Positions 1 to 64,000 of a stretch of 64,000 nt of DNA are shown piece after piece (within the stretch, counting starts at the first letter, position 1; the number at the start of each line of letters is the position of its first letter). Source of the stretch: Candidatus Omnitrophota bacterium (lineage in GTDB: Bacteria > Hinthialibacterota > Hinthialibacteria > Hinthialibacterales > Hinthialibacteraceae); the NCBI GenBank assembly GCA_003598175.1, contig QZKN01000002.1, positions 1-64,000 of the forward strand. The letters run 5' to 3'. The position numbers were made by a program, and so were the translations under genes. The notes beneath the pieces were generated by a model, which did no database searches, was not told where the DNA came from, and worked only from the letters and a program-made list of their open reading frames with translations.

Positions 1-3000
1 ATCCATGGAAGCGATCTCGGCCTTAAAATATGGATCCCACCGGGCAATAACATTCGCCGGTTCCTTGGTCCTCGTCATGAAGATTCGATCTTTCTGCCGT
101 TGAATTTCTTCATTATCAGAAACCAGAATGGTGGCGCCCAGCGCTATACCCGATCCCAGCTGCTTGAACTGATCGACTACCTGATCCGTATGCGCCAGAA
201 TCATCCCGCCAAGAACATCCGCCCCATCTTCCACGGTAAGAATCGATCCGGCCGGCAACGTATGCTCCTCAATGACTCCTTCATTTCGATCCACGATCAA
301 AATTCGAGGCACTTTTACGCCGGCGAATTCCGTAATGACGGATTTCAGGTTGTTGGTTACCGGATCGAGAATCCGGCGAACGGTCACGCCATCCACGATG
401 TCTTTGTACCGTACTTTTCCTTCCGACTTGGCAATCGTGGGCGTCTCGTGATAAGCAAGCACATTCCCCATTTTCACCGAAGCGCCTTCATTCACTTCCA
501 GGCGATGGCCGGGTTGCAATGTGTACACTTCTTCCCCAGATCCCTTTGCCACGACCAATTCCGCCTGGGTAATATGAAAAGGAATCATTTTGCATTTTCC
601 CACATCAACCAGATCATGAACGCTGAAATTCCGGAAAGAAACTTTCCCGTCGTTCCGGGAAACCAACGGCACCTGCAATGGATTCCATTGCGCTATCATA
701 TCATCCATGGCACAGCGATCGCCATCGGCGAAGGATAAAATCGAGCCAATAGGAATAGTGGGAAATCGAGCCAATTCTCTTCCCCGGGAATTTCGCAGGA
801 CAATGGCGCCTCCCCCTTTCACGACCACGGCATGTTTCCCACATGCAATCGTTTCCAAATTATCATATCGCACTATCGGTTCACTCTTGCTTCCCAAATC
901 GGGACAGACGATGGCAGAACGCACCAAATACGAACGTCCGATTGAATTGACGGAGACCAATTCGCCCTGCCGATTCGTAACCAGGCGAAGATTGATATAT
1001 TTCACCACACCGCATTCGCCGTCACGAAGCCCCCCGACGCCGTCATCATTGCGGCGAATTCGAATTTCCGATTCTTCCAAAATACGGCTGGTTGTTCCAC
1101 CGATATGGAACGTACGCAATGTCAACTGTGTACCGGGTTCACCGATGGATTGCGCCGCGATGACTCCCGTCGCTTCTCCGATACGAACCAACTCGCCGCG
1201 CGCCAAATCTCGACCGTAACATTTGGCGCAAACTCCTCGAGGAGATTCACAGGCGACAACGGACCGGATATAAATCTTCTCGATGCCGCAGCGGCCGATG
1301 GCGGCGGCGGCCTCTTCGTCGATTTCATCGCCTCGATTCACAATCACGCTATTATTGAGCGGATTGATGATGTCTTCCGCTGCGACTCGGCCCAAAACCC
1401 GATCTTCCAGCAATTCGATCACATGATCGCCCTCTTTAATGGAGGATACTTCCAATCCGGACAATGTACCGCAATCCACTTCCGTGATAATCACATCCTG
1501 CGCCACATCCACCAGTCGCCGAGTCAGATAACCGGCTTCCGCCGTTTTCAAAGCCGTATCCGCCAAACCCTTCCGCGCGCCGTGTGTCGAGATGAAGTAC
1601 TCCAACACCGTCAAGCCTTCTTTAAAATTGGACTCGATGGGGGATTCGATAATTTCCCCGATTCCACCCGTCAGTTTTTTCATGGGTTTGGACATCAGTC
1701 CGCGCATTCCCGCCAACTGGCGGATTTGTTGCTTTGAACCTCGCGCGCCGGAATCGGCCATAATAAAAATTGGATTGAATCCCTGATTGGCGTCCGCCAA
1801 TTCGATCATCATCTCTTCGGCAATCGATTCCGTAGTATGAATCCAGCGGTCGATGACTTTGTTGTATCGTTCAATGTCGGTAATCGCTCCTTTATCGAAC
1901 TGCTCCATGACTAGCTGGACATCTTTACGAGCCAGTTTGAGCAATTCCGGTTTCCGCCGGGGAACGATCATATCGTCCAAACCGATCGAGACTCCGCCTA
2001 ATTTCGCATAAGAATATCCCAACGATTTCAACTCATCCAAAAAACGGGCGGTTCGATCTTTCCCATAATATTTATAACAAGACAATACCAGATTCGATAA
2101 GGTCTTTTTGTTCATGGTCTGATTCGAATAACGCAATTTTTCTGGCAGGATATCATTAAATAGGATGCGTCCCACCGTTGTCCGCAACCGCGTCCCCTGA
2201 ATCCGGACCTCAATTTCCTCCTGCAAACTGATTTCACTGTTGTCGAACGCGACGATAGCCTCCCGTTCATCCGTCAACCGCTTGGGAACATTTCTTTCAA
2301 TCGGTTTGCGAATTTTAGTAAGGTAATAGCATCCCAAGACAATGTCCTGGTTGGGTGTGGCAATCGGCTTACCGTCGGCGGGACTTAAGATATTATGCTT
2401 CGCCAGCATTAAATCCTTGCATTCATTTTGCGCTTCGGCGGACAAGGGCACATGCACGGCCATCTGGTCTCCATCGAAGTCGGCATTGAACGCGGTGCAT
2501 GCAAACGGATGCAGACGGATCGCTTTCCCCTCCACCAATTTCGGCTGAAACGCCTGAATTCCCATGCGGTGAAGCGTCGGCGCGCGATTGAGCAAAACCG
2601 GATGATCCTGGATCACCTCTTCCAGAACATCGAACACTTCCGGATCCCCCCGTTCGATTTTCCGTTTGGCGCTGCGAATCGTGGTGACTTCGTCCAGTTC
2701 TTCCAAGCGCCGAATGATGAACGGTTCGAACAGTTCCAACGCCATTTGCTTCGGCAATCCACATTCGTTGAAACGCAGGTCCGGTCCGCAAACAATAACG
2801 GAACGCCCGGAATAATCGACGCGTTTTCCCAATAGATTCTGACGAAAACGCCCCTGCTTCCCTTTCAGCATATCGCTGAGAGATTTGAGGGGACGATTGT
2901 TGGAGCCTTTGACCGGTCGCCCACGCCTTCCGTTGTCCAGCAGCGCATCGACGGCCTCCTGCAACATGCGTTTTTCGTTGCGTATAATCACTTCGGGAGC

Positions 3001-3876
3001 GCGAACTTCTTTCAATCGGCGCAATCGATTATTTCGATTGATGACTCGGCGGTACAGATCGTTCAAATCGGAGGTGGCGAAACGCCCGCCGTCCAGCGGC
3101 ACGAGCGGACGGAGATCCGGCGGTATGACCGGAAGCGTTTCCAGAACCATCCATTCCGGTTTATTGTCGCTTTTCCGAAAATCTTCCACAACCTTCAAAC
3201 GCTTGATGCAGCGTTTCACGCGTTGTTTCGATCGCCCTTCGCGGATTTGAGTACGCAGCTCCACCGCCAGCGTTTCCAAATCCATATTCATCAACACTTC
3301 CTTAACCGCTTCCGCTCCCATGCCCACACGAAAATCAGCGCCATATTCCTCACGCAAACGCGCATATTCCCGTTCCGAAATGATATCCAATTCCTTGAGT
3401 CCCGTGGAACCGGGTTCCAGGACGAGATATTCCTCATAATAAAGGACGCGTTCGAGAGCCTTGATGGAAACGTCCAACAAAATGGCCATCCGGCTGGGTA
3501 CGCCTTTGGAAAACCAGATGTGAGCCACCGGCATTTCCAACTCGATATTCCCCAAACGACTGCGCCGAACTTTGGACTGCGTCAATTCCACTCCGCAACG
3601 GTCACAAACCACGCCTCGATGTTTGATTCCCTTGAATTTTCCACAGGCGCATTCGTAATCGCGCGTCGGGCCGAAAATACGTTCACAAAAAAGCCCGTCC
3701 GTTTTCGGTTTGTAGGTTTTATAATCGATTGTTTCCGGATTCTTCACTTCGCCATAAGACCAGCTGCGGATCTGGTCCGGGGAAGCCAGCGTAATCCGGA
3801 TGGAACGAATGCGATTGATGTCGCGCACTTCGTCCTCTCGACGTTTCGCTGCCGGGGTTTGTAGTGATTTCCACAT
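1..3876 (-). CDS. rpoC: DNA-directed RNA polymerase subunit beta' (partial, 3' end beyond window)
   Basis: Minus-strand reading from ATG at 3876 gives [50 protein letters not shown]-type N-terminus, [22 protein letters not shown] zinc site and [12 protein letters not shown] catalytic motif; open to the window edge. Confidence 0.98.
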
Positions 3877-3932
3877 AACTCAACTCCTCGCTTTCGAGTT
3901 CAACCCGTGTCGATGCTCTTTCAATCAAGAAT

Positions 3933-6900
3933 TTATCGGCCGACTTCCGCCAAATCCCGTTCTTTCGCTGGCGCTGGAACGGTCTCGCCGCCTTTTTCGT
4001 CACCCACTTCGTCTTCGATCAGTTCAATCCCTAATCCCAGGCTTTGCAGTTCCTTGATCAGCACGTAAAACGATTCGGGCAAGCCGGGGGCTCGCGCATT
4101 CTCCCCCTTGACAATGGCTTCATAAATTCGATTCCGGCCGACAATATCGTCGGATTTCACGGTCAGAAGTTCCTGCAAGGTATGGGCGGCGCCATAGGCT
4201 TCCAACGCCCACACTTCCATCTCGCCCAATCGTTGACCGCCGAATTGCGCCTTGCCGCCAAGCGGCTGCTGCGTCACCAACGAATACGGACCGATAGAAC
4301 GGGCATGGATTTTGTCATCGACCAGGTGATTGAGTTTCAACATATAGATTTGACCAACGGTTATCGGTTCGGCAAACGCATAACCGGTTCGTCCGTCATA
4401 TACAATAGCTTTACCGGATGTGGGCAATCCCGCTTTTTGCAGCCATTCCTTCACATCCGATTCCGCGGCGCCGTCAAAAACACTCGTGGCGATGTGCGTT
4501 TTCGTTTTTTCAATGGCCCATCCCAAATGGGTTTCGAACACCTGGCCGACATTCATGCGTGAAGGCACGCCTAACGGATTGAGAATGATGTCAACCGGAG
4601 TGCCATCTTCCAAAAATGGCATGTCCTCTTCGGGCACGATCCGCGACACCACACCTTTGTTTCCATGTCGCCCCGCCATTTTATCGCCAATGGACAATCG
4701 TTTTTTCTTGGCTACGTACACCTTCACCATCTTTAACACGCCGGGCGGGAGATTATCACCGGTTTTTATGTATTCCACCTGTTTTTCATATTGTTGGTGG
4801 ACATCTTCAATATCCCGTTGATAATCCATGCGGATCCGGTCAAGCGTCGGATCATCCTGAATGCTCAGTTCCGTGATATCGATGTCATTTAATTTGTTGA
4901 AATCGTTTTTACTGATCTTTTTCCCTTTCGAGAATAGAATTTCCCCGGTGGTCGGATCGAAAATATTACCCGCCAGTTCATTTCCGAGAAGGGTATTTTG
5001 CACCCGCTCGATCCACTCTTCCTTCAGTTCCTTGACGCCCTTGTCCCGGTCGGATAACAAACGTTTGATCGCGCGCTCATCTTCGGTGCGGCTGCGTCCA
5101 CCCCGCATTTTTCGAGAAAACACTTTTACGTCCACGACCGTACCTTCCGTCCCGGGCGGAGCTTTCAAGGAAATGTCCTTGACATCCTCCGCTCGCTTGC
5201 CGAAGATGGCGCGAAGCAATTTTTCCACATTCGAGGTTTGCACTTTTCCTTTCGGCGAGATTTTCCCAACCAGAATATTTCCCGGCCTCACCGGCGCGCC
5301 GATACGGATGATCCCCATATCATCCAAATTCCTCAGGGCGTCTTCGCCCACATTGGGAATATCGCGCGTGATTTCCTCTTCCCCCAGTTTCGTATCCCGC
5401 GCTTCCACTTTGAATTCCTCGATATGAACGCTGGTAAAAACATCATCTTTGATCAGACGCTCGCTCACGACGATGGCATCTTCGAAGTTGGCGCCTTCCC
5501 ACGACATGAAAGCCACCAACACATTTTTACCTAACGCGATTTCTCCTTTATCCGTTGCGGGGCCATCGGCGATAATCCAACCTTCTTCGATGTGATCCCC
5601 CTTCCGCACGATCGGTTTTTGGTTGATGCATGTATTTTGATTTGATCGAATAAATTTTTGCAGTTGGTAAACATCCTGATCTTTTTCCGTCAAAGGATTA
5701 TCCGGATGAACAATAATTGAATTGGCGGAAACATATTCCACGGTTCCGGCGCGTTTACTCACGACCACGACTCCGGAATCTTTCGCCGCTTTGTATTCCA
5801 CTCCCGTCCCCACCAAAGGCGCTTCCGTTTTTAACAACGGCACAGCCTGGCGCTGCATGTTCGAACCCATCAACGCCCGGTTGGCGTCATCGTGTTCAAG
5901 AAACGGAATCAACGCCGCGGAAATGGAAACCAGCTGCAAGGGAGAAACATCCATAAAATTGACCTGATCCGGCGCCACTCGCGGGAAATTACCGCGATAC
6001 CGCGACAAAACCAGGTCCCGTTGAAAATGCCCATTCGCATCGATCGGGGCATTGGCTTGAGCAATAATACAGTTATCCTCATCATCCGCCGAAAGAAATT
6101 GGATTTCCTTTGAAACCACTCCGTTTTTGACAATGCGATAGGGCGTTTCGATGAATCCGAATTCATTCACGCGGGCATACGTGGAAAGGCTGGAGATCAA
6201 ACCAATATTCGGTCCTTCCGGCGTTTCAATCGGGCATACGCGGCCATAATGGGTATTATGAACATCACGAACTTCGAAGCCGGCTCGTTCACGGTTCAGG
6301 CCGCCCGGCCCCAACGCGGATAAACGCCGCTTGTGCGTCAACTCCGACAACGGATTGACCTGATCCAAAAATTGCGAAAGCTGGCTCCGACCGAAAAAGT
6401 CGTTGATCGCCGTCGTCACCGGTTTGGCGTTGATCAAATTGCGGGGCATTACGTTCTCGAGATCCAAAATGCCCATTTTTTCACGAATCGTGCGCTCCAT
6501 TCGTGTCAGACCGGCGCGAATCTGATTTTCCAATAACTCCCCGATCGTCCGAACGCGGCGATTGCCGAGATGATCGATATCGTCAGAGGTGCCTTCACCA
6601 TGATTCAATTTTAAAATATACCGAATCACCGCAACGATATCATCCGGCGTCAACGTGACATTATCGATGTCGATATTGATGCCGAGTTTTTTGTTCATCC
6701 GATATCGCCCGACTCGCGACAAGTCATATCGCCGCGGCCGCAGAAACAGATTTTCAAACAGCGTCTGCGCGTTTTTCAACGCCGGCGGTTCGCCCGGTCG
6801 CAAGGTTTGATAAATCTCCGCCAACGCCGAATCCTTGTCGTTGGTGTTATCTTTCAGCAACGTATTCCGAATTACGTTATAATCCCGCTCATTGCTTTCC

Positions 6901-7781
6901 ACGATCATGAGGGAATTGCATTTGAACTCGATCAGCTTATCAACGATGGCATCCGTAATTTCCGTCCCCGCCTCCACCAGCGGGACGTTCGTATCGGGAT
7001 CGATGATATCACGGCTGACGATCCTGCCCACGAGGTTGGAGCGCGTTTTTGCCGACACTTTCGCTTCTTTATGTTCGATAAACAGATTCTGGATCTCTTC
7101 ATCCGTCGAATAACCGAATGCACGCAGCAGCACCGTCGAAGGCAGTTTCCGGCGCCGGTCAATGATGACGGAAAGAACGTCATTCAAATCATTCTCGAAT
7201 TCCAACCACGCCCCCCGATTGGGAATCACACTCCCTTGAATCAGGCTTTGGCCGCTGTGATGGGTATCGATGCTGAATGACACGCCGGGGGAGCGATGCA
7301 GCTGGCTGACCACCACGCGCTCGGCGCCATTGATGATAAAGGTGCCGCGCGGCGTCATCAGCGGGATTTCCCCTAAAAAAATATCTTCCTCGCGGATATC
7401 GACGATCTCTGCGGTTTCCTCTTTTTGCGCGCTACCCTTGACAACCAGGCGAACCTTGATTCGCAACGGCGCGGCGTACGACATCCCCCGCTCGATGCAT
7501 TCCATCACGTTGTATTTCGGTCGTCCCAACGTGTAGTGAACAAATTCGAGCGTTGAACTATCCCTGCCTTTTATGGGAAAAATCGAATCAAAGGCCTGCT
7601 GCAAACCCGTTATGATCCGCCGATCAGGCAATTCATCCTGTTGGAGAAATGTCGCGTACGAATTTTGCTGCGTTTCGATCAAATCCGGCATTTCGATCAC
7701 CGATTGAATCTTGGCAAAACTCTTACGCTCCCGCCATGGACATTGAGCCGTATTTTTGGTCATAGCCATCTCCTCTATCAT
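3933..7781 (-). CDS. rpoB: DNA-directed RNA polymerase subunit beta
   Basis: 1282-aa ORF with RpoB motifs ([56 protein letters not shown]). Confidence 0.98.
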
Positions 7782-8143
7782 GAACTATTCCTTTTTCTCT
7801 TTCGTTCGCTTTCGGCAACGAATCCCCCGCATCATGCAACCGGAGACCGTCGTACAACCGTTTCTTTTGCTGGAACGCCCGTTTATACCTTTACTACTGC
7901 AACCTGCGGCGGGAATAGTGCCACATTGGTCCCATGAATCTCCGGCCTGTGAAAGAATAGGCTTGAACTGTAGGATTGTTTTGGTGTAAAATCAAAAAGA
8001 AGGTAAAATGATGTAAGGGTGAGCTGGTAACGGCTCTCCGGAAGTGGATTCGCATAGTTTCATTCATACTTTAAAATATGGCTGGAAAGTCCCGACCCAC
8101 GCTTTACGGTTTCAAATTGCGCAACTATAGCCTGAAACAAGTA

Positions 8144-8172
8144 ATTCTATTGCCGAAACTTGTTCTTGTCAA
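8144..8172 (-). promoter_or_regulatory. Sigma70-type promoter candidate for rpoBC
   Basis: Minus strand TTGACA (8172-8167), 17-nt spacer, TAGAAT (8149-8144), about 360 nt upstream of rpoB. Confidence 0.65.
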
Positions 8173-8221
8173 CCTGAAGTAAAAAAAAATTTGCTCTTTT
8201 ACAGCCCTCTCTCCGTTTCTT

Positions 8222-8938
8222 ATGAAAATCACACAAAAATCCAAACCTGAAAATCCATTACCGGTTATCCTGATCCCTTGCTACAATTGCGGAGAAGCCG
8301 TGATGGAAGTGGTTCGAAAATGCCGGCCCTATACCCGCCGCATCGTAACGGTCGATGACGGCAGCACCGATCAAACTCCCGAATATCTACGCCATTGTGA
8401 AACCGACGTCATCGGCTGGCCCCAAAACCGAGGAAAAGGAGCGGCGCTGCTGGAAGGATTCCGCTATCTCCTGCAGGATCCGCAATGGACTCTCGCCGTT
8501 ACGCTGGATAGCGACGGGCAACATGCGCCGGAGGATCTCCCTCATTTCCTGCTATGCTATCAAGAAACTCGCGCGGACCTGATCGTCGGAAGACGACGAT
8601 TCGAGGCCGTCAAAGCGCCAATCATCCGCCGCGGGGCCAACACGGCCAGTTCCGCATTGATTTCCCGCATTACCGGTCTTGGCCTGGACGACATTCAATG
8701 CGGCTATCGCCTCTTCTCCCGCCGCGCGATTGAGCAGCTGACGCCCCTCTTGTCCTCAACCAGTTATGCCATCGAAACCGAGATGGCTTTGTTGGCCCGA
8801 AAACACGGTTTCCGCATCGAACAAGTGGATATCCAATGCATTTATACTCCCGAAGCGCATCAAAAATCCTCCTGGAGGCCATTGTACGATTCCTACAATA
8901 TTGCAAAAGTAGTGCTAAAAAGCCTCCTCTCCTCTTGA
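8222..8938 (+). CDS. Family 2 glycosyltransferase (DPM1/polyprenyl-phosphate type)
   Basis: PVILIPCYNCGEAVMEVVRKC...VDDGSTDQTPEYL...NRGKGAALLEGF...LDSDGQHAPEDLP...DIQCGYRLFSRRAI. Confidence 0.9.
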   Translation: MKITQKSKPENPLPVILIPCYNCGEAVMEVVRKCRPYTRRIVTVDDGSTDQTPEYLRHCETDVIGWPQNRGKGAALLEGFRYLLQDPQWTLAVTLDSDGQHAPEDLPHFLLCYQETRADLIVGRRRFEAVKAPIIRRGANTASSALISRITGLGLDDIQCGYRLFSRRAIEQLTPLLSSTSYAIETEMALLARKHGFRIEQVDIQCIYTPEAHQKSSWRPLYDSYNIAKVVLKSLLSS

Positions 8939-9166
8939 ACCGCTTGTCTGACTTTCTAAACCACCAAGGATAGCGACGCGCACCTTCCCCACCCCGCTCA
9001 CAAAACCTTCGGCAAAACTGTGGGCCCGGTTTTGGCCCAAGACGGCGTTATTGTGATCGATTTTTGGACAAAATAACATGTGTTTTTTTCATGATTCCGC
9101 AAGAGCTTTGCCTTGATCCTATCTTCATTTCCAAAAAAGATGGAGAAACTCAGCTGATGATTCTAC

Positions 9167-9188
9167 GCACAGGCAATAATGCCTGTGC
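9167..9188. repeat. Perfect hairpin GCACAGGCA-ATAA-TGCCTGTGC
   Basis: 9-bp arms with 4-nt loop, read directly. Confidence 0.8.
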
Positions 9189-9285
9189 CACACAGCAGTG
9201 CAGGCAGGCTGCCCATGTTCCGTTATTTTTAAGGAGAAAAATCATACTCCTTTCATTTTCAATTTATTTATGCGGAGAATTAATT

Positions 9286-9726
9286 ATGAGCACCCAAAAT
9301 CAATTACAGAACACCAGCCTTTTCCTTTTTTCCTTGTTCTGCGCTGTCGGCCTGACTGCCGTCATCGTTAAAAGTGGAAAAACCGAGGAACCGACAAAAC
9401 TAGCCGTCGTTTGGACCAGCGGCGATCCCGATGTCGCCCACCGCGTCTGTCTGATGTATACTCACGCCGCGAACAATAATAAGTGGTTTGATCAGGTCAA
9501 TTTGATTGTTTGGGGACCGTCGGCCAGATTGCTCGCGGGAGACAAGAATCTGCAGGCCAACATCAAAAAAATGATCGAAGACGGCGTCACCGTGCAAGCC
9601 TGCATCGTTTGCGCCGATTCGTACGGCGTCACGGAAACCTTACGATTATTGGGTATTGAAGTGAAAGGGATGGGCAAACCGTTGACCGATCGTTTGCTGG
9701 GCAATTGGAAGGTAATTACGTTTTGA
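9286..9726 (+). CDS. Membrane-anchored DsrE-like protein
   Basis: ATG at 9286 preceded by GGAGA; N-terminal hydrophobic segment LFLFSLFCAVGLTAVIV, then DsrE-like WTSGDPDVAHRVCLMY...VTVQACIVCADSYGVTETLRLLGIEVKGMGKPLTDRL. Confidence 0.7.
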   Translation: MSTQNQLQNTSLFLFSLFCAVGLTAVIVKSGKTEEPTKLAVVWTSGDPDVAHRVCLMYTHAANNNKWFDQVNLIVWGPSARLLAGDKNLQANIKKMIEDGVTVQACIVCADSYGVTETLRLLGIEVKGMGKPLTDRLLGNWKVITF

Positions 9727-9759
9727 TTGGATATCAGATGTGGGTACGAACACATCGAA

Positions 9760-10401
9760 TCAAGGCACTAATCCACTGAACTCCCCACGGAACACGCCAA
9801 AATCCCCTTCGCTGAAAATTCCGTTGCTGGGATCATAAACCGACACGGTTTTCAGAGTCCCCGCGCCGTACACGGACAATAACCGCCGCTGGATTTCCAG
9901 TTGCGTCGCTTTCGGCAACGGATAAAGACTCAACCACGAATCGATGCGGTCCGGTCCGATGCTGTACATCGCCATTCCTTTGAATCGCGCGAAATTCGTT
10001 CCCAAAAAATCACGATAATTCACATATACAAATCCGTGCGGCGCGCTGAAAAATTCGCCCGTCCCTCCAAAGTCCGGAATAGGATTCATCTCGAGGCTGT
10101 CCGAAGACGCTTCATGCTGAAACGGATCGGGCATGTCGACGGAGGAAAAGATCGAACCGTAACGGCTCAGGATTTGTAAATCGATGCGGGAATCATAGGC
10201 CAGGCTTTGCGGATACACGCCGCGATCGGCATGGAATATTTCCACAGCGTCCGCCATCGTGCCTAAATTCAGTTTGGTCGCGGCAACGGTCGCTTTGATC
10301 TTCATACCGGTATAACACGGAACCGCCATGGCGGTCAACATGCCGATGACAGCAACCGCGACCATCAGTTCCACCAACGTGAAACCACCGTTTTTCTTCA
10401 T
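9760..10401 (-). CDS. Type II secretion/type IV pilus pseudopilin (GspG-like)
   Basis: MKKNGGFTLVELMVAVAVIGMLTAMAVPCY prepilin cleavage/methylation motif; start taken at the internal ATG. Confidence 0.9.
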   Translation of the reverse strand: MKKNGGFTLVELMVAVAVIGMLTAMAVPCYTGMKIKATVAATKLNLGTMADAVEIFHADRGVYPQSLAYDSRIDLQILSRYGSIFSSVDMPDPFQHEASSDSLEMNPIPDFGGTGEFFSAPHGFVYVNYRDFLGTNFARFKGMAMYSIGPDRIDSWLSLYPLPKATQLEIQRRLLSVYGAGTLKTVSVYDPSNGIFSEGDFGVFRGEFSGLVP

Positions 10402-10510
10402 CCGGCCGGCCTCGCTCACTATCACACCCCTCACACTCATCTTCGTTCATGAAATCAGTATATAATAAGATCACGAAGAAAACGAATATTTTTTTGCTTT
10501 CATTGTACCC

Positions 10511-11224
10511 ATGAAGCTTTTCCACCAAAATCGGTGTCTGCCTGATCGGAAAGGAAAATTATTCAGGATGGTTCTCCCCCAATCACACGTTTCTTCTCTT
10601 GGCCGAACCAATACGGGGGAAACGTGCAGAGAATCCACCTTTCATTCGCATGAATTATGCGAGTTGGTCAACCGTATGTCGTGTGGAGACGAATCCGCAT
10701 TCCAATCCATTTTCAATCGGTATTATTGCCGTGTGATCGGATTGATACGGCGCTTCGTCGACGAGTCGGAGGTGGAAGATGTTACGCAGGAGGTTTTCAC
10801 CAGCGTTTTTCATCGCATCGAACATATTAAGGACAGCGCCGCTTTTGAAAGTTATTTATTTCGCTCCGCCCGCAACCGTTCGATCAATTGGCTGCGAAAA
10901 AAAATGAGAATGCGAAAAATTGCAGAATTGGCGTGGTACGCGGCATCGATTTGGAACGACGCCGGTTCGCGCGACGCGCAGGACGAGCTGATGCGGCTGA
11001 AATCCGTACTGCAATCCTTGCCTGACAAGGAGCGAGGCTACATTGAATTGTTTTTCTTGTACAAACATTCGCGCATGGAGATGGCCGTGATCTTGAATGA
11101 ATCACCATCGACGGTTTATCGAGGGCTGGCAGCGGCAAAAGCCGCACTCCTCGAGGCAACGGAACGAGGTAATTTAAAACTGGAATTTTTCGGAAGGCAT
11201 AACATGCGGATTTCCGAAAAATAG
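10511..11224 (+). CDS. ECF-type RNA polymerase sigma factor
   Basis: Sigma region 2 (NRYYCRVIGLIRRFVDESEVEDVTQEVFTSVFHRIE...FESYLFRSARNRSINWLRKK) and region 4 (LPDKERGYIELFFLYKHSRMEMAVILNESPSTVYRGLAAAK). Start uncertain. Confidence 0.88.
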   Translation: MKLFHQNRCLPDRKGKLFRMVLPQSHVSSLGRTNTGETCRESTFHSHELCELVNRMSCGDESAFQSIFNRYYCRVIGLIRRFVDESEVEDVTQEVFTSVFHRIEHIKDSAAFESYLFRSARNRSINWLRKKMRMRKIAELAWYAASIWNDAGSRDAQDELMRLKSVLQSLPDKERGYIELFFLYKHSRMEMAVILNESPSTVYRGLAAAKAALLEATERGNLKLEFFGRHNMRISEK

Positions 11225-11233
11225 GCGAAAAAA

Positions 11234-12046
11234 ATGAGCTGCAATATAACATCCAACATACTTGTGCTGCTACGGGACGGACTTCTTGATGGAAAAGACC
11301 GTGAAGAAATCCAACAACATGTTTCGGCGTGTCCGCATTGCCGTGAACGACTGCTACGAATGCAGTCGCTGGAAGCCGGACTGTCCGAACTGGAAATGTT
11401 CGAACGCATTCGCGCTTCGACGTGGAAAAAAATGCAACAGCCAACAGTAAAAAAAGAATCGATAGGGTCGACTGGTCCGCTTTTACAAAAACTCGCGCCG
11501 TCGTTGGCAACCGTTTTTATCGCCATCATCAGCCTTCTCATCTACCAGACTTACACCGCGAAAAACAATCCCCACATCTTGGCGCGATCCGGCCTGGTCA
11601 ATGTTATGGATAATAGGATTGACAGTATGGAAGACGGTTATCTGGCCCTACGTATGAGCGACGGTCGATCACGGGTGGAATTCGGTCCCAATACGAAGGC
11701 CATTCTAACCGGCCCTCGTTCATTAACGATTGAAACCGGTGTGGTATGGAACGAAGTCGTTCCCGATCCTACTATTCCTTACGTGATCACCACGCCGCAT
11801 GGCGCCATTACCGTTCTCGGAACCGCTTTCGAAGTGGAAGTGACGGAGTTGGAAGATACCGTTCGCGTCGATCACGGAAAAGTCGAATTAAGAAATGCTG
11901 CTTTCCAAACGGTTATCCTACCCGCAAAATTTTCCGGAAGTATTCGCAAGGACGCTATTTCCACACCCCAAAAAATTTTGGGGAAAATCGCAATGTGGCG
12001 ATCCCCGCAAATCAACACAAGTGACATAGCCAATGCGTTGCGATAA
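11234..12046 (+). CDS. Zinc-finger anti-sigma/FecR domain membrane protein
   Basis: HVSACPHCRERLL zinc-finger signature, one TM (LATVFIAIISLLIYQTY), FecR-like VITTPHGAITVLGTAFEVEV...VRVDHGKVELRN. Confidence 0.85.
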   Translation: MSCNITSNILVLLRDGLLDGKDREEIQQHVSACPHCRERLLRMQSLEAGLSELEMFERIRASTWKKMQQPTVKKESIGSTGPLLQKLAPSLATVFIAIISLLIYQTYTAKNNPHILARSGLVNVMDNRIDSMEDGYLALRMSDGRSRVEFGPNTKAILTGPRSLTIETGVVWNEVVPDPTIPYVITTPHGAITVLGTAFEVEVTELEDTVRVDHGKVELRNAAFQTVILPAKFSGSIRKDAISTPQKILGKIAMWRSPQINTSDIANALR

Positions 12047-13817
12047 ACTTACCCTTTCCAAGCGTCTCACGGCTATCCGAAAGCGATTTTCCACTTTTAG
12101 CCAATCCTCTTTCTTGATGATCCTCATCCTTCTGCTTTGTAGAGAGGGGTATGCCTCGCCGCAAATCGTATCGCAGCGCTCGTGGATTCCACTCGAAAAT
12201 ATTTTGACCGGATTGTTGCTCGAACCGGACGGTTCTCTGCTGGTTCTCGAAAACGACGCGGGTGAATTATCACGACTGCTCCTCGACCAGCGGCAGACTC
12301 TCCAGCGCATCGAGACAGTCGCCGGCGGATTTCACGATCCGATCGCATTGGTTCGCGCGAATCAGGATTTGTTGGTGGCGGAACGAACTTCGGGAATCCT
12401 CAAACGTCTGCACGATGGCAATATCACTGATTTCATCACCGGCTTGACGGATATCTCTTCCATCCGAACCGATGCGCAAGGCAACCTGTTTATCACAGAA
12501 ATGGAAACCGGCTGTTTGAACCGATTCGATCTCGATTCCGGCCGACGGCAGGAGAAACTCACGGATTTGTTTTTTCCCAGCGACGTCCTTCCCTTTCCAG
12601 GTGGACTGCTTATCGCCGAACTGGTCGACCGCGCGGGACGGTTCGGTCGCATTTCCATCAACCAGGATGGAAATCCGCTTAACAATCCTTACGGAAACCG
12701 TGAGATTCTTGCCTCGATCATCGATCCGGTGCGTTTGGCGGCCGATCCACGCGATGAAATGCAATTTTTCATCTCCGTTCGTCATACCCAGAATTCCGGC
12801 CCGTTTCTCTCTCCTTCCGGCGGCGCCATTCTGCTTTTGAATTTGCGGCAACGAATGGAAATGTTTTTACGGCCGTGGATCACCGGCCTTGACGGTCCAA
12901 CCGATATCGCGGCGTCAAGAGACGGGATCTACCTGCTTGAAGAATTTTCCGAACGCATTTCATTTTTCGACTGGCGTGGACGGCAAACCATGATTTGGGA
13001 CGGCTTGGGACAACCCGAAGCATTCACACCTTCCTTCCACACATCCGACCTCGAACTTTTCGTGGCGGAAAACAAACCATCCGCAAGCATCGTACGAATT
13101 CAAAACGATCGCATCGAAAATGTAATCCACTTTCCCAATCCCTACCGACAGGAACGTATTGCCGGCCTGATCCAACACGATCAACACACGTTTCTGGCGT
13201 CATTTCCCGGACGCGGGGAGATTCTCGCCTGCCGCCTTCCCAACCAATTCTTTATTTTTTCAAAAGACATATTCTCTCCCGGAAAAATGAAAGCGGCGGG
13301 AAACAAGCGGCTCGTCGTGCTTGATTCCCTGGTAAGCGAACTCGTGGTTTTAAATCCACGGAACGGCAACGTTCTGCAACGATTTTCCGCCTATCCACTC
13401 AATTTGGCTGATTTCGATGTGGATTTCAGCGAATCCGATTGCGCGCTCACGTTATTCGCATTAACCCGATCAGGCAGCGAGATTCTACAATATGATTCGC
13501 AAAAGGAACGGTTTGAAACGATTACCGATTTCCAAAATTGGGAAAATGAAAATCCGGTTTTCGTTTATGTTCCGGATCATGGATTCTGCGTGGCATTAAA
13601 CGATGAAAACGGCACGATTTTATGGATTCCGAAATCAGGAGAGCAAAGCATACTCGTGAGCGGATATGTCGCGATCAGCGAACTTGATTTCATCGATGGA
13701 GCCATAACCGCCCTCTCTCGCAACGGCTGGATTCGTTCGATCCGACTCTCATTCGACGAACACATCACCCCCACCCCGACGCCGGTCACTCCCGTTTCAA
13801 ATTGGCGGCTCTATTAA
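12033..13817 (+). CDS. Secreted beta-propeller (NHL/SMP-30-like) protein
   Basis: N-terminal hydrophobic signal, repeated GLLLEPDGSLLVLEND / IRTDAQGNLFITEMETG blades, C-terminal TPTPTPVTPVSNWRLY. Confidence 0.65.
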   Translation: MRCDKLTLSKRLTAIRKRFSTFSQSSFLMILILLLCREGYASPQIVSQRSWIPLENILTGLLLEPDGSLLVLENDAGELSRLLLDQRQTLQRIETVAGGFHDPIALVRANQDLLVAERTSGILKRLHDGNITDFITGLTDISSIRTDAQGNLFITEMETGCLNRFDLDSGRRQEKLTDLFFPSDVLPFPGGLLIAELVDRAGRFGRISINQDGNPLNNPYGNREILASIIDPVRLAADPRDEMQFFISVRHTQNSGPFLSPSGGAILLLNLRQRMEMFLRPWITGLDGPTDIAASRDGIYLLEEFSERISFFDWRGRQTMIWDGLGQPEAFTPSFHTSDLELFVAENKPSASIVRIQNDRIENVIHFPNPYRQERIAGLIQHDQHTFLASFPGRGEILACRLPNQFFIFSKDIFSPGKMKAAGNKRLVVLDSLVSELVVLNPRNGNVLQRFSAYPLNLADFDVDFSESDCALTLFALTRSGSEILQYDSQKERFETITDFQNWENENPVFVYVPDHGFCVALNDENGTILWIPKSGEQSILVSGYVAISELDFIDGAITALSRNGWIRSIRLSFDEHITPTPTPVTPVSNWRLY

Positions 13818-13937
13818 TTCACCAAATCCCCGTTTGATGAAGCTTTGCATCAATCCCGTGTGTCTATCTTTCATGAAAACCAAAAACGAAACCTGCGATT
13901 TCGCACGTTTCCAAACCATGCAAGAGGAGTTCAAACC

Positions 13938-14762
13938 ATGAACCAAACGATTCACAGAACAAAACAGATTTTAGCCGGCTTCGCGATTCTATCGTTAGCG
14001 CTGACTTTGTTAACGATTCCGGCAACGGCGCAAATTCGCATCCTCGGTGGTCGAGGAAATCAAAACGGAAACGGACCTGCTATCAATCAAGGCAATCGTC
14101 CCACGATTTCACAGGGAGTGCGAAACGGGCAGGAAAACAGCGAGGAACACGGCAACAGTTTTTACGGCGCAATCGGACATATGAACCCAAATCGCGGCAG
14201 TTTCGGCAATGGACCCTCCTGTCTTCATTTTCCACGATTCGCGCTTACTCATGTAATCCAATTAAGCGGAACCATTTCCGCAATGGAAGGTACGAATGTA
14301 TCCATTTTAGGGGGCGCCGTGATCATCGAGTCATCCGGCGCTGAAATTATATACCCGCCGGCAAATAACGAGGAAGAACCTGCCTTACAAATTGGAGATC
14401 GCATTCAAGTCATCGCGAAAATAAGAAATGATGGAAGCCTCGCCGCACTCGCGATCCGCATCATGGAACCGATTTATGACGGAACCATCGCCGGCGTCAT
14501 CGAATCAATCGACGCGGACAATCACACAATAACCGTCGCGGGACAGATCATTCAGCTGAATGACGAAACCGTCGTTCGTCTTCCACGACGACTGTCCAAG
14601 GAAGAGGATTTTTCTTTGGAAGTGGGAAATCTTGTTCGAATCCATATCAATACGAGCGAAGAAAGTCCGCTATCCCTACTTGCGGTTCGAATCACGGTCA
14701 TGTTTCGGCCAACAATTGAAGATCAACCGGATGCGGAGGATGATCCGGAAGACACGAACTAA
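13938..14762 (+). CDS. Secreted DUF5666-like protein
   Basis: Signal peptide (MNQTIHRTKQILAGFAILSLALTLLTIPATAQ) and YDGTIAGVIESIDADNHTITVAGQIIQLNDETVV repeat pattern. Confidence 0.65.
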   Translation: MNQTIHRTKQILAGFAILSLALTLLTIPATAQIRILGGRGNQNGNGPAINQGNRPTISQGVRNGQENSEEHGNSFYGAIGHMNPNRGSFGNGPSCLHFPRFALTHVIQLSGTISAMEGTNVSILGGAVIIESSGAEIIYPPANNEEEPALQIGDRIQVIAKIRNDGSLAALAIRIMEPIYDGTIAGVIESIDADNHTITVAGQIIQLNDETVVRLPRRLSKEEDFSLEVGNLVRIHINTSEESPLSLLAVRITVMFRPTIEDQPDAEDDPEDTN

Positions 14763-14783
14763 AACTTTTTCGATGAAAAAGAC

Positions 14784-14810
14784 GGAGCGCGGGCGTCCTG
14801 CCCGCGCTCC
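14784..14810. repeat. Perfect palindrome GGAGCGCGGGC-GTCCT-GCCCGCGCTCC
   Basis: 11-bp arms, 5-nt loop, between two convergent genes. Confidence 0.85.
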
Positions 14811-14829
14811 TTACGCATTCATTCCTACC

Positions 14830-15657
14830 TTATTGATTTTCCAATTCCTCTTCCTCCGCCGCCACATTCAATCGCCCGGAAAACTCATACATGTCGCACA
14901 ACGCCACGCCGAGACGAAACCAATCCCCGGCGCGGGCGGCATGTTTCACGCGTCCGTGAAAGATCGGTAAAATCGACGGTTGCCGCGGCGTCAATTCCCA
15001 TTGCAGCGTCGGAAAAAGAAAAAAGACGGAATTTCCGACGGCCAATTCCTGCCGGCAATAAAAACCGATCCCGGAAAACGTGTTCAAATCCAAATCTTCC
15101 GTGACTCCCCCCTTCCAGTCAGAACCTAAAAACTCGCCCGTACCAAAAGAACCATACAAGAACGGAATGGAAATCGAATGACGCGCCTTGCGCCGGGGGA
15201 TCACTCCCAATCCACAATGGCGGCAGATATCCTCGCCGTGCTGAAGCAAACGATCACAGGATGGACAAACTTCCTTTATCGGTTCGGTCAACAGGTTTTC
15301 GTCGATTTTTGGGCGCACGTCCATTTGCGAAGGAAAGATCGCTTCATCCAAAAAATCGGACAGCGTCACATAACGATCCAATCTCTGCGCACGGATCGCT
15401 TCGCGAATATCGGGATGCGCCTGCACCAACGTGATGGGAAGCCCCTGTTTCGCATACCTTTTTATGGCGGAAAGCACCCGATCCAGATGTTTACCATCTC
15501 CCACGCCCATTTTACCCAAATCAAGGAACAATGAATTTTTGTTACGCGTCAATCGCGTAAATAAAGTCTCCAGCTGTTCCAAATCCGCTGCCTCAACCTC
15601 GCCTTTGATGCGAACGATCGTCCCAAACGGTTTGTGCACTCCACTCACTTTCGCCAT
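14830..15657 (-). CDS. STAS - zinc ribbon - PilZ-like fusion protein
   Basis: STAS-like N-terminus (SLFLDLGKMGVGDGKHLDRVLSAIKRY), CPSC...CRHCG zinc ribbon, PilZ-like RRKARHSISIPFLYG...DLDLNTFSGIGFY. Confidence 0.7.
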   Translation of the reverse strand: MAKVSGVHKPFGTIVRIKGEVEAADLEQLETLFTRLTRNKNSLFLDLGKMGVGDGKHLDRVLSAIKRYAKQGLPITLVQAHPDIREAIRAQRLDRYVTLSDFLDEAIFPSQMDVRPKIDENLLTEPIKEVCPSCDRLLQHGEDICRHCGLGVIPRRKARHSISIPFLYGSFGTGEFLGSDWKGGVTEDLDLNTFSGIGFYCRQELAVGNSVFFLFPTLQWELTPRQPSILPIFHGRVKHAARAGDWFRLGVALCDMYEFSGRLNVAAEEEELENQ

Positions 15658-15946
15658 GGTTATTCCTCTGTTTCCATCCTCTTCGAATGTGGTTTGGCTC
15701 CCATCGCACTAACCAGGCAAAGAACACGGATTAAAATACGCATCGTCTTGCTCCCTCACGCATCACTCGTTTCCCCTTTATTTTCCACCAATTTATCACG
15801 AGAATCAAAAGAAGGGGAGTGGATTCATGCCGATTGTCATGCAGTTGTATATGCAAGGAACCTATCCCTCATTCATCTGATTCCTTATAATCACTCAAAA
15901 AGACCAAATAATCTATTGATTTCATTGGAAAAATAAATTCCATAAA

Positions 15947-17311
15947 ATGAGAAAAGAAAAAATCATGAACAAGCCCAAGAATACCCGTCGCGATTTCATT
16001 CGCCATGCCGGCGCGGCATTATCAATGCCAATCCTTGTCTCCGCACGCGCACTTGGCGAGCAAAATCCGGAAAAACCCGCACTTTTAGGCGGATCCCCTA
16101 CACGGAAAGAACCATTTCCGTCCTGGCCGCAGGCCGAAAAAATCGACCAGGACTTATTTGCGGATTCTTTCCGCCGCATGGAATGGTGCCGCCTGTATGG
16201 CGACATCACCACGACGTTCGAAACCACATGGGCCGAAAAATTGGGCGCAAAATACTGCACCGGCGTCGTGAACGGCACCAGCGCGCTGTACGCCGCCTTG
16301 TTTGCGCTCGATGTAGGACCGGGAGATGAAGTTTTAGTGCCGCCTTACACTTTCGTCGCCACCGTCAACGCGGTTTTGCAACAATACGCCCTGCCGGTTT
16401 TCGTCGATTCGGATCGCGAAACCATGCAAATGGATACAACCAAGCTGGAAGACCGAATCACGGATCACACCCGCTGCATCATGCCCGTCCATCTCGGCGG
16501 TTCCATGGCAAATATGGACAACGTACTGGCGGTGGCGAAAAAACACTCGCTTTCCGTCGTGGAAGACGCCTGCCAGGCTCACTTCGCCGAATGGCACGGT
16601 AAAAAATCAGGGACGCTTGGCGACATCGGCTGCTTCAGTTTCCAATCGACGAAAATCCTCCCCTGCGGCGAAGGCGGCGCCATCGTTTCGAGTAATGAAG
16701 AGTTGCTTGACAAATTTCACGCCTTCCAAAATAACGGACGCGACCGCAAAACCGGCACACGGCACGGCTATCAATATCAAGGCGGCAATCTGCGCATGAC
16801 CGAATTTCAAGGCGCGGTCCTCCTCGGCCAGTTGAACCGCTTTGAAGAGATCTGCCGCCATCGGGAAGAGAACGCCGATTATCTGACAAAACTGCTGGAA
16901 GACATTCCCGGCATCTCCCGGGCCAAAATGCATGAGGGATGCAACCGCAATACGTATTACATTTACATGATGAAGTATGATCAGGAACAATTCGGAGGGT
17001 TGCCGCGCGACAAATTCACCAACGCCATGAATAAGGAAGGCATTCCCATCGGATCGGGCTACTCCCGTCCGCTGAACCAGGAACCGTTTATCGAAAAAAT
17101 GCTCAGCTCGAACGCGTACAAACGAATTTACTCGAAAGAACGGTTGAACCGTTATCGTGAGATGAATCACTGCCCGGAAAACGACAAACTCTGCAATGAA
17201 GGCCTATTCATGAGCCAAACCTACCTGCTCGGAACCCGCCAGGACGTTGAACAGATTGCGGAAGCGATCAGGAAAATTCGGGCATATGCTCATAAATTGA
17301 TCAAGACGTGA
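15947..17311 (+). CDS. DegT/DnrJ/EryC1/StrS family PLP-dependent aminotransferase with Tat-like leader
   Basis: NTRRDFIRHAGAALSMPILVSARALG leader; YCTGVVNGTSALYAAL, VLVPPYTFVATVNAV, VVEDACQAHFAEW, GCFSFQSTKILPCGEGGAIV (PLP Lys). Confidence 0.92.
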   Translation: MRKEKIMNKPKNTRRDFIRHAGAALSMPILVSARALGEQNPEKPALLGGSPTRKEPFPSWPQAEKIDQDLFADSFRRMEWCRLYGDITTTFETTWAEKLGAKYCTGVVNGTSALYAALFALDVGPGDEVLVPPYTFVATVNAVLQQYALPVFVDSDRETMQMDTTKLEDRITDHTRCIMPVHLGGSMANMDNVLAVAKKHSLSVVEDACQAHFAEWHGKKSGTLGDIGCFSFQSTKILPCGEGGAIVSSNEELLDKFHAFQNNGRDRKTGTRHGYQYQGGNLRMTEFQGAVLLGQLNRFEEICRHREENADYLTKLLEDIPGISRAKMHEGCNRNTYYIYMMKYDQEQFGGLPRDKFTNAMNKEGIPIGSGYSRPLNQEPFIEKMLSSNAYKRIYSKERLNRYREMNHCPENDKLCNEGLFMSQTYLLGTRQDVEQIAEAIRKIRAYAHKLIKT

Positions 17312-17372
17312 AACAAATACAGGATTTCATGAAAGTAACACCTCCGATTTCTCAACCTGAAAGATAACGCAG

Positions 17373-18335
17373 ATGACTAAAGAGCAAACCATCTACGACA
17401 GCGCTTGGAAATACATCCTGGATCAGTTCTTTCCGTCTTTCATCCGGTTTTTCTTCCCGGAAATTTATGATGAGATCGATTGGGAGCGCGGTCATGAATT
17501 TCTGGACAAGGAATTTCAAAAAATTGTCCGTGCAGCAAAAACCGGCAAACGGTATGTCGATAAATTGATCAAAATCTTTCTGAAAACCGGGGAAGAAACC
17601 TGGGTACTGTTTCATGTCGAAGCGCAGGCCCAGCCCGATCTAAACCTGCCGGAGCGGATGTATATTTATAACAGTCTGATTTATCTACGATACCGACGGA
17701 AAACCATGAGCATCGCGATTCTCGGAGATAACAATCCGAATTGGCGTCCCACACATTTCGAGTATACTATAGGAAGTACGCGTGTCAGTCTCCAATTTAG
17801 CATGGTGAAATTGCTGGATATAAAGACACGTTTTGAAACGGAAAAACAAAGCAAAAATCCTTTTCATTTCTTCGTGGAAGCCCATCTTAGAACGCTCGAA
17901 ACTCGGAAAAACTATCGAAGACGATCGGAATGGAAATTCGAGATAACCAAACGGATGATTCAACAAGGGATGGATCAGGGAACTGTCGATGCGCTGTTTC
18001 AATTCATTGATTATCTCATGGTTTTACCGGAGCATTTGGAAGAAGAATTCATGGAAAAAATCGATCAACTGAAGGAGGAAGAAAACATGCCATTTGTCGC
18101 TCCCTATGAAAAAATTATCATGAAACGAGGAGTCAAGCAAGGATTGGAACAGGGAAGTCTTCGAGAAGCTCGTGATGCCGTGTTCGACATTTTGAACACC
18201 CGCTTCATGGAAATTCCTTACTCGATAAACGAGTCGATCCAAAAAATGGACAACGTATCCCGTTTACGAGAATTACGCAAACTTGCAATCACTACCCCAT
18301 CTCTTGATGAATTCAAACAAATGTTGAAATCATAA
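17373..18335 (+). CDS. Rpn family recombination-promoting nuclease/putative transposase (PD-(D/E)XK), copy 1
   Basis: FDSAWKYILD-type start (YDSAWKYILDQFFPSFIRFFFPEIYDEIDWERGHEFLDKEFQKIVRAAKTGKRYVDKLIKIFLKTGEETWVLFHVEAQAQ). Confidence 0.85.
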   Translation: MTKEQTIYDSAWKYILDQFFPSFIRFFFPEIYDEIDWERGHEFLDKEFQKIVRAAKTGKRYVDKLIKIFLKTGEETWVLFHVEAQAQPDLNLPERMYIYNSLIYLRYRRKTMSIAILGDNNPNWRPTHFEYTIGSTRVSLQFSMVKLLDIKTRFETEKQSKNPFHFFVEAHLRTLETRKNYRRRSEWKFEITKRMIQQGMDQGTVDALFQFIDYLMVLPEHLEEEFMEKIDQLKEEENMPFVAPYEKIIMKRGVKQGLEQGSLREARDAVFDILNTRFMEIPYSINESIQKMDNVSRLRELRKLAITTPSLDEFKQMLKS

Positions 18336-18346
18336 TTCTTTACTTC

Positions 18347-18610
18347 TCATTCGTAAATCATACGATCCCCAATCCGCAAAAACCGTTTTGCTCCGGCATG
18401 GTTGCCCGAAGTGAAATTCGGTAGTTGATCCTTCGGGATTCTAAAAATTTCTAAATTATCGAACTGCACCGTCACCCGCGCCGCATTCGGGCTGTTGGCC
18501 GCTTGAAAGACCGGCACAATCGCGCCCCGCTCGGATTTGTAAAAGGCTTCGAGATACACAAACACCGGCTGGCATTCGTCAATAATATCCACTTTGCATC
18601 TGTACCCCAT
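18347..18610 (-). pseudogene. Fragment resembling the C-terminus of the adjacent 18629-20238 protein
   Basis: VPVFQAANSPNAARVTVQFDNLEIFRIPK compared with IAVVQLGGPNVNGSVIIDNLELFMTE. Confidence 0.45.
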
Positions 18611-18628
18611 GCAATCGAGTATTAATCC

Positions 18629-20238
18629 TTATTCTGTCATAAACAATTCCAAATTATCAATTATCACACTTCCGTTCACGTTGGGACCCCCCAACTGCAC
18701 TACAGCAATAGGCGGCGTTTGTTTTCCACCGATTTCAAAATTTCCCCCAATATGAATTTCTTTGAATTCACCTATCGGAAAGCTCTGCATCGGAAGAAAT
18801 CGGGCGACGCTTTGCTCGCCATCCGTTATCATGAAGGCAATTGTTCCATCTTCACCGTTCTCTCTTTTTACATATACACTCCCGTGAATCATTACCGGCA
18901 TTTGTGGAGCAATAGAAAATAAAGCAACATGAGAAGCCAATTGATTGGCTAACAAACTTAAACCGATCCCCTGCCCACTCATCCCTTGTGTCAGAGAAAC
19001 AATGCCGGGAATTTCTCCTTGTGGTAAGAACGCGTTTGGATTCACACCAACAAGAAGACGATTTACGGAATCAAATGTATTATCGCCTTGCATATGAATC
19101 GATTGTGTCGATTCATATTTGATTGGAGCAACTTGCAACGTATCAATATAAACGGTATTTAAACCACTCGTCACCCCTTCTTCCACAACAAATTGAAGCG
19201 CTGGGATAATCTGTGGAGAGGGGGAATCATAAATCAGACTCATTTTACCCCATTTATTAACGGGAACCTCTCTTTGAACCGGATTGACATAACCGAAATC
19301 ACTTCCAATTTCCCCGCCGGCAAAAGCAACCAATCCCATTTGAACCTTATCACTGGTTGCTCTTGCTGATACTGATAACTCAATCATTTGTTGTTCCAAA
19401 TCAACCGGAGTGTTTCCAAGCAGAAAAGCACCTTCTCCCGGTTTTAAGAATAACAACATCCCACTGCCATCGGTTGCGCCAGCAAAATCATTATCAGTCG
19501 GGACAAAACCGTAATCAACCGCTAATGGAAGATCGAAATTTGGCACTGGTAAAACAGAAAAGTCTTCTAACGATATCCCTTCGGGAATGGGGGTTGGAGT
19601 GTATGTGGGAGTTGATGTTGGTAAGGGTGTTTGTGTCGGAGTTGGAGTAGGAGGGATCGTATTCAGCAAGGTAATAGCCGCAATCATAAGATGTTGATTA
19701 TCGTTTTCAATATTTTTTATACTTATCCTACGTAGATTTATCCCCGAATAACTCATACTTGTAAAAAATATAGAACCAACTCTATTACTGCCATCTACAT
19801 AAATTTGCAACTCTCTTACCACAGTTGCTCCAGGACCTTTTAGATACCAATCGTATGTAGAAAAAGTACCAAATACTTTATTACCAGATATTGTTTCCAT
19901 ATTTACCTCAACATTCAACTCATCAGAATAGATATAATTCCCACTACATAGAAAAGCAATTCCTTCGGAATAAATTGAATTTTGAAGATCGATAGTTATT
20001 TGATTACCTTGTGCTATAGAAATTACTCCACCATTGGGTGCAAATTCAAAAAGTATGTCACCGTAAGTTAAAGAAGAAGAAAACCATTCTCTATAGCCAT
20101 AAGCAGTTTGATTTGCCCATGGAGAATAATAATTACGATTACAATAATTTGCTAAATCAATGGGCAAATCAGATGCAAAGGAAGGAAGGAAGGAAGGAGC
20201 AAAAAGACGGCCAGGAAAAGGGTGGTTTTGTGATTCAT
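18629..20238 (-). pseudogene. Secreted PT-linker surface protein, out of frame at a CCTT repeat in the signal peptide (phase-OFF or frameshifted)
   Basis: AGGAGGT SD (20251-20245), ATG at 20238, MNHKTTLFLAVFLLLPSFLP then frame shift at (CCTT)5; 512-codon body open from 20167 to 18629 with TPTPTQTPLPTSTPTYTPTP linker. Confidence 0.75.
20178..20197 (-). repeat. Tetranucleotide SSR (CCTT)5 on minus strand
   Basis: Plus-strand AAGG x5 within aaaggaaggaaggaaggaaggagc. Confidence 0.95.
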
Positions 20239-20408
20239 GTCGAGACCTCCTAAATTGATTTAATTTATCCTATCATATTTGAAACCATGCCGTCAATATT
20301 ACTTGATATATTTTGAAGAAAAATTTAAAATCGGAAACAGATTTGATTATCGGTAGGAAATTCATATGTTCTTCTAAATCAAGCTGTTACGTATGGAGGT
20401 AAAGCAAT

Positions 20409-20461
20409 GCGGGCAGGATGCCCGCGCTCCGACCATAACGCTCCGACTGGAACGCTCCGAC
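20409..20461. repeat. Palindrome GCGGGC-AGGAT-GCCCGC followed by 3 CGCTCCGAC repeats at 14-bp period
   Basis: CGCTCCGAC at 20425-20433, 20439-20447, 20453-20461. Confidence 0.85.
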
Positions 20462-20479
20462 AATAAAGGAAACAAGCCG

Positions 20480-21538
20480 ATGAAACACGAGTATGCCATC
20501 TTTGACAGCGCCTGGAAAGAAATTCTGGAAGCGCATTTCCCATCGTTCATCCAATTCTTCTTCCCGGAAATCCACGATGAGATCGATTGGAAACACGGTC
20601 ATGAATTTCTGGACAAGGAGTTTCAAAAAATCGTCCGCGCGGCAAAAACCGGCAAACGTTTCGTCGATAAATTGATTAAAGTCTATCGGAAAACCGGCGA
20701 AGAAACATGGGTATTGATCCATATCGAAATGCAAACGCAAGTCGATCACGACCTGGCGGAACGGATCTATGTGTATAACTGCCTGGTTTATTTGCGGTAT
20801 AAACAAAAAGTCATGAGCATCGCAATATTGGGAGATGAAAATCCCCACTGGCGACCGGACCGATTCGACTATACTATATGGGGTAGTCAGGCGTTTCTGC
20901 GATTTCGAACCGTGAAATTATTGGATTACCGGATTGGCATCGAAGACCTGCAAACCGGTTCGAATCCATTCGCTTTCTTCGTGGTTGCCCATCTCAAGAC
21001 ATTGGAAACCCAAAAGGATTTGGGTAAACGCCTGGAATGGAAAACGGCAATCACGAAACGAATGGTGGAACTGGGAATGCCGGAAGCGGAAGCCGCCTCG
21101 TTATTCCGGTTCATCGATTTTTTGATGTATTTGCCCGAAGATTTGGAAATGGAATTAACGGAAATCATTCATCAATATCAGGAGGAAAAAAAAATGCCGT
21201 TCATTGCTCCGTTTGAAGAACTGGCCATGAAAAAAGGATTTCAAGAAGGGAAAAATGAAGGTTGGCAAGAAGGCAGACAAGAAGGCAGACAAGAAGGCAG
21301 ACAAGAAGGCAGACAAGAAGGCAGGCAAGAAGGCAGACAAGAAGGTAGGCAAGAAGGCAGCCTTCAGGTATCTCGTGAAGCCGTAATCGACATATTAAAC
21401 ATGCGATTCGCGAAAATTCCTTACTCTGTAAATGAATCGATCCAAAACATCAACCATTTATCACGGTTACGGGATTTGCGCAAATATGCAATCGCATCCC
21501 AATCACTTGAAGAGTTCACTCAATTATTGGAAAAATAG
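20480..21538 (+). CDS. Rpn family recombination-promoting nuclease/putative transposase (PD-(D/E)XK), copy 2
   Basis: MKHEYAIFDSAWKEILEAHFPSFIQFFFPEIHDEIDWKHGHEFLDKEFQKIVRAAKTGKRFVDKLIKVYRKTGEETWVLIHIEMQTQ; start at internal ATG after the palindrome. Confidence 0.87.
   Translation: MKHEYAIFDSAWKEILEAHFPSFIQFFFPEIHDEIDWKHGHEFLDKEFQKIVRAAKTGKRFVDKLIKVYRKTGEETWVLIHIEMQTQVDHDLAERIYVYNCLVYLRYKQKVMSIAILGDENPHWRPDRFDYTIWGSQAFLRFRTVKLLDYRIGIEDLQTGSNPFAFFVVAHLKTLETQKDLGKRLEWKTAITKRMVELGMPEAEAASLFRFIDFLMYLPEDLEMELTEIIHQYQEEKKMPFIAPFEELAMKKGFQEGKNEGWQEGRQEGRQEGRQEGRQEGRQEGRQEGRQEGSLQVSREAVIDILNMRFAKIPYSVNESIQNINHLSRLRDLRKYAIASQSLEEFTQLLEK
21266..21361 (+). repeat. 12-bp in-frame tandem repeat CAAGAAGGCAGA x8 (QEGR)7-QEGS
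   Basis: Eight consecutive units, variants only at unit positions 9 and 12. Confidence 0.97.
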
Positions 21539-21776
21539 ATTTTCCCTCCCGATTTTAGGCATCCGAGGATGGGGAATGATTCATTTATCCCCCGCAAAAG
21601 TATAATATATGGTTGGAAGAGATTGCAACTGAATCGATTCTGTGGTCAAATAGAGTGGTCTATCACATTACAAGGCCTTAAGGGTGCTGAATACGCCGGG
21701 ATACCAGTCATCCATTCATGTTTTAGCATCGTTAGGTGCGCAACACTTCAAAAAAAAGAAATGGGGAGTGAGAAGA

Positions 21777-22112
21777 ATGCGCATAATCAAAAAAACTCAA
21801 GGTGATGTGGTTATGCTGACCGTATCGGGAGCGATTTCGTTTATGGATACGTCCACATTAAAAACGATGCTGCATCGCCTGGCGCACGAGGGGAAAAAAA
21901 AGATCATCGTGGACTGCAAAGAGATGGACAGCCTGAACAGTATTGCGCTCGGTATTTTTTTAAAAGCGTATAAATCCATGCAGGAAGGGTCCATTGCTTT
22001 CGCGAATGTGAATCCTCACGTGCAGAAAGTTTTTCACGATACCAATCTCGACAGCATATTTCCACTCTATAATTCGATTGAAGAGGCGTTGGATTTTTAC
22101 AAACATGCGTAG
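21777..22112 (+). CDS. STAS domain protein (anti-sigma factor antagonist family)
   Basis: MRIIKKTQGDVVMLTVSGAISFMDTSTLKTMLHRLAHEGKKKIIVDCKEMDSLNSIALGIFLKAYK. Confidence 0.8.
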   Translation: MRIIKKTQGDVVMLTVSGAISFMDTSTLKTMLHRLAHEGKKKIIVDCKEMDSLNSIALGIFLKAYKSMQEGSIAFANVNPHVQKVFHDTNLDSIFPLYNSIEEALDFYKHA

Positions 22113-22206
22113 GATAAATCCTATTTTATAATCCATCGTTCGATCACGCTATGGATGGACAAAATAATCACGACTCATCCTATAATTTCTTCGATGCGAA
22201 AGGGAA

Positions 22207-23013
22207 TTGCACAACCAATCCCTCGAAACACTCCTTGATCCCGGATTGACCGAAATGCCCTTACTTCATACGGAAGCATTGACCTTGCGCCGCCGCCGCA
22301 CGCGCGACGCCGACGCCTTGATCACATTATTCTGCCGCCAATACGGCAAGATCACCGCTTCCGCCCGTAGCGTCATGAAAACCACCAGCCGCCTGGCGGG
22401 AGTCACCCAACCTTTTCATTATTTAAACGTGGTGCTCTACGCCAAAAATGAGAGCCAGGATATTTGGACGTTGACGCAGGTTGCTCTGATCCACCGCTTC
22501 GCTTCGCTGCAAAACGATTTGTGGAAGATGGCGTTCGCATCATGCCTCTGCGAATGGATGGATTTACTCAGCGAGGAATTCGAATCGAATATGCGGGTGT
22601 GGGATTTACTGCTGGATGCCTTTCAACGCTGGGAAACCAACATGCCGGCGCAGGAAGAACTGTTTTTTTATCAGTGGCATTTGCTGGCGGACGCGGGATG
22701 GCAACCGGAAATCCGCCAATGTGTGTTATCCGGCAAAAAAGAGGAATCCGGGTGGATTTATCTGCCGCAGGAAGGAGGAATCGCCGCTCGCGGCCTGACT
22801 ACGGGAGGATTGGAAATCAGCGGCGGCGCCGTGCAGGCGCTCAGAAGAATCGCAGATTCCAACCATCCCCCCAACCATCGCTTGTCCATTGCGCAAAAAA
22901 ACGAAATCAACCTGCTGCTGAAACGGCATCTCGAATTTCATGGCGGCGGGCAATCGCGATCCAGCTTGTTTCTTGATAAACTATTTGAAGGAAAAAGCAA
23001 CTTTACTGATTGA
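22207..23013 (+). CDS. recO: DNA repair protein RecO
   Basis: TEALTLRRRRTRDADALITLFCRQYGKITASARSVMKTTSRLAGVTQPFHYLNVVLYAKNE typical RecO N-terminal OB fold; start possibly 22255. Confidence 0.85.
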   Translation: MHNQSLETLLDPGLTEMPLLHTEALTLRRRRTRDADALITLFCRQYGKITASARSVMKTTSRLAGVTQPFHYLNVVLYAKNESQDIWTLTQVALIHRFASLQNDLWKMAFASCLCEWMDLLSEEFESNMRVWDLLLDAFQRWETNMPAQEELFFYQWHLLADAGWQPEIRQCVLSGKKEESGWIYLPQEGGIAARGLTTGGLEISGGAVQALRRIADSNHPPNHRLSIAQKNEINLLLKRHLEFHGGGQSRSSLFLDKLFEGKSNFTD

Positions 23014-23065
23014 TCCCGCCGCCGCCACGCAACGTGATGTCGCCGGTGCTGACCAGGCCATTGCT
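23003..23065 (-). pseudogene. Orphan C-terminal remnant of a pseudopilin gene
   Basis: Minus-strand frame reads SNGLVSTGDITLRGGGGINQ-stop, 19/20 identical to the C-terminus of the 47396-48058 pseudopilin (SNGLVSAGDITLRGGGGINQ). Confidence 0.8.
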
Positions 23066-23191
23066 CGAAGGCGAGATACAGGCGAATAAAAGCGTTTGCC
23101 ATGCTATGGAAATCACAAGATACGATGAAGATTATGAGGAAATCATCTACGGCCGCAATCCCCGCGAAAAAGCGCTGATCCCGGATACAAA

Positions 23192-23539
23192 TCACTCTTC
23201 GTCTTTTTCCAATCCACGAAAAACTACCGCCGCTTTTTTCCCCTTTTCGTCGGTCGAAATGCGGCATATCCGGCCCTCATAAATTGGGGGAATCCCGTCC
23301 CGCTCCGTTTCCCACATTTTTTTGAGTTCGAGATCCATGAATAGCGCCAAACGAATGGCGTTTCCAATTTCCAACTCTTCATCGGTATAAAAAGCGAGTC
23401 CTCCCACCAATACCGGACCAATATCAACCGTGATCCCCTCCTTCCATTCCCCCTCAAGAAACGTTTTTCCCTCTTCGAGGCTGTAAATGAAAGGAATATT
23501 GACAATTTCACGATCGAAAATACGCCGTTCTGCAGACAT
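23192..23539 (-). CDS. PilZ-like domain protein
   Basis: MSAERRIFDREIVNIPFIYSLEEGKTFLEGEWKEGITVDIGPVLVGGLAFYTDEELEIGNAIRLALFM. Confidence 0.55.
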   Translation of the reverse strand: MSAERRIFDREIVNIPFIYSLEEGKTFLEGEWKEGITVDIGPVLVGGLAFYTDEELEIGNAIRLALFMDLELKKMWETERDGIPPIYEGRICRISTDEKGKKAAVVFRGLEKDEE

Positions 23540-23637
23540 TTTTTAGTTCACCTTTACGATTCCATGATATACAGTGCACCATTTTCCATCCGGAAAACGC
23601 CGTTGCCATTGCAGGTTAAGTGTAATGGGAAATACTT

Positions 23638-24717
23638 TCAATTCAATGGAGGCAACAACTCGATGGGATTCAATGCCTTGTCCAGCTCGCGAATTTCAAA
23701 ATGCAAAATCCCATTTTCCTGATCGGGAGTCCGGCCGGTGTTGCCGACTGTGGCAATTTGTTCTCCCCGTTTCACCTGCTGCCCGTTTTTCACTAAATTT
23801 TCGTTGTTGTTGGCATAAATCGTGCGAATTCCTTTTTTATTGATCTCTCCGTGATATAAAATGATGTAATTGCCGAAGCTGCTGCCCAGTTTCTGATCGC
23901 TGACTCCCGCCACCAATTGCACTTCGCCGTCCGCCGCCGCATACACCGGCATGCCGATCTCCGCGCCCAGATCGATGCCGGGATTGAAATCGAAGTCGCC
24001 CGTGGATGGATTAAAAGGGCGCACCACGCGGAAGGAATCTTTCAACGGCCATTGATATTTTAACGAACCGAATTGTTTCACGGCGCGTGGAAATTCCACG
24101 TCCTGCGCCGGAACGGATTTCTTTTGCGCCGAAGGCGTTTCAAGAGGTTTAGATGGGGGAGGCGTAATTTTCTCGATAACTCGTTTATCCTCTTTGGGCA
24201 AGTTAACGACCGGTTTTTCCGTGATCACAGTCACTTTTGTCGTTTCGACGTCCTTCACTTCCTTCGCGCGGGGAATCCAGAGGCTTTGCCATGCGCGCAG
24301 ATCTTTCGAATCGGTCAAATTGTTCGCTTCCTGCAGTTCCCGAGGGGTGATGTCGTAGGCTTTGGCGATGGCAAACAGGGTTTGACCGGGCTCGACCAGA
24401 TGATAAAGGCCGTCGGGTTTCACTTCTTCCGTTTTAATGAGGTCGACAAATTTGATTTCCGTCGCGCCGGGAACGAACAATCGCTTGTTTGCCGGCAGGA
24501 TTTGTTGGGGATCCTTGAGCCCGTTCACCCGTTGCAGGAGTTGGGGAGAAACCTCGTATGTTTTTGCTATGGCATACAGCGTTTCCCCCTCATTCGTGGT
24601 GTGCATCACGCCATCCATTACATATACGTCAGAAATGGTTTTAGGGCCGGTTGTCGTGCAGGCGACAAAAACAAGCCCTACAAGAAATAAAAGCGGGAAT
24701 AGAACAATACGATACAT
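23638..24717 (-). CDS. LysM/M23 peptidase-domain lipoprotein (NlpD-like)
   Basis: Lipobox VFVACTTT, two LysM repeats (NEGETLYAIAKTYEVSPQLLQRVNG; EPGQTLFAIAKAYDITPRELQEANN), M23 GIDLGAEIGMPVYAAADGEV...LHFEIRELDKALNPIELL. Confidence 0.9.
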   Translation of the reverse strand: MYRIVLFPLLFLVGLVFVACTTTGPKTISDVYVMDGVMHTTNEGETLYAIAKTYEVSPQLLQRVNGLKDPQQILPANKRLFVPGATEIKFVDLIKTEEVKPDGLYHLVEPGQTLFAIAKAYDITPRELQEANNLTDSKDLRAWQSLWIPRAKEVKDVETTKVTVITEKPVVNLPKEDKRVIEKITPPPSKPLETPSAQKKSVPAQDVEFPRAVKQFGSLKYQWPLKDSFRVVRPFNPSTGDFDFNPGIDLGAEIGMPVYAAADGEVQLVAGVSDQKLGSSFGNYIILYHGEINKKGIRTIYANNNENLVKNGQQVKRGEQIATVGNTGRTPDQENGILHFEIRELDKALNPIELLPPLN

Positions 24718-24810
24718 GATGACTCAACCCCTTCGGTTTAAATGACAAATCACAATCGCTGATCACGAATCCGGCGACCGGAAAATCATGAGCAAACGAC
24801 TTAACTATAA

Positions 24811-25539
24811 CTACGGTTCGCCGATCGCGGAAGCAACAGATTCCGTTGGGTTTTCCGTCTGGATCGATTCCTGCCGTTTACACATTCGCACGATGCGAAA
24901 AAAATCAAAAATATCTTCGCATTCAATCTCTTGAAATCCGGAAATTTTTCCTAGTTGATTCCATTCTTCGTCAGTCAACCATTGCGAGGATATTTTTTCA
25001 TTCGCGGTAAGGAAAATCGCTTCTCCCTCAGCCCCGAGAAGTGGAAAGATTTGCTGAAGAGCCAGTTTTTGATCCGCCCGATTCAGCGTAACCATCATGA
25101 AACTGGATATGATTTTGTCGAAGGATATTCGTAGAGGCAGATAGCGGCAATCCCCGACGATGAAATGGATATGGCGAGAGCCATGGTTTTTTTTCTTCGC
25201 CGGCTGAATCATCCCCAGCGACAGATCCAATCCTACGATCAACTTGGATTTCGTGGCGGCCAATTGGGTCAGAATCCCGGTTCCGCACCCGAGATCCAAA
25301 ATGCGATCTTCCACGTGGATGTAGGAATCCACCAAATGCGCCGCAGCTTGTTGATAGTCAGCGATCTGTTCGGTATAGAGACGATCGTAAATTCGCCCGA
25401 TGATGTTGTAAAATCGCCTGACCCGGATGGTATTCCGGGAACAGATATTTCTTCCGGCGTAACGAAAGACCATTCGACCCCAAAAGCGTTTCAACAATGG
25501 TTGGAAAAAAAACGATTTCTTTTCATTCATCGCAATCAA
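24811..25539 (-). CDS. Class I SAM-dependent methyltransferase
   Basis: DRILDLGCGTGILTQLAATKSKLIVGLDLSLGMI motif I. Confidence 0.88.
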   Translation of the reverse strand: MIAMNEKKSFFFQPLLKRFWGRMVFRYAGRNICSRNTIRVRRFYNIIGRIYDRLYTEQIADYQQAAAHLVDSYIHVEDRILDLGCGTGILTQLAATKSKLIVGLDLSLGMIQPAKKKNHGSRHIHFIVGDCRYLPLRISFDKIISSFMMVTLNRADQKLALQQIFPLLGAEGEAIFLTANEKISSQWLTDEEWNQLGKISGFQEIECEDIFDFFRIVRMCKRQESIQTENPTESVASAIGEP

Positions 25540-25691
25540 TTAAATCCGTATCATATCAAGAACTTTTCCTGATGCCTGCAATCAATCAGGATCATATATA
25601 TTCGATAAGAATTTTAGTTCATCATACCGTATTCGTGAATCGTTGTTGAGTGATACAGGATTCAATCGCCATTGCCATTTGCATCATTATA

Positions 25692-26945
25692 TTATTGATG
25701 CAACACAAAGAAATCTCGTCGTTTTTCCGCGGTCGTATCATAGATCGTGCGAAACACATCTTCTTCGACCTGCGTCAACTCCTGTTTTCTCCGTTGCATG
25801 ACGCGCCGGGCCACCTGCATACACTTCTCGAACCGATATTCGACCATTCGTTCCGCTCCCCCCCACGAGAACGAAGGAATGTATTTCGGCGGGAATCCCG
25901 TGCCGAAGATATTGCAGCAGGTTCCGATAATCGTGCCGGTGTTGAACATGGAGTTGATTCCGCTTTTGGTGTGGTCGCCGATAGTGCTGCCGACAAACAG
26001 GCTGCCGGTCGATACGGGTTCGCCATTAATGAAACAACGAACGATCCCGTAATCGTTTTTCAGATCGCTGTTATTGGAATCCGCGCCGAGATTAACCCAC
26101 TGCCCCAAATAGGCATGGCCGAGAAATCCTTCATGCTGTTTGTTGCTATAGGAATGAACAATGCTTTCTTCCACCTCGCCGCCGATTTTACAAAACTCGC
26201 CGATGCTGGTTCCTTCATAAATTTTTGCCGCAATCTTGACCATACTTTCCTGGCCGATATAACAAGGACCTTCAATCACGGCTTGCGGATAAATTTTGGC
26301 GTTCCGGTCAATGATCACCGGCCCACCTTCGGCGTCGATGACTACGCCGGGTTTGACCGATGCGCCCTCCGCGATGGTAATTTGTTCCGGCGCCAGCAGA
26401 TGCACGCCCTCATACACCTTTCCGTCTTTCGCTCCGTTGCAGCCGAGTTCCTTGGCATCCACCTCGATTTGGGCGGCGTTGTTCTGAATCAGATCCCACG
26501 GATAATTGATCACGACGGCTTCGATTTCCTGCGCAGGCAATCCCAAAAACGGTCCTACCGATAGCGGATTGTTCCAATCGATTTTGGCGAAGTGCTGGCC
26601 GGAAAGCCGGGCGGCGACCAATGTGTCGCCGCAGTGAAACACTTGATCTTCGCCCTCGGGAGAAATCGCATGCGCCAGTTTTTTATTCCAAATCACACGT
26701 CCGTTTAACAGCAGACCTCTATCGCCAAAACCACCGTTTACCTTTTCGGTTCCTTTCTGCTGTTTGACCAGTTTGGCGAGATAATTTCGCACGTGAAAGG
26801 CAATTTGAACGGTGGGATAACAAGCCGCCGCCTTTTCCCACAGCAAACGAATCCCGCAACGCAAATCATAGACGGGCCGGTTCAAGGTAAGTGGATTGAT
26901 ATTACAAAATCCCGCATCTTCGAACAGAATGATTTGATTAACCAT
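25692..26945 (-). CDS. GlmU-like sugar nucleotidyltransferase with left-handed beta-helix
   Basis: MVNQIILFEDAGFCNINPLTLNRPVYDLRCGIRLLWEK; hexapeptide repeats GPVIIDRNAKIYPQAVIEGPCYIGQESMVKIAAKIYEGTSIGEFCKIGG. Confidence 0.8.
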   Translation of the reverse strand: MVNQIILFEDAGFCNINPLTLNRPVYDLRCGIRLLWEKAAACYPTVQIAFHVRNYLAKLVKQQKGTEKVNGGFGDRGLLLNGRVIWNKKLAHAISPEGEDQVFHCGDTLVAARLSGQHFAKIDWNNPLSVGPFLGLPAQEIEAVVINYPWDLIQNNAAQIEVDAKELGCNGAKDGKVYEGVHLLAPEQITIAEGASVKPGVVIDAEGGPVIIDRNAKIYPQAVIEGPCYIGQESMVKIAAKIYEGTSIGEFCKIGGEVEESIVHSYSNKQHEGFLGHAYLGQWVNLGADSNNSDLKNDYGIVRCFINGEPVSTGSLFVGSTIGDHTKSGINSMFNTGTIIGTCCNIFGTGFPPKYIPSFSWGGAERMVEYRFEKCMQVARRVMQRRKQELTQVEEDVFRTIYDTTAEKRRDFFVLHQ

Positions 26946-27031
26946 AGTTTTACCTCTCCAAAGATCGAATAGGGAGGCTGAACCTATCCGGATCAACCTC
27001 CGCCATTTGATTGCAAGCGAGCGGATTATTT

Positions 27032-27799
27032 TTATGGTTTGTTATCATAAACCCATTTATAATAATCGTATCGCTTCAATTTGGTCGCCGCCGGTTCATC
27101 CAAAATAAAGGTTGCCTGCGGATGCATTTGTAGAGCCGAAGCGGTGATTTCCGCCGTGATCGGCCCTTCGATCGCGCGAGCGATGGTCTCCGCCTTCTTT
27201 TCTCCATTGCAAAGGAGCAGGCAGTGGCCGGCTTCCATGATCGTGCCGACGCCCATCGTGATCGCATACCGCGGCACATCTTCTTTTTTCGCAAAGAAAC
27301 GGGCGTTGTCATCAATGGTTTCCTGCGTCAACGTCTTCATGCGAGTGCGGGATCCTAGCGAGGAACCCGGCTCATTGAAGGCGATGTGACCGTCGCCGCC
27401 AATCCCAAGAACCTGCAGGTCGATTCCTCCCGCTTTTTCGATCTCGTCTTCATACCATTCGCAGAATGCATCCACGTCAGGAGCTGTCCCGCTGGGAACG
27501 TGAATGTTTTGCGGCTGCACGTTGATGTGATTGAACAGATTATCGTGCATAAAATAATGATACGATTGATCGTGAGAAGGCGGCAAACCGCAGTATTCGT
27601 CAAGATTGAATGTGGTCACTTTGGAGAAATCCAATCCCTCATTTTTATGCATACGGATCAGTTCCTTATACAAACCGATGGGGGTGCTGCCGGTTGCCAG
27701 TCCCAGCACGCAATTGGGAATGTTCTTGACCAGATTTGCGACGATCAGGGCCGCTTCCTTGCTCATTGCCTCATAATCTTTTTTTATGATGACTTCCAT
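27032..27799 (-). CDS. nagB: Glucosamine-6-phosphate deaminase
   Basis: LGLATGSTPIGLYKELIRMHKNEGLDFSKVTTFNLDEYCGL...QVLGIGGDGHIAFNEPGSSLGSRTR. Confidence 0.95.
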   Translation of the reverse strand: MEVIIKKDYEAMSKEAALIVANLVKNIPNCVLGLATGSTPIGLYKELIRMHKNEGLDFSKVTTFNLDEYCGLPPSHDQSYHYFMHDNLFNHINVQPQNIHVPSGTAPDVDAFCEWYEDEIEKAGGIDLQVLGIGGDGHIAFNEPGSSLGSRTRMKTLTQETIDDNARFFAKKEDVPRYAITMGVGTIMEAGHCLLLCNGEKKAETIARAIEGPITAEITASALQMHPQATFILDEPAATKLKRYDYYKWVYDNKP

Positions 27800-28107
27800 C
27801 TCGAATCCTTACTCCTCTCCTTGATAAGTGATTGAACAAACGATGGTTCATCCTTTGTTCTCACCGATGCCGATGAAATTCTTTTCCAGCCAATAATAAA
27901 AGTGATTTTCATCAGTCAGGTATTTTCATCGAAAACATTGCAGCGGTGAAGGGATGGATCAAACCGCTCTGTTTTGGCCATTATTACGAGCGTTCCACGA
28001 ATTGGAATTTGAGTGTTCAATCCATATTCGCATTGATATTACGTCACCGCTGGCATCGGACGCAGTTTTTTGTATAATAACGCTGATTTCGAGAAAATAT
28101 GAAAACC

Positions 28108-28164
28108 GGGTAAAGCAGGCGTCTCGCCTGCGTCGTTCGCGCAAGCGGGACGCTGGCTTTACCC
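28108..28164. repeat. Nested inverted repeat GGGTAAAGC...GCTTTACCC with inner GCAGGC-GTCTC-GCCTGC
   Basis: Outer arms 28108-28116 and 28156-28164; inner hairpin 28115-28131. Confidence 0.85.
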
Positions 28165-28275
28165 ATGACGCCAGTTTCAACGTGGTTTCTTTCATGAGTG
28201 GAAGTGAGCACAACATAGGAATTGATTATTTAGTTGAGGCCATGATAACGGTAATTGTTTTATAAATAACATCCA

Positions 28276-30147
28276 ATGAACGAAAAAATCCCTCGGTTTC
28301 TTGAAATACCCGGCGTTATATTTCTGGTATATGCATTGTTGGCTTTTGTATTCCTGTGGCCGCTTCCGATTCGACTCGGATCGATCATTCCCGCGGAAAC
28401 TCTCGATCCCGGATTGTTTATCTGGCAGATGCATTCGAATTTTCAAGCGTTCGCAAGCGGATTTGGACAACCGTTCGACGGGAACATTTTCCATCCCGAA
28501 CCCCATTCGCGACTCTACACGGAATCGATGTTTTTCGTGGCCGCCTTGATGTGGCCGCTATATTTGTGCGGTGTATCCACCATTGCCTGTTATAATCTCG
28601 CCTGCCTTCTGGCGCTGGCGCTGGCCGGATACGCGGCATGGTCCATCGCTTGTGATGTTACGAACAATAAATTACTTTCACTGGCCGGCGGCGCGATCTT
28701 CGCCTTTTCGACATTTCATCTGGTTTGTCTCAATCGGCCCCCGCTCTTGTTTTCAGGGGTATTACTCCTGGCATTCCGTAATTTGTACCTTTTTTTGCAG
28801 GAGGGTAAAAAAATCCATTGGATCGGTTACCTGATTTTCTCGATTCTCCTGCCGGGTTGTTGCTTTTACTATACATTCTTACATCTCTGGATCACGGTTC
28901 TGCTCCTTATTTTTTACCTCGTATTCAAGAAACGATTCGGTTCCATCCAAAACCACATCCGACTCGGCGTCTGCGTGGCATGGATCGGTCTATTTTATTT
29001 CGTAATCTGGAAATCCTATGTTCCGATCTGGCAACAACAGGTAATTTCCGCAACGGCGACGGATTATTATTATCAAGTGACATCCGCCGCCGTGGCCAAC
29101 TTCATTTGGCCGAATTGGCTGAATATCCATCACACGGCGCTCCCCACTCTTTCCATACCGTTTACGGATCTGGGATTTTTTCCGGGTTTTTATGCGCTGA
29201 TTTTCGTCGGAATCGCCATCTATGCACATTGGCCAAGCCAGTGGATCACGGCCAATCCGACGCGCAGAAAAATCGCAACGATTGTATTCCTCCTCGCATT
29301 CCTATGGCTGTTCCTGATTCTGTACTGTGCGTTATATGGGGGAATATTGACTCGACTGGGGCCGTTGAAAATATCCATTCACAATCTGCACCGGCTACAG
29401 ATGCAATTTGGGATCGTGATCACAGTCGGCTTTTTTCTGCGTTACGAATTTTCCCGGATCGCAATCGGCATGAAACAATCCGCCGACATGCGCTTCCCTG
29501 CCCTTGCGATCGCAGCCCTTTTATCGTTTTGTTTTTGCGGCATGTATCCGCTGCGCTGGCTTACGGAACCGTTTTCTCCCCTTTCCTATTTCCAATTTCA
29601 CGGCCGATTTGGGATTTTCCTGTTGCTGTTCGGCTCCGTCATGGCCGTGATTGGTTTGCAGTTCCTTCTCGAAAAATTCAAGTTGGCCAAATACCAGCTG
29701 ATCGTGTGTGTTTTCATAACGTTTCTTGTGATTGAAGAATGTTGGCCGGGCATCCGCTTTTCCAAAGTCCCCACTCAATCAACCCTAGCGTCGGTTTACA
29801 CCTGGCTGCAAAATCAGGGTGGAGTTCATGTCATCGCCGAATTGCCGATTCACGACAAGCAAAAAAATTCGTGGTATCAATTGAATTCGATTTACCATAA
29901 TAAACAATTAATCAACGGGTACGCCTGGATGGAACCACCCTGGTATGGAAACTTCGGCGCAGAAATGAACCAATTTCCGAGCGATCGGTCAATTCAACGG
30001 CTGAAAGAACACGAAGTCGGCGTCGTCGTCATCCACAAAGAATTTCTGCAGGAAAACGAGTATGTGAGAATCCGCGCGGAGGTGGATTCCCGAACCGATT
30101 TATCATTGGTTTACGAGGATGACAAGTCGTTCGTCGTGCGGCTGTAA
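28276..30147 (+). CDS. Polytopic membrane protein, probable glycosyltransferase/YfhO-like
   Basis: 623 aa, many hydrophobic segments; family call from general architecture only. Confidence 0.5.
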   Translation: MNEKIPRFLEIPGVIFLVYALLAFVFLWPLPIRLGSIIPAETLDPGLFIWQMHSNFQAFASGFGQPFDGNIFHPEPHSRLYTESMFFVAALMWPLYLCGVSTIACYNLACLLALALAGYAAWSIACDVTNNKLLSLAGGAIFAFSTFHLVCLNRPPLLFSGVLLLAFRNLYLFLQEGKKIHWIGYLIFSILLPGCCFYYTFLHLWITVLLLIFYLVFKKRFGSIQNHIRLGVCVAWIGLFYFVIWKSYVPIWQQQVISATATDYYYQVTSAAVANFIWPNWLNIHHTALPTLSIPFTDLGFFPGFYALIFVGIAIYAHWPSQWITANPTRRKIATIVFLLAFLWLFLILYCALYGGILTRLGPLKISIHNLHRLQMQFGIVITVGFFLRYEFSRIAIGMKQSADMRFPALAIAALLSFCFCGMYPLRWLTEPFSPLSYFQFHGRFGIFLLLFGSVMAVIGLQFLLEKFKLAKYQLIVCVFITFLVIEECWPGIRFSKVPTQSTLASVYTWLQNQGGVHVIAELPIHDKQKNSWYQLNSIYHNKQLINGYAWMEPPWYGNFGAEMNQFPSDRSIQRLKEHEVGVVVIHKEFLQENEYVRIRAEVDSRTDLSLVYEDDKSFVVRL

Positions 30148-30168
30148 CCATGCGGGATTTCAGCACGA

Positions 30169-32694
30169 TCAGGAGAGCTGATCCTGGAGAAGCTGAATCT
30201 CCTTTTTCACCTGCAGGGCGATTTCCGCGTAGGATTGGTTTTCGAGAATCAGCGGACGCCCAAACGCGATTTTCACTTCCCCGCGTCGGGGAAGGCTATT
30301 GCCGCGCGGCAACACTTTCTCTCCGCCGATAATGGCGACCGGCAAAACGGGAACCTGCAAATTGCGAACCAGGATACCCACGCCTTCGCGAAATTCCCCC
30401 ATTTCTCCGTTCGCAGTGCGCGCGCCTTCGGGAAACAACAGAACGCTCCAGCCCTTATCGATCAATTCTCCCGCATACACCATGCTTTGGCGATACCCAA
30501 CCGTCTGCGGCAACGGAAAGATATTGAAGCCGATCGTGGCGATTTCCCATGCGAGGCTCTTCCCGACTTTTTTAAGCCACGGCGTATCGTCATTCACATC
30601 AAAATATTCTTTCCACGCCGCGGGACAGACTTTCCGCCCGAGATGCGTGGGCAACAGCGTCTGAATCAATGGCGTATCCACGTGACTGGTATGATTGGCA
30701 ACAATGAAAAACGGACCTTTCAGATCACGAAGGTTTTCAAGACCAACACATTTTATTTTGCAAAAGATTTTCAGCGCGGGACGTAAAACAAACCATTCAA
30801 AGCCCAAACGCGCCAAGCGACAGGGAAACGCAAGCGTCCAGCGGCGGAACCGGAGATTGGAGAAGACATCTTTTCTTTCCGCCACCAATTTTTCCAACTC
30901 GGCAACCGTCGTTTCGGGAGTGACCAGATTATCGTCGACATCAATGCGAAATTCATCTTCCAGGCGGGAAATCAATTCCACTCGGTCGATCGAACTCAAT
31001 CCCACTTCCTGCCCGATGCGCGATTCGGGATGGAGTCGGTCCAGATCTACGGATGCCAGCTCACAGAGAATACGCTGCACCGGCGTTCCGGTTTGCGTGG
31101 GTGCAGCCGCCGCTCCAAAATCCTCCAGAGCGATCAGTTTGCGAACCTCGTTTTTCTTAATCTTAAGGGTGGTGGTTTTCGGAAATTCCGATAATTTCCA
31201 TACAGAAAAAGCGCCGATGTGCTGTTCAGCGGGCAATTCCTGATTCGCGAGTTCGATACAGCGTTTGGCATCGACGTCCTGATTTTCGAGCAGCAGCACA
31301 GCATGTACGACATCCTGTTTCTCGCCGGTTCCGATCACACACGCCTCTTTTATATCCGCCTGCTTTTCCAGAACGCGTTCGATATCTTCGGGATGGACGT
31401 TGATCCCGTCGCTGGTGACGATTACATCTTTTTGGCGACCGCGAATATAGAGAACACCGTCCTCGTCGATTTCGCCGATGTCGCCGGTTTTGAACCATCC
31501 GTCTACAAATATCTCGTCATTCAATTCCGGCCGTTTGAAATACCCGCCAAACACATTCGGCCCTTTTGCCTGAATTTCACTGCCTTCTTCCGCCAAACGA
31601 ATTTCCACCTGTTCCAATGGCGGCCCAACCGCACCCAAATGCGTATCTCCCGGCCGCGTCACGGTTAAAACCGGGCTGGTTTCCGTCAAACCATAGCCCT
31701 GCACCACATCAAAGCCGATCCCTTTCCAAAATGTTTCCACCTCGGGATCCAAAGCAGCCCCGCCGCACACGAATAAATGAAAACCGGTGTTGAACCGTTT
31801 ATGGATGGGATAGAAATACAGTTTGCGCATCGTACGTGGGAGTGTTGAAAGAAAACGGAGTCCAAACTTCAGATATCCACGCAACCGTTTTTCTTCCAAC
31901 ACTTTTTCGACTCGCTGCTTAAGGATTGTGAGCAAGCGGGGAACCAAAACCATGACGGTTATGGATTCGCGGCGAAAGACTTCAAACAGCGCCGACGGTT
32001 TCAAAACACGAATGTAAAGAATCGTCCCTCCTCCCGCCAGCGGCGTCCAAAAACCGCCGGTTTGCTCCAGCGCATGGCTGAGAGGAAGGGCGGAGAGAAG
32101 GTGATACGTCTCATTCGTTGGAATGATTTTCAAGATATCGGTCACATTCGCCGCCAAATTTCGATGCGTGAGCATCACCCCCTTCGGATTGCCGGTGGTT
32201 CCGGACGTATAGACAATTTCCACCAAATCGTGGGGTGCGATTTCCGGCAACTCCGCTAATGGCTCGATTTTCCGCAGTTGATCAAACAGGACTTCAATGA
32301 AAAAAGTCGGGATCGCCAGGCCGGGATCGCCTTTGTATTGCGTTCGGATCAACAGTTTCGCTTCCGTCTCCCGGCTAACTCGATTGACGAAATCGGCGGT
32401 GTTTCTGGCATCCAGCGGAACCAGAACGACGCCGCTTGTCACGCAGGCAAAATAAATCACCGCCCATTCCGGACTGTTGGAAGCCCAAAGCAGAATGCAA
32501 TCCCCTTTCCGGATTCCTTTTTCATGAAAAAAGGCCATACAGCGAAGCGACAAATCATAAATGTCCCGATACGAATAACGCAGAATACGAAACCCGGTAA
32601 ACAGGCGTAACGCCTCCTGCTCCCCTCGCTCCGGAAACAACCTGACAATGTCCACCAGAGTGGCAAACTCCATCGACTTACTGGAACATGACAT
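30169..32694 (-). CDS. AMP-dependent acyl ligase - acyl carrier domain - PlsC acyltransferase fusion
   Basis: EIVYTSGTTGNPKGVMLTHRNL (AMP-binding), GLSSIDRVELISRLEDEF (phosphopantetheine Ser), FFIVANHTSHVDTPLI and LFPEGARTANGEMGEFREG (PlsC). Confidence 0.92.
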   Translation of the reverse strand: MSCSSKSMEFATLVDIVRLFPERGEQEALRLFTGFRILRYSYRDIYDLSLRCMAFFHEKGIRKGDCILLWASNSPEWAVIYFACVTSGVVLVPLDARNTADFVNRVSRETEAKLLIRTQYKGDPGLAIPTFFIEVLFDQLRKIEPLAELPEIAPHDLVEIVYTSGTTGNPKGVMLTHRNLAANVTDILKIIPTNETYHLLSALPLSHALEQTGGFWTPLAGGGTILYIRVLKPSALFEVFRRESITVMVLVPRLLTILKQRVEKVLEEKRLRGYLKFGLRFLSTLPRTMRKLYFYPIHKRFNTGFHLFVCGGAALDPEVETFWKGIGFDVVQGYGLTETSPVLTVTRPGDTHLGAVGPPLEQVEIRLAEEGSEIQAKGPNVFGGYFKRPELNDEIFVDGWFKTGDIGEIDEDGVLYIRGRQKDVIVTSDGINVHPEDIERVLEKQADIKEACVIGTGEKQDVVHAVLLLENQDVDAKRCIELANQELPAEQHIGAFSVWKLSEFPKTTTLKIKKNEVRKLIALEDFGAAAAPTQTGTPVQRILCELASVDLDRLHPESRIGQEVGLSSIDRVELISRLEDEFRIDVDDNLVTPETTVAELEKLVAERKDVFSNLRFRRWTLAFPCRLARLGFEWFVLRPALKIFCKIKCVGLENLRDLKGPFFIVANHTSHVDTPLIQTLLPTHLGRKVCPAAWKEYFDVNDDTPWLKKVGKSLAWEIATIGFNIFPLPQTVGYRQSMVYAGELIDKGWSVLLFPEGARTANGEMGEFREGVGILVRNLQVPVLPVAIIGGEKVLPRGNSLPRRGEVKIAFGRPLILENQSYAEIALQVKKEIQLLQDQLS

Positions 32695-32738
32695 AACAAT
32701 CACCCTGCCTATTACAATAAAAATAAACACCATAAACG

Positions 32739-32788
32739 GGTAAAGCAAGCGTCCCGCTTGTATTTTGGTAAAGCAAGCGTCCTGCATG
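32739..32788 (+). repeat. Direct repeat of 22 bp, GGTAAAGCAAGCGTCCYGCWTG x2
   Basis: 32739-32760 and 32767-32788, 2 mismatches. Confidence 0.9.
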
Positions 32789-32812
32789 TAAACAACATCC
32801 CGCTGGTACTTT

Positions 32813-34462
32813 TCATTCCCGACCGGCTACACGGATCCCTTCCTCTTCATCCACAAATACCATAAGAATACTCCCAATCACGAAAAAGAGAATCACGACA
32901 GAGACCCCCACCCGTTGGGAATCAAATAACGACGTTAACGATCCCAATAAAAATGGCCCCATAAACGCGGTCGCCTTTCCGGAAAACGCAAAAAAGCCAT
33001 AAAATTCATTTTCCTTGTCCGGCGGAACAATACGCCCCATCAACGAGCGGCTGGCAGACTGATTGGGGCCGGAAAAAATCCCGATGATCATTCCGGCGAT
33101 CCAAAACAAGAGGGGAAAAAACCGTTGGATGCCGTCGGGAAACAGATCTTCGAGAAGATAACGATTCAAACGATGCAAATCTTCTTTTTGCGGCTTGCTG
33201 TCAAGTAATTCCCTGGTTTTATTTCGCAGCGTCATCGTGCTGAAGGTTTCCGCCTCATGAAAATCATCGCTTTGGATCATCCGGTTCAAATCAAGGATCA
33301 AGGCGTCTTGCAGAGATTCCGAAAGCGGACCGGCGCCATCATATTCATCCAACAATTCGCGCGTGGCGGGAGCCAATTGGTTATAGACATACGTGGTTTG
33401 TGAATTCGCATGGACTTTCAATGTTCCGGCCAATTCCGCAGGATTGCGCAGATCGTCGCCGGTCAGCGTCGATGAACCATTCGGAGCGAACACGGCAAGC
33501 AGAGAGGCGAGCATCAGGCCGATCAGGCTGATTTGAATGGTCTTTTTACCGCCCAACTTATCGTCGAGAAATCCCAACACGAACGCTCCCAATCCCGCTG
33601 TAATATTCAGGATAATCCCAAATACAATGATTTCCGTATCGCTGAAATAAAATGTCCCCACCGCATAAATGCCGCCGAAAGCAAAAATCGTGATCAATCC
33701 GTCGTTATAAACCAGATGCGTGAAAAGAAACCGAACAATTTGTTTGTAGCGTTTGATTTCGCGAAACGTATCGACAAGTTGCTTAAGGCCGGCGGCCAGG
33801 ATTTTTTCTCCTTTTGCGGCGACGCGAGATTTGTCTTCCTTCACCCACAAAAAAATCGGAATACTGAAAACGAGAAACCAAACGGCGACGATCAGATTGG
33901 TGGCGCGAATGTTCTCAAAATTTTCTTTCGAAATGCCAAACCACGGATTTTCCGGACTCACGAATCCGACCAGAGCGATGACCAAAGCCAACAAACCGCC
34001 GAAATATCCGAACGACCAGCCATACCCGGATACGCGGCCGATCCGATCCTGCGAGCAGATGTCGGGCAGGAACGCATTATAGAAAACGCAGCCGAGTTCA
34101 TACGCAATATTGGCGATCACAAAAATGAACAGGGCTTTCGTGGTCTGTCCCGGAAGAATCCCGAATAAAAGCGTCGAGCCGAGGATCGTAATGACGGTCA
34201 TCATCAATAAAAGCAGTTTGCGATATCCCCCACGGTCAGAGATGGCGCCGAGAAATGGAGAGAGTAAGGCGACCACGATTGCCGTCAACGTGACGCCTCG
34301 CGACCATAATGTGGTCCCCACAGTAGTATTTTCCGCTACAACTTCCGTGAAATATGTCGCAAAAATAAAGGTGACAACCAGCGTCGTGAAAGCAGAATTG
34401 GCAAAGTCGTACAAACTCCAGGAAAAAACGGCGAGACGATCATTTTTTCGGGTAGCGCCCAT
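32813..34462 (-). CDS. MFS transporter, UMF1/Atg22-like
   Basis: AVFSWSLYDFANSAFTTLVVTFIFATYF...LLSPFLGAISDRGGYRK...IGRVSGYGWSFGYFGGLL. Confidence 0.88.
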   Translation of the reverse strand: MGATRKNDRLAVFSWSLYDFANSAFTTLVVTFIFATYFTEVVAENTTVGTTLWSRGVTLTAIVVALLSPFLGAISDRGGYRKLLLLMMTVITILGSTLLFGILPGQTTKALFIFVIANIAYELGCVFYNAFLPDICSQDRIGRVSGYGWSFGYFGGLLALVIALVGFVSPENPWFGISKENFENIRATNLIVAVWFLVFSIPIFLWVKEDKSRVAAKGEKILAAGLKQLVDTFREIKRYKQIVRFLFTHLVYNDGLITIFAFGGIYAVGTFYFSDTEIIVFGIILNITAGLGAFVLGFLDDKLGGKKTIQISLIGLMLASLLAVFAPNGSSTLTGDDLRNPAELAGTLKVHANSQTTYVYNQLAPATRELLDEYDGAGPLSESLQDALILDLNRMIQSDDFHEAETFSTMTLRNKTRELLDSKPQKEDLHRLNRYLLEDLFPDGIQRFFPLLFWIAGMIIGIFSGPNQSASRSLMGRIVPPDKENEFYGFFAFSGKATAFMGPFLLGSLTSLFDSQRVGVSVVILFFVIGSILMVFVDEEEGIRVAGRE

Positions 34463-34499
34463 TTCATGATCCTTTCCGGAAGATAAGATCGGAACGGCA

Positions 34500-35312
34500 T
34501 TATATATTGTTTTCCGGATTCTGAATATTCATTCGACGCAAATCAACAGAATCGTTCCCTGCGCTCAAATAGCGGAGGATTGTATTCTTGTCAACAGCTT
34601 TTTCGGAATGAAAAACGCACAACCGGCGGCACAGATTTCGCAATTCCCGTACATTTCCGGGATAGGCATAATCGAGCAGAAAATTCTCCGCATCCTTCTT
34701 CAAACGATCCCGGCTTCCTTTTCCCATAAAATGATGAAACAGAAGCAACGCATCCCCATCTCGCTTCCTCAACGGCGGCGTGAGGATTGGAATGACGTTC
34801 AAGCGGTCAAACAAATCGGGCAGAAAATGACCGCGAGCGGCTTCACGCCGCAAATTACGGTTGGTGGCGGCGAGTATGCGCGTGTGAATCCGCCGATGGG
34901 AGACCGCGCCGACGCGGGCAACCGTTTGTTCTTCCAGAAACCGCAGAAATCGCCCTTGAATTTCGATCGGAAGCGAGCCGATTTCATCCAGAAAAAGAGT
35001 CCCGCCATCCGCCGATTCGAGAAAACCGACATGACGGTTGACCGCGCCGGTGAACGCTCCACGTTCGTGTCCGAAAAGAACGGATTCCACCGTCGAAGCA
35101 TTCAATGCGGCGCAATCGACGATCACCAGATTGCCGCCCTTCGTCGGTCCGGATTTGTGTATGGCATGCGCCAGCAGTTCTTTTCCCGTCCCCCGTTCTC
35201 CGGTCAATAAAATCGTATCCCACAGCGGCGCGGCGGAAAACACACAATCCGCCAGGTCCTGCATCGCCTGACTCCGGCCAATAATTTTGAACTTGCCGAG
35301 ATCATACTTCAT
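34500..35312 (-). CDS. Sigma54-interacting AAA+ ATPase domain protein lacking obvious sensor and HTH domains
   Basis: LTGERGTGKELLAHAIH (Walker A), GHERGAFTGAVNRHVGFLESADGGTLFLDEIGSLP (GAFTGA and Walker B), ends about 30 aa after the AAA lid. Confidence 0.9.
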   Translation of the reverse strand: MKYDLGKFKIIGRSQAMQDLADCVFSAAPLWDTILLTGERGTGKELLAHAIHKSGPTKGGNLVIVDCAALNASTVESVLFGHERGAFTGAVNRHVGFLESADGGTLFLDEIGSLPIEIQGRFLRFLEEQTVARVGAVSHRRIHTRILAATNRNLRREAARGHFLPDLFDRLNVIPILTPPLRKRDGDALLLFHHFMGKGSRDRLKKDAENFLLDYAYPGNVRELRNLCRRLCVFHSEKAVDKNTILRYLSAGNDSVDLRRMNIQNPENNI

Positions 35313-35374
35313 ATTCAGAATCCTCCATATAAACCGTCATGACCAATTAATCACAACGAAGGATGAAAACCAGG

Positions 35375-35426
35375 TTGTGGTGCGGACCTCCGGTCTGCAC
35401 GTGCAGACCGGAGATCCGCACCACAA
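35375..35426. repeat. 52-bp near-perfect zero-loop palindrome
   Basis: TTGTGGTGCGGAcCTCCGGTCTGCAC|GTGCAGACCGGAGaTCCGCACCACAA, 26-bp arms, one mismatch. Confidence 0.97.
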
Positions 35427-35612
35427 TTTTTTTATGTAAATTCCTTTGCGTATGGAAGGAAATATACCCCATTCCCCATCCCCAATTCATCCACCAACCG
35501 TCCCCTTTTTGTCGCCATTTTGTCGCCTTTTCAGTATTTGCGGTTGACCGGTTTGGCGGATACTTTAATAATAGGTAATAGGAACAGATGGAGTGAAAGG
35601 ATTGTATCCATT

Positions 35613-35900
35613 ATGAGCGTCCAGACTAAAGAACCGGATATTGAATTCGTTAAAAATGAACTTCATGCGCTGATCGAAATGATCCCGAAAGCAGATATGT
35701 ATACGGCGATACGTTTCTTGCGTTATCTGGTCGAGTATAACAGTGATCCATTGCTTGTCACACTTGCCAGTGCGCCTATCGATAACGAACTATCAACTCC
35801 TGAAGAAGAAGCCGAACTGCTGGAAGCAAAAAACGAGTTAGATAAGGGGGAATTGTTTTCATTAGAGGAAGTTAAAGTACAACTACTTGGAGATGACTAA
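35613..35900 (+). CDS. RelE-partner type antitoxin-like protein
   Basis: HALIEMIPKADMYTAIRFLRYLVEY...STPEEEAELLEAKNELDKGELFSLEEV; overlaps downstream ORF by TAATG. Confidence 0.65.
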   Translation: MSVQTKEPDIEFVKNELHALIEMIPKADMYTAIRFLRYLVEYNSDPLLVTLASAPIDNELSTPEEEAELLEAKNELDKGELFSLEEVKVQLLGDD

Positions 35901-36292
35901 TGGTTTGGCAGGTTGAATTGACAAAGGGGGCTTACAAAACATTATCCAAGATGGAAAAACAAGATCGCAAAGCCATCATCGCGGCGTTGGAACGTATGAT
36001 TGTTGAACCTCAACTTGCCGCTATTGTGGAAGAAGAACCGTTGATTCCGAAAGAAAATGTGGTGGCGCGCAACGTCCGGGTGGGAGGAAAATGGCTGGAT
36101 TTGCAAGGCGTCAAAGAGGAGTGGGTCACGTTCGACAACAATTTTATCGAAGGCGATCCCGGTTTTCTCGATCCGGCTAACTTGAACTTCCAATTACGCG
36201 AGGATTCGCCGGTGTATCCGTTGGGTTTCAAACGAATTCCGGTCGAACGGATTGGTTTGTGCATGGATGAATATCGTACTTTTTTAGAATAA
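35900..36292 (+). CDS. Chimeric ORF: RelE-like toxin N-terminus fused to beta-helix protein C-terminal tail
   Basis: MVWQVELTKGAYKTLSKMEKQDRKAIIAALERMI (RelE-like) then QLAAIVEEEPLIPKENVVARNVRVGGKWLDL...DNNFIEGDPGFLDPANLNFQLREDSPVYPLGFKRIPVERIGL (right-handed beta-helix tail). Confidence 0.7.
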   Translation: MVWQVELTKGAYKTLSKMEKQDRKAIIAALERMIVEPQLAAIVEEEPLIPKENVVARNVRVGGKWLDLQGVKEEWVTFDNNFIEGDPGFLDPANLNFQLREDSPVYPLGFKRIPVERIGLCMDEYRTFLE

Positions 36293-36313
36293 TAAAAGGA
36301 ATCGAGGCCCATT

Positions 36314-37015
36314 ATGAATTTGGATGAATTCGAGGCATTGACCCGGCGTCGCCGAGCGGTGCGGCATTTCAAACCCGATCCCATCGCGGACGATTTGTTG
36401 CATCGCCTGCTCGATGCCGCGCATTGGGCGCCCAGCGGGTACAATCTCCAACCGACTCATTTTGTCATCGCAAAAGATGCGGAAATTAAAGAAGAATTGT
36501 GGAAAGCCTGTCTGCAGCAAAGGCAGGTAAAAGAAGCGCCCGCCACCATTGTATTTACCGGCGATCGCAACGTGGTGGAGAATCACTTTGAAACGATCAT
36601 CGCGATGGAGCGGGAAACGGGAGCGATAAATCCGGATTACGAGAAACTCTATCGCACATTTGTCCCCCTGGCGTTTTCGCACGCGCCGGCCGGTTTGGGT
36701 TGGTTATGGAAAGCCGCCATCCTTCCCCTGCTTCAATTCTTCCGCCCGATTCCGAATATGCCCGCCGTCCACAAACGCTATTGGCTGGCAAAACAGACGC
36801 TGCTGTCCGCAATGGTCTTCATGCTGGCGGCGGAATCGGCGGGATTGGCAACCGCGCCGATGGAAGGATTCGACGAACGGCGAGTGAAAAAAGTCCTGAA
36901 AATTCCCGCATCGCATATCGTGCCTTTGGTCATATCGATCGGGTATGCGCAAGAGGGAAATTTAATAAAAACACGCCTGCCGGTAAAGCAGTTGATTCAT
37001 GAAAATAGCTGGTGA
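36314..37015 (+). CDS. Nitroreductase family protein
   Basis: LTRRRAVRHFKPDPIADDLLHRLLDAAHWAPSGYNLQPTHFVIAKD. Confidence 0.92.
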   Translation: MNLDEFEALTRRRRAVRHFKPDPIADDLLHRLLDAAHWAPSGYNLQPTHFVIAKDAEIKEELWKACLQQRQVKEAPATIVFTGDRNVVENHFETIIAMERETGAINPDYEKLYRTFVPLAFSHAPAGLGWLWKAAILPLLQFFRPIPNMPAVHKRYWLAKQTLLSAMVFMLAAESAGLATAPMEGFDERRVKKVLKIPASHIVPLVISIGYAQEGNLIKTRLPVKQLIHENSW

Positions 37016-37086
37016 AGTATTTTGGCGCCTGGATACGTTCTATAGGTTGAGCCATCCTCTCACTTATATTTTTAGGAAAATCTCTC

Positions 37087-37839
37087 ATGAAGACAAAGAC
37101 GGTTTTATTGATGATTAGCGCTGTTGTCACGATGATAATGCTGTTCGCCAATGGATCAGTCTCCGCCGACGCGCCATCCGATCCCATTCAGATCACCGAG
37201 CAAAAACAGGAATCCCAAACCTTCCACTGCCGTTGGCCGCAAGCAGTCGGACTGCCAAATGAAGCCACGCAAAAAAAGGTGAATCGACAAATCCACGACG
37301 CCGCATTCGCCTTGTACCGTAAATCTGAAAAGGATATCAAAGAAGGCAAAAAAGCGGAAAATCCGGAGAATAAAAAATATGTGGAATGGAGAAAAGCCTT
37401 CCCTCGCTTCGAATGGCGATACGATGTGGAATCAACCGTTACGTATAACAAAAACGGAATACTCAGCCTCGTTTTTGATCAATCGTTCTCCTCCAATATG
37501 CAGGCGCATCCGGTCAACGCCGTCAGAGCCATTACTTTCGACTTGTCAAACGGGAAAACTGTAAAACTGAAGAATTGGTTCCAACCGAAGAGCGCCTATG
37601 AATCCCGACTGAATAGTCTCATGAAAAACGTTCTGCAGGCGAACAAGGATGAAACACCGCTGTTGATCCATTCGCTGGATGATTTCAAAGGCATCGAGAC
37701 AAAACAGGAATATTATCTGACCGACAAGGAACTCGTGATCTTTTATCAGCGATATCGTTACACGCCGGGAGCGGCCGGACCGTTGGTGATTCCGATTGCA
37801 TACGACCATTTTACTGATATACTACGTGTCAAATTGTAA
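37087..37839 (+). CDS. Secreted DUF3298/DUF4163-like protein (RsiV/PdaC type)
   Basis: Signal peptide, then FHCRWPQAVGLPNEATQKKVNRQIHD...SSNMQAHPVNAVRAITFDLSNGKTVKLKNWF...GAAGPLVIPIAYDHF. Confidence 0.7.
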   Translation: MKTKTVLLMISAVVTMIMLFANGSVSADAPSDPIQITEQKQESQTFHCRWPQAVGLPNEATQKKVNRQIHDAAFALYRKSEKDIKEGKKAENPENKKYVEWRKAFPRFEWRYDVESTVTYNKNGILSLVFDQSFSSNMQAHPVNAVRAITFDLSNGKTVKLKNWFQPKSAYESRLNSLMKNVLQANKDETPLLIHSLDDFKGIETKQEYYLTDKELVIFYQRYRYTPGAAGPLVIPIAYDHFTDILRVKL

Positions 37840-37880
37840 CATACTGAATATAATCAGTGGATCAATCGGAGGTTATCCTG

Positions 37881-40310
37881 ATGCAAAAAAGAATGAAATG
37901 GAGTGGAATCCTCATTTTCTGTACATTCATTGCGGGGAATGGGTACGCACAAAATCCGGTCGGAATATTCGAGAATCACGCGGATGTGGGAGATGTTTCC
38001 ACTCCCGGCAATGTGACCTATAACACGGATACCGGCCTGTATAGCATCGACGCGTCCGGTGCGACCATCGGCAGACAAACCTTTACCGACGAATTTCACT
38101 TTGTTTATAAGGAAATGCGGGGGAATTTCGCGATTGAGTGCCGCCCGTCCGCATTGAACGGAGGGCGTGTCGGTTTGATGATTCGCCAGGATTTATCTCC
38201 CGGTTCTCCGCATGTTTCCTTCCTACGGGAATCCGGCGGAGCGGTGTTTCCCACCTTCCGCACGTTGCCAAACGGCGCAACGGTGTCCGACGGCGATCCG
38301 GAAGATCTGTTCGCCGGTTTTGATGGCTCCATGCGACTCGAACGCCACGGAGGATGCGTCAGTTATCATACATTAGGCGAAAACGGCGAATGGATTTATT
38401 TGCAGGATGAAAATATCGTATTGCAGGATCCGATCCTGGTGGGTTTGGCCGCGAGCGCCGAGGATGATTCGCAACTCCGTTTGTTCGATGTGGATAACGT
38501 CAGGATCGAAGATTTTCCTTTTTCCGCCGATCGAACCATTGTCCTCAATGACACTCCAACCGGTTCCCCCCAAACCGCGCGGGTGACGGTGACGGTGGAT
38601 GCGGCGGTTCCCATTACCGGTATCGTTGATGAAATCATCCCCACCTATTCCATTGTGTCCGATTTGACCATCTCGCAAGGCGAGATCAAAGAAATCTTTG
38701 ATAATTGGTATTCGTGGAGTTTTGTTGATTTCAGCGGACAGGCGATACTGACCTATCGTGTGAGGCTCGAAGGACCGTCGCCTTATATATTTGACGGATT
38801 AATTTCCAACAACGTGTTGTCCGGTTTGACCGCCGGGGACAGCGTTGTGCCGGAAACGCTGGATTTTTCTCCGCGTGAATCGTTCGTGATTCATCCGCAG
38901 ATCCCCGCGCTGATTGAAGCCGAATGGGGAACCTTGAAAGGCGACACTTCCGCTTTTGGTTTACAATTCAACTCATTGACGCGATACGGATTAGCCGTTC
39001 AAGCAGTAAAAAACGAATTTCCTGATCCGCTCGAAGCCACGTTGGAGTTCAAATTAAACGTCCTGGAAGGTGGGAAATATTATTTCTTTGCGCGTACGCG
39101 AGGCGACGATCCCAACAGCGATTCGTTTTATATCGGATTCGATGATTTGTACGCCACGGACGACTATGCGTTTGCCATCGCCAACGATAAATACTATTCC
39201 ACCCGTTGGTATGAAGAATACGATCCGAACGGGCGTTTTTGGAACCGAACCGGAGTCAAGCGCGCGTTTGCACTATCCGCCGGCGAGCATACCCTATTGA
39301 TTTCGCCCCGCGAAGACAGCGCGCAAATCGATTGGTTCGTGATTACCTCCGATCCGAATATCGATATCTATAATTTTATGGTGGGCGAACGAACCTGTCA
39401 TATAAGCCGGGATTTACCCGATTTGGAAACCGGTTTGCCAGATACGGTTTCGGTTCAGCTCAACCTTTTCGTCATTCCCGGCAAGAATCCCAACATTGAG
39501 GTAGAAGAAATCGTCCCCAAGAACTGGGCGATCGAAAATGTCCAAGCCGGCGCAGGTAATGTTACGGTCGACGGAAATCAGTTGTTCTGGACGGTGCCCA
39601 CTGCGCAAAGCGACGCCACAATGACATATGAGCTGATCCCCAACGAGGAAGCCGAATTCGGAATCTTCATGGGGTATATGTATGATCAAACCTATTATTT
39701 TGGTGAGTTGATCAGCGGCGATTACTATACTCCCGCCGTGATTCCCTTCAAAACACTGCTCGCGCCCATTCCCGTGGGAACGGATATTGTCCTCCTGCAA
39801 GCAGAAAATCCACACGCATATTCCGGCGATATGGTGGTAAAACCGGATGTCGGCCTGTTCAGCCAGTTGTATGTCGAGTCGATATCGGATGGGAGAAACG
39901 GAGCGGAACTGAATGAGAACGAAATTTCGTTCCAACTTGATTTTGAGCAGGCCGGAACCTACTACATCTTCTTCTCCGCGCGCGCCGACTCGGATCAGGA
40001 GGATTCGTTTTTCATCGGTTTCGACGAGATCGCGGCGGACGATGCGTATGCGTTTTCCGTCCCCAAGGATCCTTCCTATTTCCCCCGCGAGTGGGTGGAA
40101 ACCATTGTGGAAGGGCAGGATTTTTGGGTGACCACCGGCGAACCCCGGCCCTACGAACTTACCGCCGGATTGCACACGTTGCGATTACACGCGCGCGAAC
40201 CCCACGCAAAAATCGATTGGCTCGCCATCACCACCGACCCGACGCTGCGTCTGTATCGCGTCCATGAACCGGGCGAAGAAGTGGCCGTGAACGATTATAT
40301 GTTGTACTAA
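37881..40310 (+). CDS. Large secreted modular protein, tandem paralog 1 (DUF1349-like N-terminus and two CBM/malectin-like modules)
   Basis: Signal peptide MQKRMKWSGILIFCTFIAGNGYAQ; modules DSFYIGFDDL...IDWFVITSDPN and DSFFIGFDEI...IDWLAITTDPT. Confidence 0.7.
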   Translation: MQKRMKWSGILIFCTFIAGNGYAQNPVGIFENHADVGDVSTPGNVTYNTDTGLYSIDASGATIGRQTFTDEFHFVYKEMRGNFAIECRPSALNGGRVGLMIRQDLSPGSPHVSFLRESGGAVFPTFRTLPNGATVSDGDPEDLFAGFDGSMRLERHGGCVSYHTLGENGEWIYLQDENIVLQDPILVGLAASAEDDSQLRLFDVDNVRIEDFPFSADRTIVLNDTPTGSPQTARVTVTVDAAVPITGIVDEIIPTYSIVSDLTISQGEIKEIFDNWYSWSFVDFSGQAILTYRVRLEGPSPYIFDGLISNNVLSGLTAGDSVVPETLDFSPRESFVIHPQIPALIEAEWGTLKGDTSAFGLQFNSLTRYGLAVQAVKNEFPDPLEATLEFKLNVLEGGKYYFFARTRGDDPNSDSFYIGFDDLYATDDYAFAIANDKYYSTRWYEEYDPNGRFWNRTGVKRAFALSAGEHTLLISPREDSAQIDWFVITSDPNIDIYNFMVGERTCHISRDLPDLETGLPDTVSVQLNLFVIPGKNPNIEVEEIVPKNWAIENVQAGAGNVTVDGNQLFWTVPTAQSDATMTYELIPNEEAEFGIFMGYMYDQTYYFGELISGDYYTPAVIPFKTLLAPIPVGTDIVLLQAENPHAYSGDMVVKPDVGLFSQLYVESISDGRNGAELNENEISFQLDFEQAGTYYIFFSARADSDQEDSFFIGFDEIAADDAYAFSVPKDPSYFPREWVETIVEGQDFWVTTGEPRPYELTAGLHTLRLHAREPHAKIDWLAITTDPTLRLYRVHEPGEEVAVNDYMLY

Positions 40311-40497
40311 AACCTCACGTCGAGCAAAAGGATCGGATAGTGCCTGTGATGGTTTATCCATCCTTTTCAACTCGAAATCCCGCGCGTTGTTTTTTTCTGT
40401 ATCAGGTTTTTCAGGATGGGTAAAATTCACAGGATTATTTCCCTAACATCACGAACCTCCCTTCCTACTATTTTGTGTTTCGATTGGAGAAAAAATC

Positions 40498-42924
40498 ATG
40501 CTGAACTCAAAGAAACGGATCGGATTATTTGTGCTGATCCTCATGTGCGCCGAAACAGTGCACGCGCAAAACGCCATCGGTTTATTCGATCATCACGCCG
40601 ATGTGGGGGAAGTCTCGGTTTCCGGAGACGTAACCTACAATGCGGATAACGGCCTGTATAGCATCGACGCGTCCGGCGCGACGATCGGCGATCAAACCTT
40701 CACCGACGAATTCCACTTCGTGTATAAGGAAATGCGAGGGAATTTCGCGATTGAATGCCGCCCGTCGGCGTTGAACGGAGGACGGGTGGGATTGATGATT
40801 CGCCAGGATTTATCTCCCGGCTCCCCTCATGTTTCCTTCTTGCGGGAAACGAGCGGATCCGTGTTCCCGACGTTCCGCACATTGCCGAACGGCGCAACGA
40901 TGTCTGACGGCGATCCGGAAGATCTGTTTGCCGGTTTTGACGGTTCCATGCGCCTCGAACGCTATGGGGGATACATTACCTATCATACGTTGGGCGAAAA
41001 CGGAGAATGGGTAATGTTGGAAGATGAATATATAGTGTTGCAAGACCCGGTCCTGGTGGGTTTGGCCGCGAGCGCCGAAGATGATTCGCAACTACGTTTT
41101 TTTGATATGGATAACGTCAGGATCGAAGAATTTCCGTATGCCGTGAACCGCACAATCGCCGTCGAAGACACGCAATCCGATTTCCCCAAAACCGCGCGAG
41201 TGACCGTGACGGTGGATGCCTTGATTCCCATCAACATTAAAGTCGATGAAATCGTTCCCTATTATTCCACTCCATCCGATCACATGGTTTCGCATGGCGC
41301 GATCAGGCAATTGTTTTCTGATTGGTATGTTTGGGAACTCGAGGATTTTAGTGGTCAGGCGGAATTGACCTATCATATTACCCTCGAAGGGCCATCTCCG
41401 TTTATCTGGGGCGGTCTGTTTTTAGTGAACGAAAAGTACGGATTCACCGCCGGGGATACGTTTATTCCGAAAACGCTGGATTTTTCTCCACGCGAATCAT
41501 TCCTTGTTCACCCCACTATCCCCGCGTTCATCGAAGCAGAATGGGGAACCTTGAAAGGTGATGTTTCCGCATTCGGTTTGCAATTCAATGTTCTGTCGCG
41601 ATACGGATTGGTGGTCCAGGCGGTAAAAAACGAATTTCCCGATCCGATGGAAGCAACGTTGGAATTCAAACTGAACGTGATGCAGAGTGGAACGTATTAC
41701 TTTTTCGCCCATACAAGAGGCGACGATCCCAACAGCGATTCGTTTTATATCGGATTCGATGATTTACTTGCTACCGACGATTATGCGTTTTCCATCGCCA
41801 ACGACAGCGAATATTCCAGCCGTTGGTATGAAGAGTACGATCCGAACGGACGTTTTTGGAATCGGACGGGTGTGAAACGCGCCTTCGAACTTTCCGCGGG
41901 CGAACATACGCTCTTGATCTCACCGCGCGAAGATAGCGCGCAAATCGATTGGTTTGTCGTTACCTCCGATCCGAACCTTGATATTTATGATTTTAGAGTA
42001 GGCGAGCGGATCTGTGGTGTATGGCGGGATTTACCCGACATTACGGGAATCCTGCCGGACACGATATCGGTTCAACTCCAGCTTTCCGTCATTCCCGGAA
42101 AGAATCCCACTATCGAGGTGGAGGAACTGTTTCCCGCCGATTGGGCCGTAGTGAACGTTCAAACTGGCGTGGGAGATTATTCGATCGAGGGAAATAACTT
42201 AAAATGGACCGTACCCGCCGCGCAAACCGACGCCACTCTGATTTATGAGTTGATCCCCGGCGCCAGAGCCGAATACGGAATCTTCGACGGGTATGTGCTG
42301 GATCAAACGTATTATTCCGGCGAAACGATCCGGGGCGATTACTATATTCCCGCCGTGATTCCCTTTACCCTCCTGCTCGCGCCGATTCCCGTGGGTCAGG
42401 ATATCGTTTTCCTGCAGGCGGAAAGCCCTCATGCGTATTCCGGAGACATGGCGGTGAAACCCTATTTTTACCTTGTAAGCCAACTGTATGTCGAATCGAT
42501 GTCGGATGGCCGAAACGGGACGGAACTGAATGATAACCAAATCTCATTCCAACTCGATTTTCAGCAAGCGGGCGTCTACTATATCTTTTTCAAAGCGAAG
42601 GCGAACAATGATCAGCAGGATTCGTTTTTCATCGGATTCGACCGGATCGCGGCGGAAAATTCATACGGATTTTCCATCCCCAATGAATCCTATTTTGAAC
42701 GCGCGTGGATCGAACAAATCGTGGACGGGCAAAGTTTTTGGGTGACCACCGGCGAACCGCGTCCTTTCGAACTCACCGCCGGCTCGCATACGCTGTATTT
42801 GCATGCGCGCGAGCCTCATGCAGGTATCGATTGGCTCGCCATCACCACCGATCCGACGCTTGATTTATATGACATTCCCGAGCCCGACGAAGAAGTGGCG
42901 GTGAAGGATTTTATGCTGTACTAA
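40498..42924 (+). CDS. Large secreted modular protein, tandem paralog 2
   Basis: Collinear with the preceding gene throughout; GLYSIDASGATIGDQTFTDEFHFVYKEMRGNFAIECRPSALNGGRVGLMIRQDLSPGSPHVSFLRE nearly identical. Confidence 0.72.
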   Translation: MLNSKKRIGLFVLILMCAETVHAQNAIGLFDHHADVGEVSVSGDVTYNADNGLYSIDASGATIGDQTFTDEFHFVYKEMRGNFAIECRPSALNGGRVGLMIRQDLSPGSPHVSFLRETSGSVFPTFRTLPNGATMSDGDPEDLFAGFDGSMRLERYGGYITYHTLGENGEWVMLEDEYIVLQDPVLVGLAASAEDDSQLRFFDMDNVRIEEFPYAVNRTIAVEDTQSDFPKTARVTVTVDALIPINIKVDEIVPYYSTPSDHMVSHGAIRQLFSDWYVWELEDFSGQAELTYHITLEGPSPFIWGGLFLVNEKYGFTAGDTFIPKTLDFSPRESFLVHPTIPAFIEAEWGTLKGDVSAFGLQFNVLSRYGLVVQAVKNEFPDPMEATLEFKLNVMQSGTYYFFAHTRGDDPNSDSFYIGFDDLLATDDYAFSIANDSEYSSRWYEEYDPNGRFWNRTGVKRAFELSAGEHTLLISPREDSAQIDWFVVTSDPNLDIYDFRVGERICGVWRDLPDITGILPDTISVQLQLSVIPGKNPTIEVEELFPADWAVVNVQTGVGDYSIEGNNLKWTVPAAQTDATLIYELIPGARAEYGIFDGYVLDQTYYSGETIRGDYYIPAVIPFTLLLAPIPVGQDIVFLQAESPHAYSGDMAVKPYFYLVSQLYVESMSDGRNGTELNDNQISFQLDFQQAGVYYIFFKAKANNDQQDSFFIGFDRIAAENSYGFSIPNESYFERAWIEQIVDGQSFWVTTGEPRPFELTAGSHTLYLHAREPHAGIDWLAITTDPTLDLYDIPEPDEEVAVKDFMLY

Positions 42925-43055
42925 AATCCACCTTTCCTTTGTGAAGACGCCGGAATCCCCGATCGAAAATCATGATAATCCTCGCCGAGTATTCAAGATA
43001 TGGACTTTACCTGCCGATACTAAAGGAAAACCAATGAAAGGGCATAATCGGCGCG

Positions 43056-44330
43056 ATGGTTACCTTGTTTGGAATCCCCAACCAGGGACAAGCCCTTTTC
43101 GGTGCAGGTCTGGGTGGTTTTCTGAATGGACAACCGCTTGGGAATCAGGAAGAGAATCCGTTATTAGGTGGACTTGCTCGGAAAGGTCTGTCTCAATCGA
43201 ATCAGTCAAGATTAGGGCTTTTGGCTTCTCCCTCTTCGTCGCTGTTGAAATCACTCCAACAGAAACAGGAGAAGGATGAGATTGACAGTAAAAAGAAAGA
43301 GGAAAAAGAAGATCGGCTGGAACTTTCCCAATTTGCGGAAAATGCGGTCGAACAAGCGGTGAACCAGGCGCGCAAATCGCCTCAAGTCGGCGCAACCAAT
43401 CAAATTATCGTCAGCGAGGACGGACGCTTCGAAGCCTCGATTGACCTTCGATTACACGCGGATGGCTCCTTCGATCTCGATCTGGCCGTCAGTTTTGCGC
43501 AGTCCGGCGTACAACAGCTGCAATCCCTGAACCAAACGGCTTTGCCGGAATCAACGAACAACCCCGAATCGAATCAAAAGCCGGTCAATTATAACTACAA
43601 TTCCACGCAAGCGGCGTATCAGCGATACACGTCATTCGAACAAATCCTTCAAACACGCGATTTCGAAGCGCGTATTTTCTTTGAAGAATCCAAATCAGCC
43701 GCGATGGTTGCCGAACAAGCCTATGGATCGGAAATGGGCAACAATGTTCTTTCCGTCGCCAAAGAGGTTTCTCATGAATTTACGCTGAATTTGTCTATCA
43801 GCGGCAGCGACTTGAGCAATTTCAATGCCGCCGTGGAAGAACTGAGCCAGTTCGACGACACCGGCACGCTGGGAGGTTTTCTCAGCGCGGTGCAGGGCGT
43901 CCTCCATGCGGATTCCGGCAATCTCGGTTCCTTCCTCGACGCCACAACCGGTCTGATCAACGCCTCCCGTGATCACGTCGGCGCAAAATTGAACAACTTC
44001 TTCACCGGCATGAACGAAGAGTACGGCGGCATGTTGGAAGAGATCGGTTTCGAGCCGGATTATCTGAAGAATATCGGAAACGATGTCCAAAAAGACTTGA
44101 ACACCTTCTTTGATGTGACGAACAGTCTGTTGTCCGGACTCTTCGGCGAAAATCAAATCGAAGACAAAAGCGATGGGAAAAACAATGAATTGAATATACT
44201 CGAAGAATCCCTGCAACAAATGAAGGAAGAACGCCGGCAGATTCTGCAAGGCAAATCCGAGGATAAGAATCCCTTTGCTCAGGCGATGCAAGATCCTTAT
44301 ACCAAACCGGCCCAACTATGGGAAGTCTAA
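43056..44330 (+). CDS. Hypothetical protein
   Basis: 424-codon ORF followed by a strong terminator; no family recognised with confidence. Confidence 0.6.
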   Translation: MVTLFGIPNQGQALFGAGLGGFLNGQPLGNQEENPLLGGLARKGLSQSNQSRLGLLASPSSSLLKSLQQKQEKDEIDSKKKEEKEDRLELSQFAENAVEQAVNQARKSPQVGATNQIIVSEDGRFEASIDLRLHADGSFDLDLAVSFAQSGVQQLQSLNQTALPESTNNPESNQKPVNYNYNSTQAAYQRYTSFEQILQTRDFEARIFFEESKSAAMVAEQAYGSEMGNNVLSVAKEVSHEFTLNLSISGSDLSNFNAAVEELSQFDDTGTLGGFLSAVQGVLHADSGNLGSFLDATTGLINASRDHVGAKLNNFFTGMNEEYGGMLEEIGFEPDYLKNIGNDVQKDLNTFFDVTNSLLSGLFGENQIEDKSDGKNNELNILEESLQQMKEERRQILQGKSEDKNPFAQAMQDPYTKPAQLWEV

Positions 44331-44359
44331 TCTCCTTTTAGCCGAGGATTGTAATCATA

Positions 44360-44396
44360 CCGAAAGGCGGGATTTTTATCCCGCCTTTCGGTTTTT
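44360..44396 (+). terminator. Rho-independent terminator
   Basis: CCGAAAGGCGGGAT-TTTT-ATCCCGCCTTTCGG then TTTTT, 14-bp stem. Confidence 0.95.
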
Positions 44397-44425
44397 ATAC
44401 ATAAAAATGTCCCTTCCCCAACCCT

Positions 44426-44468
44426 CCCCGTCAACGGGGCGGGAGCCCATTTCTCCCCGTTGACGGGG
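44426..44468. repeat. Inverted repeat CCCCGTCAACGGGG...CCCCGTTGACGGGG
   Basis: Perfect 14-bp arms (44426-44439, 44455-44468), each arm nearly self-palindromic. Confidence 0.92.
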
Positions 44469-44580
44469 GGATTAAGGGGGGAAAACGAATCGGCAAAACG
44501 CTAGTCCAGCCGCGCGCCGGGTTACAAAATCAGGAAAAAACCTTACAGTATGCACAAAAAAAAGTGGGGAGGTCATTACA

Positions 44581-46017
44581 TTGAATACCAATCTCACACG
44601 CCGCAATTTTCTGACGTCGACCGGTCTGGCGATTTCCTCGCTGGCGTTACGGAATGGATTATGCGCCTCGGAAAACCAACCAAAGCGCCCAAATATCCTT
44701 TTTTTCTTGACCGACGATCAGCGGTTCAACGCCATTCATGCGCTCGACAACGCCGAAGTGCAAACGCCGAACATGGACAAACTCGTCGGCAAGGGAGTTA
44801 CCTTCACCCACGCCCACATCATGGGCTCGGAAAGCGGCGCGGTCTGCATGCCCAGCCGCGCCATGCTGATGACCGGCCGCTCTTTGTTTCATCTCGAAAA
44901 AATGGGGCAATCCATTCCCAAAGAACACGTCACCTTGCCCGAACAGCTGCGAAAAGCCGGCTATAAAACCTTCGGGACCGGGAAATGGCACAACGGCCGG
45001 GAAGCGTACGCCCGCTCGTTCACGCATGGCGGCAAGATCTTCTTCGGCGGCATGTCCGATCATTTACAAGTGCCTGTTTACGATTTCGATCCCGACGGCG
45101 TATATGCAAAAGAGAAACAATATCTCGGCGACAAATTTTCCAGCGAACTTTTCAGCGACGAAGCGATCCAATTTCTAAAGGAATATAACGATGACGCACC
45201 GTTCCTGATGTACGTTTCCTACACCGCCCCGCACGATCCGCGCATGGCGCCGCAAGAGTATGCGGCTCTCTATCCGCCGGACAAAATAACGTTGCCGAAA
45301 AACTTTCTACCCGAACATCCGTTCGACAACGGCGAGTTGCAGATTCGCGACGAGAACCTCGCGCCGTTCCCGCGCACTCCGGATATTATCCGCGAGCATA
45401 TCGCCGCCTACTACGCCATGATCACCCATCTCGACGCCCAAATCGGACGCGTATTGCAGGCGCTCGAAAACAGCGGCAAAGCGGAAAACACCATCATCAT
45501 CCTCGCGGGAGACAACGGCCTCGCCGTCGGGCAACACGGCCTGCTCGGCAAGCAAAACCTGTACGAACACAGCGTGCGCGTGCCTCTCATCATCGCCGGC
45601 CCCAATCTGCCCGAGTATCTAAAGTCGGATGCGCTCTGTTATTTGTCGGATATTTTCCCCACAATATGTGATCTGTGCGGCATTACAATTCCCGATGGCG
45701 TCGAAGGCGCCAGCCTCCTGCCCGTCCTGCGCGGCAAGAAGGAACCAGTCCGCAATTCCATCTTCGCCGCGTATAAGGATTATCAACGCATGGTGCGCCG
45801 CGGCGACTGGAAACTGATCAAATACAATGTTAACGGTGAGCAACACACGCAACTCTTCCATCTGGCCAAGGATCCGTGGGAAATGAACAACCTGGCAAAG
45901 AATCCGAACCAGGCGCGACGAGTTCAGCGCTTGACCAATTTACTGAAACAATGGATGAACGAAGTCGATGATCCCTGCAATCTCGATCACCCGAATTGGG
46001 GACTAACGACAAAATAG
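44581..46017 (+). CDS. Sulfatase (Cys-type, CxPSR) with Tat-like signal
   Basis: TTG start; TRRNFLTSTGLAISSLAL leader; NILFFLTDDQR, CMPSRAMLMTGR, GTGKWH. Confidence 0.93.
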   Translation: MNTNLTRRNFLTSTGLAISSLALRNGLCASENQPKRPNILFFLTDDQRFNAIHALDNAEVQTPNMDKLVGKGVTFTHAHIMGSESGAVCMPSRAMLMTGRSLFHLEKMGQSIPKEHVTLPEQLRKAGYKTFGTGKWHNGREAYARSFTHGGKIFFGGMSDHLQVPVYDFDPDGVYAKEKQYLGDKFSSELFSDEAIQFLKEYNDDAPFLMYVSYTAPHDPRMAPQEYAALYPPDKITLPKNFLPEHPFDNGELQIRDENLAPFPRTPDIIREHIAAYYAMITHLDAQIGRVLQALENSGKAENTIIILAGDNGLAVGQHGLLGKQNLYEHSVRVPLIIAGPNLPEYLKSDALCYLSDIFPTICDLCGITIPDGVEGASLLPVLRGKKEPVRNSIFAAYKDYQRMVRRGDWKLIKYNVNGEQHTQLFHLAKDPWEMNNLAKNPNQARRVQRLTNLLKQWMNEVDDPCNLDHPNWGLTTK

Positions 46018-46114
46018 GGATTGGATTCTTAATCATCCATCCCCAAATCAAATAGCCTTCGCGGCGCAATCTGTCAAAACGTAAGGACGAATCCTGAATC
46101 TGGAACGATATTGA

Positions 46115-47080
46115 TCAGGCCGTACGCGAAAAAATCGGATGAAGTCCACTCGCCAGTTGCCGTACTTTTTCCTCTTCTTCCTTCTCCAGCGGTTTGAACC
46201 GGTCTGCAATCTCCAAAGCCAAACGGAACAGCGATTCTTCACCCGGCGGAATCGCAGCGGTAATGTCTTTCGAAAGGGTAAACCGCAGCGCCAGGCCGGC
46301 CTCGATCGGATCGGAGACAGGTTGATACCAGCATTTACCAAACTGCGACCGATCTGCTCCTTTCGGCCAGGATTGGCGCGCCAACGCCTTCAACGCCAAC
46401 CGCGCAACGCCTTTCTCTTTCGCCTTTGCATATACCTGCGGCCCGAAATTGCCTTGATGCCACGTTACATAATTGAATGGAAACAAAATCGTGTCGAAAT
46501 CAAAACGATCCATCGCAGCCAGGGCCACTTCGGCGGAATGGGCGGAAAATCCGATCAAGCGAGTCAAACCCTCATCCCGCGCTTTTACGAACGTTTCCAG
46601 CGCCCCGCCCTTGCCTGACGCCTGATCCAAATCCTCCAGCTTACTCAATGCGTGCAGCTGATACAAATCGAAGTGATCGGTGCGCATTTTTTTGAGGGAA
46701 GCCTGTAATTCCTTCGCAGAACCTTCTTCATCCCGCTGCGTTGTCTTGCAGGCAAGAAAAACATCCTTGCGGAACGGCTCCAAAGCCGGTCCCAAACGCT
46801 CTTCCGCATTGCCGTAGGTCGGCGCCACGTCGAAATAATTCACTCCACGCTCCACCGCTTCCGCAACAACCTGATCGGCATGATCCTGCTCCACATTCAT
46901 AACGACAATCCCGCCAAAACCAATGATGGAAAGGTGAATACCCGTTTTTCCGAGAGGTCTTTTCGGTAATTTCCCTTTCCCATCGTTCATTTCCGCAGCG
47001 TCGGACGGACCAGTCATACCCGTTCCCGCGAAAGTCAGGCCGGCAATGGATGCGGTTTTCAAAAAATCACGACGTTCCAT
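46115..47080 (-). CDS. Aldo/keto reductase with Tat-like signal
   Basis: MERRDFLKTASIAGLTFAGTGM leader; RPLGKTGIHLSIIGFGG, GVNYFDVAPTYGNAEERLGPALE, DLYQLHALSKLEDLDQ. Confidence 0.93.
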   Translation of the reverse strand: MERRDFLKTASIAGLTFAGTGMTGPSDAAEMNDGKGKLPKRPLGKTGIHLSIIGFGGIVVMNVEQDHADQVVAEAVERGVNYFDVAPTYGNAEERLGPALEPFRKDVFLACKTTQRDEEGSAKELQASLKKMRTDHFDLYQLHALSKLEDLDQASGKGGALETFVKARDEGLTRLIGFSAHSAEVALAAMDRFDFDTILFPFNYVTWHQGNFGPQVYAKAKEKGVARLALKALARQSWPKGADRSQFGKCWYQPVSDPIEAGLALRFTLSKDITAAIPPGEESLFRLALEIADRFKPLEKEEEEKVRQLASGLHPIFSRTA

Positions 47081-47395
47081 AATAAACTCCCTCCACGTTC
47101 CTCGTTTCATTTTTCATACACTATTATAGGCCTTAAAAAGAATGAGAACAGGCAACTTTTGGAAAGCAGAAACTGCAAAAAAAGAAAGGAAGGGGAGCAA
47201 TGCGAGATCATTTCTTCAAAAAGATAAAGATGAATAGTCTGAAATGAATCACGGATACAGAAATGCGCTCTTAATCCCGAATCACGATTTCCGCTTTTTC
47301 AAATTTCATGTTCAGTGCTCGTTCGGACGTCCATTCAAATCCGCTTACATGACCATCAGCATTTTCAGAGCTGAAACCACTCAATCCGAACAACT

Positions 47396-48058
47396 TTATT
47401 GATTGATTCCCCCCCCGCCTCGCAAAGTAATATCCCCCGCGCTGACCAGGCCATTGCTGGTGTCATAAGGCAATGCTCGATTCGGGTCGCCATACCCCGC
47501 CCCAAGTCCGAATTCCCCATCCGGCCCGATCCCGACCAGAATGAAATCTCCGGTTCTCAATTCCCGCAACCCCAAACGTGGAGCATTTTCAGGGAACAAT
47601 GCGCCCAATCCATGATCATACCCGGGATCGGCGGGATCGTTATCCGCATAACGGTACGTATCCTGCCCGGTCGGGATAAAAGGATCGAGAGGCATGGAAG
47701 TCAGGTATTGAACCGGGCTCGTCAACGGCGCAAGCAACGCCGCCGGACCGCGATTCTCAAAATCAGGACCGGCCCCAACCATGTTAAACGTTTTTTGCAA
47801 ACGCTCGTGCCCCCACTCATAATCATCATCCCACCAATCGACCAGCATGACGTTTTTATCCGCCTGCATCGATTGGGCGGCGGTAGCGATCGCCTTCATA
47901 TCCGCAAAACCACGAGCAATTTTAGCGCGCAGTTGTGCATTCAAAAAATTGGGCACAGCAATTGCAGCCAAAATCCCGATAATCGCCACGACAATCAACA
48001 ATTCAATCAGCGTAAATCCTTTTTTCACGTGAACACCTCCATAAAATACTTTCACCAA
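47396..48058 (-). CDS. Pseudopilin with prepilin N-terminal motif
   Basis: KKGFTLIELLIVVAIIGILAAIAVPNFLNAQLRAKIAR; C-terminal SNGLVSAGDITLRGGGGINQ. Confidence 0.92.
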   Translation of the reverse strand: MVKVFYGGVHVKKGFTLIELLIVVAIIGILAAIAVPNFLNAQLRAKIARGFADMKAIATAAQSMQADKNVMLVDWWDDDYEWGHERLQKTFNMVGAGPDFENRGPAALLAPLTSPVQYLTSMPLDPFIPTGQDTYRYADNDPADPGYDHGLGALFPENAPRLGLRELRTGDFILVGIGPDGEFGLGAGYGDPNRALPYDTSNGLVSAGDITLRGGGGINQ

Positions 48059-48314
48059 TCACTTTAACATTCGATTGAATTCATGTTTAGGAAACACCTT
48101 ATTCATACCATAAAATATCTAGTAAGTCCATTCCTTTGCGAAAATATGCAATTGAAGAGACGTTGATATCTTGTCTGCCGTCCCATGCAACGTGTAGGAT
48201 GTTTCATGTCCCGTTGATTGAATTTAAACGGTTTAATCGTCATTCCTATTCGATTTAACCGATTAAAGAGAACATAAGTATCCTTTTATACATGATAACC
48301 CGTGCCGCTCAGAA

Positions 48315-49343
48315 ATGAACAAACAAATTTCAATTATTTATCAAACTATCGATTCATTTATTCCCTTCCCCATTTATTTTCTGCTCCGGCGTTTTATATT
48401 GACCCTGGTTTTTACTGTTGTCTTGTATCGATTGGGCCAATACCTGCCTTATATCGGCGACGGCGCTTACGTTGAACAAATGGCGGAAATGGATTGGGTG
48501 GTTTTAATGCATTCCGTCCTGACTTCATTGATGCACAAATTGGTTTACACCATTCTCCGACCCTTCGGTTGGAACGCATGGGATTCCGTTTCGGTCAGCA
48601 GTTCCATCGCCGGCGCATTGGCCATTCAAGTCCTGTTTGCGATTCGGCGCAATCCCATATTTCTGATCGTCAATATTTTTTCCGGCTCGTTCTTGGTTTT
48701 TATCGGAGAAGTGGAAAATTATGCATGGGTGAACTTGTTTCTATTGTCCACCTTTTGGGCTATTGAACGGTACCTGCAGGGAAAAGCTCCCTTGTGGCCA
48801 GCGACAGTTTTTTTCTTCCTGGCCGCGCTGTTTCATTTTTTGGCATTGTTTTATTTGCCGGCCATTTTTTGGGTGATGGTTCAACGCCCGAATTTCAAGG
48901 CGTATGAATTCGTGGCCCCGTTCTTCCTTTTTTTGTCCCTATTGATGGGAATCCTGTTCTGTTTTGCAAGCGAGGGATTGGATTTGGATAGCGGTCGGTT
49001 GGTTCCACTCTTTCAAATTCGCCGAAAAGGGCAATTTTTTACCTTTTTTTCGTGGGAGCACTGGAAATTACTGGCTTATTTTCATTATAATGCAGCATTC
49101 ATGCGATTCCCGATTGAATGGCCGCTATTATTTTTTTTACGGAAAGGAATCGATACCCCATTCAAATACTTTTTGCTGTATTGTTCGTTCATCGGCCTGA
49201 TTTGGACCACGTTTTGGCACCCTGATTTAGGACCTCTTGATTGGGATTTGTTCAGCCAAATGTCGATTTCGCTGCATGTGCTTCTCGGAATTCTGCTTTA
49301 TGAATACGTCCACACACAGATCAAGAAGTGCGTAATGGTTTAA
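48315..49343 (+). CDS. Polytopic membrane protein (unknown)
   Basis: 342 aa with multiple hydrophobic helices (IFLIVNIFSGSFLVFIGEVENYAWVNLFLLSTFWAIERYL). Confidence 0.6.
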   Translation: MNKQISIIYQTIDSFIPFPIYFLLRRFILTLVFTVVLYRLGQYLPYIGDGAYVEQMAEMDWVVLMHSVLTSLMHKLVYTILRPFGWNAWDSVSVSSSIAGALAIQVLFAIRRNPIFLIVNIFSGSFLVFIGEVENYAWVNLFLLSTFWAIERYLQGKAPLWPATVFFFLAALFHFLALFYLPAIFWVMVQRPNFKAYEFVAPFFLFLSLLMGILFCFASEGLDLDSGRLVPLFQIRRKGQFFTFFSWEHWKLLAYFHYNAAFMRFPIEWPLLFFLRKGIDTPFKYFLLYCSFIGLIWTTFWHPDLGPLDWDLFSQMSISLHVLLGILLYEYVHTQIKKCVMV

Positions 49344-49503
49344 AGTGAGTGGTTTGTAGGGTGTTTTGCATGCAAATTTTAAATGCTACCATGTACCGTA
49401 ATCCGCGGTCAGAATCTCATGTATTCCCTGGACAACAATAGACTTTTTTGCAAATAATGGTTGCATGGTGTGTTACAGGCGGTGAAGGTAAATCAAGAGA
49501 GGC

Positions 49504-49851
49504 GTGATAATGAATATGGAAAAACTGATAATCAAGCATCAAAAAAACGAAGAAGCGGAACAACTCTGCGCATTCGGCGATTTGATCATATCGAATGCAA
49601 AATCGCTGCAACGACAGATCGATCAGATAATTGATAAAGGCGCGACCGATATCATCATCGACCTTTCCGGCGTGGATTACATCGATAGTTTCGGAATAGG
49701 CGTAGTCGTGAAAACCAAATCGGAAATCGACAAAAAGAAAGGGCGTTTGCGGGTATATGTCAATCAGACGTTGATGAAACTGTTTGAAAAATGCCACCTG
49801 GATGATTACATCGATCTTGAATTGCAGGAGAGCGCCACAAATCCGGAATGA
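49504..49851 (+). CDS. STAS domain protein (anti-sigma factor antagonist family)
   Basis: DIIIDLSGVDYIDSFGIGVVVKTKSEIDKKKGRLRVYV. Confidence 0.82.
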   Translation: MIMNMEKLIIKHQKNEEAEQLCAFGDLIISNAKSLQRQIDQIIDKGATDIIIDLSGVDYIDSFGIGVVVKTKSEIDKKKGRLRVYVNQTLMKLFEKCHLDDYIDLELQESATNPE

Positions 49852-49876
49852 TTCGATCCTTTCCAACAACAGAATC

Positions 49877-49910
49877 AAAAAAAGAGCGCGATAAAACGCG
49901 CTCTTTTTTT
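49877..49910. terminator. Bidirectional Rho-independent terminator
   Basis: AAAAAAAGAGCGCG-ATAAAA-CGCGCTCTTTTTTT between convergent genes. Confidence 0.93.
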
Positions 49911-49948
49911 GAATAGGTGAATCGAGAACCGAAAGAATCGGCATCCCT

Positions 49949-50350
49949 CTATTTACTTCTCTTCGATGTTTTCTTCATTTCCCGTTCATCCAGCAAGGAT
50001 CGCAAATGGCCTTGTTTCTGATTCAACGAGATCGAAACTTCGTGCCACATATTTCGGAAAGACGATAATTTGATGGGAACCTCCTTCTTAAGAATCATGA
50101 GAGAAGGAGTTTCCTTAAGCAACTTTTTCATATCTTTCCACAAATCGAACAGATTATCCGGAATGGCAATTCGCAGATATTGTGCTCTTCTCGTGATCTC
50201 TTTTTGTAAGGTACGAAATTCCTTTTCCTCTTCCGGAATTTCTTCCTCCGATTCCAGACTGCGATTGAAGATTTCCATATATTTCTGCCACAGTTGAATC
50301 ATCTCCTGCAGGCGCTGGGTCAGTATTTCGTGCGAGACATCGATAGCCAT
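49949..50350 (-). CDS. Small helical protein, paralog of 54182-54580
   Basis: LQEMIQLWQKYMEIFNRSLESEEEIPEEEKEFRTLQKEITRRAQYL compared with IKQFLEMWHRYDDLFNHAFYNKEATPEQEEEFFKLKSQLARRHQYL. Confidence 0.65.
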   Translation of the reverse strand: MAIDVSHEILTQRLQEMIQLWQKYMEIFNRSLESEEEIPEEEKEFRTLQKEITRRAQYLRIAIPDNLFDLWKDMKKLLKETPSLMILKKEVPIKLSSFRNMWHEVSISLNQKQGHLRSLLDEREMKKTSKRSK

Positions 50351-50474
50351 CTGCTCTTTTCCTTACTAATCAAAATTCACAAAATGAACCGTCTTTCTTC
50401 CCCAGGCAAGTGGACACGAAAATGGCAAATGAAGGTTGTCATGCGTATGATCACCTACCGTGGCGGCAGAGAGA

Positions 50475-50579
50475 TTAATCTTTTCGAAACCAACCCAGCG
50501 TGAAGCCGAGGTAAATAAAAAAAGCCAACACAACAACACCACAGACAATCTCGATGTAATCAATGAATGTAAACGACAT
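50475..50579 (-). CDS. 34-aa single-TM microprotein (not in ORF track)
   Basis: MSFTFIDYIEIVCGVVVLAFFIYLGFTLGWFRKD-stop with G-rich SD (GGGGGG) upstream of ATG. Confidence 0.6.
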   Translation of the reverse strand: MSFTFIDYIEIVCGVVVLAFFIYLGFTLGWFRKD

Positions 50580-50656
50580 TTGCCCCCCATACGGTTCTGT
50601 GATTCTTATTCATTTTCACTTTATTCCTCATCGCAAAAAATCAAGGGTGCTTTCGC

Positions 50657-53600
50657 TTAGCGAATCGTATACGAATAATAGAAGTTCGCGAATTTTTGTT
50701 CAAGGCTGTTGATCGTCCATTGGATTTTTTCCATCCGATCCAATTTGCGCGCGCCTTTCGCGTAAAATTCGAGGTCGGCGTTCAGGTCAAGCACTTTGTA
50801 AAGATGTTCATAGGCGTTACGAAGAGCTCTCTCGCGGAAATACAAATCGTGTGTTTTACTGTTGCCATACATTTCGAAACCATCCGCCGCCTTCCGAAAA
50901 TGCGTAAAGGAGGCAATAGCTTTTTTGTGCAATTTCGCCAGCGCTGCCGGCGGTTTCATTTCCTTGATTCGTTCTTCCAGAATTTCCGCGCTCACCCGCA
51001 AGGTTTTGACTGAAATCTCTCCTTGCAAGGAGCGATACATGTCCGTCGACATCTCATCGAGTTTGTGCTCCGTGGCGCGCGCCATGATAATCAGATCGCT
51101 GGGCATGTTCCCTATAGTGCCAAATTGTTGAATTAAGTTGTTCATTTGAGTTAAATTATTATCCAGCAGTTGAAAATAATTATCCTCGGCGACCGCGTTC
51201 ATCGTCGCAAGAAGAAGTTCATTCGCTTCTTTTTCCAATTTTTTCAATCGGGATGCGATGCCTTGATAATCTTCACTGCGAATGGAATTTCTCAACCATT
51301 GCAGGTCCGACGACAACGTCCGGAACCAATCACCGTAATACTTACTTGCCCCCGCATCTTGTGCTTGTTGTAAAATCGAGGCGATTTCATCTCTACGCTG
51401 CGAAGCCGAATCCACGATCGATTCAGGCAGTTGTTCAACCGCTTGCTGTGCGGTTTGGAACTTCTCATAGACTTCGCCATACGTTTGGCCTTCGGTAGGC
51501 TTATTTAATGTTTTGATGGTATCGTTAAATAATTGCGCCTGTTCAGGAACAATATCCAAAGCATTCTGCTTATCGTATGGATTTAACGATGCATTGAGCT
51601 GAGATGCAAGAATTTTCCGGTTTCTTCCTTCCAATCCCTGGCTTGATTTGTGAGTAATATCCCACGCTTTATCCGCCTCGGCATATGCCTGCCGCCAATC
51701 CTGCAATCCGATTTGACGTTCCAATCCGGTTAAAGCATCAAGTAGACTGATCTTGATATCTCGCCCGCCTTCATCAAGAGCGTTTTCTCCAATCCATTCC
51801 GCCATCTGACTCATTTCCAGCACTTGCTGCGTCAAATCCTCATTCATGCTTTCCCAAACGGATTCCTTCGCATTCCGCGCCTTGTCGGCAAAAGCATAGG
51901 ATTGCTTATAATCCTGATCGATTTGCATAACCTGCGCTTCGGCGAGATTCGTTACGAACTCACGGAAGAGAACCGGTTTTTTCACCGGCGCCAAATGATA
52001 TTCGAGTTCTTCACGTGAACCTTCCAGCTGCCGTAATAGCGCATAGCTTCTTTGTTTCCATGTGAAATATTCGGCCTCTTCCGCCAATTTGGCGGAATCG
52101 ATGGAATATTGATTGGCGACCGAAAACTGTTCCGCCTTTTGCGCCACTTCCGCTTCGTTCAGCAACGCGAGAGCCTTCTCGATTTCCGGCTGGGAATACG
52201 TCATGGATTCGGCTTGCAGGGCGGAATCGGCGCTCTCTTTGGCCGTAAGCACCAAATTATTCAATGCGCGGTCGGATTTAGCCAACGCCTCGACCGAACT
52301 TTGATACGACATCTTAAATTGCTGTTTTTTGTACAATTCCGTAGACTCATTGACGGCTTGAACGGCTTCTCGATAGGCGAGCGGGCTCAATCGGTCCTGC
52401 TCCGCGCGCTTGGCAACGGCAATCCATTCATCGGCTTTGCGGAGATTCTGTTCCGTCTGCAATTGATACGCCTTCGCTTCGGCTTCCTTCGCCGCATTGA
52501 TCGACTGTTCCGCATTGCGGATACAGGAAAGATAACGATCCTGTTCGAGTTCTTTCACCGCCGCCGATTTCAGATTAATGGAATTGGCGTATTGCATCGG
52601 CACCCAATCGGACGCTTTCGCGGTATTCGCTTCATCCAACGCCGTTTGCGCTTTTTGAATAAATTCGTTTGCCGCTTTTGCCAGAGAAACGATGGCCTGG
52701 TTCACCACGGCAGCCGCCGCCGGAGACCCTTCGACAACCGCTTCGATTTCATCTTGTTTCATCTTGTTTCGAAGATCTTGTACGACGGAAAAAGCTTCTT
52801 GATACGCTTCGGGAGCATAGGTTGCTCCCCCTTGTCCATATAAAAGAGAGAATGGTTTTTCAACCGTGGATAAAGACGCCTGTCCTTTCCCCCGCCGCGC
52901 GGACTGCACTGCTTGCGAACCGATTTGCTGCGCTCGGCGCGCAGCCGCATATCCATCCACATATCGCTCATTTTGCAGTAATTGTTCAACTCCCGCCACT
53001 GCTTCTCGTATTTGGGAAATCACCGCCGGAGCATAGGTTTCCGCCTCTTCCGCGATGGCTTCCTGCAAATGGGTTTGCGCCTGTTTAATCAACGCCCGCG
53101 CTTCCTGGCCCAATGCTTGATAGCCCTGCGCCAGTACTTCTTTCGCATTGTCGGACGCGGCGATCGCACTGGCATATTGTTGGTTCGCCAGTTCGTTATG
53201 ACCGTCACGAAGCGATTGTTTCGCCTGTTGAATGGCGGCGGCAAATGCGTCAACTCCTTGCACATTCAACGCTTCTGCCTGTTGAATTCGTTTTTCCAAA
53301 TCGGCCAGGATATCTCCCGCTGATTTTTCCTGGGCGGCGACGATGATTTCATTCAACGGCGTTTTGATCCGGGCGGCGTTATCGATGACTTCCTGCCACT
53401 GTCCATCCCGCTCCGCCGTTTCGAGTTGTCGCCAGAGTTCCATAACCTGACCGTATTTTTCGGGAAGATGGACATCGGCTTTCAATTCCTGGGCCGATGT
53501 AAGCATTTTTTGAATTTCGGCTTTGGCATCGGCCGCTTGGGGTTTCAAATGAGCCGTGGCAAGCGATTCGGTTTGGTCCAAAATTTCCTTGACGCGGGCG

Positions 53601-54100
53601 AGAAAGTTGTTCAATTTTTCTTCGTCAGTTTCTCGATCATAGGTGTCGATTTTTTCCGTGCGCAATTGACTCACCTGCTCGGCAATCGGATTGATTTCTT
53701 CCGGCTGCAGAACATTCCCGTCGCGCGCTTTTTGTACATTCCCCTCGGCGGCGGACAACGCTTCCTCGATTTGATCCAATTGACCCTGGACACGCCTGCG
53801 CACTACCGGAACGACCTCACGCGCCGCGATAAAACGGGATTCGGCTTTTTGGGCTGTTTCGATGGCCTGTTGATAATCCCCCGACTCAAACTGCTGGCTC
53901 GCCAAATTGAGAAGATTGCTGGCATCATTGAATTCTTTCTGAGCATATCCGGGAGCTTGGGCGCTCCGGGCCTCCTCTTTCGCCGTTTCGGCCTGAGCAA
54001 TCACCTTTGTCGCTTCCCTTTTTGCGCATCCCACGAACAGAAACAGCGAGATGAGCATGATGCATCCAATACGCAAACCTGATGTAACTTTCCGATTCAT
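50657..54100 (-). CDS. Giant coiled-coil/TPR-like lipoprotein
   Basis: Lipobox CIMLISLFLFVGCAKREA; long Ala/Glu/Gln-rich helical repeats, DUF4398-like YAQKEFNDASNLLNLASQQFESGDYQQAIETAQKAE. Confidence 0.75.
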   Translation of the reverse strand: MNRKVTSGLRIGCIMLISLFLFVGCAKREATKVIAQAETAKEEARSAQAPGYAQKEFNDASNLLNLASQQFESGDYQQAIETAQKAESRFIAAREVVPVVRRRVQGQLDQIEEALSAAEGNVQKARDGNVLQPEEINPIAEQVSQLRTEKIDTYDRETDEEKLNNFLARVKEILDQTESLATAHLKPQAADAKAEIQKMLTSAQELKADVHLPEKYGQVMELWRQLETAERDGQWQEVIDNAARIKTPLNEIIVAAQEKSAGDILADLEKRIQQAEALNVQGVDAFAAAIQQAKQSLRDGHNELANQQYASAIAASDNAKEVLAQGYQALGQEARALIKQAQTHLQEAIAEEAETYAPAVISQIREAVAGVEQLLQNERYVDGYAAARRAQQIGSQAVQSARRGKGQASLSTVEKPFSLLYGQGGATYAPEAYQEAFSVVQDLRNKMKQDEIEAVVEGSPAAAAVVNQAIVSLAKAANEFIQKAQTALDEANTAKASDWVPMQYANSINLKSAAVKELEQDRYLSCIRNAEQSINAAKEAEAKAYQLQTEQNLRKADEWIAVAKRAEQDRLSPLAYREAVQAVNESTELYKKQQFKMSYQSSVEALAKSDRALNNLVLTAKESADSALQAESMTYSQPEIEKALALLNEAEVAQKAEQFSVANQYSIDSAKLAEEAEYFTWKQRSYALLRQLEGSREELEYHLAPVKKPVLFREFVTNLAEAQVMQIDQDYKQSYAFADKARNAKESVWESMNEDLTQQVLEMSQMAEWIGENALDEGGRDIKISLLDALTGLERQIGLQDWRQAYAEADKAWDITHKSSQGLEGRNRKILASQLNASLNPYDKQNALDIVPEQAQLFNDTIKTLNKPTEGQTYGEVYEKFQTAQQAVEQLPESIVDSASQRRDEIASILQQAQDAGASKYYGDWFRTLSSDLQWLRNSIRSEDYQGIASRLKKLEKEANELLLATMNAVAEDNYFQLLDNNLTQMNNLIQQFGTIGNMPSDLIIMARATEHKLDEMSTDMYRSLQGEISVKTLRVSAEILEERIKEMKPPAALAKLHKKAIASFTHFRKAADGFEMYGNSKTHDLYFRERALRNAYEHLYKVLDLNADLEFYAKGARKLDRMEKIQWTINSLEQKFANFYYSYTIR

Positions 54101-54181
54101 TAAACTTCTCCTCAATATCATTTCTTGATGGGACAGGACCATCGCTTCGATAGTGGAATCTCCCTATTAAAAACTCGATCT

Positions 54182-54580
54182 TCACTCCTCCAAGGGAACT
54201 TCCAGATCAAGATGGGTCAAGAGGTAACCTAGAGCCTCATTTAAACGCAGCGTCGTATCATGCCATTGCAGGCAAAGTTTTTTATAAAAATCAAAATGAA
54301 TGCCAATCATGTTCTGCAACGTAACCGTATCGGAAAGATAAGGCGTAATCGGTTCGGCGCGATCGTATTCCTTGCCTAAATATTCAAGCAAATACTGATG
54401 GCGTCTCGCCAATTGTGATTTGAGTTTGAAAAATTCCTCTTCTTGTTCGGGGGTGGCTTCTTTATTGTAAAACGCATGATTAAACAGGTCATCATAGCGA
54501 TGCCACATTTCCAGGAATTGCTTGATCGCATTAACACGAAATTCGATTTCTTCTTTTTCTTTCAGATTCCAACTTGCCAT
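54182..54580 (-). CDS. Small helical protein, paralog of 49949-50350
   Basis: MASWNLKEKEEIEFRVNAIKQFLEMWHRYDDLFN...; start taken at internal ATG. Confidence 0.6.
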   Translation of the reverse strand: MASWNLKEKEEIEFRVNAIKQFLEMWHRYDDLFNHAFYNKEATPEQEEEFFKLKSQLARRHQYLLEYLGKEYDRAEPITPYLSDTVTLQNMIGIHFDFYKKLCLQWHDTTLRLNEALGYLLTHLDLEVPLEE

Positions 54581-54845
54581 GAAGACTCCCGAAGATTTCG
54601 CCTTGGCCGCAAATACAATGTTATTATGGTTCGTACCGGCATCATGCCGGATTTCCCAAAATGCCGCCACAACGGCGGCATTTCATTTTCATTCCCTTGT
54701 CACGACCAGTCGATCCTATTTGTTTGTATGACACGATCACGGAAGCGGGAAAATCGATTCCCGATCCCGTCACCGAATTATATATGATTCGCTTCAGTTT
54801 GGTTAGATCAATGATTCAATTATTCCAATTCAAAACGGATAATTA

Positions 54846-55775
54846 CTACTGAACGGATGAACCTTCCACCGTATTCGCCGCATTGCGGGCTCGTTGAACG
54901 GGATTAAATCGTTCCGCGGGAGGGGAAGGCGGTTGAGTTTGGTCAAATCCAAATCCTTCCTGCGACAATCCCATGCGCACATTCGGTTCCTGCATACCCG
55001 GCGGGGTCGGAAGATCCGGGAGCAGACCATATTGGCCCATCGCCCCTTCCGCTCCTCCAAAGCCTTCCAGCGTTTCGAATAATGACGGATCGACGACTTT
55101 CACGTACGTCACATCATCATATCCTTCAAACTGGTTGAGTTGGCCGCGGACTTCGTCCATCAATCCCCTGAATTGCTCTTCCCAGCTGGGAAGTTTGGTC
55201 ACCAACGAATGGGGTTGACTCGATACGACCGGCAAGCCGTAAAACTCAAATGCCCCCATTTTTTCCGCTTGTTTCAACGCTTGCACCAATTGTCTCTTGT
55301 ATCGAATGGAAAACGGACCGAGATAGGTATCTTTATTGATGATCAGATTACTCGGCAATCCATCAAAAGCGACTTCATCCCCATGCGTTCCATCATCAAA
55401 ATAATTGACGCCGATCTGATCGGCGCTCATGGGCAGATAGTAAACCCGATAATCGATCAAGTCGCCAAAAACCGCATCGTAGACTTTTTCTCCATATTTT
55501 ACAATGACGGAACCGGGACCTTGCATTCCTCCGCCGCCCATGCCATATCCCCCCATTCCCCCCATTCCCCCCATACCTCCCATTCCCATCATACCGCCGC
55601 CGCCATAGGGAGAACCATAAAATCCGCCCATCATCTGCGCCGTGGAGAGAGAAGGATACAGGAAAAGCGATGCTCCGACAACGATGAATGCACTCCAATA
55701 AGTGATTTTTTTCGAACGTGCATTTCTCATCATGATACGATCCTCTGAAAAGTATATATTTACCCTTGATTTCAC
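54846..55775 (-). CDS. Secreted/anchored Gly-Met-rich protein
   Basis: Hydrophobic N-terminus (YWSAFIVVGASLFLYPSLSTAQ) followed by GGFYGSPYGGGGMMGMGGMGGMGGMGGYGMGGGGMQGPG. Confidence 0.65.
   Translation of the reverse strand: MKSRVNIYFSEDRIMMRNARSKKITYWSAFIVVGASLFLYPSLSTAQMMGGFYGSPYGGGGMMGMGGMGGMGGMGGYGMGGGGMQGPGSVIVKYGEKVYDAVFGDLIDYRVYYLPMSADQIGVNYFDDGTHGDEVAFDGLPSNLIINKDTYLGPFSIRYKRQLVQALKQAEKMGAFEFYGLPVVSSQPHSLVTKLPSWEEQFRGLMDEVRGQLNQFEGYDDVTYVKVVDPSLFETLEGFGGAEGAMGQYGLLPDLPTPPGMQEPNVRMGLSQEGFGFDQTQPPSPPAERFNPVQRARNAANTVEGSSVQ
55549..55593 (-). repeat. 9-bp in-frame tandem repeat (about 5 units) coding GGM
   Basis: Plus strand ccccccatt x2, ccccccata, cctcccatt, cccatcata. Confidence 0.85.
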
Positions 55776-56001
55776 ACATCACGTCAATAGCGAGAAGCTA
55801 TCACGACTCGACTCGACTGTCAACTTGCTTACGGCAAACCGGGAAAAATATTCCACCGGAAAAACCGCGACTCAAATCACATCAACCTCAATCATCTCAA
55901 ATAGTAAGCAATCATACCGATCCGCAGAGAATTCACTGATTGGTATTCCATTTCCCCTATGCTCCAAATCAGGCAGGATAAAGGAAAAAATGACGTGAAA
56001 C

Positions 56002-56820
56002 CTATCCCTTATTCAATTCTTTTGACCGTTGCGTTGCTCTCCGGACCATCTCATGAACAACGGCGGGAACATCATGATCACGTAGCGCGGAAAGTCCCGC
56101 TTCCGTGGTTCCACCAGGTGTGGCGACTTTGTAGACCAGTTCGGATGGCGAATCCGGGCGTTCCCGCAATAACTGAGCCGCGCCGGCAAGCGTTTCGACC
56201 ACGAGCAACCTGGCCACGTCATCCGGAAGCCCCTGCTCTTTGGCGGCGGCAATCCAATGATCCACCAGGTAAAACAGATAACCGGGACCACTACCGGAAA
56301 CAGCGGTCACCGCATCCTGCAAAGGCTCCTCCACTTCCACGACTTCACCGACCGCTTTCAATATTTTCCGCACCCAATTCCGATCGCTCTCATTCATCTG
56401 TTCCGGAAACGTGATGGCGCTGACGCCGCATCCGACTTGTGCGGGTAAATTGGGCATCACGCGAACGATGGTTTCCATATGGCCCAATGCTTCACCCAAT
56501 CGCGAACGGCTTTGTCCCGCCAGGATGGATATAACCACGTGATCCGCTGACAATATATTTTTCAGCTCCGACTTTACGTCCTGCAGGATTTGAGGTTTTA
56601 CGGCTAGAAAAACCGTTTTCGCACGTTTGGGCGCATCGGAATTGGTTTCGGTCGTTTCGACGGAATACGTTTCCTCCAAATAACGGCGTCGTTCCGGTTT
56701 GATTTCCGCCACCAGAATCTCCTCCGGCAACAGGATTTTCTTATTCAACAATCCGGCCAAAACCGCCTCCGCCATATTGCCCCCACCGACAAACGCAATT
56801 TTCTTGTTGAAGTTTGACAT
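56002..56820 (-). CDS. proC: Pyrroline-5-carboxylate reductase
   Basis: KKIAFVGGGNMAEAVLAGLLNK...VVISILAGQS...VRVMPNLPAQVGCGVSAI...GSGPGYLFYLVDHW. Confidence 0.95.
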   Translation of the reverse strand: MSNFNKKIAFVGGGNMAEAVLAGLLNKKILLPEEILVAEIKPERRRYLEETYSVETTETNSDAPKRAKTVFLAVKPQILQDVKSELKNILSADHVVISILAGQSRSRLGEALGHMETIVRVMPNLPAQVGCGVSAITFPEQMNESDRNWVRKILKAVGEVVEVEEPLQDAVTAVSGSGPGYLFYLVDHWIAAAKEQGLPDDVARLLVVETLAGAAQLLRERPDSPSELVYKVATPGGTTEAGLSALRDHDVPAVVHEMVRRATQRSKELNKG

Positions 56821-56853
56821 TTCCGTATTCTTCTCCCATAAAATAAAATGTAA

Positions 56854-56911
56854 GGGGAGAGCAGGCGTCCCCGCCTGCGTTAGCAAGCAAGCGAGGACGC
56901 TTGCTCTCCCC
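56854..56911. repeat. Inverted repeat GGGGAGAGCAGGCGTCC...GGACGCTTGCTCTCCCC
   Basis: 17-nt arms with 2 mismatches; inner inverted arms. Confidence 0.9.
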
Positions 56912-56917
56912 ATACTG

Positions 56918-58729
56918 CTATGTTGAAAAATAATCCTGGATCGCTTTGACTTGCAAGTTTTCCTTTAAATTGGAGCGAATTCCCAAAACCGCCGCCCGGG
57001 CCGCGGCAACGGTGGTCACGTAGGGGATATGATGTTCCAACGCGCAACGGCGAAGAGCCAGCTCATCGTAGGCGGAGCTCGCATCGAGCGGCGTATTGAT
57101 AACCAGCGCCGTATTCAAGTTTTTCATGATATCCACGATATGGGGACGGTCTTCCTTCACTTTAAACACCCGTTTGCTGGGAATTTTATGCTGACGGAGA
57201 AATTCAAACGTTCCCCCTGTCGCCAACAATTCAAATCCCATTTCCGCCAGCCAGCGAGCCGATTCGACGATAGCGGGTTTGTCCCGATCCGTCACACTGA
57301 TCACGACCTGTCGCTTATCCAGCGGAGGATTGGGCTCCGGCAACATCATCCCCGCTCCGGCCTGCGCTTTGGCGTAGGCGCGCCCAAAATCCGTATCGAT
57401 TCCCATCACTTCGCCGGTCGAACGCATTTCCGGACCCAGAAGAATATCCACGCCGGGAAACTTGAGAAACGGCAAGACCGCTTCTTTGACAGCGATATGA
57501 TGAATGGTCGGACGAGGCGGCAATCCAAACGAAGCCAGCGAGATGCCGGCCATGATCTTCGCGGCGATTTTGGCCAAAGGCACGCCGGTCGCCTTGCTGA
57601 CAAAAGGCACCGTCCGCGACGCGCGCGGATTCACTTCGAGCACGTAAACCTGCTCGGCGCCATCTCGCCGAGTCACCGCATATTGAATGTTCATCAACCC
57701 GCAAGCATGAAGAGCCTTCGCCAACGTGATCGTTTGTGCACAAATCGTATCCACCGTTTCCGACATCAACGTTCGCGGTGGAATAACGCAGGCGCTGTCG
57801 CCGGAATGGATGCCGGCGAATTCGATGTGCTCCATGATCCCGCCAACGTACACATCGCTCATGTCAGACACGGCATCCACGTCAACTTCGACTGCATCTT
57901 CCAGATATTTATCGATCAACACCGGATGTTCGGGGGAAACCTGAACGGCGCGTTTCATGTAAGTCGAGAGGCGATTCTCGTCATACACGATTTCCATGGC
58001 GCGGCCGCCCAACACATAAGAAGGGCGCACCAAAACGGGATATCCTATTCGATTCGCAATGGTTTTCGCTTCGGCAACCGTCGTAGCGGTACCGTTGGGC
58101 GGTTGGTTGATCCGCAATTCCTCCAGCAAAGCGCCGAATCGTTTTCGATCCTCCGCCAAATCGATGCTGTCGGGCGAGGTCCCGAGAATATTGACTCCCG
58201 CGCGTTCGAGCGGCACCGCCAGCTTCAGCGGAGTCTGCCCGCCAAACTGCACAATCACCCCTTTCGGTTGTTCGGCTTCGATGATGTGCATGACATCTTC
58301 AAAGGTCAACGGTTCGAAATACAACCGGTCCGCCGTGTCATAATCCGTGGAAACCGTCTCGGGATTGGAATTGATCATGATGGTTTCATAGCCGATTTCC
58401 CGCAACGCCATCACGGCATGGACGCAGCAATAATCAAACTCAATTCCCTGCCCGATACGGTTGGGGCCGCCGCCAAGAATCACGATTTTTCCCTTCTCGC
58501 TGGGCCGGACTTCGCTTTCCGTTTCGTACGTGGAATAATGATAGGGGGTAAACGCCTCAAATTCAGCGGCGCAGGTATCCACGGTTTTGAAAACGGGGAC
58601 AATCGCAAGACGTTTTCTGAGTCGGCGGATATCCGACTCGGACACTCCCCACAAATACCCCAACTGACGATCGGAAAAACCGAATTGCTTCGCTTGCAAA
58701 ATTATGTTTTTAAGTTCGGTTTCGTTCAT
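56918..58729 (-). CDS. carB: Carbamoyl-phosphate synthase large subunit, C-terminal half
   Basis: FKTVDTCAAEFEAFTPYHYSTYE, ILGGGPNRIGQGIEFDYCCVHAVMAL, MGS-domain C-terminus; ATG at 58729 (TTG alternatives to 58750). Confidence 0.95.
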   Translation of the reverse strand: MNETELKNIILQAKQFGFSDRQLGYLWGVSESDIRRLRKRLAIVPVFKTVDTCAAEFEAFTPYHYSTYETESEVRPSEKGKIVILGGGPNRIGQGIEFDYCCVHAVMALREIGYETIMINSNPETVSTDYDTADRLYFEPLTFEDVMHIIEAEQPKGVIVQFGGQTPLKLAVPLERAGVNILGTSPDSIDLAEDRKRFGALLEELRINQPPNGTATTVAEAKTIANRIGYPVLVRPSYVLGGRAMEIVYDENRLSTYMKRAVQVSPEHPVLIDKYLEDAVEVDVDAVSDMSDVYVGGIMEHIEFAGIHSGDSACVIPPRTLMSETVDTICAQTITLAKALHACGLMNIQYAVTRRDGAEQVYVLEVNPRASRTVPFVSKATGVPLAKIAAKIMAGISLASFGLPPRPTIHHIAVKEAVLPFLKFPGVDILLGPEMRSTGEVMGIDTDFGRAYAKAQAGAGMMLPEPNPPLDKRQVVISVTDRDKPAIVESARWLAEMGFELLATGGTFEFLRQHKIPSKRVFKVKEDRPHIVDIMKNLNTALVINTPLDASSAYDELALRRCALEHHIPYVTTVAAARAAVLGIRSNLKENLQVKAIQDYFST

Positions 58730-58736
58730 TCGCCGC

Positions 58737-60287
58737 TCATACCCCAACAATTTTTTGATCTTCCCTTATCCACTCTACAACATCTTTTTTGACATTGCGC
58801 AATTGATATTCCATATCCACGATTTCCGCCAGGTTGACCAAAAACCAGGGATCAATCTTCGTATATTGATAAATGTCCTGAATACTCAATCCGATTTGCA
58901 AGGCATACCGAATATAGAAAATGCGATCAGGATTCGGCCGTTTCAGTTTTTCGATGATTTCCTCTTTCAGATACGAAGCGGATGGATCCTGATAGGAAGA
59001 ATCCTGCGGATCCTCAAATACGAGCTGATGCTGAAATACGTACGTGTCCTTCCCATCCGCGCCGAATCCGAATCGATCGATTTCGAGTGATCGCAATCCT
59101 TTTTGCAAGGCTTCCTTGAACGTACGGCCGATGGACATCGCTTCTCCGACCGATTTCATTTGCGTCCCCAACGTCGAATCGGAGCCGGGAAATTTTTCGA
59201 ACGCCCATCGCGGAATTTTTACCACACAATAATCGATCGTTGGCTCGAATGAAGCGGGCGTCACGCGGGTGATATCGTTGCGAATCTCATCCAACGTAAA
59301 GCCGACCGCCAGTTTCGCGGCAATCTTGGCAATGGGAAAACCGGTCGCTTTCGACGCCAGGGCCGAACTGCGGGAAACGCGAGGATTCATTTCAATGACG
59401 ACCATGCGTCCGTCTTTGGGATTGACGGCAAATTGGATGTTGGAGCCTCCCGTTTCGACGCCGATTTCCCGAATGATGTCGATGGAGGCGTCGCGCATGG
59501 CCTGATATTCCTTATCGGTCAGCGTCTGCGCCGGCGCGACGGTGATACTGTCGCCGGTATGCACACCCATCGGATCGAAGTTCTCGATCGAACAGATAAT
59601 TACGACGTTATCCGCCAAATCCCGCATGACTTCCAACTCGAATTCTTTCCAACCGAGAACCGATTCCTCGATCAGAACCGTGTGGCAGGGACTGCACTCC
59701 AATCCCCAGCGAACCACGTCGGGAAATTCCTCACGGTTGTATGCGGTTCCCGCGCCGGTGCCTCCCAGTGTGAAGGAAGGCCGTATGATCGCGGGAAAAC
59801 CAACCTCCTTAATGATGTTCATCGCTTCATCGACGCTGCGAGCATAGCCGCTGCGAGGAACTTGCAGATTTATACGGTTCATCGCTTCTTTAAACAACTC
59901 ACGATCTTCCGCTTTGTTGATCGCTTCCAACTTCGCGCCGATCAACTCGACGCCATGTCGTTCAAGAATCCCGTTTTCCGCAAGGGCAACCGCATTATTG
60001 AGGGCAGTCTGGCCGCCCAATGTGGGTAAAAGGCAATCCGGTTTTTCGATTTCGATGATTTTTTCCAGCACTTGCGGCGAGATTGGTTCGATATACGTGC
60101 GATTTCCCAAATCCGGATCGGTCATAATCGTCGCCGGATTGCTATTGACCAACACGACTTCATACCCTTCCTCCCGCAGCGCTTTACAGCCCTGCGTGCC
60201 GGAGTAATCAAACTCACAGGCCTGGCCAATAATAATTGGGCCCGAGCCGATAATGAGAATCTTATGGATATCTGTTCGTTTTGGCAT
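58737..60287 (-). CDS. carB: Carbamoyl-phosphate synthase large subunit, N-terminal half
   Basis: [49 protein letters not shown]; ends [12 protein letters not shown]-stop in the oligomerisation region. Confidence 0.95.
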
Positions 60288-60328
60288 TACAAGAAACCTT
60301 TTCGATTATACACAACACATTCGTTCAT

Positions 60329-60442
60329 GGGTAAAGCAGGCGTCCCCGCTTGCACGAACAGCGCAGGCGAGGACGCCTGCTCTACCCAAGAAGATGCGGA
60401 CAGGATGTCCGCGCTCCGGCAATTTGCCGACAGGATGCCGGC
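60329..60442. repeat. Composite of three palindromic modules
   Basis: GGGTAAAGCAGGCGTCC...GGACGCCTGCTCTACCC (60329-60387); GCGGAC-AGGAT-GTCCGC (60396-60412); GCCGAC-AGGAT-GCCGGC (60426-60442). Confidence 0.9.
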
Positions 60443-60450
60443 GCTACATT

Positions 60451-61611
60451 CTACTCATCCTTATCACCGGTCATCATGCGAACAAAACGATCGAAATGAT
60501 GAGCGGCGTCGTATGGGCCGGGAGAAGCTTCGGGATGATATTGAACCGAAAAACATCTCAATTCCCTCGATTCCAACCCTTCGACGGTATTGTCATTCAG
60601 ATTGATATGCGTCACTTCGACCTTTTTGTCCCTTATACTTTCCATATCCACACAGAATCCGTGATTTTGCGAAGTGATGTCGATTTTGCCGCTTTTCAAG
60701 TGTTTCACCGGTTGATTGGCCCCGCGATGGCCGAATTTTAATTTATACGTGGTTCCACCGAGCGCCAATCCTAAAACTTGATGGCCGAGGCATATTCCGA
60801 AAATGGGATAACTTCCCAATAATTGTTGAATCGTATGGATCGCATAGGTAACCGGCTCGGGATCTCCCGGTCCGTTCGAGAGAAAGATTCCATCCGGTTG
60901 GAGCGCGCGTATTTCGTCCGCGTCGGTGTATGCGGGGACCACATGCACCTCACAGCCTCGTTCCGTCAAATGGCGCAAAATATTTTGCTTGATGCCAAAA
61001 TCGAAAGCCAGGACGCACAGGGGATTCGCGGACTTCGTGAATATTTTCGAATGGTAAGTTGGATGAAGCCGATCCTTCCATCGATAGGATTCATTCGTGG
61101 TTACCGATCGCACCAAATCCGCTCCGATCATGGAGGGAACCGCATCGATTTTAGCGTGGATATCCGCCTCGGTTCCATCCTCCGTGCTAATCACTCCCCG
61201 CATCACGCCGTATGTTCGTAGTTTTCTCACCAATGCGCGCGTATCGACGCCGCATAAACCGACAATATGTTGGGATAGCATCCATTCTTCCAGCGATCGC
61301 GTGGATCGCCAGTTGCTGGGAATTTGTGAGATTTCCTTAACGATAAAACCGGCGACTTGAATTTTTGACGATTCCACATCTTCTTCATTCACGCCGTAAT
61401 TCCCGATCAGAGGGTAAGTCATCGTCACGATCTGGCCGTAATACGATGGATCGGTCAACACTTCCTGATAACCGGTCATCGATGTATTGAACACCACCTC
61501 GCCGCCGGCTTCCCCGACAGCGCCAAACGCGCGGCCTCGAAAAACAGCGCCGTCTTCGAGAATCAGAACAGCCGGTTTTCTGATGATTGTATTGAGTATG
61601 GAATTATTCAT
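60451..61611 (-). CDS. carA: Carbamoyl-phosphate synthase small subunit
   Basis: LEDGAVFRGRAFGAVGEAGGEVVFNTSMTGYQEVLTDPSYYGQIVTMTYPLIGNYG...PIFGICLGHQVLGLALGG. Confidence 0.96.
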   Translation of the reverse strand: MNNSILNTIIRKPAVLILEDGAVFRGRAFGAVGEAGGEVVFNTSMTGYQEVLTDPSYYGQIVTMTYPLIGNYGVNEEDVESSKIQVAGFIVKEISQIPSNWRSTRSLEEWMLSQHIVGLCGVDTRALVRKLRTYGVMRGVISTEDGTEADIHAKIDAVPSMIGADLVRSVTTNESYRWKDRLHPTYHSKIFTKSANPLCVLAFDFGIKQNILRHLTERGCEVHVVPAYTDADEIRALQPDGIFLSNGPGDPEPVTYAIHTIQQLLGSYPIFGICLGHQVLGLALGGTTYKLKFGHRGANQPVKHLKSGKIDITSQNHGFCVDMESIRDKKVEVTHINLNDNTVEGLESRELRCFSVQYHPEASPGPYDAAHHFDRFVRMMTGDKDE

Positions 61612-61820
61612 CGATCCGTTTTCTTATTCTGCAGAACCATCTCTACCCTAATCAGGTAATTTTTGAAATTTTTCGCTTTATTTACGCGAAAGCGAAAGAT
61701 GATTTTCCTACTTCGTGAGGGGAGTATGCTTATCGGACGGCATTTTGTCAATGTGAAACAACGCCATTCATAACCGGTTAGTCCCCATGAAACATAAAAA
61801 TAGGTTGAGGCGCGGCCCTT

Positions 61821-61844
61821 CGCTTTGCGCCTGCGGGCAAAGCG
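61821..61844. repeat. Inverted repeat CGCTTTGC...GCAAAGCG
   Basis: 8-bp perfect arms within a GC-rich intergenic block. Confidence 0.6.
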
Positions 61845-61975
61845 CCCGGGACCCGATCGGACGTTGCGATACAGAAGCACCGAAAATTCCCGTCTTCTTT
61901 TTTCCTTGACCTTTTTCGACTTGAACTTACAATAGTCACATGAACAACTCATGCTTGGGCATCCGGGAGGCCTAA

Positions 61976-62245
61976 ATGACTGAACCAATGAATTCTCAAA
62001 CGAACCAGAATATTCCCAATTCCATCGAAGAACGCGTCCGTACCCTTCTCGAGCAGGAAGTCCGCCCCGTCATTCAACGCGACGGTGGAGACATCGTTTT
62101 TATGGGGATGGATGGAAAGACGGTTCAAGTTCAACTGCAGGGCGCCTGCGTCGGATGCCCCAACAGCGCGTACACTCTACAAATGGGTGTGGAACGATAT
62201 CTCAAACAAATGATTCCCGAAATCGAAGGAGTCGTGTCCGTATAA
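61976..62245 (+). CDS. NifU C-terminal (Nfu) domain Fe-S scaffold protein
   Basis: VRPVIQRDGGDIVFMGMDGKTVQVQLQGACVGCPNSAYTLQMGVERYLKQMIPEI. Confidence 0.93.
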   Translation: MTEPMNSQTNQNIPNSIEERVRTLLEQEVRPVIQRDGGDIVFMGMDGKTVQVQLQGACVGCPNSAYTLQMGVERYLKQMIPEIEGVVSV

Positions 62246-62482
62246 AACTCACGTGTGCTTATGAGACTTTTGTACGATCCTGACCGGATCGCGGAAAATT
62301 TCTCACTTACCTCCCATTCCCCCTGCGATCCACCCGTCTACGAAGAGGATTGGCGAGGGGAGAGTTTTTGTGTAAGATGAGGATTCAAATCCTTTCCCAA
62401 AAATCCTATGTGGTTTTATCGCGTCGTCATTCTGCGAGAAGAGTCGTTTTTCCATGCCTGTGATTGAGAATTGCGTTTCAGA

Positions 62483-63679
62483 ATGAAAAAACATTCTCCT
62501 CTCATTGTCGTCTTTGTTACCGTATTTTTGGATTTGCTTGGCTTCGGCATACTCATTCCGCTGCTTCCCTACGTCGCGGAAGAGTATGACGCAAACGGCT
62601 TTTTAGTCGGCCTGTTGTTCGCCTCTTATTCCGCAGCGCAGTTCCTGTTCGCGCCGATGTGGGGACGATTGTCCGACCGGTACGGCAGACGGCCGGTGAT
62701 TCTCATCAGCCTTTGCGGTTCGACGACGGGGTACTTGATCTTCGCCTTTGCCGGCTCCCTGTCCTGGCTTTTCATTTCCCGCATTTTGTCGGGAATCGCG
62801 GCGGCCAATATTTCGACGGCGCAGGCGATTGTCGCCGACATTCTCCCTCCGCAGGAACGCACGAAAGGGATGGGAATGGTCGGCGCGGCGTTGGGTTTGG
62901 GATTTACCTTCGGCCCGGCGCTCGGCGGCATGTTCGTCGAGCAAACCAATTACAGTATGCCCTTCTTTATCGCGGCGGGCTTGTCGGGACTGGATTTTCT
63001 GTTTGCATTCTTCCTGCTGCCGGAAACCGTTTCCTTACAAAATCACAGCCAATATGAACAACGCCGGTTTTCTTTGCCTCAACTCAAATCCGCGTTGACC
63101 GTCCCTATGATTCCACATCTGCTCGTGATTTCGCTGATTTATTACATTGCATTTGCTGCGATGGAAGGAACGTTGGGTCTGTTCGTGAAGGAAGAATTTG
63201 CGTTGGATGCGAAGCAGAACAGCTACTTTTTCTTTCTGGTGGGGATCATTATCGCCGTCATTCAAGGCGGAGTCGTCGGACGCCTGGCAAAGCGTTTCGG
63301 GGATGTCAACGTTTTGCTGATCGGCATCTGCGGTGTGTTTATCGGACTGCTGAGCATCGTGTTCGCGCCCTCGCTGCCGGTTTTCATCGGCGCAATGATC
63401 CCGCTTGCCATCGGCGCGGGATTCTATACGCCCGCCATGACCAGTTTGATCTCCCAGCAAAGCGCACAGGAAGTACAGGGCGGTATTTTAGGATTGAATC
63501 AATCGATGGCCAGTTTGGGGCGCATTATCGGGCCATTGGCAGGCGGGACGTTGTTCGATTGGCTGGGCAGGCACTCTCCCTATGTTTTCGGCTCCATTCT
63601 CATTTTCATTGCGTTCCTGATCGTTTTTCCGCTCAAAACGAGGAAAAACAAATCAAAAAATTGGATGCAAATCTCATAA
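62483..63679 (+). CDS. MFS transporter (TetA-like, 12 TM)
   Basis: LLGFGILIPLLPYVAEEY, APMWGRLSDRYGRRPVILISL, ISRILSGIAAANISTAQAIVADI. Confidence 0.92.
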   Translation: MKKHSPLIVVFVTVFLDLLGFGILIPLLPYVAEEYDANGFLVGLLFASYSAAQFLFAPMWGRLSDRYGRRPVILISLCGSTTGYLIFAFAGSLSWLFISRILSGIAAANISTAQAIVADILPPQERTKGMGMVGAALGLGFTFGPALGGMFVEQTNYSMPFFIAAGLSGLDFLFAFFLLPETVSLQNHSQYEQRRFSLPQLKSALTVPMIPHLLVISLIYYIAFAAMEGTLGLFVKEEFALDAKQNSYFFFLVGIIIAVIQGGVVGRLAKRFGDVNVLLIGICGVFIGLLSIVFAPSLPVFIGAMIPLAIGAGFYTPAMTSLISQQSAQEVQGGILGLNQSMASLGRIIGPLAGGTLFDWLGRHSPYVFGSILIFIAFLIVFPLKTRKNKSKNWMQIS

Positions 63680-63695
63680 TTCCACTTGACGGATT

Positions 63696-63712
63696 GTACG
63701 CTTTGACCGTAC
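63696..63712. promoter_or_regulatory. Candidate HigA operator GTACG-N7-CGTAC
   Basis: Inverted repeat directly upstream of the higBA remnant, spanning a TTGAC element. Confidence 0.5.
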
Positions 63713-63721
63713 GATTCAGGT

Positions 63722-63769
63722 ATGAAGATTTATAGCATCAAGCATAAAGGTTTAAGATGCCCCCCATAA
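63722..63769 (+). pseudogene. HigB toxin N-terminal remnant
   Basis: MKIYSIKHKGLRCPP-stop; IKHKGL resembles HigB N-termini; overlaps the higA start. Confidence 0.6.
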
Positions 63770-64000
63770 AAATCGGAATGAAACCCAGCCATCCCGGAGA
63801 TTTTATTCGTACCGAAATTTTAGAGGAATTCAATCTATCCATTTCACGAGCCGCCGAAATCCTGCACGTTCGTCGTGCGACACTTTCCGATTTGGTTCAT
63901 GAAAAAACATCTCTATCGCCGGAAATGGCCCTGCGGATTGAAAAAACTTTTGGCGTCTCTATGGAAACGTTGCTACAAATGCAGGCTTGGTTTGATAGTT
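63757..64000 (+). CDS. HigA-family antitoxin (partial at window edge)
   Basis: MPPIKIGMKPSHPGDFIRTEILEEFNLSISRAAEILHVRRATLSDLVHEKTSLSPEMALRIEKTFGVSMETLLQMQAWFDS. Confidence 0.93.
   Translation, partial: MPPIKIGMKPSHPGDFIRTEILEEFNLSISRAAEILHVRRATLSDLVHEKTSLSPEMALRIEKTFGVSMETLLQMQAWFDS

Follow-up and report, generated by a model that had tools for sequence, protein, structure and literature searches.

Does the CCTT repeat within the leader of a putative secreted protein act as a switch, or does it mark the site where a gene was broken? The question arises from a sequence-only reading of the 64,000-nucleotide stretch analyzed here (the window), which proposed a phase-variable gene in its OFF state. 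Its description of the start region was confirmed by direct reading of the minus strand: a perfect AGGAGGT Shine-Dalgarno sequence, a 6-nt spacer and the ATG at 20238 open a leader that enters (CCTT)5 and meets a TAG after 28 codons. The 512-codon body was likewise found in a frame other than that of the leader, with a TTG at 20167 as its first start and no Shine-Dalgarno sequence before it. The elements concerned are:

20267..20296, minus strand: promoter-like TTGACG-18 nt-TAGGAT that precedes the leader, a weak (9/12) TG-extended site assigned by consensus match only
20245..20251, minus strand: Shine-Dalgarno sequence AGGAGGT, read from the sequence, followed by a 6-nt spacer and ATG 20238
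20152..20238, minus strand: leader open reading frame MNHKTTLFLAVFLLLPSFLPLHLICPLI, with a signal-peptide start, an out-of-frame end and the TAG stop at 20154-20152
20178..20198, minus strand: T(CCTT)5 microsatellite of 21 nt at the frame break; unit numbers divisible by 3 are in frame, 5 is out of frame
18629..20269, minus strand: body reading frame, open for 546 codons from stop to stop, with the mature protein expected from about 20175 (SDLPIDL...)

The (CCTT)5 array begins 41 nt past the A of the ATG, and the 21-nt tract amounts to 5.25 units. Scanning of the stop-to-stop frame of the body revealed no ATG, GTG or TTG start ahead of TTG 20167. The body is free of other lesions and keeps its coding periodicity (GC1/2/3 of 0.49/0.40/0.29), and the other two frames of the same strand contain 40-41 stops.

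The relationship between leader and body was assessed with homologous proteins. A scan of the genome contigs with the single protein retrieved no relative, and a scan with alignment A1 yielded two loci only, both in the USCA_maxbin.089 MAG. The best full-length relative (L006, equal to L101) comes from a MAG labelled Candidatus Omnitrophota that belongs to another family of the same order. In it, MNSRSLPILTSIVLVLCITAQA/ADLPVSF... and the complete body share one reading frame, and it is 39-41% identical to the window protein. Its residues QA/ADLPV align with FA/SDLPI of the window, the first residues past the CCTT tract. An intact homologue whose cleavage region falls at the corresponding place in the alignment indicates that leader and body are one gene broken in or at the repeat, as the sequence-only reading had supposed. 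The cleavage site proposed there, SFA/S, also agrees with the alignment, which supports a mature start at SFA/SDLPIDL; the site was judged by alignment and by the -3/-1 pattern. All three frames of (CCTT)n encode L-P-S-F cyclically and therefore unit numbers divisible by 3 (3, 6, 9) are in frame. Thus six units do restore the frame, as had been stated, but they are not the sole possible ON state, since three units are equally acceptable; nor has six been established as the ancestral number. In IMG/VR, a scan for exact leader patterns that might reveal other unit numbers gave no match.

The encoded protein consists of a signal peptide followed by three parts:

19664..20167, minus strand: N-terminal domain of about 168 amino acids, single copy in this genome; of 13 other genomes of the class, 3 have homologues
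19580..19663, minus strand: Pro/Thr-rich linker (PTPTPTQTPLPTSTPTYTPTPIPEG)
18632..19579, minus strand: C-terminal module of about 310 amino acids with two beta-sandwich-like halves, common to many exported proteins of the order and without a Pfam family

This plan of signal peptide, variable N-domain, Pro/Thr linker and C-module of about 310 amino acids is shared with an exported family (L006/L101, L004, L017, L018 and others), in which the C-module recurs on different N-domains in this genome and across the order. In some relatives it is followed by a further domain that resembles, by eye, the formylglycine-generating enzyme. In genome G004 the N-domain occurs in two neighbouring genes, of which the first type is lipoprotein-like and the other has a membrane segment at the N-terminus. 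The homologues are predicted to be exported as well, with signal peptides or as lipoproteins, and the hydrophobic core of the leader resembles that of the paralogues. Unlike the target gene, the C-module relatives with examined leaders have these in frame and without a repeat at this place, and their GC content is 53-59%, compared to 39% in the target. A Pfam search of the body returned no family at E ≤ 1, and searches of NCBIfam and of PDB sequences returned nothing usable. A weak NCBIfam match to InlK (E 0.004-0.02) was rejected as homology because it overlaps the Pro/Thr linker. A structure model from the single sequence was useless (pLDDT 34). The three-sequence AlphaFold model reached a pLDDT of 49 overall and about 70-80 in the first half of the C-module, which is all beta. 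Its top Foldseek matches were to tandem CBM22 and to a glycan-binding surface protein of Bacteroides, at TM-scores of only 0.2-0.3. The protein is a member of a so far undescribed family of exported proteins whose C-module is a putative tandem beta-sandwich; as a tentative guess from the model, it might bind glycans (sugars) at the surface or outside the cell.

The tract itself was compared to the background of its own genome. Mutability rises with repeat number, and for tetranucleotides the PhasomeIt cut-off of 5 units is the minimum that is commonly accepted (PMC5953494). The tract in the leader is a non-triplet repeat in the 5' coding region, where unit changes shift the frame; its length lies at this cut-off of at least 5 units, the bare minimum, and above the genome background. 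The remainder of the gene is intact and would be expressible after slippage, with 512 open codons and a homologue that aligns over the full length. In shuffles of the window, 0.02 occurrences of CCTT x3 (12 nt) are expected; the window has three, which overlap one another and all lie in the T(CCTT)5 tract. A census of tetranucleotide arrays covered 2.78 Mb, or 40%, of the 6.88-Mb genome to which the window belongs, and counted 6865 arrays with a length of 8 nt, 41 with 12 nt and 2 with 14 nt. The longest were this tract with 21 nt and a single array of 18 nt. As the frequency drops about 3.6-fold per added base, log-linear extrapolation predicts 6e-4 arrays of at least 21 nt in the 2.78 Mb and 1.5e-3 genome-wide, and 4.5 Mb of sequence simulated with an order-4 Markov model contained 0 arrays above 15 nt. 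The 21-nt tract thus lies far beyond the array distribution of the genome, which shows that it was made by slippage and not by chance composition. A search for the exact (CCTT)5 word gave a single occurrence in this genome and none in 13 other genomes of the class. Conservation of the repeat in orthologues, a supporting rather than a defining feature of such loci, was not observed, as the leader of the full-length homologue is without it.

Neither another tetranucleotide tract of at least 5 units nor a poly-G/C run of at least 10 was detected in the sampled 40% of the genome. On this sample, genome-wide use of microsatellite switches is therefore unsupported, and this is not a genome that employs such switches widely. 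The second-longest array of the census, an 18-nt (AAGG)4.5 of the same CCTT motif (L037:1501-1518; G000:C7:48453), forms the Shine-Dalgarno region just ahead of the ATG of another gene (MEKTMSQAEIERLF...), where unit changes could alter translation. The sole pentanucleotide array, (TGCCT)5, was rejected as a switch since it makes up most of one spacer in a CRISPR-like array with the repeat GTTGCGGATTGATCACAGATTGGGATTGATTACACT (L078:11000-12200; G000:C34) and is not located in a gene leader. The heptamer GGCTGAA is repeated at least three times in tandem at three mutually distant sites, G000:C10:996-1016, C12:41329-41349 and C23:31701-31721 (L171, L172, L173), one of them directly ahead of an ATG.

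The gene and a remnant of a related one are enclosed by two Rpn-like genes of like orientation:

17373..18335, plus strand: Rpn-like nuclease/transposase family gene (flank 1), whose protein is 61% identical to that of flank 2
18347..18610, minus strand: C-module gene remnant of 87 amino acids, directly downstream of the target gene
20393..21538, plus strand: Rpn-like nuclease/transposase family gene (flank 2), in which a 12-bp unit encoding QEGR is repeated in tandem

These genes give rise to direct repeats around the target, 17369-17668 / 20476-20775 (78%) and 18139-18351 / 21342-21554 (71%), and six related copies occur in the genome. The tandem repeat of flank 2 spans 21267-21362 of the window (CAAGAAGGCAGA); it is in frame and length polymorphism would therefore be tolerated. 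The GC3 of the target gene is 0.29 versus 0.47-0.63 in its neighbours. AT-richness was considered as a sign of decay and rejected: third codon positions show it most strongly, and foreign origin fits better. Because GC1 is kept and stops are absent, acquired AT-rich coding DNA appears more plausible than long decay. Together with the truncated paralogue and the flanking Rpn-like genes, the atypical GC3 is in keeping with a locus that is unstable and probably acquired.

The best explanation of the locus is a reversible slippage switch of an exported-protein gene, caught OFF, with a probability of roughly 0.46. The (CCTT)n tract codes for the end of the signal-peptide hydrophobic core, and its five units place the body out of frame, so that ribosomes would terminate once 28 codons have been read and the exported protein would not be produced. 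Slipped-strand mispairing at replication would add or remove 4-nt units. With numbers divisible by 3, such as three or six units, the protein would be read through without a break and would contain the peptidase site SFA/SD, and each extra 12 nt would simply lengthen the core by LPSF. The gene would thereby alternate between an ON state with secreted protein and an OFF state without it, as described for Neisseria opa and autB. Such a switch is favored by the intact start signals and promoter-like site ahead of the leader, by a tract far outside the genome's array distribution, which implies several rounds of expansion and reaches the five-unit cut-off, and by the intact body with a homologue in one frame. 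Against it stand the reading of the unit number from one assembled genome, with the copy OFF, the expectation that five units slip slowly, the lack of any further tract of this kind in the sampled 40% of the genome, and the truncated paralogue as evidence of local decay. A working switch further supposes sufficiently frequent slippage and the presence of both states in the population.

The same break might instead be the outcome of one-off slippage, in which an LPSF codon run (CTTCCTTCCTTT) seeded a short CCTT array and left a young pseudogene without selected reversal; the sequence-only reading had itself named a fixed frameshift as its alternative. This account has a substantial chance of being correct, and it and the reversible switch are considered about equally likely. 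It agrees with a tract that is unique in the sampled genome and the class set and has only five units, with the adjoining paralogue remnant, and with the flanking Rpn-like repeats and deviant GC3, which fit an acquired, dispensable gene. However, 512 codons have stayed intact with coding periodicity, the Shine-Dalgarno sequence, start and promoter-like site are preserved as well, and a 21-nt array implies repeated slippage events, not one. Far less probable is that the five-unit allele already yields full-length protein, either by a 4-nt slip of the ribosome or RNA polymerase or, as a cytoplasmic protein, from TTG 20167. Due to its period-4 self-similarity the tract would re-pair perfectly after a 4-nt slip, and the TTG is present in the body frame; but no classical slippery heptamer lies in frame, the TTG has no Shine-Dalgarno sequence, and a leaderless form would lose the location for which the homologues carry export signals. 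Similarly improbable is a miscount of an in-frame unit number in the contig, since a 21-nt tract that is not a homopolymer is far below short-read length, even though the record resembles a draft metagenome-assembled genome, with 192 contigs and 92% completeness, and microsatellites are an error-prone context.

The arrangement required by the reversible switch has precedents. In opa of Neisseria, a (CTCTT)n repeat lies in the coding region of the leader peptide and switches at rates near 1e-3 per generation (PMC3960869). By analogy, the locus described here would share with opa a frame-breaking microsatellite that encodes part of the signal peptide of an exported protein, with ON and OFF set by the unit number. 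In contrast to the pentanucleotide of opa, which is found at many loci, the repeat here is a tetranucleotide at one locus in an unrelated protein and is known from sequence alone. The autB gene carries (AAGC)n in its signal-sequence region, with 3-19 units in Neisseria and mostly OFF alleles that are otherwise intact (PMC5118866). A tetranucleotide tract in signal-sequence DNA and an otherwise intact OFF allele are thus common to the present gene and autB of Neisseria and Haemophilus, whereas autB encodes an autotransporter and is represented by many strains with differing unit numbers, compared to one genome, another motif and another protein family here. No homology to Opa porin-like or autotransporter proteins was detected, the searches having returned no Pfam family at E ≤ 1 and only the weak InlK match.

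Switches of this kind are known from host-adapted pathogens such as Neisseria, and the mechanism proposed here is ordinary in kind if it is real. In the literature searched, no joint mention was found of phase variation and Omnitrophota, the phylum to which the window genome is assigned through the label of its order-level relative. The locus can tentatively be viewed, at somewhat less than even odds, as a lone signal-peptide microsatellite contingency locus of an exported, perhaps glycan-binding protein, residing in a gene of recent acquisition that two Rpn-like nucleases flank, in an uncultivated lineage with a nearest named relative labelled Candidatus Omnitrophota. If the tract is invariant in the population, the gene is a plain young pseudogene. 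If it varies, signal-peptide slippage switches would arise singly in an uncultivated, large-genome organism that is, as far as known, not a pathogen. This would bear on the origin of contingency loci, as an ordinary LPSF-coding seed would have expanded in a newly acquired exported gene.
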